Shown: positions 1-64,000 of the stretch, piece after piece
How positions within the stretch are numbered: position 1 is the stretch's first letter
Layout of the letters: each line of letters opens with the position of its first letter
Source of the DNA: Gammaproteobacteria bacterium
Lineage (GTDB): Bacteria; Pseudomonadota; Gammaproteobacteria; Nitrosococcales; Methylophagaceae
Direction: 5' to 3'
Length of the DNA stretch: 64,000 nucleotides
Assembly (NCBI GenBank): GCA_029248745.1
Contig: JAQWIT010000008.1
Location: 62,001 to 126,000, forward strand
Translations under genes and position numbers: made by a program
Notes under the pieces: model-generated
Databases searched by the model: none
Told to the model about the DNA's origin: nothing
The model's input: the letters and a program-made list of their open reading frames with translations, nothing else

Positions 1-421
1 CAACAGGTTCTTGTGTTTGATGCTGCTTATTGGAAGCCTGTTTAAGTTGATTAGCCAATGCCGTTTCAACGCCACGTAATAATTTTGCGATGGAGAGTGG
101 TTTCTCAATGAAATCGCTGGCGCCAAGGCGAGTTGCTTCTACTGCTGTTTCAATGGTGCCATGGCCCGACATCATGACGACAGTAAGATGAGGTTCTTGT
201 TGTTTAAATTCTCTTAACAAGCTGATACCGTCTACGTCTGGCATCCAGATATCTAATAAGACTAATTGAGGAAGCCTGTCAGTTAAGTATTTACGAGCTG
301 ATGCACCATCTTCTGCAGTCGTGACTTGATAGCCTTCATCTTGTAGGATATCTCGGATCAATTCTCTGATCGCTGGTTCATCGTCAACAACTAGGATATA
401 AGGTTTGTCTTCTGTACTCAC
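1..421 (-). CDS. ntrX: NtrX-type response regulator, receiver domain (cut by window edge)
   Basis: This is the N-terminal part of a response regulator; the rest lies beyond the window. Reading from the GTG at 419-421 gives a CheY-like receiver: acidic pair D13-D14, phospho-acceptor D57 in LVLLDIWMPD, the MMSGHG loop and the IEKP lysine near residue 107. Its start overlaps the stop of the histidine kinase by four bases (GTGA), so the two are translationally coupled. Pairing with a membrane NtrY kinase indicates NtrX, an NtrC-family regulator with AAA+ and Fis domains, but those domains are not visible here, so the assignment rests on the partner. Expected role: transcription control in response to nitrogen or redox state. 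Confidence 0.85.
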   Translation of the reverse strand, partial: MSTEDKPYILVVDDEPAIRELIRDILQDEGYQVTTAEDGASARKYLTDRLPQLVLLDIWMPDVDGISLLREFKQQEPHLTVVMMSGHGTIETAVEATRLGASDFIEKPLSIAKLLRGVETALANQLKQASNKQHQTQEPV

Positions 422-2595
422 AGTGTAGTTTTCTCCAGTGGTAGCCGTATTATTATACAGGCACCAGTAGGTTCTTGGTTTTCAGTCCAAACAGTGCCTT
501 GGTGTTCATCAATAATTTTTTTTACGATAGCAAGACCTAACCCCGTACCACGCACTTTGTTGGTGGCGTAAGGTTCAAATAATGTGGTCATCATATCATC
601 AGGAATACCCGGTCCAAGATCTTCAATCGTAAGCTCTAACCAGCGTTGACCAGAGAGGGAGACGGACTTGTAATGAAGGTTGATGTCGACAGGCATATTT
701 GCTTCTTCGCTGGCTTCGATCGCATTTTTTATCAGGTTATGGAGGACCTGTCTAAAGCGGTTACTGTCGATATTGATATTTAAATCAGGTGTTTCGGTTA
801 ATGAGATTTTATGTTGTGTATTACTTTGGTAAAGTGCGATGACCTCACGAATAAATGCTGCTAAGGGGATGGATTCTATTTTTAGACTGGGCGTTTTTGC
901 GTAGTCTGAAAAATCATTCACCATTTCTTTCATGGCATCCACTTGCTGAATGATGGTATTGGTCAACTTTTGTAATTGCTCAGTTTGATTGTCAGGCACC
1001 AGTGGTTGATATTTTATCTGTAACCGTTCGGCTGATAATTGGATAGGGGTTAGCGGATTCTTTATTTCGTGGGCAAGACGACGGGCGACTTCACCCCAAG
1101 CGGCGTCACGTTGCGCTTGAATTAGGGTGGTGATATCGTCAAAGACAATGACCCAACCGGCGCTGTTGGGTAAAGGCGTACCACGACACATCAATATTTG
1201 TAATTGCATGCCGGAATGTAATTCAATTTGTTGATGCCAACTGGTTTTGTGGGTTATTTCTGTTGAAACCAGCTCGGTAAAACTTTGCAGATGGCGATGT
1301 TGTTGGGAGAGCCTACTGAAAGGAAGTTCTAAAAGTGGTTGTAGGTTTGTATCCAAGATGCTGCTACTTGCGACATTGGCGGTTTTGAGGAAGAGTTGTT
1401 CATCAAGGGTGATAACACCACTGGAGAGGCTGCCGAGAACAGCACCTAAGTAATTAGTTTGTTCTTCTAACAGACGGTGACTGACTAGGGTCGCATCTCT
1501 GGCATGGGTTAGACGCTCGGTCATTTGATTGAATGAGCGGACAAGGAAGCCGATTTCATCATCACCTTTGGTCGTGAGTTGGGTGTTGTAATTACCGGAG
1601 GCGACAGATTGCGTTCCATCAGCGAGTTCTTGTAATGGATGAACAATGCGCCTCGAGATCCAAATTGCGAACCAAATAGAAGCGAGAACGGTTAAAAGTA
1701 CGATTAAGCTCAAGGTTAGGGTAAAGATGCTAATTAAAGGCTTTCTAAGATAATTGAGTTCTTTATAGTCGGTATAAGCATTTTCTACGGTTTTGCCTAA
1801 GTCACTCAATTGCTCATTGACTGGGAATAGGACATGTAACATTTTTTCATCTTCATCGATACCGGTTCTTGGAATCAGGACTGCGGCACGAAGCTGCAAT
1901 TTGTCACCAATACTCGGGTCGAGCCCGATATAGTCTTCTTGTTGTCTTAATTGACGAAAGATGGCGTCATTAGGCCGATCAGGTACGATGATATTGGGGT
2001 TTTGGATGCTGGATGTCACTAGCTGCCCATCCATTGTCCAAACGCTTAGTTCGATGGCGCCACTCAAGTCATTGAGATCTCGCAAGTTGGTATTGAATTC
2101 TGAAATGGGAGCTTCGCTGAGTACCCCCGACATCATTCTGGTTTGTCGTAGCAAAGTACGGATCCGAATACCAAAAGCAGTTCGACTTAATTCTAGAGAA
2201 TCATCAAGTGCTCGTTCTATTTCGACATCGAACCAGCTATTAATACCACGGTGAAGAAAATGTACGGAAAAGCTATAGACAATCGTTGTGGAGATAAGGA
2301 TGAGTAAAACGAAGGCACTGACAAGCCTGACGGTTAATTTTGAGCCGGGCTTTTTGATTTTAAAATCTCGATAGAGGCGAAGTAAGCTTCTAAAGAGTAG
2401 GCTAATAAGAAGTAACAAGGTAAAGAGACCAAGCCCAAAAATAGGCAGAAAGAGGTCATTTAATTTTGAACTATCTTGTGTGGCGGTGCTCAGTAAAACC
2501 GTTAGCGTGAGCAGTAATGCTGCTAGTGCATAGTAAGGGAGAGGGCTTCTGTTGAGGCGCTTTAAGATGCTCATGGCCAGCTCGCTGTGACCCAT
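418..2595 (-). CDS. ntrY: NtrY-type membrane sensor histidine kinase
   Basis: This is a 725-residue membrane kinase that should phosphorylate the adjacent NtrX. Hydrophobic segments lie near residues 17-37, 50-70, 88-112 and 288-316, flanking an extracytoplasmic region of about 180 residues. A HAMP linker (about 315-365), a PAS-like domain (about 385-480), the dimerisation histidine H509 in RRLAHEIKNPLTP, the N box NLIKNAIEAS and the ATP-lid motifs DLGPGIPD and GTGLGLAIVKK follow in order. The topology and order match the NtrY family. An alternative start at Met8 would avoid overlapping the stop of the upstream DUF4390 gene. The stimulus cannot be read from the sequence. Confidence 0.92.
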   Translation of the reverse strand: MGHSELAMSILKRLNRSPLPYYALAALLLTLTVLLSTATQDSSKLNDLFLPIFGLGLFTLLLLISLLFRSLLRLYRDFKIKKPGSKLTVRLVSAFVLLILISTTIVYSFSVHFLHRGINSWFDVEIERALDDSLELSRTAFGIRIRTLLRQTRMMSGVLSEAPISEFNTNLRDLNDLSGAIELSVWTMDGQLVTSSIQNPNIIVPDRPNDAIFRQLRQQEDYIGLDPSIGDKLQLRAAVLIPRTGIDEDEKMLHVLFPVNEQLSDLGKTVENAYTDYKELNYLRKPLISIFTLTLSLIVLLTVLASIWFAIWISRRIVHPLQELADGTQSVASGNYNTQLTTKGDDEIGFLVRSFNQMTERLTHARDATLVSHRLLEEQTNYLGAVLGSLSSGVITLDEQLFLKTANVASSSILDTNLQPLLELPFSRLSQQHRHLQSFTELVSTEITHKTSWHQQIELHSGMQLQILMCRGTPLPNSAGWVIVFDDITTLIQAQRDAAWGEVARRLAHEIKNPLTPIQLSAERLQIKYQPLVPDNQTEQLQKLTNTIIQQVDAMKEMVNDFSDYAKTPSLKIESIPLAAFIREVIALYQSNTQHKISLTETPDLNINIDSNRFRQVLHNLIKNAIEASEEANMPVDINLHYKSVSLSGQRWLELTIEDLGPGIPDDMMTTLFEPYATNKVRGTGLGLAIVKKIIDEHQGTVWTENQEPTGACIIIRLPLEKTTL

Positions 2596-3149
2596 GGGCT
2601 AGCAATTTGCCACTTATCTGAAATGAGCGCACCGGGCCTCATAGGTGTGGGTAAAGCGTGAATGTCGAGTTCGCTTTGAATTTCTAAGAGCGTGGTGTCT
2701 GGGTTGATGTCATGTTTTGGTGGCAAGGTGAGCTGTTCAATTTTACCTAAGGTATCTAATGCCGAATTTAAGGAGGGGAAATTGCGGCGCTTATCGGTAT
2801 CCATTGCCAATAAAATATATTGCTCAGATAGCGCGTGATAACGTAGTTGATAGCTAATCACTGTCGACCAATGTGTTTCTCGCCAATCCCATGGCAGATA
2901 GGCGCCAATGACAGGGAAAGGCTCGCTGAGCCGAAAGTGTTGTAAAAAGGTAATGGGAACCCCGTTTTCTAAGGCTTCGATCACACGAGGTGATAATGGG
3001 TAATGAATAGTGGCATTGAGCGAATAGCCGTTACCTCTTTTTGAGATAGATGCGTTATCGATATAAAAGTGTTCGGCTGCCTGACTGTTAAGGCAGAACA
3101 GCAGTAAAAAGGCGGCTATGCTTTTTTTAACGATGGCGTAGACAGGCAT
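2571..3149 (-). CDS. DUF4390 secreted protein between rsmB and ntrY
   Basis: This small exported protein of unknown function belongs to the DUF4390 family, recognised mainly by context: it normally sits between rsmB and ntrY in gammaproteobacteria. I chose the ATG at 3147-3149 because it directly precedes a signal peptide (hydrophobic core AAFLLLFCLNS, likely cleavage after SQA). The longer reading frame starting at 3245 would add a non-secretory leader lying wholly within rsmB; an ATG at 3159-3161 is also possible. The start overlaps rsmB by about 23 bases and the stop overlaps ntrY, so the genes form one tightly packed operon. A periplasmic partner role for NtrY is plausible but unproven. 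Confidence 0.75.
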   Translation of the reverse strand: MPVYAIVKKSIAAFLLLFCLNSQAAEHFYIDNASISKRGNGYSLNATIHYPLSPRVIEALENGVPITFLQHFRLSEPFPVIGAYLPWDWRETHWSTVISYQLRYHALSEQYILLAMDTDKRRNFPSLNSALDTLGKIEQLTLPPKHDINPDTTLLEIQSELDIHALPTPMRPGALISDKWQIASPWVTASWP

Positions 3150-4440
3150 AAAAGAAGCCATCTTGCTGGTTTTCGCCAGGAAGACGTTGATAGCCGGCAG
3201 GCCTTCGTGTCGCCGGCTCAGGATTGAGTTTATATTCTTCCGCATCTGGGTGCCGATTTAGAAAGTTAATGATTTGTTGTTCATTTTCTTGTTTGATAAT
3301 AGAACAGGTTGTGTAGATTAATAAACCATCAGTGTTGAGCAATGGCCATAATTTTTCAAGTAATAGCTGTTGCTTTTCGACGAGGCTATCTATATCGCTG
3401 AGTCTACGGAGTGTTTTTATATCAGGATGGCGGCGAATGACACCCGTCCCTGAACAAGGGGCGTCGATGAGAATTCTATCGAAATGCTGGCCATCCCACC
3501 AACTGTCAATGTCACCGGCGTCAGCCGCCTTTAGCGTTGCTTTGAGTTTAAGCCGCTCTGTATTTTGGGTTATCTGAGTCAGCCGGTTTGGATCAATATC
3601 TAAAGCGATAACATCGTTATTGGGTTCTATTTCTAAGATATGGCAGGTTTTACCACCGGGTGCGGCACAGGCATCGAGGATGCGTTGCTGTGGTGCAAGG
3701 TCGAGTGTGGCTGCGACGTGTTGTGCAGCGGCATCTTGTACCGATACGTCGCCGTCGACGAATCCGGGGAGTTGATAAACATCACAAGGGGAATCGAGAA
3801 GGATCGCTTGTTCAAGCTGCTCAACGGGAGTAGCTGCAATATTTCCTTGTTCGAGTCTTTCGATGTAATTATCGCGGTTAGAATGTTGCTGGTTCACGCG
3901 TAAAAACATAGGGGGTTGTTCGTTGTTTGCGTTAAGTACAGTTTGCCAAGTGGTTGGCCAATCAGTTTTTATTTGCTGGATAAGCCAGTCAGGGTGTGCG
4001 AATTGTGCTGTTTCACTCTGTAATACTATTTTTTCGAAGTCGGCTTGGTTTCTTTGATAATTTCTTAAGCTAGCATTGATCAGGCCTTTTGCCCAAGGTT
4101 TTCCAAGTGCACTGCAGGCATTAACGGTTTCAGACAGCGCGGCATGTTCTGGTAACCGCATCGAGCGAAGTTGATAGAGACCACAGAGTATAAGTGCATT
4201 GATATCGGACTCTTTAGCTTTAAGTGGTTTTGATAGTAATTGGTTACAGATGGCTTGTAATTGGGGTTGCCATCGCAATACGCCATAGCAGAGTTGTTGG
4301 CAGAAGCTGGTTTCATTTTCTGGCAATGTAGCCAACATGGGCTTTAAAGTGTTGTTAAGAGAATGGTGATGGCGCAGTACATTGCCAATGACTTTTGCAG
4401 CGGCAGCGCGTGATGTTCTGAACGGTTTGGCTTTAGCCAA
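3127..4440 (-). CDS. rsmB: 16S rRNA m5C967 methyltransferase RsmB
   Basis: RsmB methylates C967 of 16S rRNA using S-adenosylmethionine. The 437-residue product has an N-terminal NusB-like RNA-binding domain (about 1-140) and a C-terminal Rossmann methyltransferase domain. The SAM motif DACAAPGGKT, the conserved C329 in DAPCSGTG and the catalytic C379 in TTCSI are all present; these two cysteines correspond to the pair used by m5C RNA methyltransferases. Length matches the Escherichia coli protein. The start overlaps the end of fmt by eight bases, continuing the def-fmt-rsmB operon. No anomalies were seen. Confidence 0.96.
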   Translation of the reverse strand: MAKAKPFRTSRAAAAKVIGNVLRHHHSLNNTLKPMLATLPENETSFCQQLCYGVLRWQPQLQAICNQLLSKPLKAKESDINALILCGLYQLRSMRLPEHAALSETVNACSALGKPWAKGLINASLRNYQRNQADFEKIVLQSETAQFAHPDWLIQQIKTDWPTTWQTVLNANNEQPPMFLRVNQQHSNRDNYIERLEQGNIAATPVEQLEQAILLDSPCDVYQLPGFVDGDVSVQDAAAQHVAATLDLAPQQRILDACAAPGGKTCHILEIEPNNDVIALDIDPNRLTQITQNTERLKLKATLKAADAGDIDSWWDGQHFDRILIDAPCSGTGVIRRHPDIKTLRRLSDIDSLVEKQQLLLEKLWPLLNTDGLLIYTTCSIIKQENEQQIINFLNRHPDAEEYKLNPEPATRRPAGYQRLPGENQQDGFFYACLRHR

Positions 4441-5362
4441 GATGGTCGCCTACAGAAAGTGAATTAGCGTTTAGAAAATCACTGACGGCCATTGCCCGCT
4501 TTCCTGGTGCTTGGATTTGCGTGATTCTTAAGGTACCTTCCCCGCAGGCGATATCAACGCCTGTTTTGTCAGCATTGATGACGCTCCCGGGCGAGGCTTT
4601 GTTAGGGGTGTTTAAATCGATAGCAGCCCAAATACGTAGTGTTTTATCTTGCCATTGTGTTTGTGCAATAGGCCATGGATTGAAGGCGTTAATTTGTCGT
4701 AATAAGGTGCTCGCTGGTTGCTCCCAGTCTATGGTTGCTTCTGCTTTTTCTAATTTGGAAGCGTAGTTGCTATCACTATCATTTTGAGCCAGTGCATTTT
4801 CCTGATATTCAGTAAAATTTGATAATGTTGTGATGAGTGTTAAGGCACCTAATATTGCTAAACGATCATGCAGTTGTTGGGTGGTGTCAGTATTGGATAT
4901 TGAGCAAGTTGCTTTGGCCAGTACCGGACCGGTATCAAGACCTGCTTCCATTTGCATAATACAAACGCCTGTTTCGTTGTCACCCGCTAAAATGGCACGT
5001 TGAATAGGTGCTGCACCGCGCCAGCGAGGTAGCAAAGAAGCGTGTATGTTGATGCAGCCATGTTTCGGTGTATCGAGGACAGACTGTGGTAAGAGCAAGC
5101 CATAGGCAACAACAATCATTATATCTGCTTGGTACGATGTGAGTATTTCACGGGTCGCTTGTTTTTTAAAGTTGAGCGGTTGTTCGACGGGTATGTTGTG
5201 CTCTAAAGCGATTTGTTTGACTGGGCTGGTGTTGAGCTTTCGGCCACGGCCTGCTGGGCGATCAGGTTGTGTATAGACAGCGCAGATGGTGTGTTCTGAC
5301 TTTAGAAGTGAAGATAAGGTGTGTACAGCAAACTCTGGCGTACCGGCAAAAACAAGTCGCAT
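4433..5362 (-). CDS. fmt: Methionyl-tRNA formyltransferase
   Basis: Fmt transfers a formyl group from 10-formyl-tetrahydrofolate to initiator Met-tRNA. The 309-residue protein starts MRLVFAGTPEFAV and carries the catalytic-site stretch SLLPRWRGAAPIQ followed by GDNETGV, then a C-terminal oligonucleotide-binding domain for the tRNA. Length and motif order are normal for the family. It lies seven bases downstream of the deformylase gene and overlaps rsmB, the widespread def-fmt pairing in which one enzyme adds and the other removes the formyl group. Confidence 0.97.
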   Translation of the reverse strand: MRLVFAGTPEFAVHTLSSLLKSEHTICAVYTQPDRPAGRGRKLNTSPVKQIALEHNIPVEQPLNFKKQATREILTSYQADIMIVVAYGLLLPQSVLDTPKHGCINIHASLLPRWRGAAPIQRAILAGDNETGVCIMQMEAGLDTGPVLAKATCSISNTDTTQQLHDRLAILGALTLITTLSNFTEYQENALAQNDSDSNYASKLEKAEATIDWEQPASTLLRQINAFNPWPIAQTQWQDKTLRIWAAIDLNTPNKASPGSVINADKTGVDIACGEGTLRITQIQAPGKRAMAVSDFLNANSLSVGDHLG

Positions 5363-5368
5363 GTTGAA

Positions 5369-5872
5369 TTAACTTTGTAACTTTTGTTGTTTTTCGAGGC
5401 GTTTTTTGATGCGCTGACGTTTCAAGTTGCTGAGGTAATCAACAAAGAGTTTGCCATCAAGATGGTCGATTTCATGTTGTATACAAGTTGCGAGTAATTC
5501 ATCTGCATCTAACTCAAAAGGATTGCCATCGCGATCTAAGGCTTTAACTCGAACTGTATCAGCACGAGTAACAACTTCGTAGGAATCTGGAACGGATAAG
5601 CAGCCTTCCTCATGCTCTCGTTCCCCTTCTTTTGACATAATTTCGGGGTTGATGAAAATATAGGGTTCGGTTCTATCTTGCGAAATATCGATAACGACGA
5701 GCCGTTTTTGGACATTGATTTGTGTGGCTGCCAAACCGATGCCAGGGGCTTCATACATGGTTTCTAACATGTCATCGGCAAGTTGCCGAATGTCATCAGT
5801 GACTTCAGTAACCGCTTTGGCTTTTTTGCGTAAGCGTGGGTCAGGAAAGTGAAGTATTTGTCTTAGGGCCAT
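5369..5872 (-). CDS. def: Peptide deformylase
   Basis: Peptide deformylase removes the N-formyl group from new proteins and uses a bound metal, usually Fe2+. Starting at the ATG at 5870-5872 gives 167 residues beginning [15 protein letters not shown], the usual N-terminus; the longer frame from 5899 would add nine atypical residues. The three signature motifs are present: GIGLAATQ (44-51), EEGCLS with metal ligand C91, and HEIDH with ligands H133 and H137 and catalytic E134. It is the first gene of the def-fmt-rsmB-DUF4390-ntrY-ntrX run, so the operon promoter should lie just above 5872. Confidence 0.96.
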
Positions 5873-5961
5873 AATTTGAGAACCTGAGCAATTATCCATG
5901 TTGGTTTGACATTAATTGTACCAAGCCTGAGTGAGAGATTGAAAAGGCTTATTTGAGGCCA

Positions 5962-5985
5962 ATAAAAAAGCGGCCATTTGGCCGC
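5962..5985 (-). terminator. Rho-independent terminator after cytochrome c gene
   Basis: On the minus strand a perfect 6-bp stem (GGCGGCC side against GGCCGC, at 5970-5975 and 5980-5985) with a 4-base loop is followed directly by a run of T (5962-5969). It lies 24 bases past the stop of the cytochrome c gene and separates it from def. Confidence 0.85.
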
Positions 5986-6008
5986 CTTAATAACGAATCG
6001 ATTTTTGC

Positions 6009-6326
6009 TTATTTCATTGCAGCGTAAAAAGCAGCTAGATCAGCGATATCTTGTTCAGATAAGTTTTTAGCTTGGCCTGTCATGACCGCAGCCATACCAC
6101 CGGTACGTTGGTTGTCCTTATAAGCTTGCATTGAAGAAACAAGGTAAGCTTCGTTTTGGCCAGCAAGACTTGGGTATGCTGGGACTGCTGCAATACCGTT
6201 AGCACCATGGCATGCTGCACATGTTGCTGCTTTAGCTTGACCTGCTGCTGCATCACCAGCAGCGATTGCGGCATTAGTACCGAAAAGCGTGGCTAGACCT
6301 AGGAGTGTGTATGCAATGTGTTTCAT
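6009..6326 (-). CDS. Small periplasmic class I cytochrome c
   Basis: This is a 105-residue exported monohaem cytochrome. A signal peptide (1-23, ending AIAA) precedes the mature chain; the haem site is CAACH (C36, C39, H40) and M78 or M82 in GGMAAVMTG is the likely sixth iron ligand. The size and the C-terminal helix around [17 protein letters not shown] fit the cytochrome c553/c5/c4-like group of periplasmic electron carriers. The redox partner is unknown. It sits alone between def and dprA, where a gene for a LysM-domain protein is commonly found in related bacteria, and has its own terminator. Confidence 0.9.
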
Positions 6327-6558
6327 CTAAATCTCCATTTAATTATTGTTGGATATTAATAGGATGTTGAATTATAGCATGCAAATACTGGTTTATCGTT
6401 ATTATTACATCACTATTTCGTGATAAGACAATGCAGAAGCGGTCATAATTCATACTATTTATAGTTTATATTTGCGATAGCATTGAATTGCGTTTAGGCT
6501 TATGATTTAAGAAGTTTGCGTTGGCCTTATTTTGCTTTCGGTTGAGGACTTGTCGAGG

Positions 6559-6652
6559 ATGCGTCGTTTTTTTAAGCTGTTGTTTTGTATTGCTTTCTTT
6601 GCCGTTGTTGGCGTGGGCAGACGTCGCTTCAAATCCTGGAATTAGGCGGTAA
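6559..6652 (+). pseudogene. Signal-peptide relic upstream of dprA
   Basis: From the ATG at 6559-6561 the frame encodes MRRFFKLLF and then loses the pattern. Removing one T from the TTTT run near 6583-6586 switches to a frame reading VLLSLPLLAWA and then DVASNPGIRR before a TAA at 6650-6652. Together these make a textbook Sec signal peptide followed by only about ten residues. In many gammaproteobacteria a secreted LysM-domain protein is encoded just upstream of dprA, so this may be the eroded start of that gene. The identification is inference; the restored signal peptide is seen directly. Confidence 0.4.
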
Positions 6653-7784
6653 GGATACTGCTCTGAAACAATTTTCAAAACAAGATAAAGAACTAGCATG
6701 TTGGCTGGCCCTACACCGTATTCCCGGTGTGGGGCCAGCTACATTTACACGCCTGTTAACACAATATTCTAGTTTTGAATCTTTGTTTGATAATCCGAAG
6801 CTAGCTGAAGGGTTATCAGAACGGAGCCGAACAGCCTTATTGTCTCCTGATTGGGATCAGGTTGAGCAAGATTTAGATTGGTTTTCTACACCAAACCGAC
6901 ATATTGTCCGGTTGAATGATGCAGTTTATCCCTCATTGCTGAAAGAGATCCCCGATCCCCCTTCGATGTTATTTGTACAAGGTGATGTGTCGGTGCTGTC
7001 ACAATGGCAATTGGCGGTTGTGGGGAGTCGAAATCCATCGCCATCGGGTCGTGATAATGCCTTCGAGTTTTCCCGTTTCTTAGCGAGTGGGGGTATAACA
7101 ATCACTAGTGGTTTAGCGATGGGGATTGATGCTGCTGCACATCAAGGTGCGTTAGCAGGGCAAGGTAAAACAGTTGCGGTGATTGGTACGGGTTTAGATC
7201 GGGTTTATCCTGCGAAACACCGGGGTTTAGCCCACGAAATTACCGAACATGGTGTGATTGTTTCTGAGTTTGCTTTGGGTACGCCGCCTCGTGCTGAAAA
7301 TTTTCCACGGCGTAACCGTTTAATTAGTGGTTTATCTCTTGGTGCCTTAGTTGTTGAGGCTGCGATAAAAAGTGGCTCATTGATTACGGCGAGGATGGCC
7401 TTAGAGCAAGGCCGTGAGGTTTTTGCGATTCCGGGTTCGATTCATAATCCTCTAGCGAAAGGTTGCCATCGTTTGATCAAAGAAGGTGCGAAGTTAGTTG
7501 AGACGGCAGAAGATATTGTTGAAGAACTTGGTGCGATTGCAGCCGTTGGACAAGCTTCAGTAATTCCCGTTGAACATGCTAGAGAAGAGGTGGCTCAGAA
7601 GTCACCCGATCCGGATTATCAAGTTTTAATGGCTTGTTTAGGTTATGATCCTATGGAAATTGATAGGTTGATAGCAGAAAGTGGATTGACGGCTGAGACA
7701 GTTTCATCCATGCTGTTACTGCTAGAGCTGGATGGTCAGGTGGCGTCATTGTCTGGCGGTCGTTATGTCCGGGTTGGTCGTTAA
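6585..7784 (+). CDS. dprA: DNA-protecting protein DprA
   Basis: DprA (Smf) binds incoming single-stranded DNA and loads RecA during natural transformation. The product has an N-terminal helical region, a Rossmann-like domain with VVGSRNPSPSGR and TSGLAMGIDAAAHQGAL, the SEFALGTPPRAENFPRRNR stretch typical of the family, and a C-terminal winged-helix domain. The start is uncertain: the only early starts are a TTG at 6585, which overlaps the leader relic, and a CTG at 6663 that has AAGGA seven bases upstream; recognisable DprA sequence begins at about residue 38. A deletion or rearrangement upstream may have altered the original start. Confidence 0.93.
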   Translation: MYCFLCRCWRGQTSLQILELGGKDTALKQFSKQDKELACWLALHRIPGVGPATFTRLLTQYSSFESLFDNPKLAEGLSERSRTALLSPDWDQVEQDLDWFSTPNRHIVRLNDAVYPSLLKEIPDPPSMLFVQGDVSVLSQWQLAVVGSRNPSPSGRDNAFEFSRFLASGGITITSGLAMGIDAAAHQGALAGQGKTVAVIGTGLDRVYPAKHRGLAHEITEHGVIVSEFALGTPPRAENFPRRNRLISGLSLGALVVEAAIKSGSLITARMALEQGREVFAIPGSIHNPLAKGCHRLIKEGAKLVETAEDIVEELGAIAAVGQASVIPVEHAREEVAQKSPDPDYQVLMACLGYDPMEIDRLIAESGLTAETVSSMLLLLELDGQVASLSGGRYVRVGR

Positions 7785-7807
7785 AATCAGCCAAATAGAG
7801 GAATGCA

Positions 7808-8290
7808 ATGAAAGAAAATGTGATTGATGTATTGCTATATTTATTCGAGAATTACATTGATAACGATGATGCCGGTCAACCAGATAAAGCGGCATTAGAA
7901 ACAGAATTGGAACAAGTGGGTTTTCCTGAGCTTGAAATAGATAAAGCACTGGAATGGCTGGAAAATATGACGGTGATTGCAGAAGAGTCATCGGACGCGA
8001 AGCCAGTTTCTGCAGGTTTGGCTATGCGTTTTTACGCTAAAGAAGAATTAGAATTAATCAATACGTCATGTCGAGGTTATTTGTTGTTTTTGGAACAAGT
8101 CGGTGTGTTAGATGCAGCAACGCGTGAGATTGTAATTGAACGTGTGCTAGCACTAGACACAGATGAAATTGATTTAGAGCAATTGAAATGGGTTGTGTTG
8201 ATGGTGTTGTTTTATCAACCGGGTCGCGAAGTGGCTTATGCATGGATGGAAGATTTAGTGTTTGAGGACATGGAAGCGGTTATTCATTAG
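7808..8290 (+). CDS. smg: Smg family protein (DUF494)
   Basis: This 160-residue acidic cytoplasmic protein belongs to the Smg/DUF494 family, which has no firmly established biochemical role. It starts MKENVIDVLLYLFENY, the characteristic opening of the family, and is of normal length. The gene lies 23 bases after dprA and before topA; dprA-smg-topA is a conserved gene order in gammaproteobacteria and is the strongest support for the name. No catalytic motif is visible. Confidence 0.9.
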   Translation: MKENVIDVLLYLFENYIDNDDAGQPDKAALETELEQVGFPELEIDKALEWLENMTVIAEESSDAKPVSAGLAMRFYAKEELELINTSCRGYLLFLEQVGVLDAATREIVIERVLALDTDEIDLEQLKWVVLMVLFYQPGREVAYAWMEDLVFEDMEAVIH

Positions 8291-8321
8291 CCTCGTTGTG
8301 CGTTATATATTTTGAGTGTCA

Positions 8322-8341
8322 CTGCCCGTTCTTACGGGCAG
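8322..8341 (+). terminator. Hairpin between smg and topA, weak terminator or attenuator
   Basis: CTGCCCGT and ACGGGCAG form a perfect 8-bp stem around a TCTT loop. There is no run of T after it, so it would be a poor intrinsic terminator; it may instead reduce read-through or stabilise the upstream message. Confidence 0.45.
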
Positions 8342-8381
8342 CGTTGTATTAGAAACTGCATTTTGGTAATGATAGAAAGAT

Positions 8382-10664
8382 ATGGGCAGTAAATTAGTTA
8401 TTGTAGAGTCACCTGCGAAGTGTAAAACCATTCAAAAGTATCTTGGGAAAGATGCTGTGGTGTTGGCATCGTATGGTCATGTTCGTGATTTATTACCGAA
8501 AGAAGGCGCTGTGGATACGGCAAATGACTTTGCGATGAAATATCAAGTTATTGACCGTAATAGTAAGCATGTCGATGCCATCGCTAAAGCGATGCGTAAG
8601 GCTGATGAGCTTTACCTCGCAACGGATCCGGATCGTGAGGGAGAGGCCATTTCTTGGCACCTGTATGAGTTATTAAAAAAACGCGGTATTCTAGAGAATA
8701 AAGAAACACACCGTGTTGTGTTTCATGAAATCACCAAACAAGCAGTGAATGAAGCGGTTGCTAACCCGCGTGATTTATCGATGGATATGGTCAATGCACA
8801 ACAAGCACGACGTGCCCTAGATTATTTGGTTGGTTTTACTTTATCACCCTTGTTGTGGAAGAAAGTACGACGAGGTCTATCGGCTGGCCGTGTACAAAGT
8901 CCTGCATTACGAATGATTGTTGAACGCGAACTAGAAATAGAAGCGTTTAAGCCGCAGGAATATTGGACAATCGAAGCCGATGCGGGCTTTGATAAGAAAG
9001 CCTTTGAGGCTAAGCTAACGCAGTATCAAGGTAAAAAGCTTGAGCAGTTTACGTTGACTAATGAAGCAGGTTCCTCAGAAGCTGTAGATGCGTTGAATAA
9101 AGCTGCAGTAGGTAAGTTGTTAGTGACTAACGTTACTAAAAAACAACGTAAGCGTAATCCAGCCGCACCATTTACAACATCGACATTACAGCAAGAAGCA
9201 TCGCGTAAATTAGGTTTTGGTGCACAGCGTACGATGAGTGTGGCACAGCAGCTTTATGAAGGTGTTGATACCGGTGATGGTGCGGTCGGCTTGATTACGT
9301 ACATGCGTACTGACTCGGTGTCATTAGCAACTGAAGCAGTGGATGAGCTTCGTGGTTTTATTGCTGAAAAATATGGCGCAACATCGGTGCCCAAAACTCC
9401 GCAAATTTATAAAACGAAATCTAAAAATGCCCAAGAGGCACATGAGGCGGTACGGCCAACGTCTATATTACGGACACCAGATTCATTAAAATCTTATTTG
9501 CCAGCAGATCAGCTGAAGCTATATACCTTGATTTGGCAGCGCACAATTGCAAGTCAAATGATCCATGCCACGATGAATACGGTGGCAGTAGATTTAGGTT
9601 GTGGTGCAGGTAATACCTTCCGGGCGAATGGTTCAACAGTTGTTAACCTAGGGTTTATGAGTGTCTATCTTGAAGGTAAGGATGACTCTAAGTCTGATAA
9701 AGATGAACGATTATTACCTGCGATGGAAGTGGGTGATGTAGTTGAGCTGAAGGCGATTCGTCCAGAGCAACATTTTACAGAGCCACCACCACGTTACAGC
9801 GAGGCAAGTCTGGTTCGTAGTTTAGAGGAGCACGATATTGGTCGTCCTTCTACTTATGCCAGCATTATCTCGACTTTACTACAGCGTGAATATGTTGAAT
9901 TAGAAAAGAAACGTTTCCACCCGTCTGATGTGGGTCGTGTGGTTGGAAAATTCTTAGTGGAGCACTTTACTAAATACGTTGACTATGGGTTTACAGCCAA
10001 TTTAGAGGATGATTTGGATGCTGTTTCGCGTGGTGAAAAAGAATGGATCCCTTTGCTTAAGAATTTTTGGGCACCGTTTAAGGATCAAGTTGAAACCAAA
10101 GATAAAGAAGTACAACGTAGCGACGTCACGCAAGAACTTTTGGACGAAGACTGTCCTAAATGTGGTAGTAAATTGTCGAGCCGGTTAGGCCGTAGTGGTC
10201 GCTTTATTGGTTGTACCTCATATCCTGAATGTGATTACACGCGGAATATTGACGGCGAAGAAACTACTGCCAGTGAACCTGAAGTGGTTGCTGATCGGAA
10301 ATGCCCAAAGTGTGAGTCTGATTTATGGGTGCGTACTGGTAAATATGGCAAATTTATTGGTTGTAGCAGTTATCCCAAGTGTAAGCATATTGAATCGCTA
10401 GAGCAGCCAACCAATACCGGTGTTGAGTGTCCGCAATGTAAAAAAGGTGAGATTCTGACACGCAAGTCACGACGTGGAAAAATATTCTATTCGTGTTCTG
10501 AATACCCGAGTTGTGATTATGCGTTATGGAATGAGCCCGTTAAAGAAGCTTGCCCTGATTGTGAATGGCCGATTTTAACGATCAAAACCACCAAGAGCCG
10601 TGGTGCAGAAAAAGTGTGTCCTCAAAAAGGCTGTGGTTATAGTGAAAAGGTCGAATCGGACTGA
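8382..10664 (+). CDS. topA: DNA topoisomerase I
   Basis: Type IA topoisomerase relaxes negatively supercoiled DNA through a covalent 5' phosphotyrosine. The 760-residue protein opens with the Toprim domain (KLVIVESPAKCKTIQKYLG and the DPDREGEA metal-binding motif); the catalytic tyrosine is Y307 in GLITYMRTDS. The C-terminus holds four cysteine-rich zinc-ribbon repeats, each with CPxC-type pairs, the last ending near residue 755. The protein is shorter than the Escherichia coli enzyme, mainly in the C-terminal region. It ends one base before the stop of a broken gene running the other way. Confidence 0.97.
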   Translation: MGSKLVIVESPAKCKTIQKYLGKDAVVLASYGHVRDLLPKEGAVDTANDFAMKYQVIDRNSKHVDAIAKAMRKADELYLATDPDREGEAISWHLYELLKKRGILENKETHRVVFHEITKQAVNEAVANPRDLSMDMVNAQQARRALDYLVGFTLSPLLWKKVRRGLSAGRVQSPALRMIVERELEIEAFKPQEYWTIEADAGFDKKAFEAKLTQYQGKKLEQFTLTNEAGSSEAVDALNKAAVGKLLVTNVTKKQRKRNPAAPFTTSTLQQEASRKLGFGAQRTMSVAQQLYEGVDTGDGAVGLITYMRTDSVSLATEAVDELRGFIAEKYGATSVPKTPQIYKTKSKNAQEAHEAVRPTSILRTPDSLKSYLPADQLKLYTLIWQRTIASQMIHATMNTVAVDLGCGAGNTFRANGSTVVNLGFMSVYLEGKDDSKSDKDERLLPAMEVGDVVELKAIRPEQHFTEPPPRYSEASLVRSLEEHDIGRPSTYASIISTLLQREYVELEKKRFHPSDVGRVVGKFLVEHFTKYVDYGFTANLEDDLDAVSRGEKEWIPLLKNFWAPFKDQVETKDKEVQRSDVTQELLDEDCPKCGSKLSSRLGRSGRFIGCTSYPECDYTRNIDGEETTASEPEVVADRKCPKCESDLWVRTGKYGKFIGCSSYPKCKHIESLEQPTNTGVECPQCKKGEILTRKSRRGKIFYSCSEYPSCDYALWNEPVKEACPDCEWPILTIKTTKSRGAEKVCPQKGCGYSEKVESD

Positions 10665-10665
10665 T

Positions 10666-11170
10666 TTATTGTTTGTCCTGACTGGCTGCTAGCACTGTTT
10701 TGACAATGTGGTGCTCTTTTTTGATTGTTGTATAGGCTCTTTTAATTAAGGTTTTGTCATTATTCGAGAGGCCTTTTTTCAATTCGATTCCCTCGAAGAT
10801 AAGTCTTTCAAAAGGCGCAAATAATTTTTTGGGTTTGGGTATTGCTCAGAAAAGCTTTGTTCTTCTCCTGAACGGCTTGATAGTAACGCTTCTTTTCAAC
10901 ATAGTTTGGTGTCCATTCATAATCTCTATCTTGGATGAAACTAAAATAATCGCCGCTTTTTTTGCTTTTTGGGAAGCGTTTGTTAAGCCTTTTAGGGTTG
11001 TTAAGTAATGAGTTGCAAATTCAACAGTAAATGCGTTGAGATTGCTATTATTGAGTGTGATCGCTTCTTTGAATTTTACTTCGTTAGATGCTTTTTCTGA
11101 CGAATCGCATACACTCAGACATGTTAAGAAACAGAGCGCGACTATTTTTGAATTAATCCTGAAGTGGCAT
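10666..11170 (-). pseudogene. Broken lipoprotein-like gene with three indels
   Basis: No intact frame covers this gap, but a continuous protein can be rebuilt on the minus strand. From the ATG at 11168-11170, which has GGAAT upstream, dropping one G in the AGGATT at about 11155-11159 gives a short leader reading INSKIVALCFLTCLSVC, a lipoprotein-like signal. The frame then reads on until an A7 run near 10957-10963; adding one A there opens the segment SGDYFSFIQDRDYEWTPNYV. Dropping one A from the A6 run near 10825-10830 returns to the first frame, which reads PFERLIFEGIELKKGLSNND and ends at TAA 10666-10668. I do not recognise the family. The product would be about 165 residues and exported. 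Confidence 0.6.
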
Positions 11171-11273
11171 CGGCTTATTCCATACTTTTAAGTTAAGCAG
11201 TTTGCGTTATGTCCATATTGTTGTTGCGGCATAGAGCATAGCAGCTTTTTGTTGAGAAAAGTGCTCGCTAATA

Positions 11274-11729
11274 TTATGACTGCTTGGCTTGTTGGGTTAG
11301 TATTTTATCGAGTTGATCGGCGAAGGTTTTGCGATCGTTTTGGTTGAATGCAGGTGGTCCGCCAGTATCGACGCCACTGGAACGCAAGCTATCCATAAAG
11401 TCACGCATGGTGAGACGTGCTTTAATATTGGCGATGGTGTAGAGCTCGCCTCTTGGGCTCAGCACTGTTGCACCTTTTTCGATGGCTTCTGCGGCAAGTG
11501 GGATATCACTACTGATAACCAAATCACCGGAGTCTAGCCGTTTGACGATTTCATCATCTGCGACATCAAAACCCTTGTTGACTTGATGGAATGAAATGTA
11601 CTGCGAAGGTGGGATTCGCATAGCATGGTTAGCGATCAGGGTCGTCTGCGTTTGCGTTCTGTCGGCGGCACGAAAAAGAATATCTTTGATGACAACAGGG
11701 CAAGCATCGGCATCAACCCAGATTTTCAC
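11274..11729 (-). CDS. yaiI: YaiI/YqxD family protein (DUF188)
   Basis: This 151-residue protein belongs to the UPF0178 (DUF188) family, related in fold to PIN-type nucleases but without a settled function. It opens [17 protein letters not shown], the family signature with two aspartates that could bind metal, and has the central block [14 protein letters not shown] and the C-terminal [11 protein letters not shown]. The length is normal. It follows purK by four bases and may share its transcript, although a link to purine synthesis is not known. Confidence 0.9.
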
Positions 11730-11733
11730 AGCA

Positions 11734-12864
11734 TTAATTCGCCTTTAATTGTTCAAAGCTGTGTTCGGCAATGTCCATAGCTTGTTCGGTTGAAGGGGCT
11801 AACACATTAAAGTGTCCCATTTTACGGCCAACCCGGGCTTGCAATTTGCCATAGAGATGAAGCTTGTTATTGGGGATGGAGAGTAGCTCAATCCAATTGG
11901 GTTCAAAATTACCCCAGACATCACCTAGAATGTTAATCATGACGACGGGTGACGCTAATTTACAGTTACCTGAAGGGAGATTACAGAGCATACGGACTTG
12001 TTGTTCGAACTGTGATGTTTCACATGCATCTAACGTGAAGTGTCCGGAGTTGTGAGGACGAGGGGCAATTTCATTGGCCAGAATATCGCCTTCTTTGGAG
12101 ATGAAAAACTCAACAGCCATTGTACCGACATAATCTAAGCCTTCGGCGATTTTGTCAGCCATTTCTATGACAGTTTCTGTTTGTTGTTCTGTAATGACAC
12201 TCGGGACAGCGGTACTGTGGAGGATGCCATTAATATGCACGTTTTCAGCAACCGGGAAGTTAGTGATATCACCAATCTGGCTGCGTGCTAAGACAGTTGA
12301 AACTTCGCGTTCTAGATTAATACGCTGTTCGAGTACGCATTCTGCTTGTTCCAAATTTTCAAAGGCTTGTTTAACATCATCTGGGCCTTGGCAGACAACT
12401 TGGCCTTTACCGTCATAACCAAAGTTGGCTAATTTTAGGATAGCTGGAAATTGAATTTTGTCTTTGATGACATCAATGTCAGATTCAGAACGAATGGCTA
12501 AAAATGGGGCAACGGGAATACCCAGCGAAGCAATAAATTCTTTTTCGACAATGCGATTTTGTGTTTTGGCTAAAGCTGATGAGGATGGGTGAACGACTGT
12601 TTTTGATTCTAAAAAGGCCAAGGTTGTAGCAGGGATATTTTCGAACTCTGTGGTGATAGCATCGCAAGCGTTAGCAAGGTTGATTAATGTGGATTCATCA
12701 TCATATTTTGCACATATGTGTTGATCGGCGATGATCCCTGCAGGGCTGTTAGTGTCAGGGTCGAGAACGATGACTTTGTACCCCATCGTTTGTGCTGCCG
12801 TAGTGAACATGCGGCCTAATTGTCCGCCGCCAAGCATACCAAGTGTTGCGCCTGGAAGAATCAT
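11734..12864 (-). CDS. purK: 5-(carboxyamino)imidazole ribonucleotide synthase PurK
   Basis: PurK uses ATP and bicarbonate to carboxylate aminoimidazole ribonucleotide to N5-CAIR in purine synthesis. The 376-residue protein is an ATP-grasp enzyme with an N-terminal [11 protein letters not shown] nucleotide-binding turn, the central [12 protein letters not shown] loop and the metal-binding [11 protein letters not shown] motif. Length and motif order are normal. The gene follows purE after 15 bases; PurE uses its product, so the pair is a coupled metabolic unit. Confidence 0.96.
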
Positions 12865-12879
12865 AAGAGTGTGGGTCCG

Positions 12880-13371
12880 TTATTGTGGCGGTAATATCAT
12901 GTCCAACACTTGCTGGTGTTGGGTTAGACGAAATTGATTTAGTTTTTGGGCGACAGCATCGTCGCGCGTTGCTAGTTGGGCGATAGCAAACAGAGCGGCA
13001 TTGGCAGCACCCGCTTCCCCTATGGCAAAAGTCGCGACAGGAATGCCTTTAGGCATTTGGACGATGGAAAGGAGTGAATCTTGGCCTTTTAAATATTTGG
13101 AGGGTACAGGCACGCCGAGGACTGGGACGGTTGTATTCGCTGCAAGCATGCCGGGTAAGTGCGCGGCACCACCTGCACCTGCGATAATGCATTGTAGGCC
13201 TTTTTGTTCAGCTGTAATGGCATAGTCTGTTAGTAAATCAGGCGTACGGTGAGCGGATACGACTTTTGCTTCGTAAGGTATGCCAAAGGCTTCGAGTTGT
13301 TCAACCGCTTTTTGCATTACAGGCCAATCACTGTTACTTCCCATAACAATGCCAACGACAGGCTTATCCAT
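12880..13371 (-). CDS. purE: N5-CAIR mutase PurE
   Basis: PurE converts N5-CAIR to CAIR, the step after PurK. The 163-residue protein has the class I signature GSNSDWPVM near its start, the SAHRTPD motif with the catalytic histidine, and the [11 protein letters not shown] loop. It is the first gene of purE-purK-yaiI and diverges from gltB across a 235-base gap that must hold both promoters; I could not pick out a convincing PurR operator there. Confidence 0.96.
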
Positions 13372-13606
13372 ATTTGTTCCAAATATCTTTTAAAGAACAG
13401 GTTATTCTAGCTATTTTATTGAAATTAGGGAAATTTGTGCACTTCATTGCTGAAAAAGGGAGAGATGAGATGATTGAAGGAGGGCTGATTAACAGCTATA
13501 ATGATTGGTCCCTTTTGCCGTCTTTTCATTATTAAAGGCAGTGTTTCCTCAGTTAAATTGGTCATGGGAAACCAGGCATTAACGCAACGTTGAAGGTTAG
13601 AGACGC

Positions 13607-16600
13607 GTGAGTCAGTCAACAGAATTAACACAAGGCCTATATCGGCCAGAATTTGAAAAAGATAACTGCGGTTTTGGTCTGATTGCTCAGATGGATGATA
13701 AGCCGAGTCATTGGCTTATTGAGACAGCGGTCGAAGCACTGGGTAACTTAACCCACCGTGGTGCGATTGGTGCTGATGGTAAAACAGGTGATGGCTGTGG
13801 TCTTTTGATGAAGAAGCCAGATCGCTTTTTCCGTGCCGTAGCTGATGAGCTAGGCTTTGCATTATCTGAGAACTATGCGGTTGGTATGGTTTTTTTATCA
13901 CAAGATGCAGAAGAAGCGGATAAGAACCAAGCCATTGTTACATCAGAATTAACGAAGCAAGGTTTAGATGTACAAGGCTGGCGTGATGTCCCCGTCGATC
14001 CTGAAGAAGCTTGTGGTGAACAGGCAATGCGTTCTTTGCCCATTATGCGTCAAGTGTTTGTTAATGCTGTAGCGGATATGGATGTAGCAGTATTTGAACG
14101 TCATCTTTATATCGCACGCCGATTAGCTGAGAAAGCGGTTAATGACGATGCGTTTTATATTCCAAGTCTGTCTTCTCATGTTGTGTCATATAAAGGGCTA
14201 GTGATGCCAGCGTATTTGCCGGCTTTCTACACTGACTTAAAAGATAAACGAATGGAAACAGCGATTTGTGTTTTCCACCAACGTTTTTCGACTAATACGT
14301 TACCACAGTGGCGCTTGGCGCAACCTTTCCGTTACCTTGCACACAATGGTGAAATTAATACGGTACAAGGTAATCGCAATTGGGCCTTGGCACGTGGTGC
14401 TAAGTTCGCGACCTCACTGATAGAAAACATGGATGATATTCGGCCTTTTGTGGGCTTAACCGGTTCTGATTCATCAAGCATGGATAATATGCTTGAAGCT
14501 CTGCTGGCTGGTGGTGTGAGCCTGTTCCGTGCAATGCGTTTATTAGTACCACCTGCATGGCAAAATGATCACACGATGGATGCTGATTTAAAAGCGTTCT
14601 ATGACTATAACTCAATGCACATGGAGCCATGGGATGGTCCAGCTGGTGTTGTATTAACCGATGGTCGTTATGCTGCGTGTACTTTAGATCGTAATGGTTT
14701 ACGTCCCGCACGCTATATCATCACAAAAGATCGCCATATTACGTTGGCATCAGAAGTCGGTGTCTATGGCTACCAACCAGAAGATGTTGTTGCCAAGGGC
14801 CGTTTGAAGCCAGGGCAAATGTTGGCAGTTGATACGTCAACGGGTGAGCTGTTATTGCCTGATGATATTAATGATGACTTAAAACAGGCTCAGCCATATA
14901 AAGCGTGGTTAGAAGAAAATTTACAGCGCTTGCAGGACAAACCAGAAGATGAAGTGCCAGCAGCGCTATCAGGACAGTCATTAGCGACATTAGAAAAGCT
15001 GTACCAAGTGTCGTTTGAAGAACGTGACCAAGTGATCCGAGTATTGGGCGAAGCAGGCCAAGAAGCGACGGGTTCGATGGGTGATGACACGCCTTTCCCT
15101 GTTCTGTCGCAACGCGAACGTTCTTTGTTCGATTATTTCCGTCAGCAATTTGCTCAAGTAACGAACCCGCCTATTGATTCATTGCGTGAAAGTATTGTGA
15201 TGTCGCTCGAGACGTGTTTCGGTAAAGAACACAATATGTTCGTAGAGGGTGCTGATCATGCTAAACGTGTTGTGGTTGACTCGCCTATTTTATCAACCAG
15301 CCGTTTTAGTCAATTATTGGCACTGGCGGAAGATAATCAAGATTATAAAACAACGACGTTGTCTCTCCATTATGATGCCGGTTTTGGATTGGAAGCGGCC
15401 ATCGATGCTATCAGTGATCAAGCCGAACAAGCTGTTCGTGATGGTAGTACCATTTTGTTGCTTACTGATAATCATGCGGTAGCGGATAAATTACCTATTC
15501 ATGCCTTACTTGCAACGGGTGCTGTGCACCACCGTTTGATCAAAGCAGGCTTACGTTGCGATGCCAATATCATGGTCGAAACAGCGACAGCGCGTGACTC
15601 ACATCATTGTGCTGTTTTATTAGGTTATGGCGCGACAGCGATTTATCCTTACTTAGCTTATATGTGTTTGAGTGACTTGATTTGCACAGGTGAAATTCAG
15701 AATATGACCTATAGTGATGTATGCACTCACTATCGAAAAGGGATCAATAAAGGTCTATATAAAATTACTTCAAAGATGGGTATTTCAACGATTGCAAGTT
15801 ATCGTGGTGCTCAGCTGTATGAAATTGTCGGCTTAAATGAAGAAGTGGTCGATAAATGTTTTGTGGCAACAACGAGCCGCATCAGTGGAACAGGCTATCA
15901 AGACTTACAAACTGATCAGCAGACGCTGGCAGATAAAGCTTGGAATAGCCGTAAAAAACGTGAGCAAGGCGGTTTGTTGAAATTTGTTCATGGTGGTGAA
16001 TATCATGCCTATAACCCCGATATTATCGGTGAGTTACATAAAGCTGTGCAGGGTGGTAGTTATGATGACTACAAATCTTACGCTGCATTAGTTAATGAAC
16101 GCCCTGTAGCTGTTTTACGTGATTTATTAGCGCTTAAATTAGCCGATGAACCTTTGCCTTTAGATGAAGTAGAAAGCGTTGGCAATATTTTAAAACGCTT
16201 TGATAGTGCCGGTATGTCTTTGGGTGCTTTGTCGCCAGAGGCACATGAAGCCCTCGCGGTGGGTATGAACCGTTTGGGTGGTCGTTCTAATTCAGGTGAA
16301 GGTGGTGAAGATCCTGCCCGTTTCAATACAGAAAAAGTCTCCAAAATTAAGCAAGTCGCTTCAGGTCGTTTTGGTGTTACACCGCATTACTTAGTGAATG
16401 CTGAGGTGCTACAAATAAAAATAGCACAAGGTGCGAAGCCAGGTGAAGGTGGCCAATTACCAGGTGGTAAGGTCAATCAAATGATTGCGACTTTGCGTCA
16501 CTCTGTGCCTGGTGTGACATTGATTTCACCACCGCCACATCACGATATTTACTCTATTGAAGATTTAGCTCAACTGATTTTTGACTTAAAACAAGTCAAT

Positions 16601-18085
16601 CCAGATGCATTGGTGTCGGTGAAACTGGTTTCAGAAGCAGGTGTCGGTACGATTGCGGCCGGTGTTGCTAAAGCCTATGCAGATTTAATCACGATTTCAG
16701 GTTATGACGGCGGCACAGGTGCGAGCCCACTCACGTCTGTTAAATATGCTGGCGGTCCGTGGGAGTTAGGCCTGACAGAAGCGCACCAAACTTTACGTAT
16801 GAATGATTTGCGTGACAAAGTACGTCTGCAAACAGATGGTGGTTTGAAAACAGGTTTAGATGTTGTTAAAGCGGCGATTTTAGGTGCTGAAAGCTTTGGT
16901 TTCGGTACAGGCCCGATGGTAGCATTAGGATGTAAATTCTTACGGATTTGTCATTTGAATAACTGTGCAACCGGTGTTGCAACTCAAAATGATAAGTTGC
17001 GCTCACAGCACTTCATTGGTTTGCCGCAAATGGTGATGAATTATTTCCAATTTGTTGCACGTGAAACACAGGAGTGGTTGTCTGCTTTAGGTGTGGCAAG
17101 TTTGGAAGATCTGATAGGCCGAACTGATCTGCTTGCTATCTTGCCCGGTTCAACGGATAAACAGCGTAAGCTAGATTTGGCGCCATTGTTATCGACAGCT
17201 GGTATTGATACTGATAAGCCACAATTTTGTGTTGAGCCACATAATGAGCCTTATGATAAAGGCGAATTGGCAGAGAAAATGGTGGCTGATATGCAATCAG
17301 CGATCGAGACTAAGGCGGGAGGTTTCTTTAGCTACGATATTCGCAATATCAACCGTTCTATCGGTGCTCGCGTGTCAGGCGAAATTGCGCGACACCACGG
17401 TAACTATGGCATGAACGAAGCGCCTATCCGTGTGCAATTAAAGGGTTCTGCTGGACAAAGCTTTGGTGTCTGGAATGCCGGTGGTCTTGAGATGCGCCTA
17501 GAAGGTGATGCCAATGATTATGTTGGTAAAGGTATGGCCGATGGCAAGTTGTCGATTTATCCTTCACCAGAAAGCGATTTTGAAACACAACAAGCCAGTA
17601 TTATGGGTAACACCTGTTTATATGGTGCGACGGGCGGTACTGTTTATGCTGCAGGTATGGCAGGTGAACGTTTTGCTGTCCGTAATTCAGGCGCGATTGC
17701 GGTTGTCGAGGGTGTGGGTGACCACGGTTGTGAATATATGACAGGTGGTGTCGTGACCGTCTTGGGCGAGACAGGCTTAAACTTCGGTGCCGGTATGACC
17801 GGTGGTTTTGCTTATGTGCTTGATGCTGATGATAGTTTCTCTGAGCGTTATAACAAAGAGTTAGTAGAGTTGGTGCGTATCGATGCACAGGATATGTCAG
17901 AGCATGCACTTTATTTGAAAATGATGATTGAAGATCATGTCAGAGAAACAAACAGTGTATGGGGTAACCAAATCTTAGATATGTTTGAGCAACGCTTGAA
18001 ACAATTCTGGTTAGTGAAGCCGAAAGCAGCGGCAGCAAATGGTTTAATCGAGTTAGTGAGTAGACGTAAAGCGAAAGCAGCTTAG
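13607..18085 (+). CDS. gltB: Glutamate synthase (NADPH) large subunit
   Basis: GltB takes the amide nitrogen of glutamine and passes it to 2-oxoglutarate, giving two glutamates. The 1492-residue chain has an N-terminal class II glutamine amidotransferase domain whose nucleophile should be C21, exposed by removing a 20-residue propeptide ([10 protein letters not shown]). The central and FMN-binding synthase domains follow; the 3Fe-4S ligands are C1109, C1115 and C1120 in [12 protein letters not shown], and the C-terminal part is the beta-helix domain. Translation starts at GTG 13607, as no ATG lies nearer. gltD follows after 27 bases. A parS-like site is embedded near codon 1150. Confidence 0.97.
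17053..17068. promoter_or_regulatory. parS-like ParB binding site inside gltB
   Basis: TGTTGCACGTGAAACA fits the bacterial chromosomal parS consensus TGTTnCACGTGnAACA at every fixed position. It lies in the gltB coding sequence about 14 kb from parA-parB. Coding parS sites near the origin are common. It is the only full match I noticed by eye in the window. Confidence 0.65.
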
Positions 18086-18091
18086 GTTTAA

Positions 18092-19516
<1,425 letters not shown>

Positions 19517-19700
19517 TCGCATTTATTTTCTCCTCTGGTACGGCGTTATATTCTGTACTCAAATGGTCACATGTTTCATGTATGTTCCCATTTTCCGTAC
19601 ATACAATGTTTTGTACGGAAGAAAAATCTAGAATGCTGATCTTGTTAAGATCCTAATGAACACATTTATAAAAAACTGATTTACTGAAAAAGGGTCACTT

Positions 19701-20777
19701 GTGTCTGAATTAAAAAACGATCGTTATTTGCGTGCTTTATTACGCCAGCCTGTTGATAAAACGCCTGTATGGGTTATGCGGCAAGCGGGTCGTTATTTAC
19801 CAGAATACCGAGAAGTCCGTGCGAAAGCAGGCGATTTCATGACGCTTTGCAGTACGCCTGAAATGGCTTGTGAAGTGACTTTACAGCCTTTGCGTCGTTA
19901 TGATTTAGACGCCTCTATTATCTTTTCAGATATCTTAACCATTCCTGATGCAATGGGTTTAGGACTGCATTTTGTGACTGGCGAAGGCCCAAAGTTTGAG
20001 CACGTTATTCGTTCTTCCGCCGATATTGCCAAATTGGACGTGCCTGATATGGAAGAGAATTTAGGCTATGTAATGGATGCTATTCGACTGACTCGTCGTG
20101 AGATTGATGGAAAAGTACCGTTAATTGGTTTTAGCGGCAGTCCATGGACATTGGCTTGCTATATGGTTGAAGGTGGTTCAAGCAAAGACTTTGCAAAAGT
20201 TAAAGGTATGATGTTTGATGCGCCGGAGCAAATGCATGCATTGCTTAATGTATTAGCCAAATCTGTTATTGAATATTTAAATGCTCAAATTGCAGCAGGT
20301 GCGCAGTCAATCATGTTGTTTGATACATGGGGCGGTGCGCTGAGCCAAAGCAATTATCAACAGTTCTCACTTGCCTATATGCAACAAATCGTTGAAGGTT
20401 TGACGCGTGAAAATGAAGGGAGGACGGTGCCCGTTACCTTGTTTACAAAGGGTGGCGGTCAATGGTTGGAAATGATGGCCGCAACGGGCGTTGATGGTGT
20501 GGGTCTGGATTGGGCAACGGATATTACTGCAGCGAGACAGCGCATCGGTGATAAAGTGACATTACAGGGTAATATGGACCCTTGTGTGTTGTATGCTTCG
20601 CCTGATCGTGTCGAGCAAGAAGTAGCTAGTGTTTTAGCTGGTTTCGGAGAAGGCAATACTGGTCATGTCTTTAATTTAGGTCATGGCATTCATCCGACGG
20701 TAGACCCAGAGAATATGCTGCGATTAGTGGATTCTGTTCATTGTTTAAGTGAACCGTACCACCAAAGTCAAAACTAG
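19701..20777 (+). CDS. hemE: Uroporphyrinogen decarboxylase
   Basis: HemE decarboxylates uroporphyrinogen III to coproporphyrinogen III in haem synthesis. The 358-residue protein has the N-terminal signature [15 protein letters not shown] with the substrate-binding arginines, and the [13 protein letters not shown] block. A GTG at 19701 with AAAGGG upstream is the start. The stop codon TAG at 20775-20777 overlaps the GTG of a truncated permease gene. The other haem genes of this window (hemCDXY) are about 27 kb away. Confidence 0.97.
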
Positions 20778-21100
20778 TGTCATTAGACCAGAAACATTTC
20801 TGGTCAGGATTTGGCTTAGCTGTTGGGGGCACATTACTCTTCTCATTCAAATCCATTTTCATTAAGCTGCTTTATCAGCAAAGTTTGCAAGCTCATAGCG
20901 TGTTAGTGCTTCGGATGATTATTGCCCTGCCAATCTATTTGGTGATCTTGGTGTACTTACTGAGAAGCTCAAACGCACGATCTGCCCTAACATACTCCAC
21001 GGTCAGTTTCACGCTGCTAGCGGGTTTTTTAGGCTATTACTTGGCTTCTTTACCGGATTTGATGGGACTTAGGCTGATTGCAGCTCAAGCCTATAAATAA
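20777..21100 (+). pseudogene. Truncated EamA/DMT-family permease
   Basis: The 107-residue reading frame matches the N-terminal third of an EamA drug/metabolite exporter: hydrophobic segments near residues 12-30, 45-63 and 75-92, and the characteristic start GGTLLFSFKSIFIKLLY. It ends at LMGLRLIAAQAYK and TAA, exactly where family members continue into further transmembrane helices. EamA proteins usually have about 280-300 residues and ten helices, so at least half is missing, and no continuation is visible before the desaturase gene. The GTG start overlaps the hemE stop, suggesting that an intact gene once followed hemE. Confidence 0.75.
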
Positions 21101-21204
21101 GGCAAAAAACTTCTTTTAACAGTGACAGGGCATATAAACGCTTTACCTTAGGGAGCTGACTAGGCTATTCTTTACGTCCATTTCTAAATTAAGGTTTTGT
21201 CACT

Positions 21205-21975
21205 GTGTTTAAGTACGCTGCCGATCGCCTGCCTGTCACGATTATTCTTTTATTGAGTGTGCTAGATTTTAGTTTGTACTTTATTGTGGAGAATGTCTGG
21301 TTATTAGCGGCATTCTGGTTGGTAATGATTGTCCCTAAAGGGAATATTTGTGCATGGAGCCACCATCACCAACACATCCTTACGTTCAAACAAAAGTGGT
21401 TGAATCGGGTATTGGAGCAATTCCATGCTTTGCATACAGGCATCACGACCAACCTTTGGATGCTGCACCATGTGTTGGGCCATCATCAGAATTATCTGGA
21501 TCAAACCAAAGATGAGAGTCGTTGGAAGCGTCGGTCTGGTAAAACGATGGGAGAGTTGGAATATACTTTCGCAGTTGCAGGCACAGCGTATTACCGTGGA
21601 TTTAAGGTGGGAGACCGTTTTCCTAAAATACAAAGGATATTTGTGTTGTACTCGATGATTACGGTTCTTATCGTTGGGATATTAACGTATTTTGACCCAG
21701 TGGCAGCACTGTTTTTATTTATTTTACCGATGCTGACCAGTTTGTTACTCACCGCTTGGGCAACCTACCGCCATCATTCTGATTTGGATACAGAGAATGA
21801 GTTTGCGGCTTCCAGGAATAATCTAAACCGTTTCTATAATGTTATTACCGGTAATTTAGGCTATCACACTGCACATCACCATGAGCAAGGGGTGCATTGG
21901 TCGTTATTGCCGGAGTTGCATGAACAGATTCAGCATAAAATTCCAGCAGATTTGATTAAGGTTGGTTCGGTCTAA
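21205..21975 (+). CDS. Membrane fatty acid desaturase family protein
   Basis: This 256-residue membrane protein has the histidine boxes of the diiron desaturase/hydroxylase superfamily: HHHQH (53-57), HHVLGHH (88-94), and HTAHHH (221-226), with H190-H191 nearby. Hydrophobic segments lie near 11-45 and 145-188. The likely reaction is O2-dependent desaturation or hydroxylation of a lipid acyl chain at the inner membrane, but the substrate cannot be read. It begins with a GTG at 21205. Neighbours are a truncated permease and a gene remnant, so the context gives no pathway. Confidence 0.85.
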   Translation: MFKYAADRLPVTIILLLSVLDFSLYFIVENVWLLAAFWLVMIVPKGNICAWSHHHQHILTFKQKWLNRVLEQFHALHTGITTNLWMLHHVLGHHQNYLDQTKDESRWKRRSGKTMGELEYTFAVAGTAYYRGFKVGDRFPKIQRIFVLYSMITVLIVGILTYFDPVAALFLFILPMLTSLLLTAWATYRHHSDLDTENEFAASRNNLNRFYNVITGNLGYHTAHHHEQGVHWSLLPELHEQIQHKIPADLIKVGSV

Positions 21976-22101
21976 ATTGTGCTTGAAAATAAATGAGTTT
22001 CGCCCGTTTAATATGTTTCGGGATAGTTAGCGCTTAAATATTTCCCGAGGTATTGGTATAAGGCTTGTACTTACGCATTGTGTTTTAAGTCTCGGAGGAA
22101 T

Positions 22102-22347
22102 ATGTACCATAAAAAGTTAGTTTGCTCTTGTTTAAGGTTCTTAATGGCTAATTTATAGATACGGCAGCTGTTGGGTTCGATAGTGAGCAAGGTATTTTAG
22201 CCATGGCGATCACTTCTCACCCTGACTTTGATGACACCCCCCTATTTTGATGAAAATGGCGATGGTCGGTTTAAGGATCAAATTGAGTCGTTGTTGGGAC
22301 AGAAAGTGGGTTATAACAGACTTGGCCGACCGGAGCAGCAGTCATAA
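22102..22347 (+). pseudogene. Gene remnant with two apparent frameshifts
   Basis: The gap 21976-22413 has no intact gene, but protein-like segments appear in register. ATG 22102, just after GGAGGAA, reads MYHKKLVCSCLRFLMANL to a stop. A shifted frame then gives DTAAVGFDSEQGILAMA and SHPDFDDTP up to a C6 run at 22237-22242. Dropping one C continues as YFDENGDGRFKDQIESLLGQ to TAA 22345-22347. The DENGDGRFKD piece resembles an EF-hand-type calcium loop. I do not recognise the family, and the reconstruction is tentative. The rest of the gap shows nothing. Confidence 0.35.
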
Positions 22348-22413
22348 GAAGTTTGACTGACAACGAAAAACGAAAGTCGCTATGGTCTTTTTATTACATG
22401 TGTATTCGAATGA

Positions 22414-23016
22414 TTACATTGATTTTAGTTTGGCGCTGATCTTATGAAAGAATTTATGCTTTTTGCTTGCGGCTTCACTGGCAAGGAAATTGACTTGGAT
22501 AGCATTGCGCGTGCCTTCAAATGATGGATAGCCGTGCCAGCAGTTGTCAGTGACTTTAAAGGCAATCATGCAGCCAGCAGTGGGATTTACTTCTTCAGCA
22601 ATATCATTCATATCGTCGCTGTTTAGGATGCGTAATTTACCCGTTTCTGCTGACCATCCATCATTGAAGTAGATCAGGATGGTGAGGAGTTTGGTTTTTG
22701 AGTCTGTATGAACGCGGCCGTCTTTAGTACGTGAAAAGCCACGGTATGTAAGCATTAATGGTGAGTTAGTCACATCAATATCGAATTTTTCAGACAGTGC
22801 TTGGCGAAACTCTTGTGAGTCGAGGGCATTGTGTAGTGCTTCGTAATTGGCACTGAGATCTAAATCTTCTTTATTAAAGCTACCACCGCGTGTGATGGTG
22901 GGGAAATCCTGTATAAGTTCTGTTATCTTTTCTTCGAGCATAGATTGCTCGATAGAGAAGTAGGGAAAAGGCTGTGTTTTAAGCGGTGTGTTGTTGATTA
23001 AGTCGATATTGATCAT
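22414..23016 (-). CDS. 2-oxoglutarate/Fe(II)-dependent oxygenase
   Basis: This 200-residue soluble protein fits the prolyl 4-hydroxylase-like 2OG-Fe(II) oxygenase superfamily. The iron triad is visible as H103 and D105 (GRVHTDSKTK) and H161 (NCWHGYPS), with R170 (EGTRNAIQVNF) placed to bind the 2-oxoglutarate carboxylate. Such enzymes hydroxylate proteins or small molecules using O2. The substrate is unknown, and the neighbours (gene remnant, broken membrane gene) do not help. Lengths near 200 residues are common in the family. Confidence 0.85.
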   Translation of the reverse strand: MINIDLINNTPLKTQPFPYFSIEQSMLEEKITELIQDFPTITRGGSFNKEDLDLSANYEALHNALDSQEFRQALSEKFDIDVTNSPLMLTYRGFSRTKDGRVHTDSKTKLLTILIYFNDGWSAETGKLRILNSDDMNDIAEEVNPTAGCMIAFKVTDNCWHGYPSFEGTRNAIQVNFLASEAASKKHKFFHKISAKLKSM

Positions 23017-23052
23017 GGCGTTTACCGCTGAGTTGTGTTGTTAGTGTTCAGT

Positions 23053-23529
23053 TTACGCCTTTCTGCTTTGGCTGGCATTATTCTTTTGTCGTTTTGTCGT
23101 TTTGTCTTCTTTGAGAAGCTGATTTGCGAAGCGTTTGACTTGCAGAGCATACAGTGCAAGTTGGCTACCGGTTCGAATGACGGCTGTGGCCAAGCTGCCA
23201 ATGACCATCAAGAGGATAACAACAATGCCCCAAGCGAGAAAGTAGGTCACTTTGAGTGTAGGTGAAGGTTGTTGGTGTTGTATTGGGGCTGTGTCATTTT
23301 CAAGTAGTTTAGGGATACTTTTACCTTTGGTGACGGATGCCAGTATGGCGTCGAGATTAGAGCCATGTTCGATGGCATCGACAAAGCGTTCTATACGCTG
23401 GGGTTCTTCATAGAGATGCTAAGCTTCAAAGGTGACTTTGATGCCGACATAGAGCCTGACGAGTAGCACGACAAGACCAATAAGCCTGACGATAATAGAA
23501 AGGATGTCGTTTGCATTCGAGTTGGCCAT
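23053..23529 (-). pseudogene. Small membrane-protein gene interrupted by an amber codon
   Basis: From ATG 23527-23529 one frame runs 158 codons to TAA 23053-23055, broken only by a TAG at 23419-23421 (codon 37). Before it the protein reads as a transmembrane segment (DILSIIVRLIGLVVLLVRLY); after it comes a soluble stretch starting HLYEEPQRIERFVDAIEHG, and a second transmembrane segment (FLAWGIVVILLMVIGSLA) with a basic tail. A single CAG to TAG change would explain the stop. Coding quality is maintained on both sides, so the lesion looks recent. I do not recognise the family. Confidence 0.65.
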
Positions 23530-23592
23530 AGTTAACCTTGTTGATGGTCTTGGATGGCAATAAATTTAATCTAGCATAATGGCAGTTGGAAT

Positions 23593-23625
23593 AAAAAAAG
23601 GGCCGTTCATTGCTGAGCAGCCCTT
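23593..23625 (-). terminator. Rho-independent terminator after amtB
   Basis: On the minus strand AAGGGC (23620-23625) pairs with GCCCTT (23598-23603) around a 16-base loop, followed by a T run (23593-23599). It lies about 30 bases past the amtB stop. Confidence 0.75.
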
Positions 23626-23654
23626 ATTATTACTTCGCGTTTTAACGTGTTGAA

Positions 23655-24920
23655 TTATCTATCTGTGAACTCTGGGTATGCTTCCATACCACATTCACTT
23701 AAATCAACACCTGCGTACTCTTCTTCTTCTGATACGCGGATACCCATGACCACTTTCAAGAGTGCCCAGACAATAAAGCTTGCTACAAATACCCATACAA
23801 AGATGGTTGCTGCACCAATCAATTGGCCGCTGAAGCTCGCATCGCCGTTTGTTAATGGCACTGCTAATAAGCCCCATAAACCCACAACACCGTGAACCGA
23901 GATAGCGCCTACTGGATCATCGATTTTGAATTTATCCATAGCGACGATTGAGAAGACAACTAAGACACCACCTGCGGCACCAATTAAGGTTGCTACAAGT
24001 GGAGATGGTGTATCTGGGCCTGCTGTAATGGCTACAAGTCCTGCTAAAGCACCGTTTAAGATCATGGTTAAGTCGGCTTTACCGAACATGATTTTAGCGA
24101 TAATTAACGCTGCGATTACACCACCCGCTGCTGCTGCATTGGTATTCAAGAAGACCATTGCAACGGCGTTGGCACTGGCCATATCACCTAGTTTTAAGAC
24201 TGAACCACCATTGAAACCGAACCAGCCCATCCATAGGATGAATGTACCTAGTGTCGCTAATGGTAAGTTAGCACCTGGGATTGGTTTCACTTCACCGTTT
24301 GCGCCATATTTACCTTTACGTGCGCCAAGTAGTAAAACACCTGCTAATGCAGCAGCTGCACCAGCCATGTGGACGATACCTGAACCCGCAAAATCAAGGA
24401 AGCCAAGGTCGCCTAAATTGTATAGGCCAAAGACATCGTTACCGCCCCATGTCCAGCTACCTTCCATTGGGTAGATAAAAGCTGTCATAACGACTGCAAA
24501 TAAAGCGAAAGCACTTAGTCTCATACGCTCAGCAACAGCACCTGATACGATTGACATGGCTGTCGCAACGAAAACCACTTGGAAGAAGAAGTCAGATGCC
24601 GACGAATAAACTGAACCGCCGTCAAAACCTGCTTCTGCTGATGCGGCTAAGGCATCTGCAACCAATGTGTCACCGCCATCGATTCCATCAAGGAAAAGAC
24701 CACCGCCGTACATGATGTCATAACCGACAACAAGATAGGCTGTACAAGCGATCGCAAAAAGGATCACGTTTTTAGTCAAAATTTCTGTCGTGTTTTTTGC
24801 ACGAACAAGGCCTGCTTCTAACATTGAGAAGCCGGCTGCCATCCACATGACGAGGGCACCACAAACTAAGAAATAGAATGTGTCCATCGCATATTGGAGT
24901 TCGAAAATATGGTTCTCCAT
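23655..24920 (-). CDS. amtB: Ammonium transporter
   Basis: AmtB imports ammonium across the inner membrane as a trimer and is closed by GlnK. The 421-residue protein has about eleven hydrophobic segments, the family signature around DFAGSGIVHMAGA, and the pore twin histidines H184 and H343 (SVHGVVGLWG). The C-terminal tail (from about 395) is the part that normally touches PII. It has no obvious cleaved signal peptide. It follows glnK after 19 bases, the near-universal glnK-amtB pairing. Confidence 0.96.
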   Translation of the reverse strand: MENHIFELQYAMDTFYFLVCGALVMWMAAGFSMLEAGLVRAKNTTEILTKNVILFAIACTAYLVVGYDIMYGGGLFLDGIDGGDTLVADALAASAEAGFDGGSVYSSASDFFFQVVFVATAMSIVSGAVAERMRLSAFALFAVVMTAFIYPMEGSWTWGGNDVFGLYNLGDLGFLDFAGSGIVHMAGAAAALAGVLLLGARKGKYGANGEVKPIPGANLPLATLGTFILWMGWFGFNGGSVLKLGDMASANAVAMVFLNTNAAAAGGVIAALIIAKIMFGKADLTMILNGALAGLVAITAGPDTPSPLVATLIGAAGGVLVVFSIVAMDKFKIDDPVGAISVHGVVGLWGLLAVPLTNGDASFSGQLIGAATIFVWVFVASFIVWALLKVVMGIRVSEEEEYAGVDLSECGMEAYPEFTDR

Positions 24921-24939
24921 TACATTCTCTCCTAATTAA

Positions 24940-25281
<342 letters not shown>

Positions 25282-25298
25282 TTATTTCCTTCGTTGGT

Positions 25299-25334
25299 AA
25301 AAAGGCTGCTTAATCAAATCCTGATAAAGCAGCC
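25299..25334 (-). terminator. Terminator/attenuator between porin-like gene and glnK
   Basis: On the minus strand GGCTGCTT (25327-25334) pairs perfectly with AAGCAGCC (25304-25311), with TTTTT at 25299-25303. It starts about ten bases after the porin-like gene stop and ends only 20 bases before glnK, which leaves no space for a separate promoter. It therefore probably works as a partial terminator that lowers glnK-amtB expression relative to the porin-like gene. Confidence 0.75.
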
Positions 25335-25344
25335 ATCTAGTTGC

Positions 25345-26055
25345 TTATAAAGATTTTGAGACTGTGAAGATTAAGCGACCATCAGCGATATTATCGCCAT
25401 AGAGTGTTTCGCCATCACTATCAGAATCCGTGTAAGTTAGGTCCCAGCCGAAGCCAACAAGCTCGGTTGATAGGCCAATACGGTAATCTGTAGCGCTGTC
25501 TTCACTTGCGCCGAAAACATCATCGTCATAGTCGTAAAAACCAATACCTGTGCTCAAAGCGATATTCATTGGCAAATCGTAGTCAAAGCCTACTGAGTAA
25601 TACGTACCGCTTTCATCTGAAGCATAGACATCTCCTGAATGGGCCACACTAAGGCTGAAGGGGCCATAGCCAAAGCCAACGTAGACTTCATTCCAGTCAT
25701 AGTCTTCATCTGGGTAGATATAACGTAGGATACCGATATCGTAGCTGATGCCTGTGTCGCCAATTTCACTGGCGAAACCAGCGTAGATATCGATTTCCAT
25801 ACTCGTATCGTCACCGAAGTCGACATTTGAAGCCCATGTGCCGGCGTATAAACCACTTGAATGGCCTAGATCAAAGCTACCAGAGATAGCTGGCTCATTA
25901 TCTGTTTGTGAATAACCACGCCAAACATAATCACTAGACATTGCGACGCTAGCACTTGTAGACCATGCGCCATCAGCGCTTTCCCATGCCATAGCGGATG
26001 TTGTTGTTAATGCGCTTGCAGCAAGGCAGAGCATAGAGAGTTCTTTCATTTTCAT
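25345..26055 (-). CDS. TorF family putative porin (first copy)
   Basis: This 236-residue exported protein starts at the ATG at 26053-26055 (MKMKELSMLCLAASALTTT, signal peptide cleaved after AMA). The longer frame from 26172 adds residues unlike a signal sequence and runs into the promoter. The mature part is rich in alternating hydrophobic and aromatic residues, opens with a motif like SSDYVWRGYSQT and ends in KSL with F and V before it, as outer-membrane beta-barrels do. These features match the TIGR02001/TorF group of putative porins. It heads the sigma-54-linked porin-glnK-amtB unit, so a role in ammonium or amine entry is plausible but unproven. Confidence 0.85.
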   Translation of the reverse strand: MKMKELSMLCLAASALTTTSAMAWESADGAWSTSASVAMSSDYVWRGYSQTDNEPAISGSFDLGHSSGLYAGTWASNVDFGDDTSMEIDIYAGFASEIGDTGISYDIGILRYIYPDEDYDWNEVYVGFGYGPFSLSVAHSGDVYASDESGTYYSVGFDYDLPMNIALSTGIGFYDYDDDVFGASEDSATDYRIGLSTELVGFGWDLTYTDSDSDGETLYGDNIADGRLIFTVSKSL

Positions 26056-26132
26056 CGTTATTTGTCTCCCGGACGATTTGTACAATTCAAAGTGCTTGGG
26101 TAAGAGTTTCCAATACACGCTGACAGGTACAA

Positions 26133-26148
26133 AGCACGATGTGTGCCA
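26133..26148 (-). promoter_or_regulatory. Sigma-54 (RpoN) promoter for porin-glnK-amtB
   Basis: The minus strand reads TGGCACACATCGTGCT, matching the -24/-12 consensus TGGCAC-N5-TTGCW with one change (T to G) in the -12 box and the required ten bases between GG and GC. Transcription would start near 26122, giving a leader of about 65 bases before the porin-like gene. NtrC-type activation under nitrogen limitation is expected from the genes downstream. Confidence 0.75.
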
Positions 26149-26346
26149 GAAGAAAATAACTAGTAAAAACAACAGTTTAAATGGCTTGTGGTGTTTGGTG
26201 TTTTATGCGGTATGGATCATGATGGTGCGAGATAATTGCGGTTTCGCATTATTAAGGTGCGTAAGGGTGAGGTATTTTTGCAACGTTAGGGTAACTTTGT
26301 CGCTTTTGAGTACTGAGAGATGGTTTTAGTGGGGGAGAGAAATATA

Positions 26347-26381
26347 AAAAAGCCGCTGATCAAAATGATCAGCGGCTTTTT
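26347..26381 (-). terminator. Bidirectional-looking terminator after second porin-like gene
   Basis: GCCGCTGATCA and TGATCAGCGGC form a perfect 11-bp stem around an AAA loop (26352-26376). A-rich sequence precedes it and TTTTT follows, so it could work on either strand. Here it ends the minus-strand gene that stops at 26407 and isolates the sigma-54 promoter region. The rest of the gap 26056-26406 holds only that promoter. Confidence 0.9.
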
Positions 26382-26406
26382 GTTCTATCTTAAATCGACT
26401 ATTTAA

Positions 26407-27123
26407 TTATAGAGATTTAGAGATAGTGAAGACAAAGCGCGAATCAGTTAGGTTGTTGTTGCCAACAAAATCTTCTGCATCGCTAAGTGTTTTGTAGTAA
26501 GTAAGATCGAAATCAAAACCAACTAGGTTTTTAGTTACACCAAGATTGTAATCTTGAAGTGTGTCGTCATAGATATCATCATCTAGATCGTAGAATGCGT
26601 AGTTAGCGTGGAATTCGATATCCATTGGCAGGCCGTGGTTGAAGCCTAGTAAGTAGTGTGTACCACTGTCGCTTGTCGCTAATGCATCACCAGAGTGAGA
26701 TACTTGAAGGCTGAAAGGTCCATAGCCAAGACCAACGTAGGCTTCATTCCAGTCTGCATCGTCAGTACCTGGGAAAGCGTAACGAAGCATACCGACATCA
26801 TAGCTGATGCCTGTATTACCAATTTCGCTAGCAAAACCAGCATAATAGTTAAGCTCGATGTGTGCTGCATCCATGAGGATGTCATAATTAACGTTTGATG
26901 CCCAAATACCAGCATATAAACCTGATGCGTGACCAACATCGAAGCTACCAGAGATAGCTGGTTCGCTGTCAGTTTGTGAAGCACCACGCCACATGTAATC
27001 GCTGCTTAAAGCAACGCTTGCACTTGTGCTGAATTGACCGTTAGCGCTTTCCCAAGCCATTGCTGGTGCTGCTGTAAATGCGCTGGCTGCTAAGACTAGC
27101 GCTGAAAGTTGTTTTAATTTCAT
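26407..27123 (-). CDS. TorF family putative porin (second copy)
   Basis: This 238-residue protein is a paralogue of the neighbouring porin-like gene. Both share the signal peptide style (MKLKQLSALVLAASAFTAA here), the SSDYMWRGASQTDSEPAISG block, the GLYAG-WASNV and GFASEIG motifs, and a KSL ending. Tandem duplication is the simple explanation, followed by clear divergence in loop regions. It has its own terminator and probably its own promoter upstream, where I see no sigma-54 consensus. Likely location is the outer membrane; the substrate is unknown. Confidence 0.85.
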   Translation of the reverse strand: MKLKQLSALVLAASAFTAAPAMAWESANGQFSTSASVALSSDYMWRGASQTDSEPAISGSFDVGHASGLYAGIWASNVNYDILMDAAHIELNYYAGFASEIGNTGISYDVGMLRYAFPGTDDADWNEAYVGLGYGPFSLQVSHSGDALATSDSGTHYLLGFNHGLPMDIEFHANYAFYDLDDDIYDDTLQDYNLGVTKNLVGFDFDLTYYKTLSDAEDFVGNNNLTDSRFVFTISKSL

Positions 27124-27221
27124 GTTTCCCGTCTCCTGGAAGTACTAAAATAAAATTTTGACTGCATTAATGTTGTAAACTAACCACGACCTTCGTTGGC
27201 CTAGCTAATTATTAAATTGTC

Positions 27222-27267
27222 TCTAACTGCAGTTAAAACAAGACAAAGTTGCGCCATTCTAACTGCA
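27222..27267. repeat. Direct repeat upstream of second porin-like gene
   Basis: TCTAACTGCA occurs at 27222-27231 and again at 27258-27267, 36 bases apart, in the gap between the porin-like gene and lgt. Two similar boxes at this spacing could be a regulator binding pair, but a chance match is possible. Confidence 0.3.
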
Positions 27268-27344
27268 AATAGAGGCAGGAGCCAGTGTTTAGCGGTTTTT
27301 TGTCATAAAAATGTCATATTTTTACCTATATCTGTGAGCTTTGT

Positions 27345-28118
27345 ATGATTTATCCAACAATTGACCCCGTTGCCCTGTCATTAGGGCCTTTGCAAGTGCA
27401 TTGGTATGGGTTGATGTATTTATTTGGTTTTGTGGGCGCCTGGTGGTTGGGCCGTGTTCGGGCTGATCGATATGGCTGGACGGCTGAAGAAGTGGAAGAT
27501 CTCTTATTTTATGGTGCGATTGGCGTGATTGTTGGTGGACGAGTCGGGTATTCGATTTTTTATGATTTTCCGGCACTGATCGAGAACCCGCTTAATTTAT
27601 TTAAGGTCTGGCAAGGAGGCATGTCATTCCATGGTGGTTTGATCGGAGTGTTATTAGCGTTTGCTTTCTTTTCGCGCAAGACGGGTAAATCGTATTTTAC
27701 GATCAGCGATTTTATTGCACCGATGGTACCGATTGGTCTGTTTTTTGGCCGTATTGGTAACTTTATTAATGGTGAACTTTGGGGCAAGGTCAGCGATGTG
27801 CCTTGGGCGATGGTGTTTCCAAATGGTGGGCCGTTGGCGAGACACCCTTCTCAGTTATATGAAGCTATTCTGGAAGGATTGCTACTCTTTATTATACTAT
27901 GGTGGTATTCCGCAAAACCGAAACCGCTAGGTGCAGTGTCAGGTTTATTTCTATTGGGTTACGGTACATTCCGTTTTCTGGTTGAGTTTGTCCGTATTCC
28001 AGATCAGCAATATGGCTACCTATTATTAGATTGGATTACGATGGGCCAGATTTTATCTCTACCGATGATTGTGATGGGGCTGTTTTTTACTGTACGTGCT
28101 TATCAGAAAGCAGGTTAA
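27345..28118 (+). CDS. lgt: Prolipoprotein diacylglyceryl transferase
   Basis: Lgt attaches diacylglycerol to the lipobox cysteine of prolipoproteins, the first step of lipoprotein maturation in the inner membrane. The 257-residue protein has about seven hydrophobic segments, the [11 protein letters not shown] stretch with the essential histidine, and the family signature [13 protein letters not shown]. Length is normal. It converges on the frameshifted dgkA, one base apart. In many gammaproteobacteria thyA follows lgt; that is not the case here. Confidence 0.96.
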
Positions 28119-28119
28119 T

Positions 28120-28477
28120 TTAGCGTATTAAGATTACGCCCCAGGTCATGATGACGATGATAATGGACATAAGAACGGCTAAGGAGCCATAGTCTTTGGC
28201 CCTGCCTGATAAGGTGTGGCGTTCGGTACTGACACGATCAACAACACATTCGATCGCGGAATTGAGAATCTCGATGATCAGGACCAAAATAAGACTAATA
28301 ATCATGGCGACCTGCTCTATAGCTGTCACATCTAAGGAAGAAAGTGATGATGGTTAAAAAGACAAAGCCAAAAAATTCTTGTTTAAAGGCTGCTTCATTA
28401 GAGAGTGCTGCTTTTAGCTCTTGCCAAGAGTATTGGCATGCATAGACGAGGCGCATTAAACCAACATTTTTTTGCAT
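28120..28477 (-). pseudogene. dgkA: Diacylglycerol kinase DgkA, frameshifted
   Basis: Two frames together make a complete DgkA. The first, from ATG 28475-28477, reads MQKNVGLMRLVYACQYSWQ, then NEAAFKQEFFGF and LTIITFF. The second continues LDVTAIEQVAMIISL, then the active-site block EILNSAIECVVDR and the LSGRAKDYGS motif to TAA 28120-28122. The shift lies at TTCTTCCTTAGA, about 28334-28340; removing one C restores FFLDV, as expected in the family. DgkA recycles diacylglycerol in the inner membrane. As written the product stops after about 60 residues and lacks the catalytic block. A base-calling error cannot be excluded. Confidence 0.85.
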
Positions 28478-28651
28478 AAGTTCTATCCTGATGATTAGAC
28501 GATGCAGACTATAACATGTTTGTTTTTTGTGCACTTGTCTCTCGGTGATGAGGCTATGAATTGGACTTAAGTAAGTGATTTTAATTAATAAATATTTTAT
28601 TCGTGTTAAAATCGTAGGTTAATTAGTGATAGGGTTAGATGGGTTAGGCAT

Positions 28652-30550
28652 ATGGGTTATCAAGATCATTATGATGTGATTATTGTCGGCGGCGGTCATG
28701 CCGGGACAGAGGCTGCTTTGGCATCAGCGCGTCAAGGGGTTAAAACCTTATTACTAACACAGAATATCGAAACCTTAGGTCAGATGAGCTGTAACCCTGC
28801 AATCGGCGGGATTGGTAAAGGTCATTTGGTTAAGGAGATTGATGCGCTTGGCGGTGTTATGGCCCAAGCTGCTGATCGCGGTGGTATTCAGTTTCGGATA
28901 TTAAATGCCAGTAAGGGTCCTGCTGTTAGGGCGACTCGGGCACAAGCGGATCGGGTTCGTTATAAAGCAGCAGTACGTGAAGCATTAGAATCACAAGAAA
29001 ATCTATATTTATTTCAACAGACAGTCGATGACTTAGTGGTTGAAAATGACCGGGTTGTGGGTGTAGCCACACAAGTGGGTTTGAAATTTTCAGCAAAGGC
29101 CGTTGTGTTAACTGTCGGGACTTTTTTAGGTGGCTTAATCCATATTGGTATGAAAAATCATGGTGGTGGGCGTGCAGGTGATCCCGCTTCAATTGGTTTG
29201 GCAGAGCGTTTACGGGCGTTACCTTTTCGAGTTGACCGTCTAAAAACAGGCACACCGCCACGGATTGCAACGCAAAGTATTGATTATTCTCAATTGACCG
29301 AGCAGCCTGGTGATACACCGGCGCCGGTGTTTTCTTTCTTGGGTGATGTCTCTCAACATCCAGAACAGATTTCTTGTCATATTACCCACACTAATGAAGC
29401 AACACATGATGTGATTCGTGCGAATTTGGATCGGTCCCCAATGTATAGCGGTGAAATCGAAGGGATTGGCCCACGTTATTGTCCTTCGATAGAAGATAAA
29501 GTGGTTCGGTTTGCAGAACGAACCTCTCACCAAATATTCCTTGAGCCCGAAGGTTTGAATTGTGGTGAGGTATACCCTAACGGCATTTCGACGAGTTTAC
29601 CGTTTGATGTGCAATATGAGATTGTGCGTTCGATGAAAGGGCTAGAAAAAGCACATATCACACGACCAGGTTATGCCATTGAGTATGATTATTTTGACCC
29701 ACGAGATTTGCAACCTTGGTTAGAAACAAAACATATGGCCGGGCTGTTCTTTGCGGGACAAATTAACGGTACGACTGGTTATGAAGAGGCGGCTGCACAA
29801 GGTCTGATTGCAGGTTTAAATGCGGGTTTGCAAGTACGTGGTTTGACAGAATGGTCACCGCGTCGAGATGAGGCTTATATTGGCGTGATGATTGATGATT
29901 TGATCACTTCTGGCACACAAGAACCGTATCGGATGTTTACCAGCCGGGCGGAATATCGATTGATGCTGCGTGAAGATAATGCCGATGCACGTTTGACGCC
30001 GAAGGGTCGTGAATTAGGCTTAGTCGATGATCAACGCTGGGCAACATTTAATCAAAAACAAGATGCGGTTACGGCGGAAATAGCGCGATTAGATAAGGTG
30101 ATGTTTAGTCCTGAAAAAACAGATCAAGCCGTGGCTGAGTCTGTGTTGGGAGAGCCATTGAATAAAGCCAGCACTGCAATGGGTTTATTACGTCGGCCGA
30201 AGGTTGATTATGCTGGTTTGCTCACTTTATTGGGTGAAGAGAAGACGGTTGAAGATGTGGTGGCAGAGCAGGTGGTTATTCGGACGAAATATGCGGGCTA
30301 TATTAATCGACAACAAAACGAGATTGAACGTTTGCAGCGCCATGAAACAACTGCTTTACCAGATGATTTGAATTACGATAATGTTCGAGGTTTGTCGAAT
30401 GAAGTCCGTGAAAAATTGGCGAAGGCAAGGCCTAATAGCCTGGGTCAAGCGTCACGGATATCAGGTGTAACACCGGCTGCAGTCTCTTTGTTGTTGGTGC
30501 ATTTAAAACGTGAAAATCCTGTGCAGAATGATCAAAGCGAAGCCAGTTGA
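28652..30550 (+). CDS. mnmG: tRNA uridine-5-carboxymethylaminomethyl modification enzyme MnmG
   Basis: MnmG (GidA), together with MnmE, modifies the wobble uridine (U34) of several tRNAs using FAD. The 632-residue protein opens with the FAD-binding [20 protein letters not shown] turn, carries the two family signatures [11 protein letters not shown] and [14 protein letters not shown], and has a helical C-terminal domain that binds MnmE and tRNA. Length is normal. It starts the mnmG-rsmG-parA-parB series typical of origin-proximal DNA, with rsmG overlapping its stop. Its partner mnmE is about 28 kb away. Confidence 0.97.
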
Positions 30551-31188
30551 TGGCAGCGTCACTGCTGCAACAAATACAAGAAGGGTGTGATGCGTTAGCA
30601 TTGGCACTATCCACCGAGCAACACCAACAATTGCTAGATTACGTTGCTCTGTTAGCAAAGTGGAATAAGGTTTATAACTTAACGTCAGTTAGAGTTATCG
30701 ATGAAATGGTGAGTCGCCACTTATTAGATAGCTTGGCGATTTTGCCTTACCTTTCTGGCGAAAGTTTATTGGATGTTGGTTCAGGAGGCGGCCTGCCAGG
30801 TATTCCAGTATCGATAGCACGGCCCGATTTAGCCGTTACCTTGTTAGATAGTAATTCAAAAAAAACACGTTTCTTACAACAAGTTAAAGCCGAGCTCAAG
30901 CTGACCAATGTCACCGTTGTTCATGCGCGTATTGAGCAGGCTGATTTGCCGCAATTCGAGGTGGTGACAGCACGGGCTTTTTCAACAATTGGCGATATTA
31001 TTGATTTAACTGGTCGACACTGCCATGATGCGGGCAGGTTGTTGTTGATGAAAGGCGTCTATCCTGAATCAGAATTGAAGGCGTTGGCCAGTGGTTTTTC
31101 GGTGGGTGATATTCATGTGTTGGATGTGCCAGGCTCGGATGGTCAGCGACATTTGGTTGAATTAATTAAAAACGTGCGCGATAGTTAG
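30550..31188 (+). CDS. rsmG: 16S rRNA m7G527 methyltransferase RsmG
   Basis: RsmG (GidB) methylates G527 of 16S rRNA; its loss gives low-level streptomycin resistance in other bacteria. The 212-residue product has the SAM-binding turn LLDVGSGGGLPGIPVSI and the downstream KWNKVYNLT motif near residue 38. I use the ATG at 30550-30552, which overlaps the mnmG stop as TGATG and suggests coupling; a TTG three bases earlier would add one residue. The length is typical. Confidence 0.95.
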   Translation: MAASLLQQIQEGCDALALALSTEQHQQLLDYVALLAKWNKVYNLTSVRVIDEMVSRHLLDSLAILPYLSGESLLDVGSGGGLPGIPVSIARPDLAVTLLDSNSKKTRFLQQVKAELKLTNVTVVHARIEQADLPQFEVVTARAFSTIGDIIDLTGRHCHDAGRLLLMKGVYPESELKALASGFSVGDIHVLDVPGSDGQRHLVELIKNVRDS

Positions 31189-31204
31189 ATAAAAGGTTGT
31201 TTGA

Positions 31205-31972
31205 ATGGGTAATATTTATGCTGTGACCAATCAAAAAGGCGGCGTTGGTAAAACAACGACAACCGTTAATTTGGCAGCATCATTAGCTGAAAATGCGAAA
31301 AAAATATTATTGATCGATTTGGACCCGCAAGGTAACGCAACGACAGGTTGCGGTATCGATAAACCGACGTTGGAAAAAAGCAGTTATGACTTGCTGGTGG
31401 GAGAAGCCAGTGCGAAAGAGGTCATTGTTAAGCGCGATGATTTTTCTTTTGATGTCATTCCAACCAATGCCGATTTAACTGCCGCTGAAATTGAATTGCT
31501 TGATGAAGAGCAGAGAGAACAGCGATTACGTCTGGCGTTAGAACCTATTCGTGCTGACTATGATTATATCTTGATCGATTGTCCGCCTTCTCTGAGTATG
31601 TTGACACTCAATGCCTTGGTGGCTTCTAAAGGCGTTATTATTCCGATTCAATGCGAGTATTATGCTTTAGAAGGCCTATCATCGTTGCTTAAAACGGTTG
31701 AACGAATTAAACAAAGGGCTAATTCTGGATTGGAGATAACAGGCTTGGTTAGAACGATGTTTGATGCCCGGAATAATTTGGCGAATCAGGTGTCGAGGCA
31801 GTTGATCAACCATTTTGAGAAAAAAGTTTTCCATACGATTGTGCCTAGGAATGTCCGTTTGGCAGAAGCGCCCAGTCACGGTATTCCCGTGGTAAGCTAT
31901 GATCGATCATCGCGGGGTTCAATTGCTTATATGGCATTGGCGGGTGAGTTTATGCGAAGAGAAAAGAGTTAG
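31205..31972 (+). CDS. parA: Chromosome partitioning ATPase ParA
   Basis: ParA (Soj) is a DNA-binding ATPase that, with ParB and parS, moves the origin region at chromosome segregation. The 255-residue protein has the deviant Walker A motif KGGVGKTTT at residues 9-17, the Walker A' region DLDPQGNATTG and the Walker B block DYILIDCPPSLS. The length and position after rsmG are those of chromosomal ParA proteins. parB follows after 27 bases. Confidence 0.96.
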   Translation: MGNIYAVTNQKGGVGKTTTTVNLAASLAENAKKILLIDLDPQGNATTGCGIDKPTLEKSSYDLLVGEASAKEVIVKRDDFSFDVIPTNADLTAAEIELLDEEQREQRLRLALEPIRADYDYILIDCPPSLSMLTLNALVASKGVIIPIQCEYYALEGLSSLLKTVERIKQRANSGLEITGLVRTMFDARNNLANQVSRQLINHFEKKVFHTIVPRNVRLAEAPSHGIPVVSYDRSSRGSIAYMALAGEFMRREKS

Positions 31973-32002
31973 GGGCTTTTAGGTCTATGTGCGGGGTGTG
32001 TG

Positions 32003-32860
32003 ATGGCAACTAAAAAAAGAGGATTGGGCAGAGGGTTAGATGCCTTGTTGGCAGATGTCGATCATCAAGATAGTAGCATTAATGATAGCTTGCAATATTT
32101 CCCACTGGATAAAATTCAACCGGGCAAGTATCAGCCGCGTGTTGATATGTCACAAGAGTCTTTGGATGAGTTGGCAGACTCTATTCGTGCTCAAGGTTTA
32201 GTGCAACCAATTGTTGTTAGACCGACTCAAGATGGCCATTATGAAATTATTGCAGGTGAGCGTCGTTGGCGTGCATCACAGCTAGCCGGGTTAGAGACGA
32301 TTCCTGCTTTGGTCAGAGATGTACCAGACCGAAATGCGATTGCGATGGCGTTGATTGAGAATATCCAACGTGAAAATTTAAACCCAATGGAAGAAGCGAA
32401 TGCACTTCACCGTCTACGTGAAGAGTTTTCAATGACGCACCAAGAAGCAGCAGAAGCAGTCGGCCGTTCACGTGCTGCGGTTTCTAATTTGTTAAGACTT
32501 CGAAACCTCAATGATGATGTGAAACGCTTGGTAGAAAACTGTGATTTAGAAATGGGTCATGCGCGGGCGCTATTGCCATTAGAAGGTGAACTGCAGTCAG
32601 AGACAGCCAATGGTATTGTTGAGCGGGGTTTATCGGTTCGTGAGACAGAACAATTGATTCGTCGTATGTTGAGGCCATCGAAAGAAAAGCCGCAATATGC
32701 AGATTCTTTGTTAGCCGAGCTCGAAAAGATAGAGCAGTTGATCAGTGAAAAGTTAGATCACCGTTTTTCGGTTAAACATACCGCTAGTGGTAAGGGTAAA
32801 CTGGTTATTGATTATTCTGATGTGTCGGATTTGAAAAAGATAGTCAAAAAAATAAAGTAA
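32003..32860 (+). CDS. parB: Chromosome partitioning protein ParB
   Basis: ParB binds parS, spreads along DNA using CTP and works with ParA. The 285-residue protein begins MATKKRGLGRGLDALLADV, the N-terminal ParA-interacting motif, and carries the CTP-binding GERRWRA motif near residue 90, the ENIQRENLNPMEEA segment, a helix-turn-helix (QEAAEAVGRSRAAVSNLLRL) and a C-terminal dimerisation region. A GTG directly before the chosen ATG is an alternative start. A matching parS-like site lies in gltB. Confidence 0.95.
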   Translation: MATKKRGLGRGLDALLADVDHQDSSINDSLQYFPLDKIQPGKYQPRVDMSQESLDELADSIRAQGLVQPIVVRPTQDGHYEIIAGERRWRASQLAGLETIPALVRDVPDRNAIAMALIENIQRENLNPMEEANALHRLREEFSMTHQEAAEAVGRSRAAVSNLLRLRNLNDDVKRLVENCDLEMGHARALLPLEGELQSETANGIVERGLSVRETEQLIRRMLRPSKEKPQYADSLLAELEKIEQLISEKLDHRFSVKHTASGKGKLVIDYSDVSDLKKIVKKIK

Positions 32861-32874
32861 ATCAACTATTTTGA

Positions 32875-32904
32875 TTGACCAGATAATCGTCGGCTCTATA
32901 TAAT
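32875..32904 (+). promoter_or_regulatory. Sigma-70 promoter of the ATP synthase operon
   Basis: TTGACC (32875-32880) and a perfect TATAAT (32899-32904) are separated by 18 bases. They lie 33 bases upstream of the atpI start, in the only gap between parB and the atp genes, so this is the likely main atp promoter. Confidence 0.75.
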
Positions 32905-32937
32905 GCCGGGCTTTATCTTAGTAAGAATAAAAACCCA

Positions 32938-34226
<1,289 letters not shown>

Positions 34227-34274
34227 GTTTGGATAGGTTTTACTTTTAATTTTTTAGAATTAGATATTTGTTAG

Positions 34275-34514
<240 letters not shown>

Positions 34515-34545
34515 AGATTATTGCGATAAATAAAGAGGTATTAGC

Positions 34546-35016
34546 ATGAATATGAATGCAACCTTGATTGGTCAAGCAATCGCTTTCGCAATCTTCATTG
34601 CTTTTTGCATGAAGTATGTCTGGCCGCCTATTATGCAGGCGCTAGAAGAACGTACTAAGAAAATTGCAGAAGGTTTGGCAGCTGCAGAACGTGGTCGCCA
34701 TGAGCAAGAATTAGCTGAAAAACGTGCACAACAAGTTATTCATGAAGCAAAAGAGCAAGCGAATGAAATTATTTCGCAGGCACAGCGTCGTGGTAATGAC
34801 ATTGTGGATGAGTCAAAAGAATCCGCTCGCGTTGAAGGCGAACGTATTTTGACAACAGCACAAGCTGAAATCGAACAAGAAGCCAATCGTGCGAAAGATG
34901 AGCTTCGTGGTCAAGTGAGCACTATTGCATTAGCAGGTGCGGCGAAGATTCTTGATCGTGAGATTGATGATAAGGCACATACTGATTTGTTAGATGAATT
35001 AGTAAGCCGGATCTAG
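34546..35016 (+). CDS. atpF: ATP synthase subunit b
   Basis: Subunit b is the peripheral stalk linking subunit a to the delta and alpha subunits. The 156-residue protein has one N-terminal membrane helix (about 5-24) and then a long, charged, coiled-coil helix (LAEKRAQQVIHEAKEQANE and so on). Its length is that of the Escherichia coli subunit. It follows atpE and precedes atpH in the standard order. Confidence 0.96.
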   Translation: MNMNATLIGQAIAFAIFIAFCMKYVWPPIMQALEERTKKIAEGLAAAERGRHEQELAEKRAQQVIHEAKEQANEIISQAQRRGNDIVDESKESARVEGERILTTAQAEIEQEANRAKDELRGQVSTIALAGAAKILDREIDDKAHTDLLDELVSRI

Positions 35017-35028
35017 GGGAATAGAGGA

Positions 35029-35562
35029 ATGGCTGAAGCAATAACAATCGCTCGACCTTATGCGAATGCAGTGTTCAACATTGCGAATGACAAAGTTGAG
35101 TTGAAAGCTTGGTCTGAGTTGTTGGCTGTTTTTGCACAATTTGTAGAAGATGGTGAGATAGCTCAAATGATCGCCAGCCCATCTGTAACGGATGAGCAAG
35201 TGATCGATTTGATGGCCAATGTTACCGGTGAGACTGTGAATGATGAGGCGCGTCATTTATTGATGTTGCTGGCAGAAAATAACCGTTTATCATTGCTGGG
35301 CGATATTGCCGTAATTTATGAAGAATTACGTGCAGAAGCTGAGCAAGTCATGACGGCTGATGTAAGTGCAGCAAAACCATTAACAGAAGAACAAGAAGCC
35401 AATATTTCAGCGGCGTTGAAAAAACGTACAGGCAGAGATGTCACATTAAACGTTGAGGTTGATGAAAGTTTATTAGGCGGCGCGGTTATTCGTGCAGGCG
35501 ACCTGATTATTGACGGATCAGCCTTGGGTAAATTGAACAGACTGGCCAACGTTATTAACTAA
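35029..35562 (+). CDS. atpH: ATP synthase subunit delta
   Basis: Subunit delta joins the top of F1 to the b stalk. The 177-residue protein opens with [12 protein letters not shown], the family start, and ends with the signature around [22 protein letters not shown]. The length is typical. It begins twelve bases after atpF. Confidence 0.96.
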
Positions 35563-35584
35563 CGGCCCGTATAGAGGAATTAAG

Positions 35585-37126
35585 ATGCAACTCAATTCAG
35601 CAGAGATCAGTGACCTAATCAAAAAGCGCATTGAAAGCTTTGATGGGGCAACTGAAGCACGTACCGAAGGTACTGTTGTTGGTGTAACAGATGGTATTGT
35701 CCGTATTCACGGTCTAGCCGATGTTATGGCAGGGGAAATGTTAGAGTTTCCTGGTAATACTTATGGTATGGCACTTAACTTAGAGCGTGACTCAGTCGGT
35801 GCCGTTGTATTAGGCAACTACCAACATATTACAGAAGGCGACAGTGTTAAATGTACTGGTCGCATTTTGGAAGTACCGGTAGGCGAAGGTTTATTAGGTC
35901 GCGTTGTTGACGCCCTAGGTAATCCAATCGATGGTAAAGGTGAAATCACTAGTGAAGCGACATCTCCAATCGAGAAGATCGCACCAGGTGTTATCTCGCG
36001 TCAATCGGTTGACCAACCCCTTCAGTTAGGTTTGAAATCAGTTGATGCGATGATTCCAGTTGGTCGTGGTCAACGTGAGTTGATTATCGGTGACCGTCAA
36101 ACAGGTAAAACAGCTATCGCGATTGATGCGATTATCAATCAAAAAGATACCGGTGTTAAATGTATCTATGTTGCGATTGGTCAAAAAGCCTCTTCAATTG
36201 CAAACGTTGTTCGTAAACTTGAAGAACATGGTGCATTAGGCCATACAACAATTGTTGCTGCGGCGGCATCGGATTCAGCGGCACTTCAATTCATTGCACC
36301 CTATGCCGGTTGTTCAATGGGTGAGTATTTTCGTGATAAAGGTGAAGATGCACTGATTATTTATGATGATTTGACCAAACAAGCTTGGGCTTACCGTCAA
36401 GTATCATTGTTACTACGTCGTCCACCGGGTCGTGAAGCCTACCCTGGTGATGTTTTCTACATTCACTCTCGTTTATTAGAGCGTGCATCACGTGTTAGTG
36501 CTGACTATGTAGAGAAGCAAACTGATGGTGCTGTAACAGGTAAAACAGGTTCATTAACAGCATTACCGATTATCGAGACACAAGCGGGTGACGTATCTGC
36601 ATTCGTACCAACGAATGTGATTTCGATTACCGATGGTCAAATCTTCTTAGAAACAGATTTATTTAACTCAGGTATTCGTCCTGCGATTAACGCGGGTTTA
36701 TCAGTATCACGTGTTGGTGGTGCTGCTCAAACTAAGATTGTTAAGAAGCTCGGTGGTGGTACCCGTCTTGATTTGGCGCAATACCGCGAGTTAGCAGCCT
36801 TTGCCCAGTTCGCTTCGGATCTTGATGAAGCAACACGTGGTCAAATTGAACGTGGTCAACGTGTCACAGAGTTAATGAAGCAACCACAATATCAGCCATT
36901 ATCAATTGCTGAAATGTCGGTGTCTTTGTTTGCGGCTAACGAAGGTTTTATAGATGATGTTGAAGTCGATAAGGTCGGTTCTTTCGAAGCGTCATTGTTG
37001 TCTTACATGAAGTCTAATGAAGCTGACTTAATGGCTATGATTAATGAAACGGGTGGTTTTGATGATGAGATCTCTGGCGGTATGCGCTCAGCGATTGAAA
37101 ACTTCAAAACGACTGGTAGCTGGTAA
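35585..37126 (+). CDS. atpA: ATP synthase subunit alpha
   Basis: Subunit alpha is the regulatory nucleotide-binding subunit of F1. The 513-residue protein has the Walker A motif GDRQTGKTA at about residues 170-178, the [20 protein letters not shown] block, and the family signature around [17 protein letters not shown]. Length is the same as in Escherichia coli. No anomalies were seen. Confidence 0.98.
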
Positions 37127-37140
37127 TCGGAGCATAAGCC

Positions 37141-38007
37141 ATGGCTAGCGGTAAAGAGATACGGACTCAAATAGGCAGCATCAAAAACACGCAGAAAATT
37201 ACGCGTGCGATGGAGATGGTAGCTGCGAGTAAGATGCGTAAAGCGCAAGAGCGTATGGCAGCAACACGTCCTTATTCGAATAAAATCCATAATGTGATTC
37301 AACATTTGGCTTTTGCTCATCCTGAATACAAACATACCTACCTACAAGAAAGAGAAGAAAAAACACGCGTTGGTTACATTGTCGTGTCTTCAGATCGTGG
37401 TTTGTGTGGCGGTTTGAATAACAATTTATTCAGAACCCTACTGAAAGATATTCAGGAAAAAACGGATAGTGGTATCGAGATTGATGTCTGTGCAATTGGT
37501 AAAAAAGCGACGAGTTTCTTTAGCCGCTTGCCAGTGACATTGACAGCACAAGTTACGCAATTGGGTGAAGAACCCAGTGCCGAAGAGTTAGTCGGTGCCG
37601 TTAAAGTGATGCTAGATGCCTTCGAAGAAGGTCGAATTGATAGCCTGTACTTAGTATTCAATGAGTTCGTCAATACCATGACGCAAGAAAACAAAGTCAT
37701 GAAGCTATTGCCGAATGTGCAAGCTGAGCTAAGTGAGGGTATGTCACATCACTGGGATTACATTTACGAACCGGATGCGAAAGAAGTATTAGATAGCTTA
37801 TTGGTTCGTTACATTGAGTCTTTGGTTTATCAAGGTGTGGTTGAAAACGCGGCCTGTGAACAAGCATCGCGGATGGTTGCGATGAAAAGTGCATCGGACA
37901 ATGCGGGTGATCTTATTGATGACTTGCAACTGGTGTACAACAAGGCGCGCCAAGCTGCTATTACACAAGAAATATCTGAAATTGTTGCTGGCGCCGCGGC
38001 GGTATAA
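37141..38007 (+). CDS. atpG: ATP synthase subunit gamma
   Basis: Subunit gamma is the central rotor shaft. The 288-residue protein opens [20 protein letters not shown] with the long N-terminal helix, has the [13 protein letters not shown] block, and closes with the C-terminal helix containing [21 protein letters not shown]. The length is normal for the subunit. Confidence 0.97.
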
Positions 38008-38030
38008 AGCAAATAACACGGGCGTTTTAA

Positions 38031-39437
<1,407 letters not shown>

Positions 39438-39449
39438 GGGGATTCAATC

Positions 39450-39872
39450 ATGGCGATGACTATTCATGTTGACGTAGTAAGTGCTGAAAAAGAGATTTAC
39501 TCTGGCTTAGTTGAGGCTGTTTTCGCAACAGCTACAATGGGTGAAATCGGTATTTATCCTCGACATACGCCTTTATTAACTAGCTTAAAGGCTGGTGAAG
39601 TACGTGTTCTTGTCAATGGACAAGAAGAGCAATTCTACGTGTCTGGCGGCATGTTGGAAGTGCAACCTCATGTTGTAACAGTTTTGGCTGACACGGCGAT
39701 GCGTGCTGATGATGTTGATGAAGCGGCAGCGATAGCAGCGAAAGAAGCAGCAGAGAAGTCTTTAGCTGAAAGTGCTGAAAAATTAGACTATGCTGAGGTA
39801 CAGGCACAGTTAGCTGAAGCGTCAGCTCAGTTACGTGTTGTTCAACGTGCGAGAAAATCAGCAGGTCGTTAA
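39450..39872 (+). CDS. atpC: ATP synthase subunit epsilon
   Basis: Subunit epsilon couples the rotor to the c-ring and can inhibit ATP hydrolysis. The 140-residue protein has an N-terminal beta-sandwich (opening MTIHVDVVSAEKEIYSG, with the GEIGIYPRHTPLLT motif) and a C-terminal helical pair rich in alanine and glutamate. It is the last gene of the atp operon and is followed by a terminator. Confidence 0.96.
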   Translation: MAMTIHVDVVSAEKEIYSGLVEAVFATATMGEIGIYPRHTPLLTSLKAGEVRVLVNGQEEQFYVSGGMLEVQPHVVTVLADTAMRADDVDEAAAIAAKEAAEKSLAESAEKLDYAEVQAQLAEASAQLRVVQRARKSAGR

Positions 39873-39895
39873 TCTGCATAGCAAAATAACAAAAG

Positions 39896-39924
39896 AGGCT
39901 GTTCTTTGGAACGGCCTTTTTTTT
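39896..39924 (+). terminator. Terminator of the ATP synthase operon
   Basis: AGGCTGTTC pairs with GAACGGCCT (one G-U wobble) around TTTG, followed by a run of eight T. It starts 24 bases after the atpC stop. Confidence 0.9.
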
Positions 39925-40040
39925 GACTTAAACAAAAGGGTTAGCCATTGGCAAAGTTGGGTGTTTGTTCTCGAATTACCCGAATAAACTTTGTTAGAAT
40001 GCACCTTTCACTCACTTACTTACCATGATGGAACACAATT

Positions 40041-41405
40041 ATGTCACTGAGCATCGTTATTCTTGCCGCTGGTAAAGGCACGCGAATGAAGTCAGCACAA
40101 GCCAAGGTTATGCATGGCCTTGCAGGTCGACCTTTACTACAACATGTGATTGATACAGCCAAGCAACTCCAGCCTACGCAACTCGTGGTGGTGGCCGGTA
40201 ATGGTGCTGTGCAAGTCTTACCCTTTCTAGAAGGCAACCAAGTTGATGCGGTGATGCAAACCGAGCAATTGGGTACAGGCCATGCCGTGATGCAAGCGAA
40301 AGACGCCATCGCAGCCTCTGAGCAAGTTTTAGTGCTCTATGGTGATGTGCCATTAACACAAGTAGTGACGTTAGAAGCCTTGATTGATTGTGTAGCAGAA
40401 GGTGGTGTGGGTATTTTAACCACTAAGCTTGATGATCCAACGGGCTATGGGCGGATTGTACGAGACTTTGATGGACGCATTAGATGTATTACCGAACAGA
40501 AAGATGCTAACCCAGAAATACTATTAATTGATGAAGTGAACAGTGGCATTATGCTATTGCCGAGCCAGTGGCTACTGGCTTCCTTAGATATGTTGGGGAA
40601 TAACAATGCCCAAGGGGAATATTACTTGACCGATATGATTGCCTTAGCCGTAGCAGATGGCCTTGCGATCGATACGGTTTGTGTTGATGATGAAACTGAA
40701 GTAGCAGGGGTGAATAACCGTAGTCAGTTAGCAGCACTAGAGCGTCATCATCAATTAGCACAGGCGGAAGCTTTGATGACAGCAGGGGTGACTTTTGCTG
40801 ATCCAGCACGCGTTGATGTCCGTGGTGATGTCACGATCGGCAACGATAGCTTTGTTGATGTGAATGTGATTTTTGAAGGTACGGTTTCTGTTGGTTCGAA
40901 TGTAGAAATTGGTGCTAATTGTATTCTTAAAAATTGCGAAATAGGCGAAGGCAGTGTGATTTTACCAAATAGTATGATCGATTCGTCTGTGATTGGTGCT
41001 AATGCGAATATTGGTCCTTTTGCTCGATTAAGACCAGGTACGGCTTTAGCGGATAAGGCGAAGATTGGTAACTTTGTTGAAACCAAAAATGCCAATATTG
41101 GCTTAGGCTCGAAAGTGAATCACCTGAGTTATATTGGTGATACGGATATGGGTGCTGGGGTGAATATTGGGGCTGGTACGATCACGTGTAATTATGATGG
41201 TGCTAATAAGCATCGTACGGTAATTGGCGATAATGCGTTTGTTGGATCTGATACGCAATTGGTTGCGCCTGTTACAGTTGGAGAGGGGGCTACGATTGGT
41301 GCTGGGACAACGTTGAGGAAGGATGCGGGTGATGGGCAGTTGACGCTAACTAAGAGTCGTCAAATAACGGTTGAGGGATGGGTTCGGCCCCAAAAAACTA
41401 AATAA
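40041..41405 (+). CDS. glmU: Bifunctional UDP-GlcNAc pyrophosphorylase / GlcN-1-P acetyltransferase
   Basis: GlmU makes UDP-N-acetylglucosamine for peptidoglycan and lipid A. The 454-residue protein has the N-terminal nucleotidyltransferase motif LAAGKGTRMKS and a C-terminal left-handed beta-helix of hexapeptide repeats (for example IGNDSFVDVNVIFEG) with the acetyltransferase site near NFVETKNANIGLGSKVNHLS. Length is normal. It follows the atp operon, but glmS, often the next gene, is missing and AT-rich accessory sequence follows. Confidence 0.97.
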   Translation: MSLSIVILAAGKGTRMKSAQAKVMHGLAGRPLLQHVIDTAKQLQPTQLVVVAGNGAVQVLPFLEGNQVDAVMQTEQLGTGHAVMQAKDAIAASEQVLVLYGDVPLTQVVTLEALIDCVAEGGVGILTTKLDDPTGYGRIVRDFDGRIRCITEQKDANPEILLIDEVNSGIMLLPSQWLLASLDMLGNNNAQGEYYLTDMIALAVADGLAIDTVCVDDETEVAGVNNRSQLAALERHHQLAQAEALMTAGVTFADPARVDVRGDVTIGNDSFVDVNVIFEGTVSVGSNVEIGANCILKNCEIGEGSVILPNSMIDSSVIGANANIGPFARLRPGTALADKAKIGNFVETKNANIGLGSKVNHLSYIGDTDMGAGVNIGAGTITCNYDGANKHRTVIGDNAFVGSDTQLVAPVTVGEGATIGAGTTLRKDAGDGQLTLTKSRQITVEGWVRPQKTK

Positions 41406-41416
41406 GGGAATATTTA

Positions 41417-42255
41417 ATGGAAGGTATTGAATGCATATGGGAGTGGTTGATTAACTTTTTTTGAGTCATCTAGTGACTTTTCTTAACACAAATTTTGTAG
41501 TTGCATTGCTAGCATCAATGGCTAGTGCCTATTTCGGAGCGACAGTAGCTCAGAAAGTAATTCTGCGGAACAAGAAAAAGGAAGAGCTTGAGGTACAATT
41601 GAGAAATACCAATTCTGCAATAACGATGGCCGTTACGATATGTAATATGGGGTTAGCGCTTAAGAAGCAATTAATAAAACCTCTCTATGATGCTTACATC
41701 CTTGATCAAGAAAAATTTATTGATTTTGAAGCAAACAAAGCTGAAAACGTAGGAAAGACTTTTCATTTTGAGGCCGATCTCCAGTCTTTTGGTACAACAG
41801 CACTTCGAATAAAAAATTTGGAAAATATTTTATTCGATAAAGTCAATACACCTAGTCGAGCATTGTCAGCAGTAGCTTTTGTAGAGCTATCACATTCTAG
41901 CTTGATAGGAAGGTTAAATAATACAAGAGCTTTGATTAGTAAGTTTTCGTAAAGAGAGCATTCTACTGAAGAGTTTGCATACCATTATTTTGGTTTAAAA
42001 ATGCTCTCGGGGAATACACATAGTGAGTATTCAGATGTGATTAACGGGATTATGAGTTACATTGATGATGTTATTTTCTTTAGCAAGGTAATAAGTGAAG
42101 ATCTTGAGAAGTATGGAAAAGGCCTTAGAGAAAGAGAAAAACTAATACCTTCGGATTTTTCAATACAGTCTAGTGATTTTAGTTCTGCTGAAGCGCAGGA
42201 ATTAATGCCAGATCAAGAAAAATATTCTCCATGGCTAGCAGGGTTTAAAGGTTAG
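41417..42255 (+). pseudogene. Split membrane-anchored protein gene (frameshift plus ochre stop)
   Basis: One long coding pattern spans this stretch. ATG 41417, with GGGAATA upstream, reads MEGIECIWEWLINFF and hits TGA after a T7 run at 41456-41462. The shifted frame opens with LSHLVTFLNTNFVVALLASM, a membrane segment, then continues as a charged soluble protein to a TAA at 41950-41952. The same frame then continues, opening REHSTEEFAYHYFGLKMLSG, for about 100 more codons to TAA 42253-42255. Joined, these give about 280 residues. If only the pieces are real they would be 163 residues (TTG start at 41461) and 84 residues (from 42001). I do not recognise the family; codon use is more AT-rich than glmU, suggesting transfer. 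Confidence 0.55.
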
Positions 42256-42261
42256 TTAGAT

Positions 42262-42760
42262 TTAAACCAGATGAAAAAGAGCCCGATCTATTTTCCTCTA
42301 TTTCGAATTCGCTGCCGCTGGGTGTTCATTTATTTTGCGTGGCCAAAAGAAACGAACCAAACAAAAGGCCAGCCCATACTTGTCCTTCGGATTCCCTCGT
42401 TTCGATAAATGATTTTGGCGTGATAGAAACTCGCTACGCTGAACAGCTATCACACTATTCCAAATAATTTTCCGAATCTCTGCTTCGCATCTAGGGCAAT
42501 TTGGACTCTTCCCAAGGCCTTATTTATTTCCCCAAATCCCCTTTTTGTACTGATGAGGAATAGATTTAAATAAGCGATAAGTGAGTTCAGTGTTTGAGCA
42601 TAGCGAGTTTTGAACGAGCCGCTTATTTGAATCTATGACGAATGAAGTCGTAGGTCAGTACAAGGGGTTGCCTTGGGTTGTTAGGGGAATGGCCACGCAT
42701 TTCCCTGACTCGGCCTTAGTCGAAATAAGTTAAATTAGGACACGGTGTGTTGCTACAGCA
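42262..42760. repeat. Structured non-coding, repeat-like element
   Basis: This 500-base stretch has no credible gene on either strand but is full of inverted repeats. CCCCTTTTTGTACTGA (42538-42553) matches TCAGTACAAGGGG (42655-42667) in reverse complement, and ATAGATTTAAATAAGCG (42570-42580 region) matches CGCTTATTTGAATCTAT (42620-42636), so the two arms fold into a hairpin of roughly 130 bases. A second stem, TGATAG and CTATCA, lies at 42421-42452. Segments such as CTCGCTACGCTGAAC recur as the reverse complement of a related stretch near 42588-42606. This looks like an interspersed repeat or a folded RNA; the class is unknown to me. Confidence 0.5.
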
Positions 42761-42791
42761 TCATAAAACTTAAATTTAATACATTTCATCC

Positions 42792-42968
42792 TTAACCAAA
42801 TCCTGATACGCATTCCATGTTGCATGGCCCATAACCAAAACTAGCCGTTGGGTGGTAGCTTTGATCCAACCAACCTTCTTTTAGCCAAGAAAAGGGCTTT
42901 AGAACGGTATTTTTGAGGTCGTTTGGGTGGGTGGGTTTTAGGTGATGTAAAGGATGCATTGTATTCAT
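42792..42968 (-). CDS. Small ORF with strong ribosome binding site, unknown function
   Basis: A 58-codon frame starts at ATG 42966-42968 with AAGGAGAG seven bases upstream, an excellent ribosome site, which is the main reason to list it. The product opens MNTMHPLHHLKPTHPNDLKN and includes VLKPFSWLKEGWLDQ; I do not recognise it, although the WLKEGW part loosely recalls the start of DUF2189-type membrane proteins. In the overlapping frame a second protein-like string (ATTQRLVLVMGHATWNAYQ) ends at TAA about 20 bases further on, so the gene may be frameshifted in the AAAA run near 42886-42889. Confidence 0.4.
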   Translation of the reverse strand: MNTMHPLHHLKPTHPNDLKNTVLKPFSWLKEGWLDQSYHPTASFGYGPCNMECVSGFG

Positions 42969-43056
42969 GACACTCTCCTTTATTGGTGTATGAAGAGAGG
43001 TTTTACAAAGTTATAAAATATACACTGCGTTTGAGTCAGATAGTTTTGTTTTTAGA

Positions 43057-43085
43057 TAAAAATAAACCCGTGGTGGAGGGTTTAT
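43057..43085 (-). terminator. Terminator after degQ
   Basis: On the minus strand ATAAACCC (43078-43085) pairs with GGGTTTAT (43062-43069) around an 8-base loop, followed by a short T run. It lies about 25 bases past the degQ stop. Confidence 0.65.
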
Positions 43086-43109
43086 GGATGTTTACGACAT
43101 ATTTGATGT

Positions 43110-44489
43110 TTAACGCAGGATTAAAAACATGGCTCGGCGGTTGCGGGTGAGGTTAAACAAGAGTGTCCCGTTGTTACGAACTCGTTTTTTAAAGTCTTCT
43201 AGTGAGATGACTTTGCCCTTATTGACCGAGGTAATGATGTCATTGGTTTTTAGGCCGGCATTCCATGCAGGACTGCTGCGTTTTACATCGTAGACAACAA
43301 CGCCATTGATTTTGCCGTAGTGAGGCGAGCCGGGCTCAATATCACCAAATGAGGCGCCTGACAGTTTAGGGTGAACGGGTGCTTGTTGGGTTTGTTTTTT
43401 AATTTCCTTTACGGTGGCCTTGAGTGTTTTATTTTGGCCATTGCGTAGGATATCCATATTAATGGTTTGAGCGACCATGAGCAGACCGACGGTATTACGT
43501 AAGCTATCAGCACTGCGTAGTTTCTGGCCATCAACGCTGGTAATGACATCACCAATTTGTAGACCGGCTTCATCAGCAGCTGATCCTTTTTGGATGCTGG
43601 TAATCACGGCACCTTGGCCTGGCGGAATATTGAATGCACTTGCTAATTCATCAGTGATGTCTTGCGTTTGAACGCCGAGATAAGCGCGTTTGACTTCACC
43701 GTATTCAATGAGTTGATCGCTGATTTGCTTGACCATATTGCTGGGGATGGCAAAACCGATACCGATGTTGCCGGCACGTTGACCGGGTGAAAAAATCGCG
43801 GTGTTAATCCCCACGAGTTCTCCTCTTAAGTTCACTAAGGCACCACCCGAGTTACCGGGATTGATTGAGGCATCGGTTTGGATAAAGTTTTCATAACCTT
43901 CGATTCCAAGGCCACTTCGGCCTAGGGCACTGACAATACCGGAAGTGACAGTTTGGCCCAAGCCGAAAGGATTACCAATGGCGACAACAAAGTCGCCGAC
44001 GCGAAGCTGATCAGAGTTAGCAAGTGTTAAAGCCGTTAGATCTTCTGCCGGGATTTTAATTAGGGCGACATCAGTTGCTGGATCACTACCGACAAGTTCA
44101 GCTTGGAAGCTACGGCCATCGGTGAGAGAGACGGTGATTTGATCAGCCCGTTGAATCACGTGGCTGTTGGTTAGGACAAGGCCTTTTTTAGCATCGAAAA
44201 TAACACCAGAGCCTAGACTTTGCTTTGTTCTATGGCGTGGTTGCTGTTGTTGTGGAATATTGAGGAAACGACGAAAGAAAGGGTCATCCATTAAGGGATT
44301 ATTTCTAACGCGAATATGACTTAGGGTGGCAATATTAACGACTGCAGGCTTCGATTGGTCGAGCATGGGCGCTAATGTTGGCATTTCGCCATTATTACTA
44401 AACCATGCGCTAGGTAAGGCGGCATGGGCAACTTGAAAAATAAGGCTTAATGCCGCCAGCCAAATTAAACTGGTCTTTAATTTAGTCAT
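43110..44489 (-). CDS. degQ: DegQ/DegP-type periplasmic serine protease
   Basis: This HtrA-family protease degrades or refolds damaged periplasmic proteins. The 459-residue precursor has a signal peptide (cleavage near AHA, residues 21-23), a trypsin-like domain with the triad H110 (TNSHV), D140 (PATDVAL) and S214 (GNSGGAL), and two PDZ domains (about 260-350 and 375-455). The short Q-linker (PQQQQP) after residue 79 resembles the LA loop of DegQ. It follows the cbpA gene after 21 bases; a pairing of a DnaJ-like protein with a protease suggests a protein-quality unit. Confidence 0.94.
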   Translation of the reverse strand: MTKLKTSLIWLAALSLIFQVAHAALPSAWFSNNGEMPTLAPMLDQSKPAVVNIATLSHIRVRNNPLMDDPFFRRFLNIPQQQQPRHRTKQSLGSGVIFDAKKGLVLTNSHVIQRADQITVSLTDGRSFQAELVGSDPATDVALIKIPAEDLTALTLANSDQLRVGDFVVAIGNPFGLGQTVTSGIVSALGRSGLGIEGYENFIQTDASINPGNSGGALVNLRGELVGINTAIFSPGQRAGNIGIGFAIPSNMVKQISDQLIEYGEVKRAYLGVQTQDITDELASAFNIPPGQGAVITSIQKGSAADEAGLQIGDVITSVDGQKLRSADSLRNTVGLLMVAQTINMDILRNGQNKTLKATVKEIKKQTQQAPVHPKLSGASFGDIEPGSPHYGKINGVVVYDVKRSSPAWNAGLKTNDIITSVNKGKVISLEDFKKRVRNNGTLLFNLTRNRRAMFLILR

Positions 44490-44510
44490 TAGCTTTTCCT
44501 ATTCTTTAAC

Positions 44511-45404
44511 TTAGACGTTCTCTAGTGTTTCACGTGGGTTGAAGTTTAATTCTTCTGCCATTTGTTGGTAAAGTTGTTTGGCTTCGGGTGTGTCTGCTGG
44601 TGGCGTCATAATTTGTAATACGACGATTTGATCACCGGCTTGTTTACCCGGTAATCCTCTGCCTTTAAGACGCATTTTCTGTCCGCTTTTAGCACTAGTT
44701 GGGATAGTGAGGCTGATTTTGCCTGCTAGTGTTGGCACGGTGATTTTAGCGCCTAATGCTGCTTCCCATGGTGAAATAGGTAGATTAATAATTACGTCTT
44801 TGTCTTCTACTTGATAATACGCGTGATTGGCGATATTTATTTCTAAAAAGAGATCGCCGGCTTCAACGCCTGCACCTGCTTTACCTTGACCAGCGAGACG
44901 AATTTTTTTACCACTGGTGATACCGGCTGGAATTTTGACATTGATGGTGCCTGTTTGATTGGCGCCACCAGGACGACGGATACTTTTCTTGGCACCGTTA
45001 AAAGCGTCTTCTAATGACACCGTAATTTTAGCATTAACGTCTTCCCCTTGAGCGAAGAATTGATCATTACCGCCCATGCCACCACCACTGAACATGCTTT
45101 CGAAGAAGCTGCTGAAGTTGCCACCGCCCATGCCTGCCCCACCTTGCCCGCCCCAGCCGGGAGGAGGATTGAAAGATTGGCCATGCTGATAGCTGCTACC
45201 GAATTGGTCGTATTGCGCTCTTTTTTCTGGATCTTTAAGCGCTTCATAAGCCTCACCGACTTCTTTGAATTTGGCTTCGGCATTGGCTTCTTTACTGACA
45301 TCTGGGTGATATTTACGCGCCAGCTTGCGATACGCTTTTTTTAGTTCGTCTTGTGGGACGTCACGAGAGACGCCAAGAATTTTGTAATAATCTTTATATT
45401 CCAT
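44511..45404 (-). CDS. cbpA: DnaJ-like curved-DNA-binding protein CbpA
   Basis: CbpA is a DnaJ paralogue that stimulates DnaK and can bind curved DNA. The 297-residue protein has an N-terminal J domain with the HPD motif at 33-35, a Gly/Phe-rich linker (about 75-120) and two C-terminal beta-barrel domains for substrates; the cysteine-rich zinc domain of DnaJ is absent, which distinguishes CbpA from DnaJ. Length is normal. Its usual neighbour cbpM is not present here; degQ follows instead. Confidence 0.92.
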   Translation of the reverse strand: MEYKDYYKILGVSRDVPQDELKKAYRKLARKYHPDVSKEANAEAKFKEVGEAYEALKDPEKRAQYDQFGSSYQHGQSFNPPPGWGGQGGAGMGGGNFSSFFESMFSGGGMGGNDQFFAQGEDVNAKITVSLEDAFNGAKKSIRRPGGANQTGTINVKIPAGITSGKKIRLAGQGKAGAGVEAGDLFLEINIANHAYYQVEDKDVIINLPISPWEAALGAKITVPTLAGKISLTIPTSAKSGQKMRLKGRGLPGKQAGDQIVVLQIMTPPADTPEAKQLYQQMAEELNFNPRETLENV

Positions 45405-45666
45405 AACGGTATGAATTTAATGCTGAAGATGAATGATGCCTTATAGGTGGGGGCATGAAGATGTGTTTTCAATAGAAAATATCATTCAGATAAATTCAGC
45501 TTCTGTTCAGTTTGATTTCCGTATCTTAACCCTTAAGGTAGCGACAAGACTGCCGTCAGTTCACTTAAGGATGGCTGAGGTATTGAAATAGAGCTCTTGT
45601 GCTGACCTTTCAGTTTGTACTTTTCAATTTTCATTTACTGAATAGTTTTACGCCGCAGGGAAAGGC

Positions 45667-47052
45667 TTAATCTAAGATCTTACGTGCTTTAGCAACGGCA
45701 GCTCGGACTTGATTTGGTGCTGTACCGCCGAGATGATCACGGGCAGCAACAGATCCTTCTAGTGTTAAAACTTCAAAAACATCTTCTGCAATATGGCTAG
45801 AGAAGTTTTGTAGTTCTGCCAAAGAAAGCTCAGATAGATCTTTTTGATGTTCAATACCGTAAGCAACTGATAGGCCCACGACTTCATGGGCATCGCGGAA
45901 AGGCACGCCTTTACGGACAAGATAATCAGCAAGATCGGTTGCCGTGGCATAACCACGTAGTGCGGCTTGACGCATATTGTCTGGCTTGACCGTCATCACG
46001 CCCATCATATCCGCGTAAACGCGTAATGACCCGAGCAAGGTATCAATGGTGTCGAATAACGGTTCTTTGTCTTCTTGATTGTCTTTGTTATAGGCTAAAG
46101 GCTGATTTTTCATTAATGTTAATAGGTTAAAAAGATTGCCATAAACGCGGCTGGTTTTACCGCGAATGAGTTCAGGCACATCAGGGTTTTTCTTTTGCGG
46201 CATGATCGATGAGCCGGTGCAGAAAGCATCACCTAAGTCGACAAAGTCGAATTGCGCGGATGACCAAATAATTAGTTCCTCAGAGAAACGAGATAAGTGC
46301 ATCATAAGCACAGAGGCAAAACTGTTAAATTCAATGGCAAAATCACGATCACTAACGGCATCAAGTGAATTCTGGCACATACGATCAAAGCCTAATAATT
46401 CGGCAGCTTGTTCACGATCGATAGCAAAGGTAGTACCTGCTAACGCGGCAGCACCTAAAGGCATTGTGTTGATACGTTTAACACAGTCGTTAAGACGTTC
46501 TGCATCTCGGCTAAGCATTTCGAACCAAGCCATCATATGATGACCAAAGGTGACGGGCTGTGCTATTTGTAAGTGGGTAAAGCCAGGCAGGATTGTGTCG
46601 GCTTCTCTTTCTGCTACATTTAACAAAGCTGTTTGAAGCCGAGAGAGTTGCTCAGCAATAGGCCTTGCCATATCACGGAGATAGAGTCGAATATCCGTTG
46701 CGACTTGGTCATTACGTGAGCGGCCGGTATGGAGTTTTTTCCCAACCTCACCAATAAGGCTGATGAGTCTGGCCTCAATATTCATATGAACATCTTCTTG
46801 GGGGATAGACCATTCAAATTGGTCGGCTTCGATTTCATCGCGAATGGTATTAAGTCCAGAGATAATTTGGTCACGTTCTGATTCAGTGAGAATGCCGACG
46901 CTGCTCAGCATGGTGGCGTGTGCGATAGAACCATTAATGTCTTGTTGGTATAAACGCTGGTCAAACTGGACCGACGCCGTGAATTCTTCTACAAAGGCAT
47001 TTGTCGGTTGTGTGAGGCGCGCTGATGAGAGTTTTCTGCTGGGTGTGGTCAT
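45667..47052 (-). CDS. argH: Argininosuccinate lyase
   Basis: ArgH splits argininosuccinate to arginine and fumarate, the last step of arginine synthesis. From the ATG at 47050-47052 ([15 protein letters not shown]) it has 461 residues; a start at 47077-47079 would add nine atypical residues. The superfamily signature [12 protein letters not shown] carries the catalytic serine, and the [14 protein letters not shown] block is intact. It diverges from hemC, the common argH/hemC arrangement in gammaproteobacteria, with cyaA usually close by; here the cyaA remnant is 15 kb away beside argC. Confidence 0.96.
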
Positions 47053-47171
47053 GGTTTCAGTCTTTAGACATTTAAACAAAAAACCCTATTATAGCGCGTA
47101 ATGGCAGGGGGACTGGCGATTGACGTTTTGGTCAGTAGAAATAACAGTCTATGACGGATTCCTTGTGGCTG

Positions 47172-47185
47172 TTAGACTGGTCTAA
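47172..47185. promoter_or_regulatory. Palindrome in the argH-hemC divergent region
   Basis: TTAGAC and GTCTAA flank TG, a perfect 6-bp inverted repeat 26 bases upstream of hemC. The position fits an operator or promoter element, but no known regulator site was recognised. Confidence 0.3.
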
Positions 47186-47211
47186 ATACTAATCATGAGC
47201 ATGAATGATAG

Positions 47212-48153
47212 ATGACAAAAAGAATTATAAAGATTGCCACACGAAAGAGTCCTTTGGCGATGTGGCAAGCTGAGTTTGTTCGCGATAGTCTACTTGAACT
47301 GCATCCAGACTTAGAGATTGAGTTGGTTAAGATGACAACGCAAGGGGATAAAATTCTTGATACCCCGTTGGCAAAAGTCGGTGGTAAAGGCCTATTTGTT
47401 AAGGAATTAGAGCAAGGTATGTTGGCAGGTGATGCTGATATTGCTGTGCATTCAATGAAAGATGTGCCTATGGCCTTTCCTGAAGGATTGCATTTGCCGG
47501 TAATCTGTCAGCGTGAAGATCCACGTGATGCTTTTGTTTCAAATACTTATGCATCGCTCGCAGATTTGCCTGCAGGTTCGAAAGTGGGCACATCGAGTTT
47601 ACGTCGTGAGTGCCAATTGCGAACTAATCAACCGGATCTTGAGGTTTTGCCATTGCGTGGCAATGTGAATACCCGGTTGGCTAAACTGGATGACGGACAA
47701 TTCGATGCGATTATTTTGGCATCAGCTGGATTAAAGCGCCTGGGCTTTGAAGATCGTATTCGCGAGGCGATTGCACCTGAACAGAGTTTGCCTGCCGTCG
47801 GACAAGGTGCTGTTGGTATTGAAACACGGATTGATGATGACGAAATTAATGCTTTATTGGCGCCGTTACGTTGTCCACGTACTTGGATTGTCGTCTCAGC
47901 TGAGCGTGCAATGAACCGTCGTTTGGCGGGTGGTTGTCAGGTGCCGATTGCTGGCTTTGCATTGATTGATGGTAACGATGTTTGGTTGCGTGGTTTGGTG
48001 GGCATGCCTGACGGAAGTCAGATGTTGACGGCGGATGCTCGGGCACGTGTAGAGGATGCTGAGGCATTAGGTGAGGCCATTGCTGAAAATTTGTTAGCGC
48101 AAGGTGCGGATAAAATTTTGGCTGAGGTATATGGCGATGGACCAACCGCTTAA
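47212..48153 (+). CDS. hemC: Porphobilinogen deaminase
   Basis: HemC joins four porphobilinogen units into hydroxymethylbilane. The 313-residue protein opens [18 protein letters not shown], has the [10 protein letters not shown] block with substrate-binding arginines, and the cofactor-anchoring C242 in [10 protein letters not shown] that binds the dipyrromethane. This residue number equals that of the Escherichia coli enzyme. It starts the hemCDXY operon and overlaps hemD. Confidence 0.97.
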
Positions 48154-48880
48154 TGGTATTGGGGTCTTAGTTACTAGGCCTGAAGCTCAAGCCAAATCGT
48201 TGTCAGCGGGGTTGTCAGATTTGGGTGCTCACGTTGTGTCATTGCCCGTTATTGAGGTTTTGCCCATTGCATCGGAATCATGGGCAGATGTTGATATCTC
48301 GACGCAGGATATAGTGATATTTGTTAGCCGTAATGCTGTCACATCATTTATGGCTGGCTTTGATGGCGCAATGGTAGCTGATACACAGTGTGTTGCTGTA
48401 GGGGCTGCTACAGCACAATGTATGTTTGAACACGGTTTGTCTGTTGATATTCAAGCACCGCCGCCGGCGGGCAGTGAGTCTCTGCTTGCGATGCCAGAGA
48501 TGCAAGATTTGGCTGGCAAGCAGGTATTAATCGTGCGTGGTGAAACAGGTAGGGAGTTATTGGCAGAAACCCTGATTGCCAGAGGTGCTACTATTCACTA
48601 TTTAGAAGTTTATCGTCGCTGCCTACCCACTTATGATACAGACCGTATCGATGCGGCATTACGGGCTGATTGGGTGCTTGTGACCAGTGTTGCCGGTTTG
48701 GAGAACTTGTGCCAGATAGTGAATAACGACGTAATAAAGCTTAAAACGTTACTGGTTGTGAGTACGCGAATTGAGCAGGTTGCTAAAGAATTAGGTTTTC
48801 AGCATGTTGTTGTGTCGGATGATGTCAATGATGGTGCTGTGATAAATAGGATAGTGGAGATAGGACAAAATAATGGCTAA
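48131..48880 (+). CDS. hemD: Uroporphyrinogen-III synthase
   Basis: HemD closes and inverts ring D to form uroporphyrinogen III. The sequence is divergent, as is usual for the family, but the opening [18 protein letters not shown], the [11 protein letters not shown] motif and the ILIVRGE-like [15 protein letters not shown] block fit. The ATG at 48131 (or 48137, better spaced from GAGG) overlaps the end of hemC; earlier in-frame starts reach further into hemC. About 248 residues. It overlaps hemX by eight bases. Confidence 0.92.
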
Positions 48881-49913
48881 TAATGCGGAACAAAAGAAAA
48901 AGGCACCGGTAACGGTTGAGAATTCGGCAGTGCAAGAAAAGAAGCCGTCGAAGCCTATTCTGTTATGGATTGCAATATTGGTTTTGTTGATTTTAGCGGG
49001 CGGCTTGTTCTGGCTAATAGAACAACAAAAGGTCGCGATAGCGTCTATGGCTGAAGAAGTTGAAGCCACACAACAATCGCTAGAGCGGCGTTTATCACAA
49101 CTCGATACGAATATGGCTTCTGGTTCAGCGAATACAACAAAGTTGCTCGAGAATTTAAACTCGACTGATGTTGGTTTAGCAGAGAAAATTGCTGAAGTGG
49201 TCAAAATTCAAGATATGACCAATGATGATGTTAAACGTGTTTGGGCGATGGCCGAAGTTGAGTTTTTACTGCAAACAGCGAGTCAACGCGTGTTATTGGC
49301 AGCTGATAATGAAGGCGCAAAAACCGCTCTAGCATTGGCAGATGAAAAACTAAAAGACTTAGCGGACCCCCGTTTATATCTTTTGCGTGCTTTATTAGCA
49401 GATGAACAATTGGCTTTATCTTCAGTGGCCAAAGTGGATATTGATGGTTTAGCAGTACGTTTGCAGAGTGTGTTAGATCAAGTGGATAGTTTACAAGTTG
49501 TTTTATCACAAAATATTTTAGAAGAAGAACCCAGCTCAGAGGAAATAGTTGAGGGTGCTTCGAGCTTGGAAAATATTCCTAGTCAGGTCCTTGATGCTAT
49601 CTTATCAACAGTGAAAATTCGTAAACCGGAAGATGGTGCTGCAGCAGTTTTGGTGCCAGAAGAGCGTTATTTTCTATACCAAAATTTAAGGCTCAAACTA
49701 GAAACAGCTCGATTAGCATTATTGCAACGACGTGAACAGGTTTATCACCAAAGTTTGGCCGTCGCTGAAAGCTGGTTGCAGCAGTATTTTGAAGGTAATG
49801 AACGTGACAGTGCTTTGGCAACGGTGCAGGCACTGAAAAAGGAAAACATTACAGTTGCGATGCCCGATATTTCAGGCTCATTAGTATGGTTGAAAGAGAA
49901 AGGTGACCAATAA
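48873..49913 (+). CDS. hemX: HemX family membrane protein
   Basis: HemX is often labelled uroporphyrin-III C-methyltransferase, but this family lacks the methyltransferase fold and its function is unsettled. The 346-residue protein has one membrane helix (about 28-48), a short coiled coil (about 50-80) and an extracytoplasmic helical domain including VKRVWAMAEVEFLLQTA. It is placed between hemD and hemY with overlaps on both sides, the conserved hemCDXY order. Confidence 0.9.
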   Translation: MANNAEQKKKAPVTVENSAVQEKKPSKPILLWIAILVLLILAGGLFWLIEQQKVAIASMAEEVEATQQSLERRLSQLDTNMASGSANTTKLLENLNSTDVGLAEKIAEVVKIQDMTNDDVKRVWAMAEVEFLLQTASQRVLLAADNEGAKTALALADEKLKDLADPRLYLLRALLADEQLALSSVAKVDIDGLAVRLQSVLDQVDSLQVVLSQNILEEEPSSEEIVEGASSLENIPSQVLDAILSTVKIRKPEDGAAAVLVPEERYFLYQNLRLKLETARLALLQRREQVYHQSLAVAESWLQQYFEGNERDSALATVQALKKENITVAMPDISGSLVWLKEKGDQ

Positions 49914-51115
49914 TGAAACTATTGATCATTATCGCAATAGCATTACTTTTTGGTGGTGGACTAATTTGGATGGCCAACTACGATTCTGGGTTCGTATTGT
50001 TTCAGTATGACGGTTGGAGTGTTGAAACGTCATTGGTTGCCTTTTTGGTTGCATTTGTTGTTTTGGTATTAGTTGCTTATTGGGCTTTGAAAAGCGTAGT
50101 CTTGATTAAACAAACACCAGGCAAGCTCTCACGTTGGCAATCGGCTAAGCGTTTAACGCGGGCAAATAAAACATTAACGCGTGGCTTGATTACCTTAGAA
50201 GAAGGCCGTTGGTCTGAGGCTGAACGTTTATTGATGCGTTATGCGGGGCACAGTGAGACGCCATTGTTGCATTATTTGGCGGCAGCGCGTGCAGCACAAA
50301 AACAAGATGCAGCTGAGCGCCGTGACAATTATTTGCGATTGGCACATGAAACAACCGATGGCGCGGACATTGCGGTTGGTGTTGTGCAGGCAGAGCTGCA
50401 ATTAGAATCAGATCAAAAAGAGCAGGCTTTAGCCACTTTGCAACATTTGCGTGAAATGTCACCTAAACACCCTTACGTTTTGCAACAATTGCAAAAGTTA
50501 TATTCAGAAATGAACGAATGGCAAGGTGTACATGATGTGTTGCCAGATCTGAAAAAGCGTCATGTTTTACCTTCGTCTGATGTGAAATCATTATCGACAG
50601 ATGCAACAGTGGGTCAGTTAGAATCTGCCATTGCCAGACGTGACTGGAATAGGGTGGGCGAGCTTTGGCAAGAAGCCCCTACGAAAATTCGTCATTCAGA
50701 GGCGATGTTGCATGCTTATACTTCTGCTTTGATACAGCAAGATAGGGGTAAGGAAGCAGGTCCACTTATTGAAGCTTATATGAATAATGAGTGGAGTGAT
50801 CGTTTAGCTTATCAATATGGTTTAATTAAGCTTGATAACCTGAAGGGTCAAATAGAACGCGCTGAGCGTTGGGAGAAAAAACATCCCAATAACCCTTGGT
50901 TATTATTGACCTTGGGCCGGCTAATGAAAGCAAATAATCAAGCTGAGAAAGCCGAAAGTATTTTGCGTGAGAGTTTGGCTCATGGAGAGAGAGGTGAAAC
51001 TTACCAAGCTTTAGCTGAAGTATTAGAGATGACACTGGGCAATGAGGCTGGGGTAGTGGAGGCATATCAAAAGGGATTAGCGTTGATGTTGTCACAAGGT
51101 GATGCATCAATATAG
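49913..51115 (+). CDS. hemY: HemY family TPR membrane protein
   Basis: This is the gammaproteobacterial HemY of the hemCDXY operon, unrelated to the protoporphyrinogen oxidase of the same name. The 400-residue protein has two N-terminal membrane helices (about 3-21 and 38-60) and a soluble tail of TPR-like helical repeats with motifs such as GLITLEEGRWSEAERLL and AEKAESILRESLAHGE. Its role in haem metabolism is not established. The start shares a base with the hemX stop. Confidence 0.9.
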   Translation: MKLLIIIAIALLFGGGLIWMANYDSGFVLFQYDGWSVETSLVAFLVAFVVLVLVAYWALKSVVLIKQTPGKLSRWQSAKRLTRANKTLTRGLITLEEGRWSEAERLLMRYAGHSETPLLHYLAAARAAQKQDAAERRDNYLRLAHETTDGADIAVGVVQAELQLESDQKEQALATLQHLREMSPKHPYVLQQLQKLYSEMNEWQGVHDVLPDLKKRHVLPSSDVKSLSTDATVGQLESAIARRDWNRVGELWQEAPTKIRHSEAMLHAYTSALIQQDRGKEAGPLIEAYMNNEWSDRLAYQYGLIKLDNLKGQIERAERWEKKHPNNPWLLLTLGRLMKANNQAEKAESILRESLAHGERGETYQALAEVLEMTLGNEAGVVEAYQKGLALMLSQGDASI

Positions 51116-51135
51116 AGATAGAGTGTTAATGATTT

Positions 51136-52869
51136 ATGGGTGAAACTGAAGCACATTATTTAGTTGATATATTGGCTCTGTTATTGGCAACAGTTGTTGT
51201 TGTTCCTTTTTTCCATGCGATCCGCTTAGGTGCGATTCTTGGTTACTTGGCAGCAGGAGTTTTGCTTGGCCCATGGGGCTTTGGTTTAATTTCTGAAGTA
51301 GAAGAAATTCGCCATTTGGGTGAATTTGGCGTTATTTTCTTATTATTTGTCCTTGGGATAGAGCTTAAGCCAGATAAGTTATGGCAGATGCGCAAGATGG
51401 TCGTTGGTTTGGGTTTAGGTCAATTACTACTGACTGCTGGCGTACTTTATGGTGTGGCTTTATTTTTTGGTGTTGCACAAAGTGCCGCTATTATTATTGG
51501 CTTTGGTTTGGCATTGTCATCGACGGCTTTTTGTCTTAAGCTGCTTTCAGAACGCGGTGGTATTTCCACAAAAATGGGCCAGATGTCCTTCTCGGTTCTG
51601 TTATTACAAGATCTCTCTGTCGTACCATTGCTAGCCTTAGTATCGATGTTTGCTGGTGGTGTCGCTACAGCATCTGATCCAAGTATTGGGTTTGGTTATG
51701 CTGTGTTGATTATTATTGCTTTGCTGGTGGCAGGTCATTATTTATTGAACCCTGTCCTAGGCAAAATCGTAGCAAGTCAGGATCCTGATGTATTTGTTGC
51801 CTTAGCGGTATTACTGGTCTTAGGTATGGCTTGGATCATGGAGAGTATTGGTTTCTCGATGGCGCTGGGGGCTTTCCTTGCTGGCACGATGTTAGCCGAG
51901 TCGCATTATCGTCACCAGATAGAAGCTGATATTTTGCCGTTCAGGGGGATATTACTCGGACTGTTCTTTATGACGGTGGGGATGGGCATTGATTTTGCTC
52001 TGTTATGGAACCAGTTTTTTGTGGTTATAGGTCTTACGATTGGTCTTATGGCGGTGAAAGGGCTGATTGTATACTTCTTAGCGCGGTTATCAGGTGCGCG
52101 TCATAATGTTTCTATTCAAACAGCAGCATTGTTGTCTCAAAGTGGTGAATTTGGTTTTGTGATGTTTGGTTTTGCCACGGTGTCAGGTGTTTTGGATACC
52201 CATTTGAGCAATATGATGACATTGGTGATTGCGTTGACCATGGTATTAACGCCATTTGTTGTGAAATGGGCTAATTATTTAACAAGTCGCTTTTATGTGG
52301 CGGACGGGAATGAAGAAGGTGATTTTTGTCCGTTATTTGATGAGACAGAGGGTCACGTTATTTTGGCTGGTTTTGGCCGTGTTGGGGCACGTATTGGTGC
52401 GATTCTGAATGCGGCAAATGTCTCTTATGTCGCGATTGATATGAGTCAAGAAAGGGTTAAAGCTGCTAGAGCACAGGGTTTTAGTGTTTTTTATGGTGAT
52501 GCTAGTAATGTGAAAGTGCTACAAGCAGCAGGGGCAGCGAAAGCGAAAATGGTCGTTGTGGCAATGGATGATCCAGCCCATTTTGATCGGTTGGTTCCTT
52601 TAGTGAAGCAATATTACCCAAATTTGCCTGTGCATGCGCGTGCAAAAGATCGACGCCATTGTGCTGACTTGATTACCCAAGGTGCGAGTACAGCCATTTC
52701 AGAAACGCTTGAAACAAGTCTACGTTTGTCGGAAGAAATCCTACAAGGTAATGGCGTTGCTGAAGAAGATATCGAAAGTGTCATTGAAGCGTTCAGGAAT
52801 GACTACTACTTGGATGTGGTACAGAAAGTGTCAGATAATCGTGTAGTAATGGGTGAGCTTAAGCATTAG
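51136..52869 (+). CDS. Kef-type monovalent cation:proton antiporter (CPA2)
   Basis: This 577-residue protein combines about twelve membrane helices (1-385) with a C-terminal RCK/TrkA-N domain (from about 408, VILAGFGRVGARIGAIL with the NAD-type turn). The membrane part has the CPA2 features GFGLALSSTAFCLKLL and LQDLSVVPLLALVS. It is closest in layout to KefB/KefC, glutathione-gated potassium efflux systems, but it is slightly short and I see no kefF/kefG partner, so I give no symbol. It occupies the space after dnaN where recF and gyrB often lie, converging with dnaN. Confidence 0.88.
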   Translation: MGETEAHYLVDILALLLATVVVVPFFHAIRLGAILGYLAAGVLLGPWGFGLISEVEEIRHLGEFGVIFLLFVLGIELKPDKLWQMRKMVVGLGLGQLLLTAGVLYGVALFFGVAQSAAIIIGFGLALSSTAFCLKLLSERGGISTKMGQMSFSVLLLQDLSVVPLLALVSMFAGGVATASDPSIGFGYAVLIIIALLVAGHYLLNPVLGKIVASQDPDVFVALAVLLVLGMAWIMESIGFSMALGAFLAGTMLAESHYRHQIEADILPFRGILLGLFFMTVGMGIDFALLWNQFFVVIGLTIGLMAVKGLIVYFLARLSGARHNVSIQTAALLSQSGEFGFVMFGFATVSGVLDTHLSNMMTLVIALTMVLTPFVVKWANYLTSRFYVADGNEEGDFCPLFDETEGHVILAGFGRVGARIGAILNAANVSYVAIDMSQERVKAARAQGFSVFYGDASNVKVLQAAGAAKAKMVVVAMDDPAHFDRLVPLVKQYYPNLPVHARAKDRRHCADLITQGASTAISETLETSLRLSEEILQGNGVAEEDIESVIEAFRNDYYLDVVQKVSDNRVVMGELKH

Positions 52870-52966
52870 GACCTGTTGATCTTATACTCCCTAGCGGCGT
52901 TAAAAAACGACTCACTCCGTGTATCTTTGTCTTGCTATAGAATCGGTTGTTGCTCTTATCTGTCTC

Positions 52967-54070
52967 TTAGAGACGCATTGGCATTACAACATATTGGCGG
53001 TCTAGTTTCTCATCAAAAGGTGTAATCAGTACGCTGCTATTATCATCGCTGAATGTCATTCTGACTTTTTGGTCTGGCATGGCATTCAATAGATCGAGTA
53101 GATAGGCATTATTAAAAGCAATTTCAAGTAGGCTACCTGTATATTCGACAGCCATTTCTTCTTCTGCAGATTCTTGTTCTTGGTTGACGACCGTCGCTTT
53201 AAATAAGTTGGTTTCTAAGTTAATTCTTACGCTACGGTGTTTATCACTGGATAAGATAGCTGCACGTGATAGCGCTTGTTTAAGCATATCACGTTCTGCA
53301 AGCACTTCTTTGTCGCCGCCAACAGGAATAACGCGTTGGTAGTTTGGAAACTGACCATCGATTAGTTTGGAGGTGAAGTGTAGGTCAGGTAATTCCACTT
53401 TAATTTGTTGGGTACTGAATGCAACGGTGACATTGTCTTCGCTATCATTGAGTAAGCGGCCTAGTTCTAGTATTGCTTTGCGTGGAACGATGACACTGTT
53501 TTTTTCATCCGCCTTTTTTGCGGTGGTCAAACTGCCTAATGCTAGGCGGTGGCCATCCGTTGCGACAGCACGTAAGAAAGCACCTTCACGTTCCAAGAGT
53601 AAGCCATTAAGATAGTAGCGAACATCCTGGCTGGCCATGGCAAAACTGGTTTCATCCAATAGCGATTTCAATGCAGACTGCGGCAAGCTAATTTCATCGA
53701 TGTAGTTAGCACCTTCACTATCTGGAAAATCCTCACTCGGCAGTGTGGATAATGAGAAACGGCTTTTACCTGCTTTGACGAGGACTTTGTTGTCTTCAGC
53801 TTGGAAACTGATGGTTGCGTTAGCGGGTAGCGCACGGCAAATATCTAAGAACTTTCGGGCTGATACGGTTGTTTTGCCTTCTTGTTCAACCGCAACAGGT
53901 AGAGTTGCAATCATTTCTAGTTCCATATCGGTACTGGTCATGGTGAGTTGTGTGCCATATGCTTTCAGTAAGATGGTCGACAAAATGGGTAATGTCGCAC
54001 GTCGTTCAACGATGCTGCATACTAATTGCAATGGTCGGACAATGGTTTCTTGGCTGACGGTAAACTGCAT
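52967..54070 (-). CDS. dnaN: DNA polymerase III beta sliding clamp
   Basis: DnaN is the ring clamp that gives the replicase its processivity. Starting at the ATG at 54068-54070 (MQFTVSQETIVRPLQLV) gives 367 residues; GAGAG lies seven bases upstream of this codon, whereas it nearly touches the earlier ATG at 54074-54076. The three clamp domains and the C-terminal end YVVMPMRL are complete. dnaA is 15 bases upstream. Instead of recF and gyrB, a Kef-type antiporter gene converges downstream. Confidence 0.97.
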   Translation of the reverse strand: MQFTVSQETIVRPLQLVCSIVERRATLPILSTILLKAYGTQLTMTSTDMELEMIATLPVAVEQEGKTTVSARKFLDICRALPANATISFQAEDNKVLVKAGKSRFSLSTLPSEDFPDSEGANYIDEISLPQSALKSLLDETSFAMASQDVRYYLNGLLLEREGAFLRAVATDGHRLALGSLTTAKKADEKNSVIVPRKAILELGRLLNDSEDNVTVAFSTQQIKVELPDLHFTSKLIDGQFPNYQRVIPVGGDKEVLAERDMLKQALSRAAILSSDKHRSVRINLETNLFKATVVNQEQESAEEEMAVEYTGSLLEIAFNNAYLLDLLNAMPDQKVRMTFSDDNSSVLITPFDEKLDRQYVVMPMRL

Positions 54071-54085
54071 GGTCATTCTCTCGTT

Positions 54086-55438
54086 TTAACTGGATAAGGT
54101 TCTAAATAAATTACGGTGATCTTCGGCGATACGGCTATCTGTTTCAAGTAATTCCGCTACTTTTCTACAAGCATGTAGTACCGTGGTGTGATCTCGGCCG
54201 CCAAATGCTTCACCAATCTCGGGCAAACTGTGGTTGGTTAGTACCTTTGCTAATGCCATGGCAATTTGTCTTGGGCGGGCAATTGAGCGGGTACGTTTCT
54301 TTGACAATAGGTCGGAGACACGGATTTTGAAATACTCTGCGACGGTTTTTTGAATGCTTTCTAAGGTGACTAGTTTTTGATGTAATGCGATTAGGTCTTT
54401 TAATGCTTCTTGCGCCATATCAATCGATAAGGGTTGGCGTGTAAATCGAGAGTAGGCCAATACGCGTTGTAATGCGCCTTCTAAATCTCGGACGTTGGAA
54501 CGAATACGTTTGGCAATGAAGAAAGCGACGTCTTCTGGTAGTTCGATTAAATTTTGTTGTGACTTTTTGATTAGGATGGCAACACGGGTTTCAAGCTCAG
54601 GTGGCTCAATAGCAACGGTTAGACCCCAACCGAGTCGTGATTGTAGTCTCTCATCTAAGTTTTCGACTTCTTTCGGGAAGCGATCACAGGTGAGAATGAT
54701 TTGGCGTTGACCTTCTAAAAGGTTATTGAAAGTGTAGAAGAATTCTTCTTGGGAACGCTCTTTTTTGGCAAAAAATTGGATGTCATCAATGAGTAGGGCA
54801 TCGACATTGCGATAATGGGCTTTGAATTGGTCGATGACGTTATTACGTAATGAGGTGATCATATCTTGCACAAAACGTTCGGAAGACAGATACATCACAC
54901 GCGCTTTAGGATTATTTTTCTTAATTTGGTTACCAACAGCCAGCATTAAATGGGTTTTACCTAGGCCTGTACCACCATATAGAAAGAGAGGGTTGTAACC
55001 AGAGGTGCCGGGCGCTTCTGCTACATGAAGGGAGCCTGCCCGTGCAATTTGGTTTGATTTACCTTCAACAAAAGAGTCGAAAGTGAACAGGGGATTCATT
55101 GGGCTACCAAGAGCGGGCTCTGCTTTACTGGTATTTGAATTTGGTCTTGGTGCTCTTGCTGTTGTCTTTTCAGGTTCAGTTGTTTCTTCGACACTATGGG
55201 TACCGACTTCGATTTGGATTCGATGGACTTTACCTTGACTTAAATTACCAAGTAGATCGTTGATGGTGTGTTCGAGTTGTTCTTGTACCCAAGCTTGTAC
55301 ATAGGCATTGGGGGCAAGTAGCCTAAGGGTGTTATCAGTCTCAATGGCTTGTAGAGGGCGTAGCCACGTGTTCAGTTGTTGAACTGACAATTCACCTTCA
55401 AGATGGGATAAACATTTTTCCCATAGGGATGAAGACAC
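54086..55438 (-). CDS. dnaA: Chromosomal replication initiator DnaA
   Basis: DnaA binds the origin and melts it to start replication. The 450-residue protein has an N-terminal helicase-loading domain (1-80), a variable linker (about 82-115), an AAA+ domain with Walker [10 protein letters not shown] (about 155-163) and Walker B LLIDDIQF, and the C-terminal DNA-binding helix-turn-helix with the signature [15 protein letters not shown]. It is complete and normal in length. It diverges from rpmH across a 519-base gap. Confidence 0.98.
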
Positions 55439-55957
55439 AGAGACTCCTTAAAGACCAAAGATGAGATGGCTCATCAATAAAAATAAGTACGATTTACTAT
55501 TAGTAGTATAATGCCACAGCAAGACAAGTAACGTTATCGCCAATGCATTTTTTTAGCAAGTAAAATTAGGGCTTGCTGTGCTTTTATAGATAATTCTGCA
55601 GAGGGTTGTTTTTCCTCTCAACAAGACGGAATAAGCGCTATGTAGTCATTCCACACATGCGCATGACAACGATGTGGAGGGGGGGGGATAAGCTCTGTCC
55701 TCCGGGTTGGATCTAAAATGACGCCACTTTGCGTTACTCGTCGTTTATTTGGAACAACCAAATTGCTCTCCTCGTGCCTCGATTGACACCAATTTAGGCC
55801 CAACAGGTTTGTCTACGAAAGCGCAACAGGCCCTACTCTGTTTGTTCATATGATGTTTGACTTAAGGGGCGATAAGGCACTATAATTTCATCCCTTTTGC
55901 CCAACTGACCATGTTGGTTTGGTGAATAACAAACAGTGAAATTTTGGAGTTGGTGAA
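55439..55957. other. dnaA-rpmH intergenic region, candidate but unproven oriC
   Basis: This 519-base gap has no gene. By position it is where the origin lies in pseudomonads and many relatives. By eye I found no TTATNCACA box; the nearest are degenerate, such as TTATCCCCC (minus strand, 55683-55691) and TTATCGCCA (55533-55541). Other structure includes a 9-bp inverted repeat (CACAGCAAG at 55515-55523 and CTTGCTGTG at 55572-55580), a CATGCGCATG palindrome, a G9 run (55679-55687) and the rpmH promoter. The dnaA promoter must also be here. Confidence 0.4.
55857..55886 (+). promoter_or_regulatory. Sigma-70 promoter of rpmH-rnpA
   Basis: TTGACT (55857-55862) and a perfect TATAAT (55881-55886) are 18 bases apart, about 70 bases upstream of rpmH. 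Strong promoters at this place are usual for ribosomal protein L34. Confidence 0.8.
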
Positions 55958-56092
55958 ATGAAAAGAACTTTTCAGCCTAGTAATTTGAAGCGTAAACGTA
56001 CTCACGGTTTTCGTGCGCGTATGAAAACAGTTGGTGGTCGTCGCGTGATTAATGCACGTCGTGCAAAAGGCCGTGCAAGCCTAACTGTATAA
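55958..56092 (+). CDS. rpmH: 50S ribosomal protein L34
   Basis: L34 is a small basic protein of the large ribosomal subunit. The 44-residue frame begins [20 protein letters not shown] and ends ASLTV, the complete and highly conserved L34 sequence; it is too short for ordinary ORF listing. TTGGAG precedes the ATG. It begins the rpmH-rnpA-yidD-yidC-mnmE cluster found beside dnaA in most bacteria. Confidence 0.97.
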
Positions 56093-56120
56093 TTTCCCAT
56101 AATAGATAGGAAGGCATGTC

Positions 56121-56474
56121 TTGGCGAAATTTGGCCGGGCCATGAGAATGAACAACCCGAGGGATTACGCTCGGGTCTTTCGTCAGGCTAAGCGTACTAG
56201 TAAGGGTGGTTTGACTATATTGACAGTTGAGAACTCGGTTGGACATCCTCGATTGGGTTTAGCGATTGCTAAAAAGCATCTTAAATTAGCAACGCGTCGT
56301 AATCGATTAAAGCGTATTATTAGAGCATCATTTCGGCAGCATCAACCGGTGTTTGCCAATATCGATATTGTTGTGTTGTCACGGGGTGATGTAAGTCAGC
56401 GTGAGATAGCACAGATTTGGGTGACATTAGAGCGGCATTGGCAAACGGTGGCAGCACAGTGGCAAAAATCCTAG
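56121..56474 (+). CDS. rnpA: Ribonuclease P protein component
   Basis: RnpA is the protein subunit of RNase P, which trims the 5' end of tRNA precursors. The 117-residue protein has the RNR signature region ATRRNRLKRIIRASFR. The start is a TTG at 56121 with AAGG six bases upstream; an in-frame ATG at 56142 would remove seven residues. It overlaps yidD by 16 bases, the normal arrangement. Confidence 0.94.
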   Translation: MAKFGRAMRMNNPRDYARVFRQAKRTSKGGLTILTVENSVGHPRLGLAIAKKHLKLATRRNRLKRIIRASFRQHQPVFANIDIVVLSRGDVSQREIAQIWVTLERHWQTVAAQWQKS

Positions 56475-56695
56475 TTGGACTCATCCGAGCATATCAATTT
56501 CTTATTAGCCCACTATTGGGTTCAAACTGTCGCTTTCACCCCACTTGCTCGCGATATATGATGGAATCAATTGGGCGTTTCGGCGTCATACGCGGTACTT
56601 GGCTGGGTTTACGCCGGCTTTTACACTGTCACCCTTGGCATAAGGGTGGTAACGATCCTGTTCCTGAACTAAAGATAGAAAAACGCAATGGATAA
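56459..56695 (+). CDS. yidD: Membrane protein insertion efficiency factor YidD
   Basis: YidD is a small membrane-associated protein that helps YidC insert membrane proteins. From the GTG at 56459 it has 78 residues and contains the family core YQFLISPLLGSNCRFHPTCS and the CHPWHKGGNDPVP ending with conserved cysteines. The longer frame from 56417 would lie mostly inside rnpA and has no family similarity. It overlaps both rnpA and yidC. Confidence 0.93.
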   Translation: MAKILVGLIRAYQFLISPLLGSNCRFHPTCSRYMMESIGRFGVIRGTWLGLRRLLHCHPWHKGGNDPVPELKIEKRNG

Positions 56696-58346
56696 TATCA
56701 AAACTTTTCTTGTATTCGGCTTATTAGTCGTTTCATTATTATTATGGGAAGCCTGGCAGAATGAATATGTTCGTCCTGCCCGAATTGCTGAACAGGCGGT
56801 CGCACAGTCTACCGCGCCTATAACCGGTACTGAAGCTGCCACAAAAGGAGACTTGCCTGATATGCCAGTCGTTAGTGCCGTTGCTGATGGTAGTTTACCT
56901 GCGATCGCGTCGCATAGTACGATTGCAAATATCCAAACTCAGGTCCACGTTCAAACTGATGTGATGGATGTTTATATCGATCCGAAAGGGGCTGATATTC
57001 GTCGCTTAGCCTTGTTAAAATATCCGGTTGAGTCTTCAAACCCCGATGTGCCAGTTCAGTTTTTGAATGATAGCGCGGGTCAATTCTTTGTTGTGCAATC
57101 AGGATTGCGTTCTGACAGAGCAGCGCCAACACATTATGAAGACTATGTTGCAGAACGATCTGAATATATTTTGAATGACGGTGCTGATACCTTAGTTGTG
57201 CCATTACACTGGCATTCAGATGACGGCATGAAGGTGACTAAAACCTATCGCTTTAAACGTGATAGTTATTTGGTTGATATTGATTATCAAATTACCAACG
57301 CCAGTGACGAAACATTCACGGCTTACCCTTATACGCAGTTTAATCGTAATCGTCCGACGGATGACAGTATGTTGATTTACACTTATACAGGAGCTGTTTT
57401 TTCTAGCCCAGGTGATGAGTATGAAAAAATTGATTTTGATGACTTAGATGATGCGTCCTACAGTAAAACAGCAATACATGGCTGGTCGGCAATGATTCAG
57501 CATTATTTCGTAGCGGCAACGATTCCCGCATTGGATGATCAAGAAAAAGGTTTTTACGGTAAATCAATCAATCAAGAAAACTACACCGCTGGTGTGAAAA
57601 TGCCAACCTTGAGTATTGGGGCAGGTGATAAGGCCGAAGTGAAGTACGGTTTGTATTTAGGGCCAAAAGAACATAAGCGTCTTGAACCTATTGCTGAATA
57701 TTTAGACCTGACTGTTGATTATGGTGTGTTAACGATTATCTCTCAACCGCTGTTTACGATTATGGAATGGATCCATAAAGTGACCAATAACTGGGGCTGG
57801 TCGATTGTCTTCTTGACAGTATTAATTAAGTTGGCTTTTTATAAGTTGTCTGCTGCCAGCTACCGATCCATGGCCGGAATGCGTAAATTGACGCCAAAAT
57901 TGTCGGCATTAAAAGAGCGTTATGGTGAAGATAAACAGCAGTTTAATAAAGCCATGATGGATCTGTATAAAACAGAAAAAATTAATCCTCTAGGGGGTTG
58001 TTTACCTGTGTTGGTTCAAATGCCTGTGTTCTTGGCCTTTTATTGGGTGTTGGTTGAGAGTATTGAATTACGCCAAGCGGATTTCATTTGGTGGTTAAAT
58101 GATTTGACGGCGATGGACCCTTATTTCATCTTACCGGTGATATTCGGGGTGAGTATGTTTATTCAGCAGAAGTTGAACCCTGCGCCTCAAGATCCTGCAC
58201 AAGCGATGGTAATGAAAGCATTCCCAATTGTATTTACAGTCTTCTTTGCTTTCTTCCCATCAGGCTTGGTGCTGTATTGGGTAGTGAATAATATTCTATC
58301 GATAGCCCAGCAGTGGTACATCACACGTCAGTTGGGCGCGCTCTAA
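56688..58346 (+). CDS. yidC: Membrane protein insertase YidC
   Basis: YidC inserts proteins into the inner membrane alone or with SecYEG. The 552-residue protein has an N-terminal membrane anchor (about 6-22), a large periplasmic beta-domain (about 60-340) and the conserved five-helix insertase core from about 360, including the PLGGCLPVLVQMPVFLAFYWVL-like region (positions about 425-446) and the FPSGLVLYWVVNN segment. Length is typical for gammaproteobacteria. It precedes mnmE by nine bases. Confidence 0.97.
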   Translation: MDNIKTFLVFGLLVVSLLLWEAWQNEYVRPARIAEQAVAQSTAPITGTEAATKGDLPDMPVVSAVADGSLPAIASHSTIANIQTQVHVQTDVMDVYIDPKGADIRRLALLKYPVESSNPDVPVQFLNDSAGQFFVVQSGLRSDRAAPTHYEDYVAERSEYILNDGADTLVVPLHWHSDDGMKVTKTYRFKRDSYLVDIDYQITNASDETFTAYPYTQFNRNRPTDDSMLIYTYTGAVFSSPGDEYEKIDFDDLDDASYSKTAIHGWSAMIQHYFVAATIPALDDQEKGFYGKSINQENYTAGVKMPTLSIGAGDKAEVKYGLYLGPKEHKRLEPIAEYLDLTVDYGVLTIISQPLFTIMEWIHKVTNNWGWSIVFLTVLIKLAFYKLSAASYRSMAGMRKLTPKLSALKERYGEDKQQFNKAMMDLYKTEKINPLGGCLPVLVQMPVFLAFYWVLVESIELRQADFIWWLNDLTAMDPYFILPVIFGVSMFIQQKLNPAPQDPAQAMVMKAFPIVFTVFFAFFPSGLVLYWVVNNILSIAQQWYITRQLGAL

Positions 58347-58355
58347 CCTTTAGAT

Positions 58356-59696
58356 ATGGATACGATTGTCGCTATTGCGACTGCACCTGGCCGTGGCGGT
58401 GTGGGTGTGGTCAGACTATCAGGCGGTCGAAGTGCTGAAATAGCGGAGGTCATCTGTGGACGTTTGCCGACACCCAGAGAAGCCATGTTTGGCCATTTTA
58501 AAGATGCTAAAGGTGAGATTATTGATAGTGGTCTTGCTTTATTTTTCCCGAACCCCGCTTCTTTTACGGGTGAAGATATCGTTGAGTTACAGGGACATGG
58601 TAGCCCGTTTGTGCTCGACCAGCTCTGCCAACGTGCGATTGAGTTGGGTGCACGGATGGCCAAGCCGGGCGAATTTTCTGAACGGGCTTTTCTGAATAAT
58701 AAAATGGATCTCGCTCAGGCAGAGGCCGTGGCTGATTTGATTGAAAGTACGACAGAACAGGCGGCGAAAAGTGCGATGCACTCTTTGCAGGGCGTATTCT
58801 CAGATCGGGTCAATCAACTATTAAAGCAGCTGACTGATTTACGCATCTATGTGGAAGCTGCGATTGATTTCAGTGATGAAGAGATTGATTTTTTAGGTGA
58901 AGCGGATGTTGATCAGCAATTACAGGGTTTACTCAAAACGGTCGATGCAATCAGCGATAGTGCACAGCAAGGGCGTTTGTTGAGAGATGGTTTACGTGTT
59001 GTTTTAGCCGGTCAGCCCAATGCAGGTAAGTCGAGTTTACATAATCAATTAGCGGGTCATGATGCAGCGATTGTGACTGATGTAGCCGGTACAACGCGAG
59101 ATATCTTGCGAGAACAAATCCATATTGGTGGTCTGCCTTTGAGTATTTCAGATACGGCGGGCTTGCATGATGCCACAGATATCGTTGAGCAAGAAGGGAT
59201 TCGCAGAACGCAAAATGAGTTAGCAGCAGCGGATAGAATCTTATTGGTCTTGGATCATGAAAAAGGCTTAACGGCCGAAGATCAGCGTATTTTATCCGAA
59301 TTGCCCGATGAGATTCCCTTAACGATAGTTTATAACAAGATAGATAAGCAGGGATTGACAGCAAAATTAGATGAGCAAACGGGACAAGCTGTATTGTATC
59401 TGTCAGCTAAGACAGGTGATGGTATTGCGTTATTAAAACAATATTTATGTGATTCTGTTGGCTATCATCCGCAAGATGAAGGTGTGTTTATTGCACGCAG
59501 GCGACATTTGGATGCATTACAGCGAGCTCGGTTAGCGATTGCTGCAGGTTATGACTGTTTGGCAGGCGGAGGTGCCGGTGAGCTATTGGCTGAAGAGTTA
59601 CGACAGGCGCAGCATGCATTAGGTCAGATTACGGGGACATTTACCAATGAAGATCTGTTGGATCAGATCTTCTCTAGTTTTTGTATTGGTAAATAA
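58356..59696 (+). CDS. mnmE: tRNA modification GTPase MnmE
   Basis: MnmE (TrmE) is the GTPase partner of MnmG in wobble-uridine modification. The 446-residue protein has an N-terminal formyl-tetrahydrofolate-binding domain with the PGRGGVGVVRLSG start, a helical domain, an inserted G domain (G1 GQPNAGKSS near residue 222, G3 DTAGLHD) and the C-terminal FCIGK with the conserved cysteine. It is complete and converges with erpA, 14 bases apart. Confidence 0.97.
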   Translation: MDTIVAIATAPGRGGVGVVRLSGGRSAEIAEVICGRLPTPREAMFGHFKDAKGEIIDSGLALFFPNPASFTGEDIVELQGHGSPFVLDQLCQRAIELGARMAKPGEFSERAFLNNKMDLAQAEAVADLIESTTEQAAKSAMHSLQGVFSDRVNQLLKQLTDLRIYVEAAIDFSDEEIDFLGEADVDQQLQGLLKTVDAISDSAQQGRLLRDGLRVVLAGQPNAGKSSLHNQLAGHDAAIVTDVAGTTRDILREQIHIGGLPLSISDTAGLHDATDIVEQEGIRRTQNELAAADRILLVLDHEKGLTAEDQRILSELPDEIPLTIVYNKIDKQGLTAKLDEQTGQAVLYLSAKTGDGIALLKQYLCDSVGYHPQDEGVFIARRRHLDALQRARLAIAAGYDCLAGGGAGELLAEELRQAQHALGQITGTFTNEDLLDQIFSSFCIGK

Positions 59697-59710
59697 TGCG
59701 GCTTGGTTTG

Positions 59711-60055
59711 TTAAGCTGAGAATGAAGAGCCACAACCACAGGTTGTTGTCGCATTAGGATTACGAATTACAAACTGTGAACCTTCTACTCCATCGCTATA
59801 ATCGATTTCTGCACCAACGAGATATTGGTAACTTGCAGGGTCAATCAACAATGTGACGCCGGCTTTTTCGACCTGGGTATCGCCTTCATTGATACCTTCT
59901 TCAAAAGTGAAACCATACTGAAAACCTGAGCAGCCACCACCGGTAATAAAAACGCGTAGTTTGAGTTGGTCATTGCCTTCTTCTTCGATCAATGTACTGA
60001 CTTTGTTGGCCGCGGCATCGGTAAAGTTGACTGGGCTTGGCATTTCACTCGACAT
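59711..60055 (-). CDS. erpA: Iron-sulfur cluster insertion protein ErpA
   Basis: ErpA is an A-type carrier that delivers Fe-S clusters, notably to isoprenoid enzymes. The 114-residue protein has the three cluster ligands C42 ([11 protein letters not shown]), C106 and C108 (CGCGSSF), at the same positions as in Escherichia coli. The N-terminal [19 protein letters not shown] fits ErpA better than IscA or SufA. It lies downstream of argC, a DUF6776 gene and a bactofilin gene in one direction. Confidence 0.95.
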
Positions 60056-60130
60056 GGTTAGGCTCCAAAACTGTCGTTATTAGAAGAACATTATCCCAAA
60101 AACCAAGCAATTTGGTCAAGAATTGGCTTT

Positions 60131-60571
60131 TTATTCAAGCTGGACAACTTTTTTTGATTCGATAACTTGGCGGCCTAAGTCAAGTGTGCCGTCATTATCA
60201 GCAGACATACGAATCAATTGTCCGTTGACTTCTGAACCCATGGTCATTTCGAGTAAGCGGTAATAGACATTACCTTTGACTTTGGCCTTGTCGGCTAATT
60301 CGACATGGCCGACAGCATAGATATTGCCGTGAATAGTGCCATTAATGATCATATTCGGGACACGGATTTCGCCGTTAACGGCCCCCTGTTCACTGAGCGT
60401 GAGTACGGAGTCAATATCATTAATGGCATTGACATTACCGGTGATTTGGCCATCGACACGTAGGCCACCACTAAATTCGATATCACCTTTGATATGGGTT
60501 TGTTGTCCGATCAAGGCGTCAATGCGAACAGCGGGTTTGTTACTTTTTGGGTTTTTGTTTTTTCCAAACAT
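60131..60571 (-). CDS. Bactofilin
   Basis: Bactofilins are small proteins that polymerise without nucleotide and act in cell shape and local wall synthesis. The 146-residue protein has the DUF583 beta-helix core with hydrophobic repeats (for example IKGDIEFSGGLRVDGQITGN and VNGEIRVPNMIINGTIHGN) flanked by short unstructured ends (KNKNPKSNKPAVR at the N-terminus). It sits directly downstream of the DUF6776 coiled-coil gene, a recurring pairing that suggests the two work together. Confidence 0.92.
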   Translation of the reverse strand: MFGKNKNPKSNKPAVRIDALIGQQTHIKGDIEFSGGLRVDGQITGNVNAINDIDSVLTLSEQGAVNGEIRVPNMIINGTIHGNIYAVGHVELADKAKVKGNVYYRLLEMTMGSEVNGQLIRMSADNDGTLDLGRQVIESKKVVQLE

Positions 60572-60574
60572 GGC

Positions 60575-61282
60575 TTACCTCTTAAGCTGAGTTGGGCTAG
60601 TGGTGACTTGCCAGTCGATGGTTTTCGACAGGGTAGTCTTTTTCTTTTGTGTAAGGCTGATCTTAATGGATTTTGGTTCCATGTTTTCGGGCAATTTAAT
60701 TTGGCCATTAAATACTTGAACATGCCTTAATTTAAGTTGGTGTTCGTTGATGCTAATTGTTTTTATGTCCGGACCTACTTGGCCAATCAAGCTTAGTGTT
60801 AGTTGGCCTTGTATTGGCTTAGATATCTTTTTTCCTTGTGATATTACTAGCTGATAATGATAGTGGTTACTTTGTTTGTTAGCAGCTGTGATATTTAATT
60901 CGCGAACATGGAGTTTACTGGTGGCTGTGCCCTGTGTGATGTTTTGATAAAAACTGAGCTCTTTATTAAGTTCTATGATACTGTCTTGTAGGGTATTTAG
61001 CCGTTGTAATAGCTTTGCATTGGTGACTTTTTGGACGGCTGCTGCTTGTTGTTCGCTAAGCAGTTGCTCTGTGACATTTTTGTGCTGTTCGGTCAGAGAT
61101 TTCTTATAGGCTAATAGTTGACCGTTTTCCTGTTCGAGCATTGCAATTTTGTCAGATAGCTCACCAGTAGTTTGTTGACGATATAGCCAAATAATAAGGG
61201 CAATGACAATGAGCACTATCACTAGTTTTAACAGCATTTTTGCAGTCAGTTGTTCGTTGTGCAATTCTGGTGGTTTTAGCAT
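60575..61282 (-). CDS. DUF6776-like coiled-coil membrane protein
   Basis: This 235-residue protein has one N-terminal membrane helix (about 15-34, LLKLVIVLIVIALIIWLY), a coiled coil (about 40-115, rich in E, Q, L and K) and a C-terminal beta-rich domain (about 120-235). The layout and the gene position before a bactofilin and after argC match the DUF6776 family; the function is unknown. It is separated from the bactofilin gene by only three bases, so co-translation is likely, and it could anchor the bactofilin polymer to the membrane (inference). Confidence 0.75.
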   Translation of the reverse strand: MLKPPELHNEQLTAKMLLKLVIVLIVIALIIWLYRQQTTGELSDKIAMLEQENGQLLAYKKSLTEQHKNVTEQLLSEQQAAAVQKVTNAKLLQRLNTLQDSIIELNKELSFYQNITQGTATSKLHVRELNITAANKQSNHYHYQLVISQGKKISKPIQGQLTLSLIGQVGPDIKTISINEHQLKLRHVQVFNGQIKLPENMEPKSIKISLTQKKKTTLSKTIDWQVTTSPTQLKR

Positions 61283-61294
61283 TGCTATCGATCT

Positions 61295-62323
61295 TTATGG
61301 CATAACGGCAATGGTATTAAGCCCCATGCTTTCTGGCAGACCAAAATTAATGTTCATATTTTGGATAGCTTGGCCTGATGCCCCTTTAACCAAATTATCG
61401 ATGGCTGATAAAACGACAACGGTGTTGTTTTGCTGTGGTTGATGTACGGCAATACGGCAGACGTTAGTGCCTGCTACCGTTCTAGTTTCAGGGTGCGACC
61501 CAGCGGGTAAAATGTCCACGAATGGTTCGTCGGCATAACGTTGTTCGAATAAGGTCTGTAAATTAATTTCTTGCGTTAATGTCCCATAGAGGGTTGCGTG
61601 GATACCTCTTATCATCGGTGTTAGATGAGGCACAAAAGTAAGACCAACTGGTGAACCACTGACATCACTTAGACCTTGACTTATTTCAGGTAAGTGACGA
61701 TGACCTGCCACGGCATATGCTTTCATGTTTTCTGATGATTCGGTCAAGAGTGTACCGATAGCCGCTTTACGGCCAGCACCACTGACACCAGATTTGGCAT
61801 CGGCGATTAAATGACTTGGATCGATTAACCCTTGTTCTAGTAAAGGGATGAATCCAAGCTGTGTTGCCGTTGGATAGCAGCCCGGAACAGCAATTAATTG
61901 TGCTGTTTTAATGGCATCACGATTGACTTCTGGCAAGCCGTAAACTGCTTCGGATAACAATTCCGGACAGGTGTGGGGCATGTTATACCAGTGTTCCCAC
62001 TCAGTTGCATTGCGGAGTCTGAAATCTGCAGATAAGTCGATGACTTTGGTACCTTGTTTTATAAGTTCCGGCACCAATTCCATGGCAACGCAATGTGGCG
62101 TAGCGAAAAACACAACGTCACAATTGGCTAATGGTTGTACTTCAGGCTGGCAAAAGAGTTGATCAAGATGGCCCCTTAAATTAGGGAATAAATCGGACAC
62201 AGCTCTGCCTGCTTCACCGCGGGAGGTGATGCATTCTATGGTAACTTGCGGGTGGTTTACGAGTAAGCGCAATAGTTCTACGCCGGTATACCCGGTTGCG
62301 CCAACAATGCCGACTTTGATCAT
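61295..62323 (-). CDS. argC: N-acetyl-gamma-glutamyl-phosphate reductase
   Basis: ArgC reduces N-acetylglutamyl phosphate to the semialdehyde in arginine synthesis, using NADPH. The 342-residue protein opens with the nucleotide-binding turn [18 protein letters not shown] and has the catalytic C149 in [13 protein letters not shown], with the histidine in [11 protein letters not shown]. Length is normal. It begins the argC-DUF6776-bactofilin-erpA run and lies just downstream of the broken cyaA. Confidence 0.97.
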
Positions 62324-62388
62324 GATGTGTCTCTTTGGAGTCAGTAAAGCTTTACATAATAAAAGAGCTAGGTGTAAAGAGAAAGGAC

Positions 62389-64000
62389 TTAGTCGATGTT
62401 TAGGTGTTTTTCGAAACGTAATTTTTGGGTGAGATAGTCCATTGTAGAGACTTTTTGAGGTTCATTGAAACGTATTTCGTTGATATAAAGTGGATAAGGA
62501 ATATTTTGATTTTCTAAGACTGAGAATGAAGCTCGCAATTTGTTCGAAAGTGTTTTTTTCATTGGCTCGGCCAGATAACTTTGTTTTTCTGAGCTGGTTG
62601 GTGGTGATATTGCTATTAGTTTCCAAGGTTTGGAGATAATTTTTGTTGGCTCAACTTTAAAATAACGAAGCGATAATTCAGGTTTGTATTGTTCGATATT
62701 TTTTAAGAAATATTGAAAATGGATTAAGGCCGTTTGAGGTGTTAATTAGAGATTATGCTGAGTGATTAAGTTACCGAACTCATCGATGAAATGGATTGAA
62801 AGTGTTGTTTTTCCTGATTTAGGAATGAGGCTGAGCATTTCTTCCTTTTGGCAGCTTAATAGGGCATTGAATAATTGTTTTGGATCGAGTTGTCGATCGA
62901 GTTTCGACACTAAAAAATGTGATTTTGACTTATTGATGACAGGTTCGAGCTGTGTCGTATTTAATGGTGTTATGTCGACGCCTTCTGGTTGCCAGATAAG
63001 TTCGTAGAGGTTGTCTGTAATTAAGACAAGGTAATCACCATGTGTATTTTTTATGTAGTGAGTATTTACATCTGTATATAACTTTTCGAGGCCTTGGCTA
63101 ATGAGTGGCCCATGTGCATCTGAAGGGCAACAGCTGAATAGCGATGGTGTTGCTTTACTTTTTTGCCAGCAAGCACTGATATGTTGAAGAAGCTCAAGTG
63201 GTCCCGTTTTTCCTTTTGTTTGAAGGGCTTGCCATTCACCATTTGTCGTGTGGAATACACCATCAATACAATAAAGTAGGCTCTTGCCGAGATTCGCATA
63301 ATTGAGCGAGTCTTTGTGCAAGCTACTGAGTTGTATTATTTCTGGGTTATTGTATACCGCTTCTTCATTTTGCTCTAAATTAGCGATGAGAATAAGATGG
63401 TCTCTGGCGAGTGTTTTACTTGCAGTGGTGGGTTTTACGCTTTTTTGTTCGCTGAGTGAAGAGCGTAGCAATTGTTGCGCTAATGAAACGGCTGTTTTAA
63501 TTGGAGTTAGATTGGTTTTATCTGCAATGAGTATACGAGTGGTTTTGCTTAAAAGACCATTGAATACAGCCCAAGCTAATGCGTGTAATAAGGTGCTGTG
63601 TTGGTAGAGTGGGTGTTGTGTTTCCGACGATAACGGCACTAGACTTAATTTCCATTTACCGTTATTTGAAAATCGATTAAATGGTTGTGGACTTGTGTTC
63701 TTTGTTGTGAGTATTGTCTTTTAACTTACTGGTAATCTTCACCAGGGGAACAAACCACCAAAAGGGGCTGGCCCCAGCGAGCATTAAGCCATTGAGATAA
63801 AGTTGTTCTAATTGATCTGCAGGGAGTGGATCAGTCGTTAGCGTTTTTTCATTAAGCAACTGGATGTCGAGCGTAATATCAAGTGTGTTTGCCCATTGTG
63901 TTAAAAGTTGGAGTTTATAATTTAAGGCTTGTTGTTGTTCATCATTAATGTCGGTGTGAATGGTGTAAACACTGAATGCTAAGGGATTGTGAATGTTTAA
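62389..64000 (-). pseudogene. cyaA: Class I adenylate cyclase CyaA, eroded (continues past window)
   Basis: Three pieces of a class I adenylate cyclase are seen. At the right edge the frame includes LLTQWANTLDITLDIQLLNE and LNGLMLAGASPFWWFVPL, then ends at TAA 63677-63679. Another frame, readable from about 63690, contains FSNNGKWKLSLVPLSSE and HALAWAVFNGLLSKTTRILI, which in intact enzymes lie far downstream, so about 250 or more codons between seem deleted. This frame stops at TAA 62746-62748 but continues with family-like C-terminal sequence ([20 protein letters not shown]) to TAA 62389-62391. A frame change, a deletion and a nonsense codon together make activity very unlikely. Confidence 0.8.

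Follow-up and report, generated by a model that had tools for sequence, protein, structure and literature searches.

Within the window, that is, the whole 64,000-nt stretch of DNA analyzed here, the genes torF-B, glnK and amtB are best read as a nitrogen-starvation operon driven by NtrC and sigma-54, in which a hairpin at the 3' end of torF-B would yield an excess of the porin over GlnK-AmtB. This joint reading is the one favored, although appreciable doubt attaches to it. The operon type torF-glnK-amtB under nitrogen control is already known from Herbaspirillum seropedicae (PMC3023670), and the hairpin is the part that goes unreported in the portions of the literature that were accessible. 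The open-licence literature yielded no description of such a hairpin separating the porin gene from glnK, and the accessible portions of two papers on NtrC (PMC5491218 and PMC5648810) added nothing on this porin gene.

Organization of the Locus and Identity of the Porin

The three genes lie on the minus strand in the order torF-B (25345..26055), glnK (24940..25278, a PII protein, PF00543) and amtB (23655..24920, an ammonium transporter assigned by profile to the "marine subtype" TIGR03644), which is the gene order of an nlmA-glnK-amtB type operon. The genome holds two PII genes and two Amt genes (in the window at 24940-25278 and at G000:C16:263785). The torF-B frame begins with the ATG at 26055 and encodes 236 aa starting with MKMKELSML, and its stop codon ends at 25345. 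The gap to glnK measures 66 nt and contains the hairpin GGCTGCTTTATCAGGATTTGATTAAGCAGCC (25304..25334, minus strand) and then TTTTT (25299..25303, minus strand), resembling an intrinsic terminator in sequence. Exactly 20 nt separate the T run from the glnK ATG at 25278, as the sequence-only reading had counted. A second TorF gene, torF-A (27123..26407, minus strand), is located upstream of torF-B, with a strong two-way terminator-like repeat (26381..26347) between the two. It is 62% identical to torF-B and lacks a sigma-54 box scoring at least 13. Tandem torF genes also occur in loci L069, L079, L081 and L082, and a second copy cut by the contig end is found in L076.

That the porin-like gene is TorF-like was confirmed by a score of 174.6 bits against TIGR02001 ("TorF family putative porin"), for which the cut-off is 47.15; this score and the predicted outer-membrane barrel together place torF-B in the TorF family. 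The AlphaFold2 model, built from 58 sequences and starting at residue 2, predicts a barrel of twelve strands (mean pLDDT 86.7, pTM 0.82). Among solved structures, the model is matched best by KdgM (Z 16.2, rmsd 2.3 over 164), a COG4313 channel (Z 15.9) and NanC (Z 15.7). A search of PDB sequences with the TorF profile returned nothing at E ≤ 1, so the porin claim rests on membership in the family and on similarity of fold. The monomeric 12-stranded porins KdgM and NanC, whose substrates are acidic sugars, would thus share the barrel fold with TorF-B according to the model, but they differ from TorF in having only 9-15% identity with it and in that TorF is strongly acidic. The median net charge of 78 paired TorF proteins is -29, and that of torF-B is -34. 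Such a strong negative charge would fit a cation-preferring pore, yet it is only a hint of this, since the proteins of marine bacteria are often acidic. In times of scarcity, the TorF-B pore would most likely admit ammonium, along with other small nitrogen compounds, to the periplasm.

Conservation of the Gene Order

Three samples of loci were compared. TorF was found in 42 of 59 related genomes and in 94 of 184 genomes from across the class, and 158 TorF loci from these two samples were compared. In 78 of the 158 loci torF is followed by glnK, and amtB stands behind glnK in 76 of those. The 78 pairs represent 36 of the 42 TorF-bearing genomes in the first sample and 48 of the 94 in the second, with six genomes common to both. 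A third sample comprised 80 named loci from a database scan, 59 of which have torF followed by glnK. Locus L080 is counted among the 78 pairs, and the torF that precedes glnK there resembles torF-A and is followed by a terminator of its own. Among the 92 torF genes termed unpaired are some whose locus is truncated at the end of a contig. At least one true pair also went unrecognized among them, namely L193, in which the reading frame of glnK starts before the torF stop.

Departures from the usual layout were also observed. The reversed order, with glnK-amtB followed by torF, occurs in L272, L300 and L304 (an Azoarcus bin, a Magnetococcales bin and a Rhodocyclales bin, respectively), and in L106 and L112 one torF is followed by two tandem glnK-amtB pairs. 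In L082 (about 3058-3769) the torF-B homologue looks frame-broken, with an internal stop and two frames, and the sigma-54 box, the gap hairpin, glnK and amtB are nevertheless retained.

A Candidate Sigma-54 and NtrC Promoter ahead of torF-B

The RpoN-type box that the sequence-only reading had placed upstream of the porin gene is present as TGGCACACATCGTGCT at 26148..26133 on the minus strand, with 93 nt from the box to the torF-B ATG. The sigma-54 and NtrC consensus sequences used for scoring, the latter being what we take to be GCAC-N7-GTGC, come from general knowledge. The 1.73-Mb genome contains the exact pattern TGGCACN6TGCW 6 times, by estimate about what its base composition would give, so a single match proves little; no clear genome-wide enrichment of the exact pattern was found. 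When up to one mismatch is allowed, 241 sites are found genome-wide versus 131 for the reversed pattern. Conservation is more informative. At a cut of 13, and with L078 and L162 dropped for having too little upstream sequence, a box precedes torF in 32 of 35 related, 35 of 41 class and 58 of 59 named torF-glnK pairs, compared with 2.0% of 1680 composition shuffles of the upstream regions and 29 of the 92 unpaired torF genes. Since the box is conserved upstream of torF in the pairs, the box in the window is more than a chance match.

Furthermore, palindromes of NtrC type with at least 7 of 8 letters were found 60-150 nt upstream of the box in 105 of 124 promoters (21/31, 33/35 and 51/58 in the three samples), versus 0 of 124 in torF coding windows; promoters scoring below 13 or having less than 150 nt of upstream sequence are omitted from this count. 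The palindromes are commonest in the bins at 75-84, 95-99, 105-114 and 120-124 nt upstream of the box, a spacing that would roughly correspond to helical phasing. Both NtrC-like sites of the window are degenerate, and they fall within the 105-114 and 75-84 peaks: CGCACCTTAATAATGCG (26245..26261, minus strand, 7/8 core letters) lies 112 nt upstream of the box, and CGCACCATCATGATCCA (26213..26229, minus strand, 6/8 core letters), which is weak by itself, lies at about 80 nt. The genome itself carries rpoN and a full ntrC (724 bits). The proposal that one nitrogen-type promoter serves porin, glnK and amtB is therefore supported by the conservation of both box and palindromes, and the motifs suggest that torF-B-glnK-amtB would depend on NtrC and RpoN.

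A Conserved Intercistronic Hairpin between torF-B and glnK

The window hairpin consists of 8 bp, one T.T mismatch and 4 bp; the hairpin and its T run stand as described beforehand, except that the stem is not quite perfect. Its folding energy is -17.7 kcal/mol (z -3.2), and 1 of 200 shuffles folds as well. It is missing from the output of a simple terminator scan, and the 7 Rfam matches listed for 23000-28000 all score below the family gathering score and all lie around the repeat at 26347-26381.

A strong hairpin was defined as having at least 8 bp with at least 5 G-C pairs, a criterion that was fixed after the first relatives had been seen, and counts were restricted to gaps of 45-100 nt with 40 dinucleotide shuffles as controls. 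Strong hairpins were present in 29 of 34 gaps from relatives, 24 of 29 from the class and 27 of 40 non-redundant named gaps, against shuffle means of 0.7, 1.6 and 3.3, respectively; two gaps were removed from the named set as duplicates, one of which matches a class-set gap (L253). The combination of porin gene, hairpin and glnK is also seen in Cupriavidus (L298) and Zoogloea (L275). A looser criterion gave a similar picture (29/34, 27/29 and 34/40 versus 1.6, 3.2 and 6.3). Moreover, the stem shows covariation. In the gaps of 17 relatives, chosen for being alignable, 98% of the stem cells are paired and 6 of 9 pairs have changed on both sides, with 23 cells showing such changes versus 7.9 in shuffles, and sliding the partner by 1-3 columns reduces pairing to 26-52%. 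In L072, L109, L111, L113, L115, L117, L120, L124, L125 and L127 the loop shares CTCTC-like letters while the stem pairs change, perhaps reflecting a second constraint on the loop.

It should be added that hairpins between genes are not rare, since 4 of 17 other codirectional gaps, in a small control with crude gene calls, carry a strong one. Regarding gaps shorter than 45 nt, 0 of 27 count as having a strong hairpin, those of Oxalobacteraceae included; the shortest have no space for one, and gaps below 30 nt in the first two samples or below 20 nt among the named loci were counted as without a hairpin and left unscanned. The operon accordingly works without the hairpin where the gap is short.

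The T Run and the Extent of Termination

At least 5 T among the 8 positions after the hairpin were found in 21 of 29 relatives, whereas random windows taken from the upstream regions of these relatives reach this in 15% of cases; the corresponding counts are only 3 of 24 in the class and 4 of 27 in the named set. A terminator-like form is seen mainly in the relatives of the window and, since the T run is mostly absent from the wider samples, the conserved element is an intercistronic hairpin that only sometimes resembles a terminator. These counts bear directly on the alternative in which hairpin and T run serve solely for intrinsic termination, so that fewer transcripts extend into glnK-amtB. 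The window element itself, a GC-rich hairpin with a direct U run (25334..25299), fits such a terminator, and the five T directly after the stem and their recurrence in relatives speak for it; however, the U run is not kept wherever the hairpin is kept, as would be expected if the hairpin were an intrinsic terminator throughout. That the hairpin is an attenuator and only that is consequently judged unlikely, and the internal attenuator of the sequence-only reading survives for the closer relatives and not for the wider samples. The defining features of intercistronic stabilizers of the puf/malE type are taken here from general background, and the role of the puf hairpin itself from the same background and from cited titles. 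Set against these features, a conserved hairpin inside an operon with an optional T run is what is found here. With its modest stem and short U tract, the hairpin may let nearly all polymerases read through.

Separate transcripts are a further alternative, in which torF-B would end at a full terminator and glnK-amtB would start from a promoter inside torF-B. A precedent of sorts is seen in L176, from another family, where inspection by eye places an inverted repeat directly after torF and a second sigma-54 box with NtrC-like sites in the 325-nt gap before glnK. Within torF-B, the window has a weak site of sigma-70 type (25924..25897), and sigma-70-type promoter matches are not enriched in 22000-30000 (15 versus 16.7 in shuffles). 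The gap in the window is 66 nt, however, and from the start of torF-B to glnK the best sigma-54-like match scores 12, below the cut of 13. The claim that glnK has no room for its own promoter is right for the 20-nt stretch behind the T run, whereas a sigma-70-type start within torF-B may exist. The relative operon of H. seropedicae is moreover described as a single operon in the part of the source that was available (PMC3023670), and separate transcripts are considered very unlikely in the window.

The Hairpin as Partner of the Porin Gene

Whether the hairpin accompanies torF or glnK can be judged from loci in which the two genes occur apart. The leaders of glnK were compared at 30 loci from 58 genomes searched. 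Within 80 nt upstream of glnK, a strong hairpin was seen at 2 of 22 glnK-amtB loci without torF and at 3 of 5 torF-bearing loci; gaps of 30-200 nt between glnK and amtB contain none (0/13). In L080, which lacks torF-B, glnK is preceded at about 100 nt by a sigma-54 box (TGGCACGTATCCTGCT), and no strong hairpin was found in the glnK leader. On the other side, torF directly precedes urtA, the gene for a urea transporter binding protein, in L205, L207, L213, L219, L227, L237 and L241 (identified by TIGR03407 for five of the proteins and by similarity for the other two), and 5 of these 7 torF-urtA gaps have a strong hairpin. The gap of L237 contains a longer-looped repeat followed by ten T, and that of L227 contains none. 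In L232 a formamidase gene begins 304 nt after torF, with a hairpin and T run immediately 3' of torF. A sigma-54 box together with an NtrC-type site was found in the urtA and formamidase loci except L205 and L213, and in 18 of the 92 unpaired torF loci overall. The hairpin therefore belongs to the 3' end of the porin gene, being rare before glnK without torF, recurring before urtA and absent in L080. An element of the glnK 5' leader that controls GlnK translation or serves as a regulator's target was set aside on these same counts as the least probable explanation of those considered, even though strong hairpins end at a median of 21-22 nt before the glnK start and could affect ribosome access.

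Comparison with Known Systems

The nlmA-glnK-amtB operon of H. seropedicae resembles that of the window in having a membrane protein gene, glnK and amtB. According to the part of the source available, its genes are apparently co-transcribed, its expression depends on NtrC with amtB::lacZ 21-fold higher under nitrogen limitation, and NlmA, whose gene is also called orf1, owes its name to having been detected in membranes when nitrogen was limiting (PMC3023670). By profile, relatives within Oxalobacteraceae carry TorF at the nlmA position, NlmA itself being compared by gene position. Noviherbaspirillum (L282, L301), Herminiimonas (L306) and Paucimonas (L292) have gaps of 18-26 nt with no strong hairpin, so the H. 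seropedicae operon, unlike that of the window, probably lacks the hairpin.

Operons whose transcript segments are unequally stable, and so differ in dose, offer a second comparison. As far as the accessible portions of the sources go, segmental transcript stability sets dose in the Rhodobacter puf operon (PMC6238624), and differential stability affects about 12% of polycistronic mRNAs in E. coli, where the protective structures generally lie within coding regions and not between genes (PMC5927463). The operon of the window differs from these in its genes, in that differential decay is here a deduction, and in the T run added in one lineage. Finally, FmdC of Methylophilus is presented, in the available text of two papers that cite it (PMC11064514, PMC5877670), as an outer-membrane porin for short-chain amides and urea. 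FmdC is like TorF-B in being a porin tied to the uptake of small nitrogen compounds, a likeness drawn from its description.

Proposed Working of the Operon and Its Implications

In the favored joint reading, low nitrogen would activate NtrC, and phosphorylated NtrC would act from its candidate sites, which lie some 80-110 nt ahead of the box. Sigma-54 polymerase would then start the transcript about 67 nt before torF-B. In the lineage of the window, the T run would stop some polymerases after torF-B. Transcripts that read through would be cut downstream, and the hairpin would block 3'-5' exonucleases, so that the torF-B segment would outlast the rest. Partial termination in the lineage of the window and the exonuclease block more widely would both leave more torF-B RNA than glnK-amtB RNA. 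As the outcome, many copies of an abundant outer-membrane pore would be made per GlnK-AmtB complex. We infer the terminating or stabilizing effect of the hairpin, as well as the direction of the stoichiometry; this direction makes sense in that the cell requires a pore in large numbers but few sensor-transporter complexes. Setting stoichiometry, as the sequence-only reading proposed, would most likely be the purpose of the hairpin.

A broader reading, held more tentatively and short of being favored, is that TorF, the sigma-54/NtrC promoter and the 3' hairpin make up a portable module placed before glnK-amtB, urtA and possibly formamidase genes. The hairpin would here insulate the porin from whichever genes follow, and the pore would always be in large excess over the inner-membrane transporter.

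Scarce ammonium or urea is usually taken to cross the outer membrane by diffusing freely through general porins. A different idea arises from a porin devoted to this task that has an NtrC-type promoter, stands before ammonium and urea uptake genes and is equipped with a conserved RNA device that could raise its dose. If this is true, the permeability of the outer membrane would be a regulated step of nitrogen scavenging.
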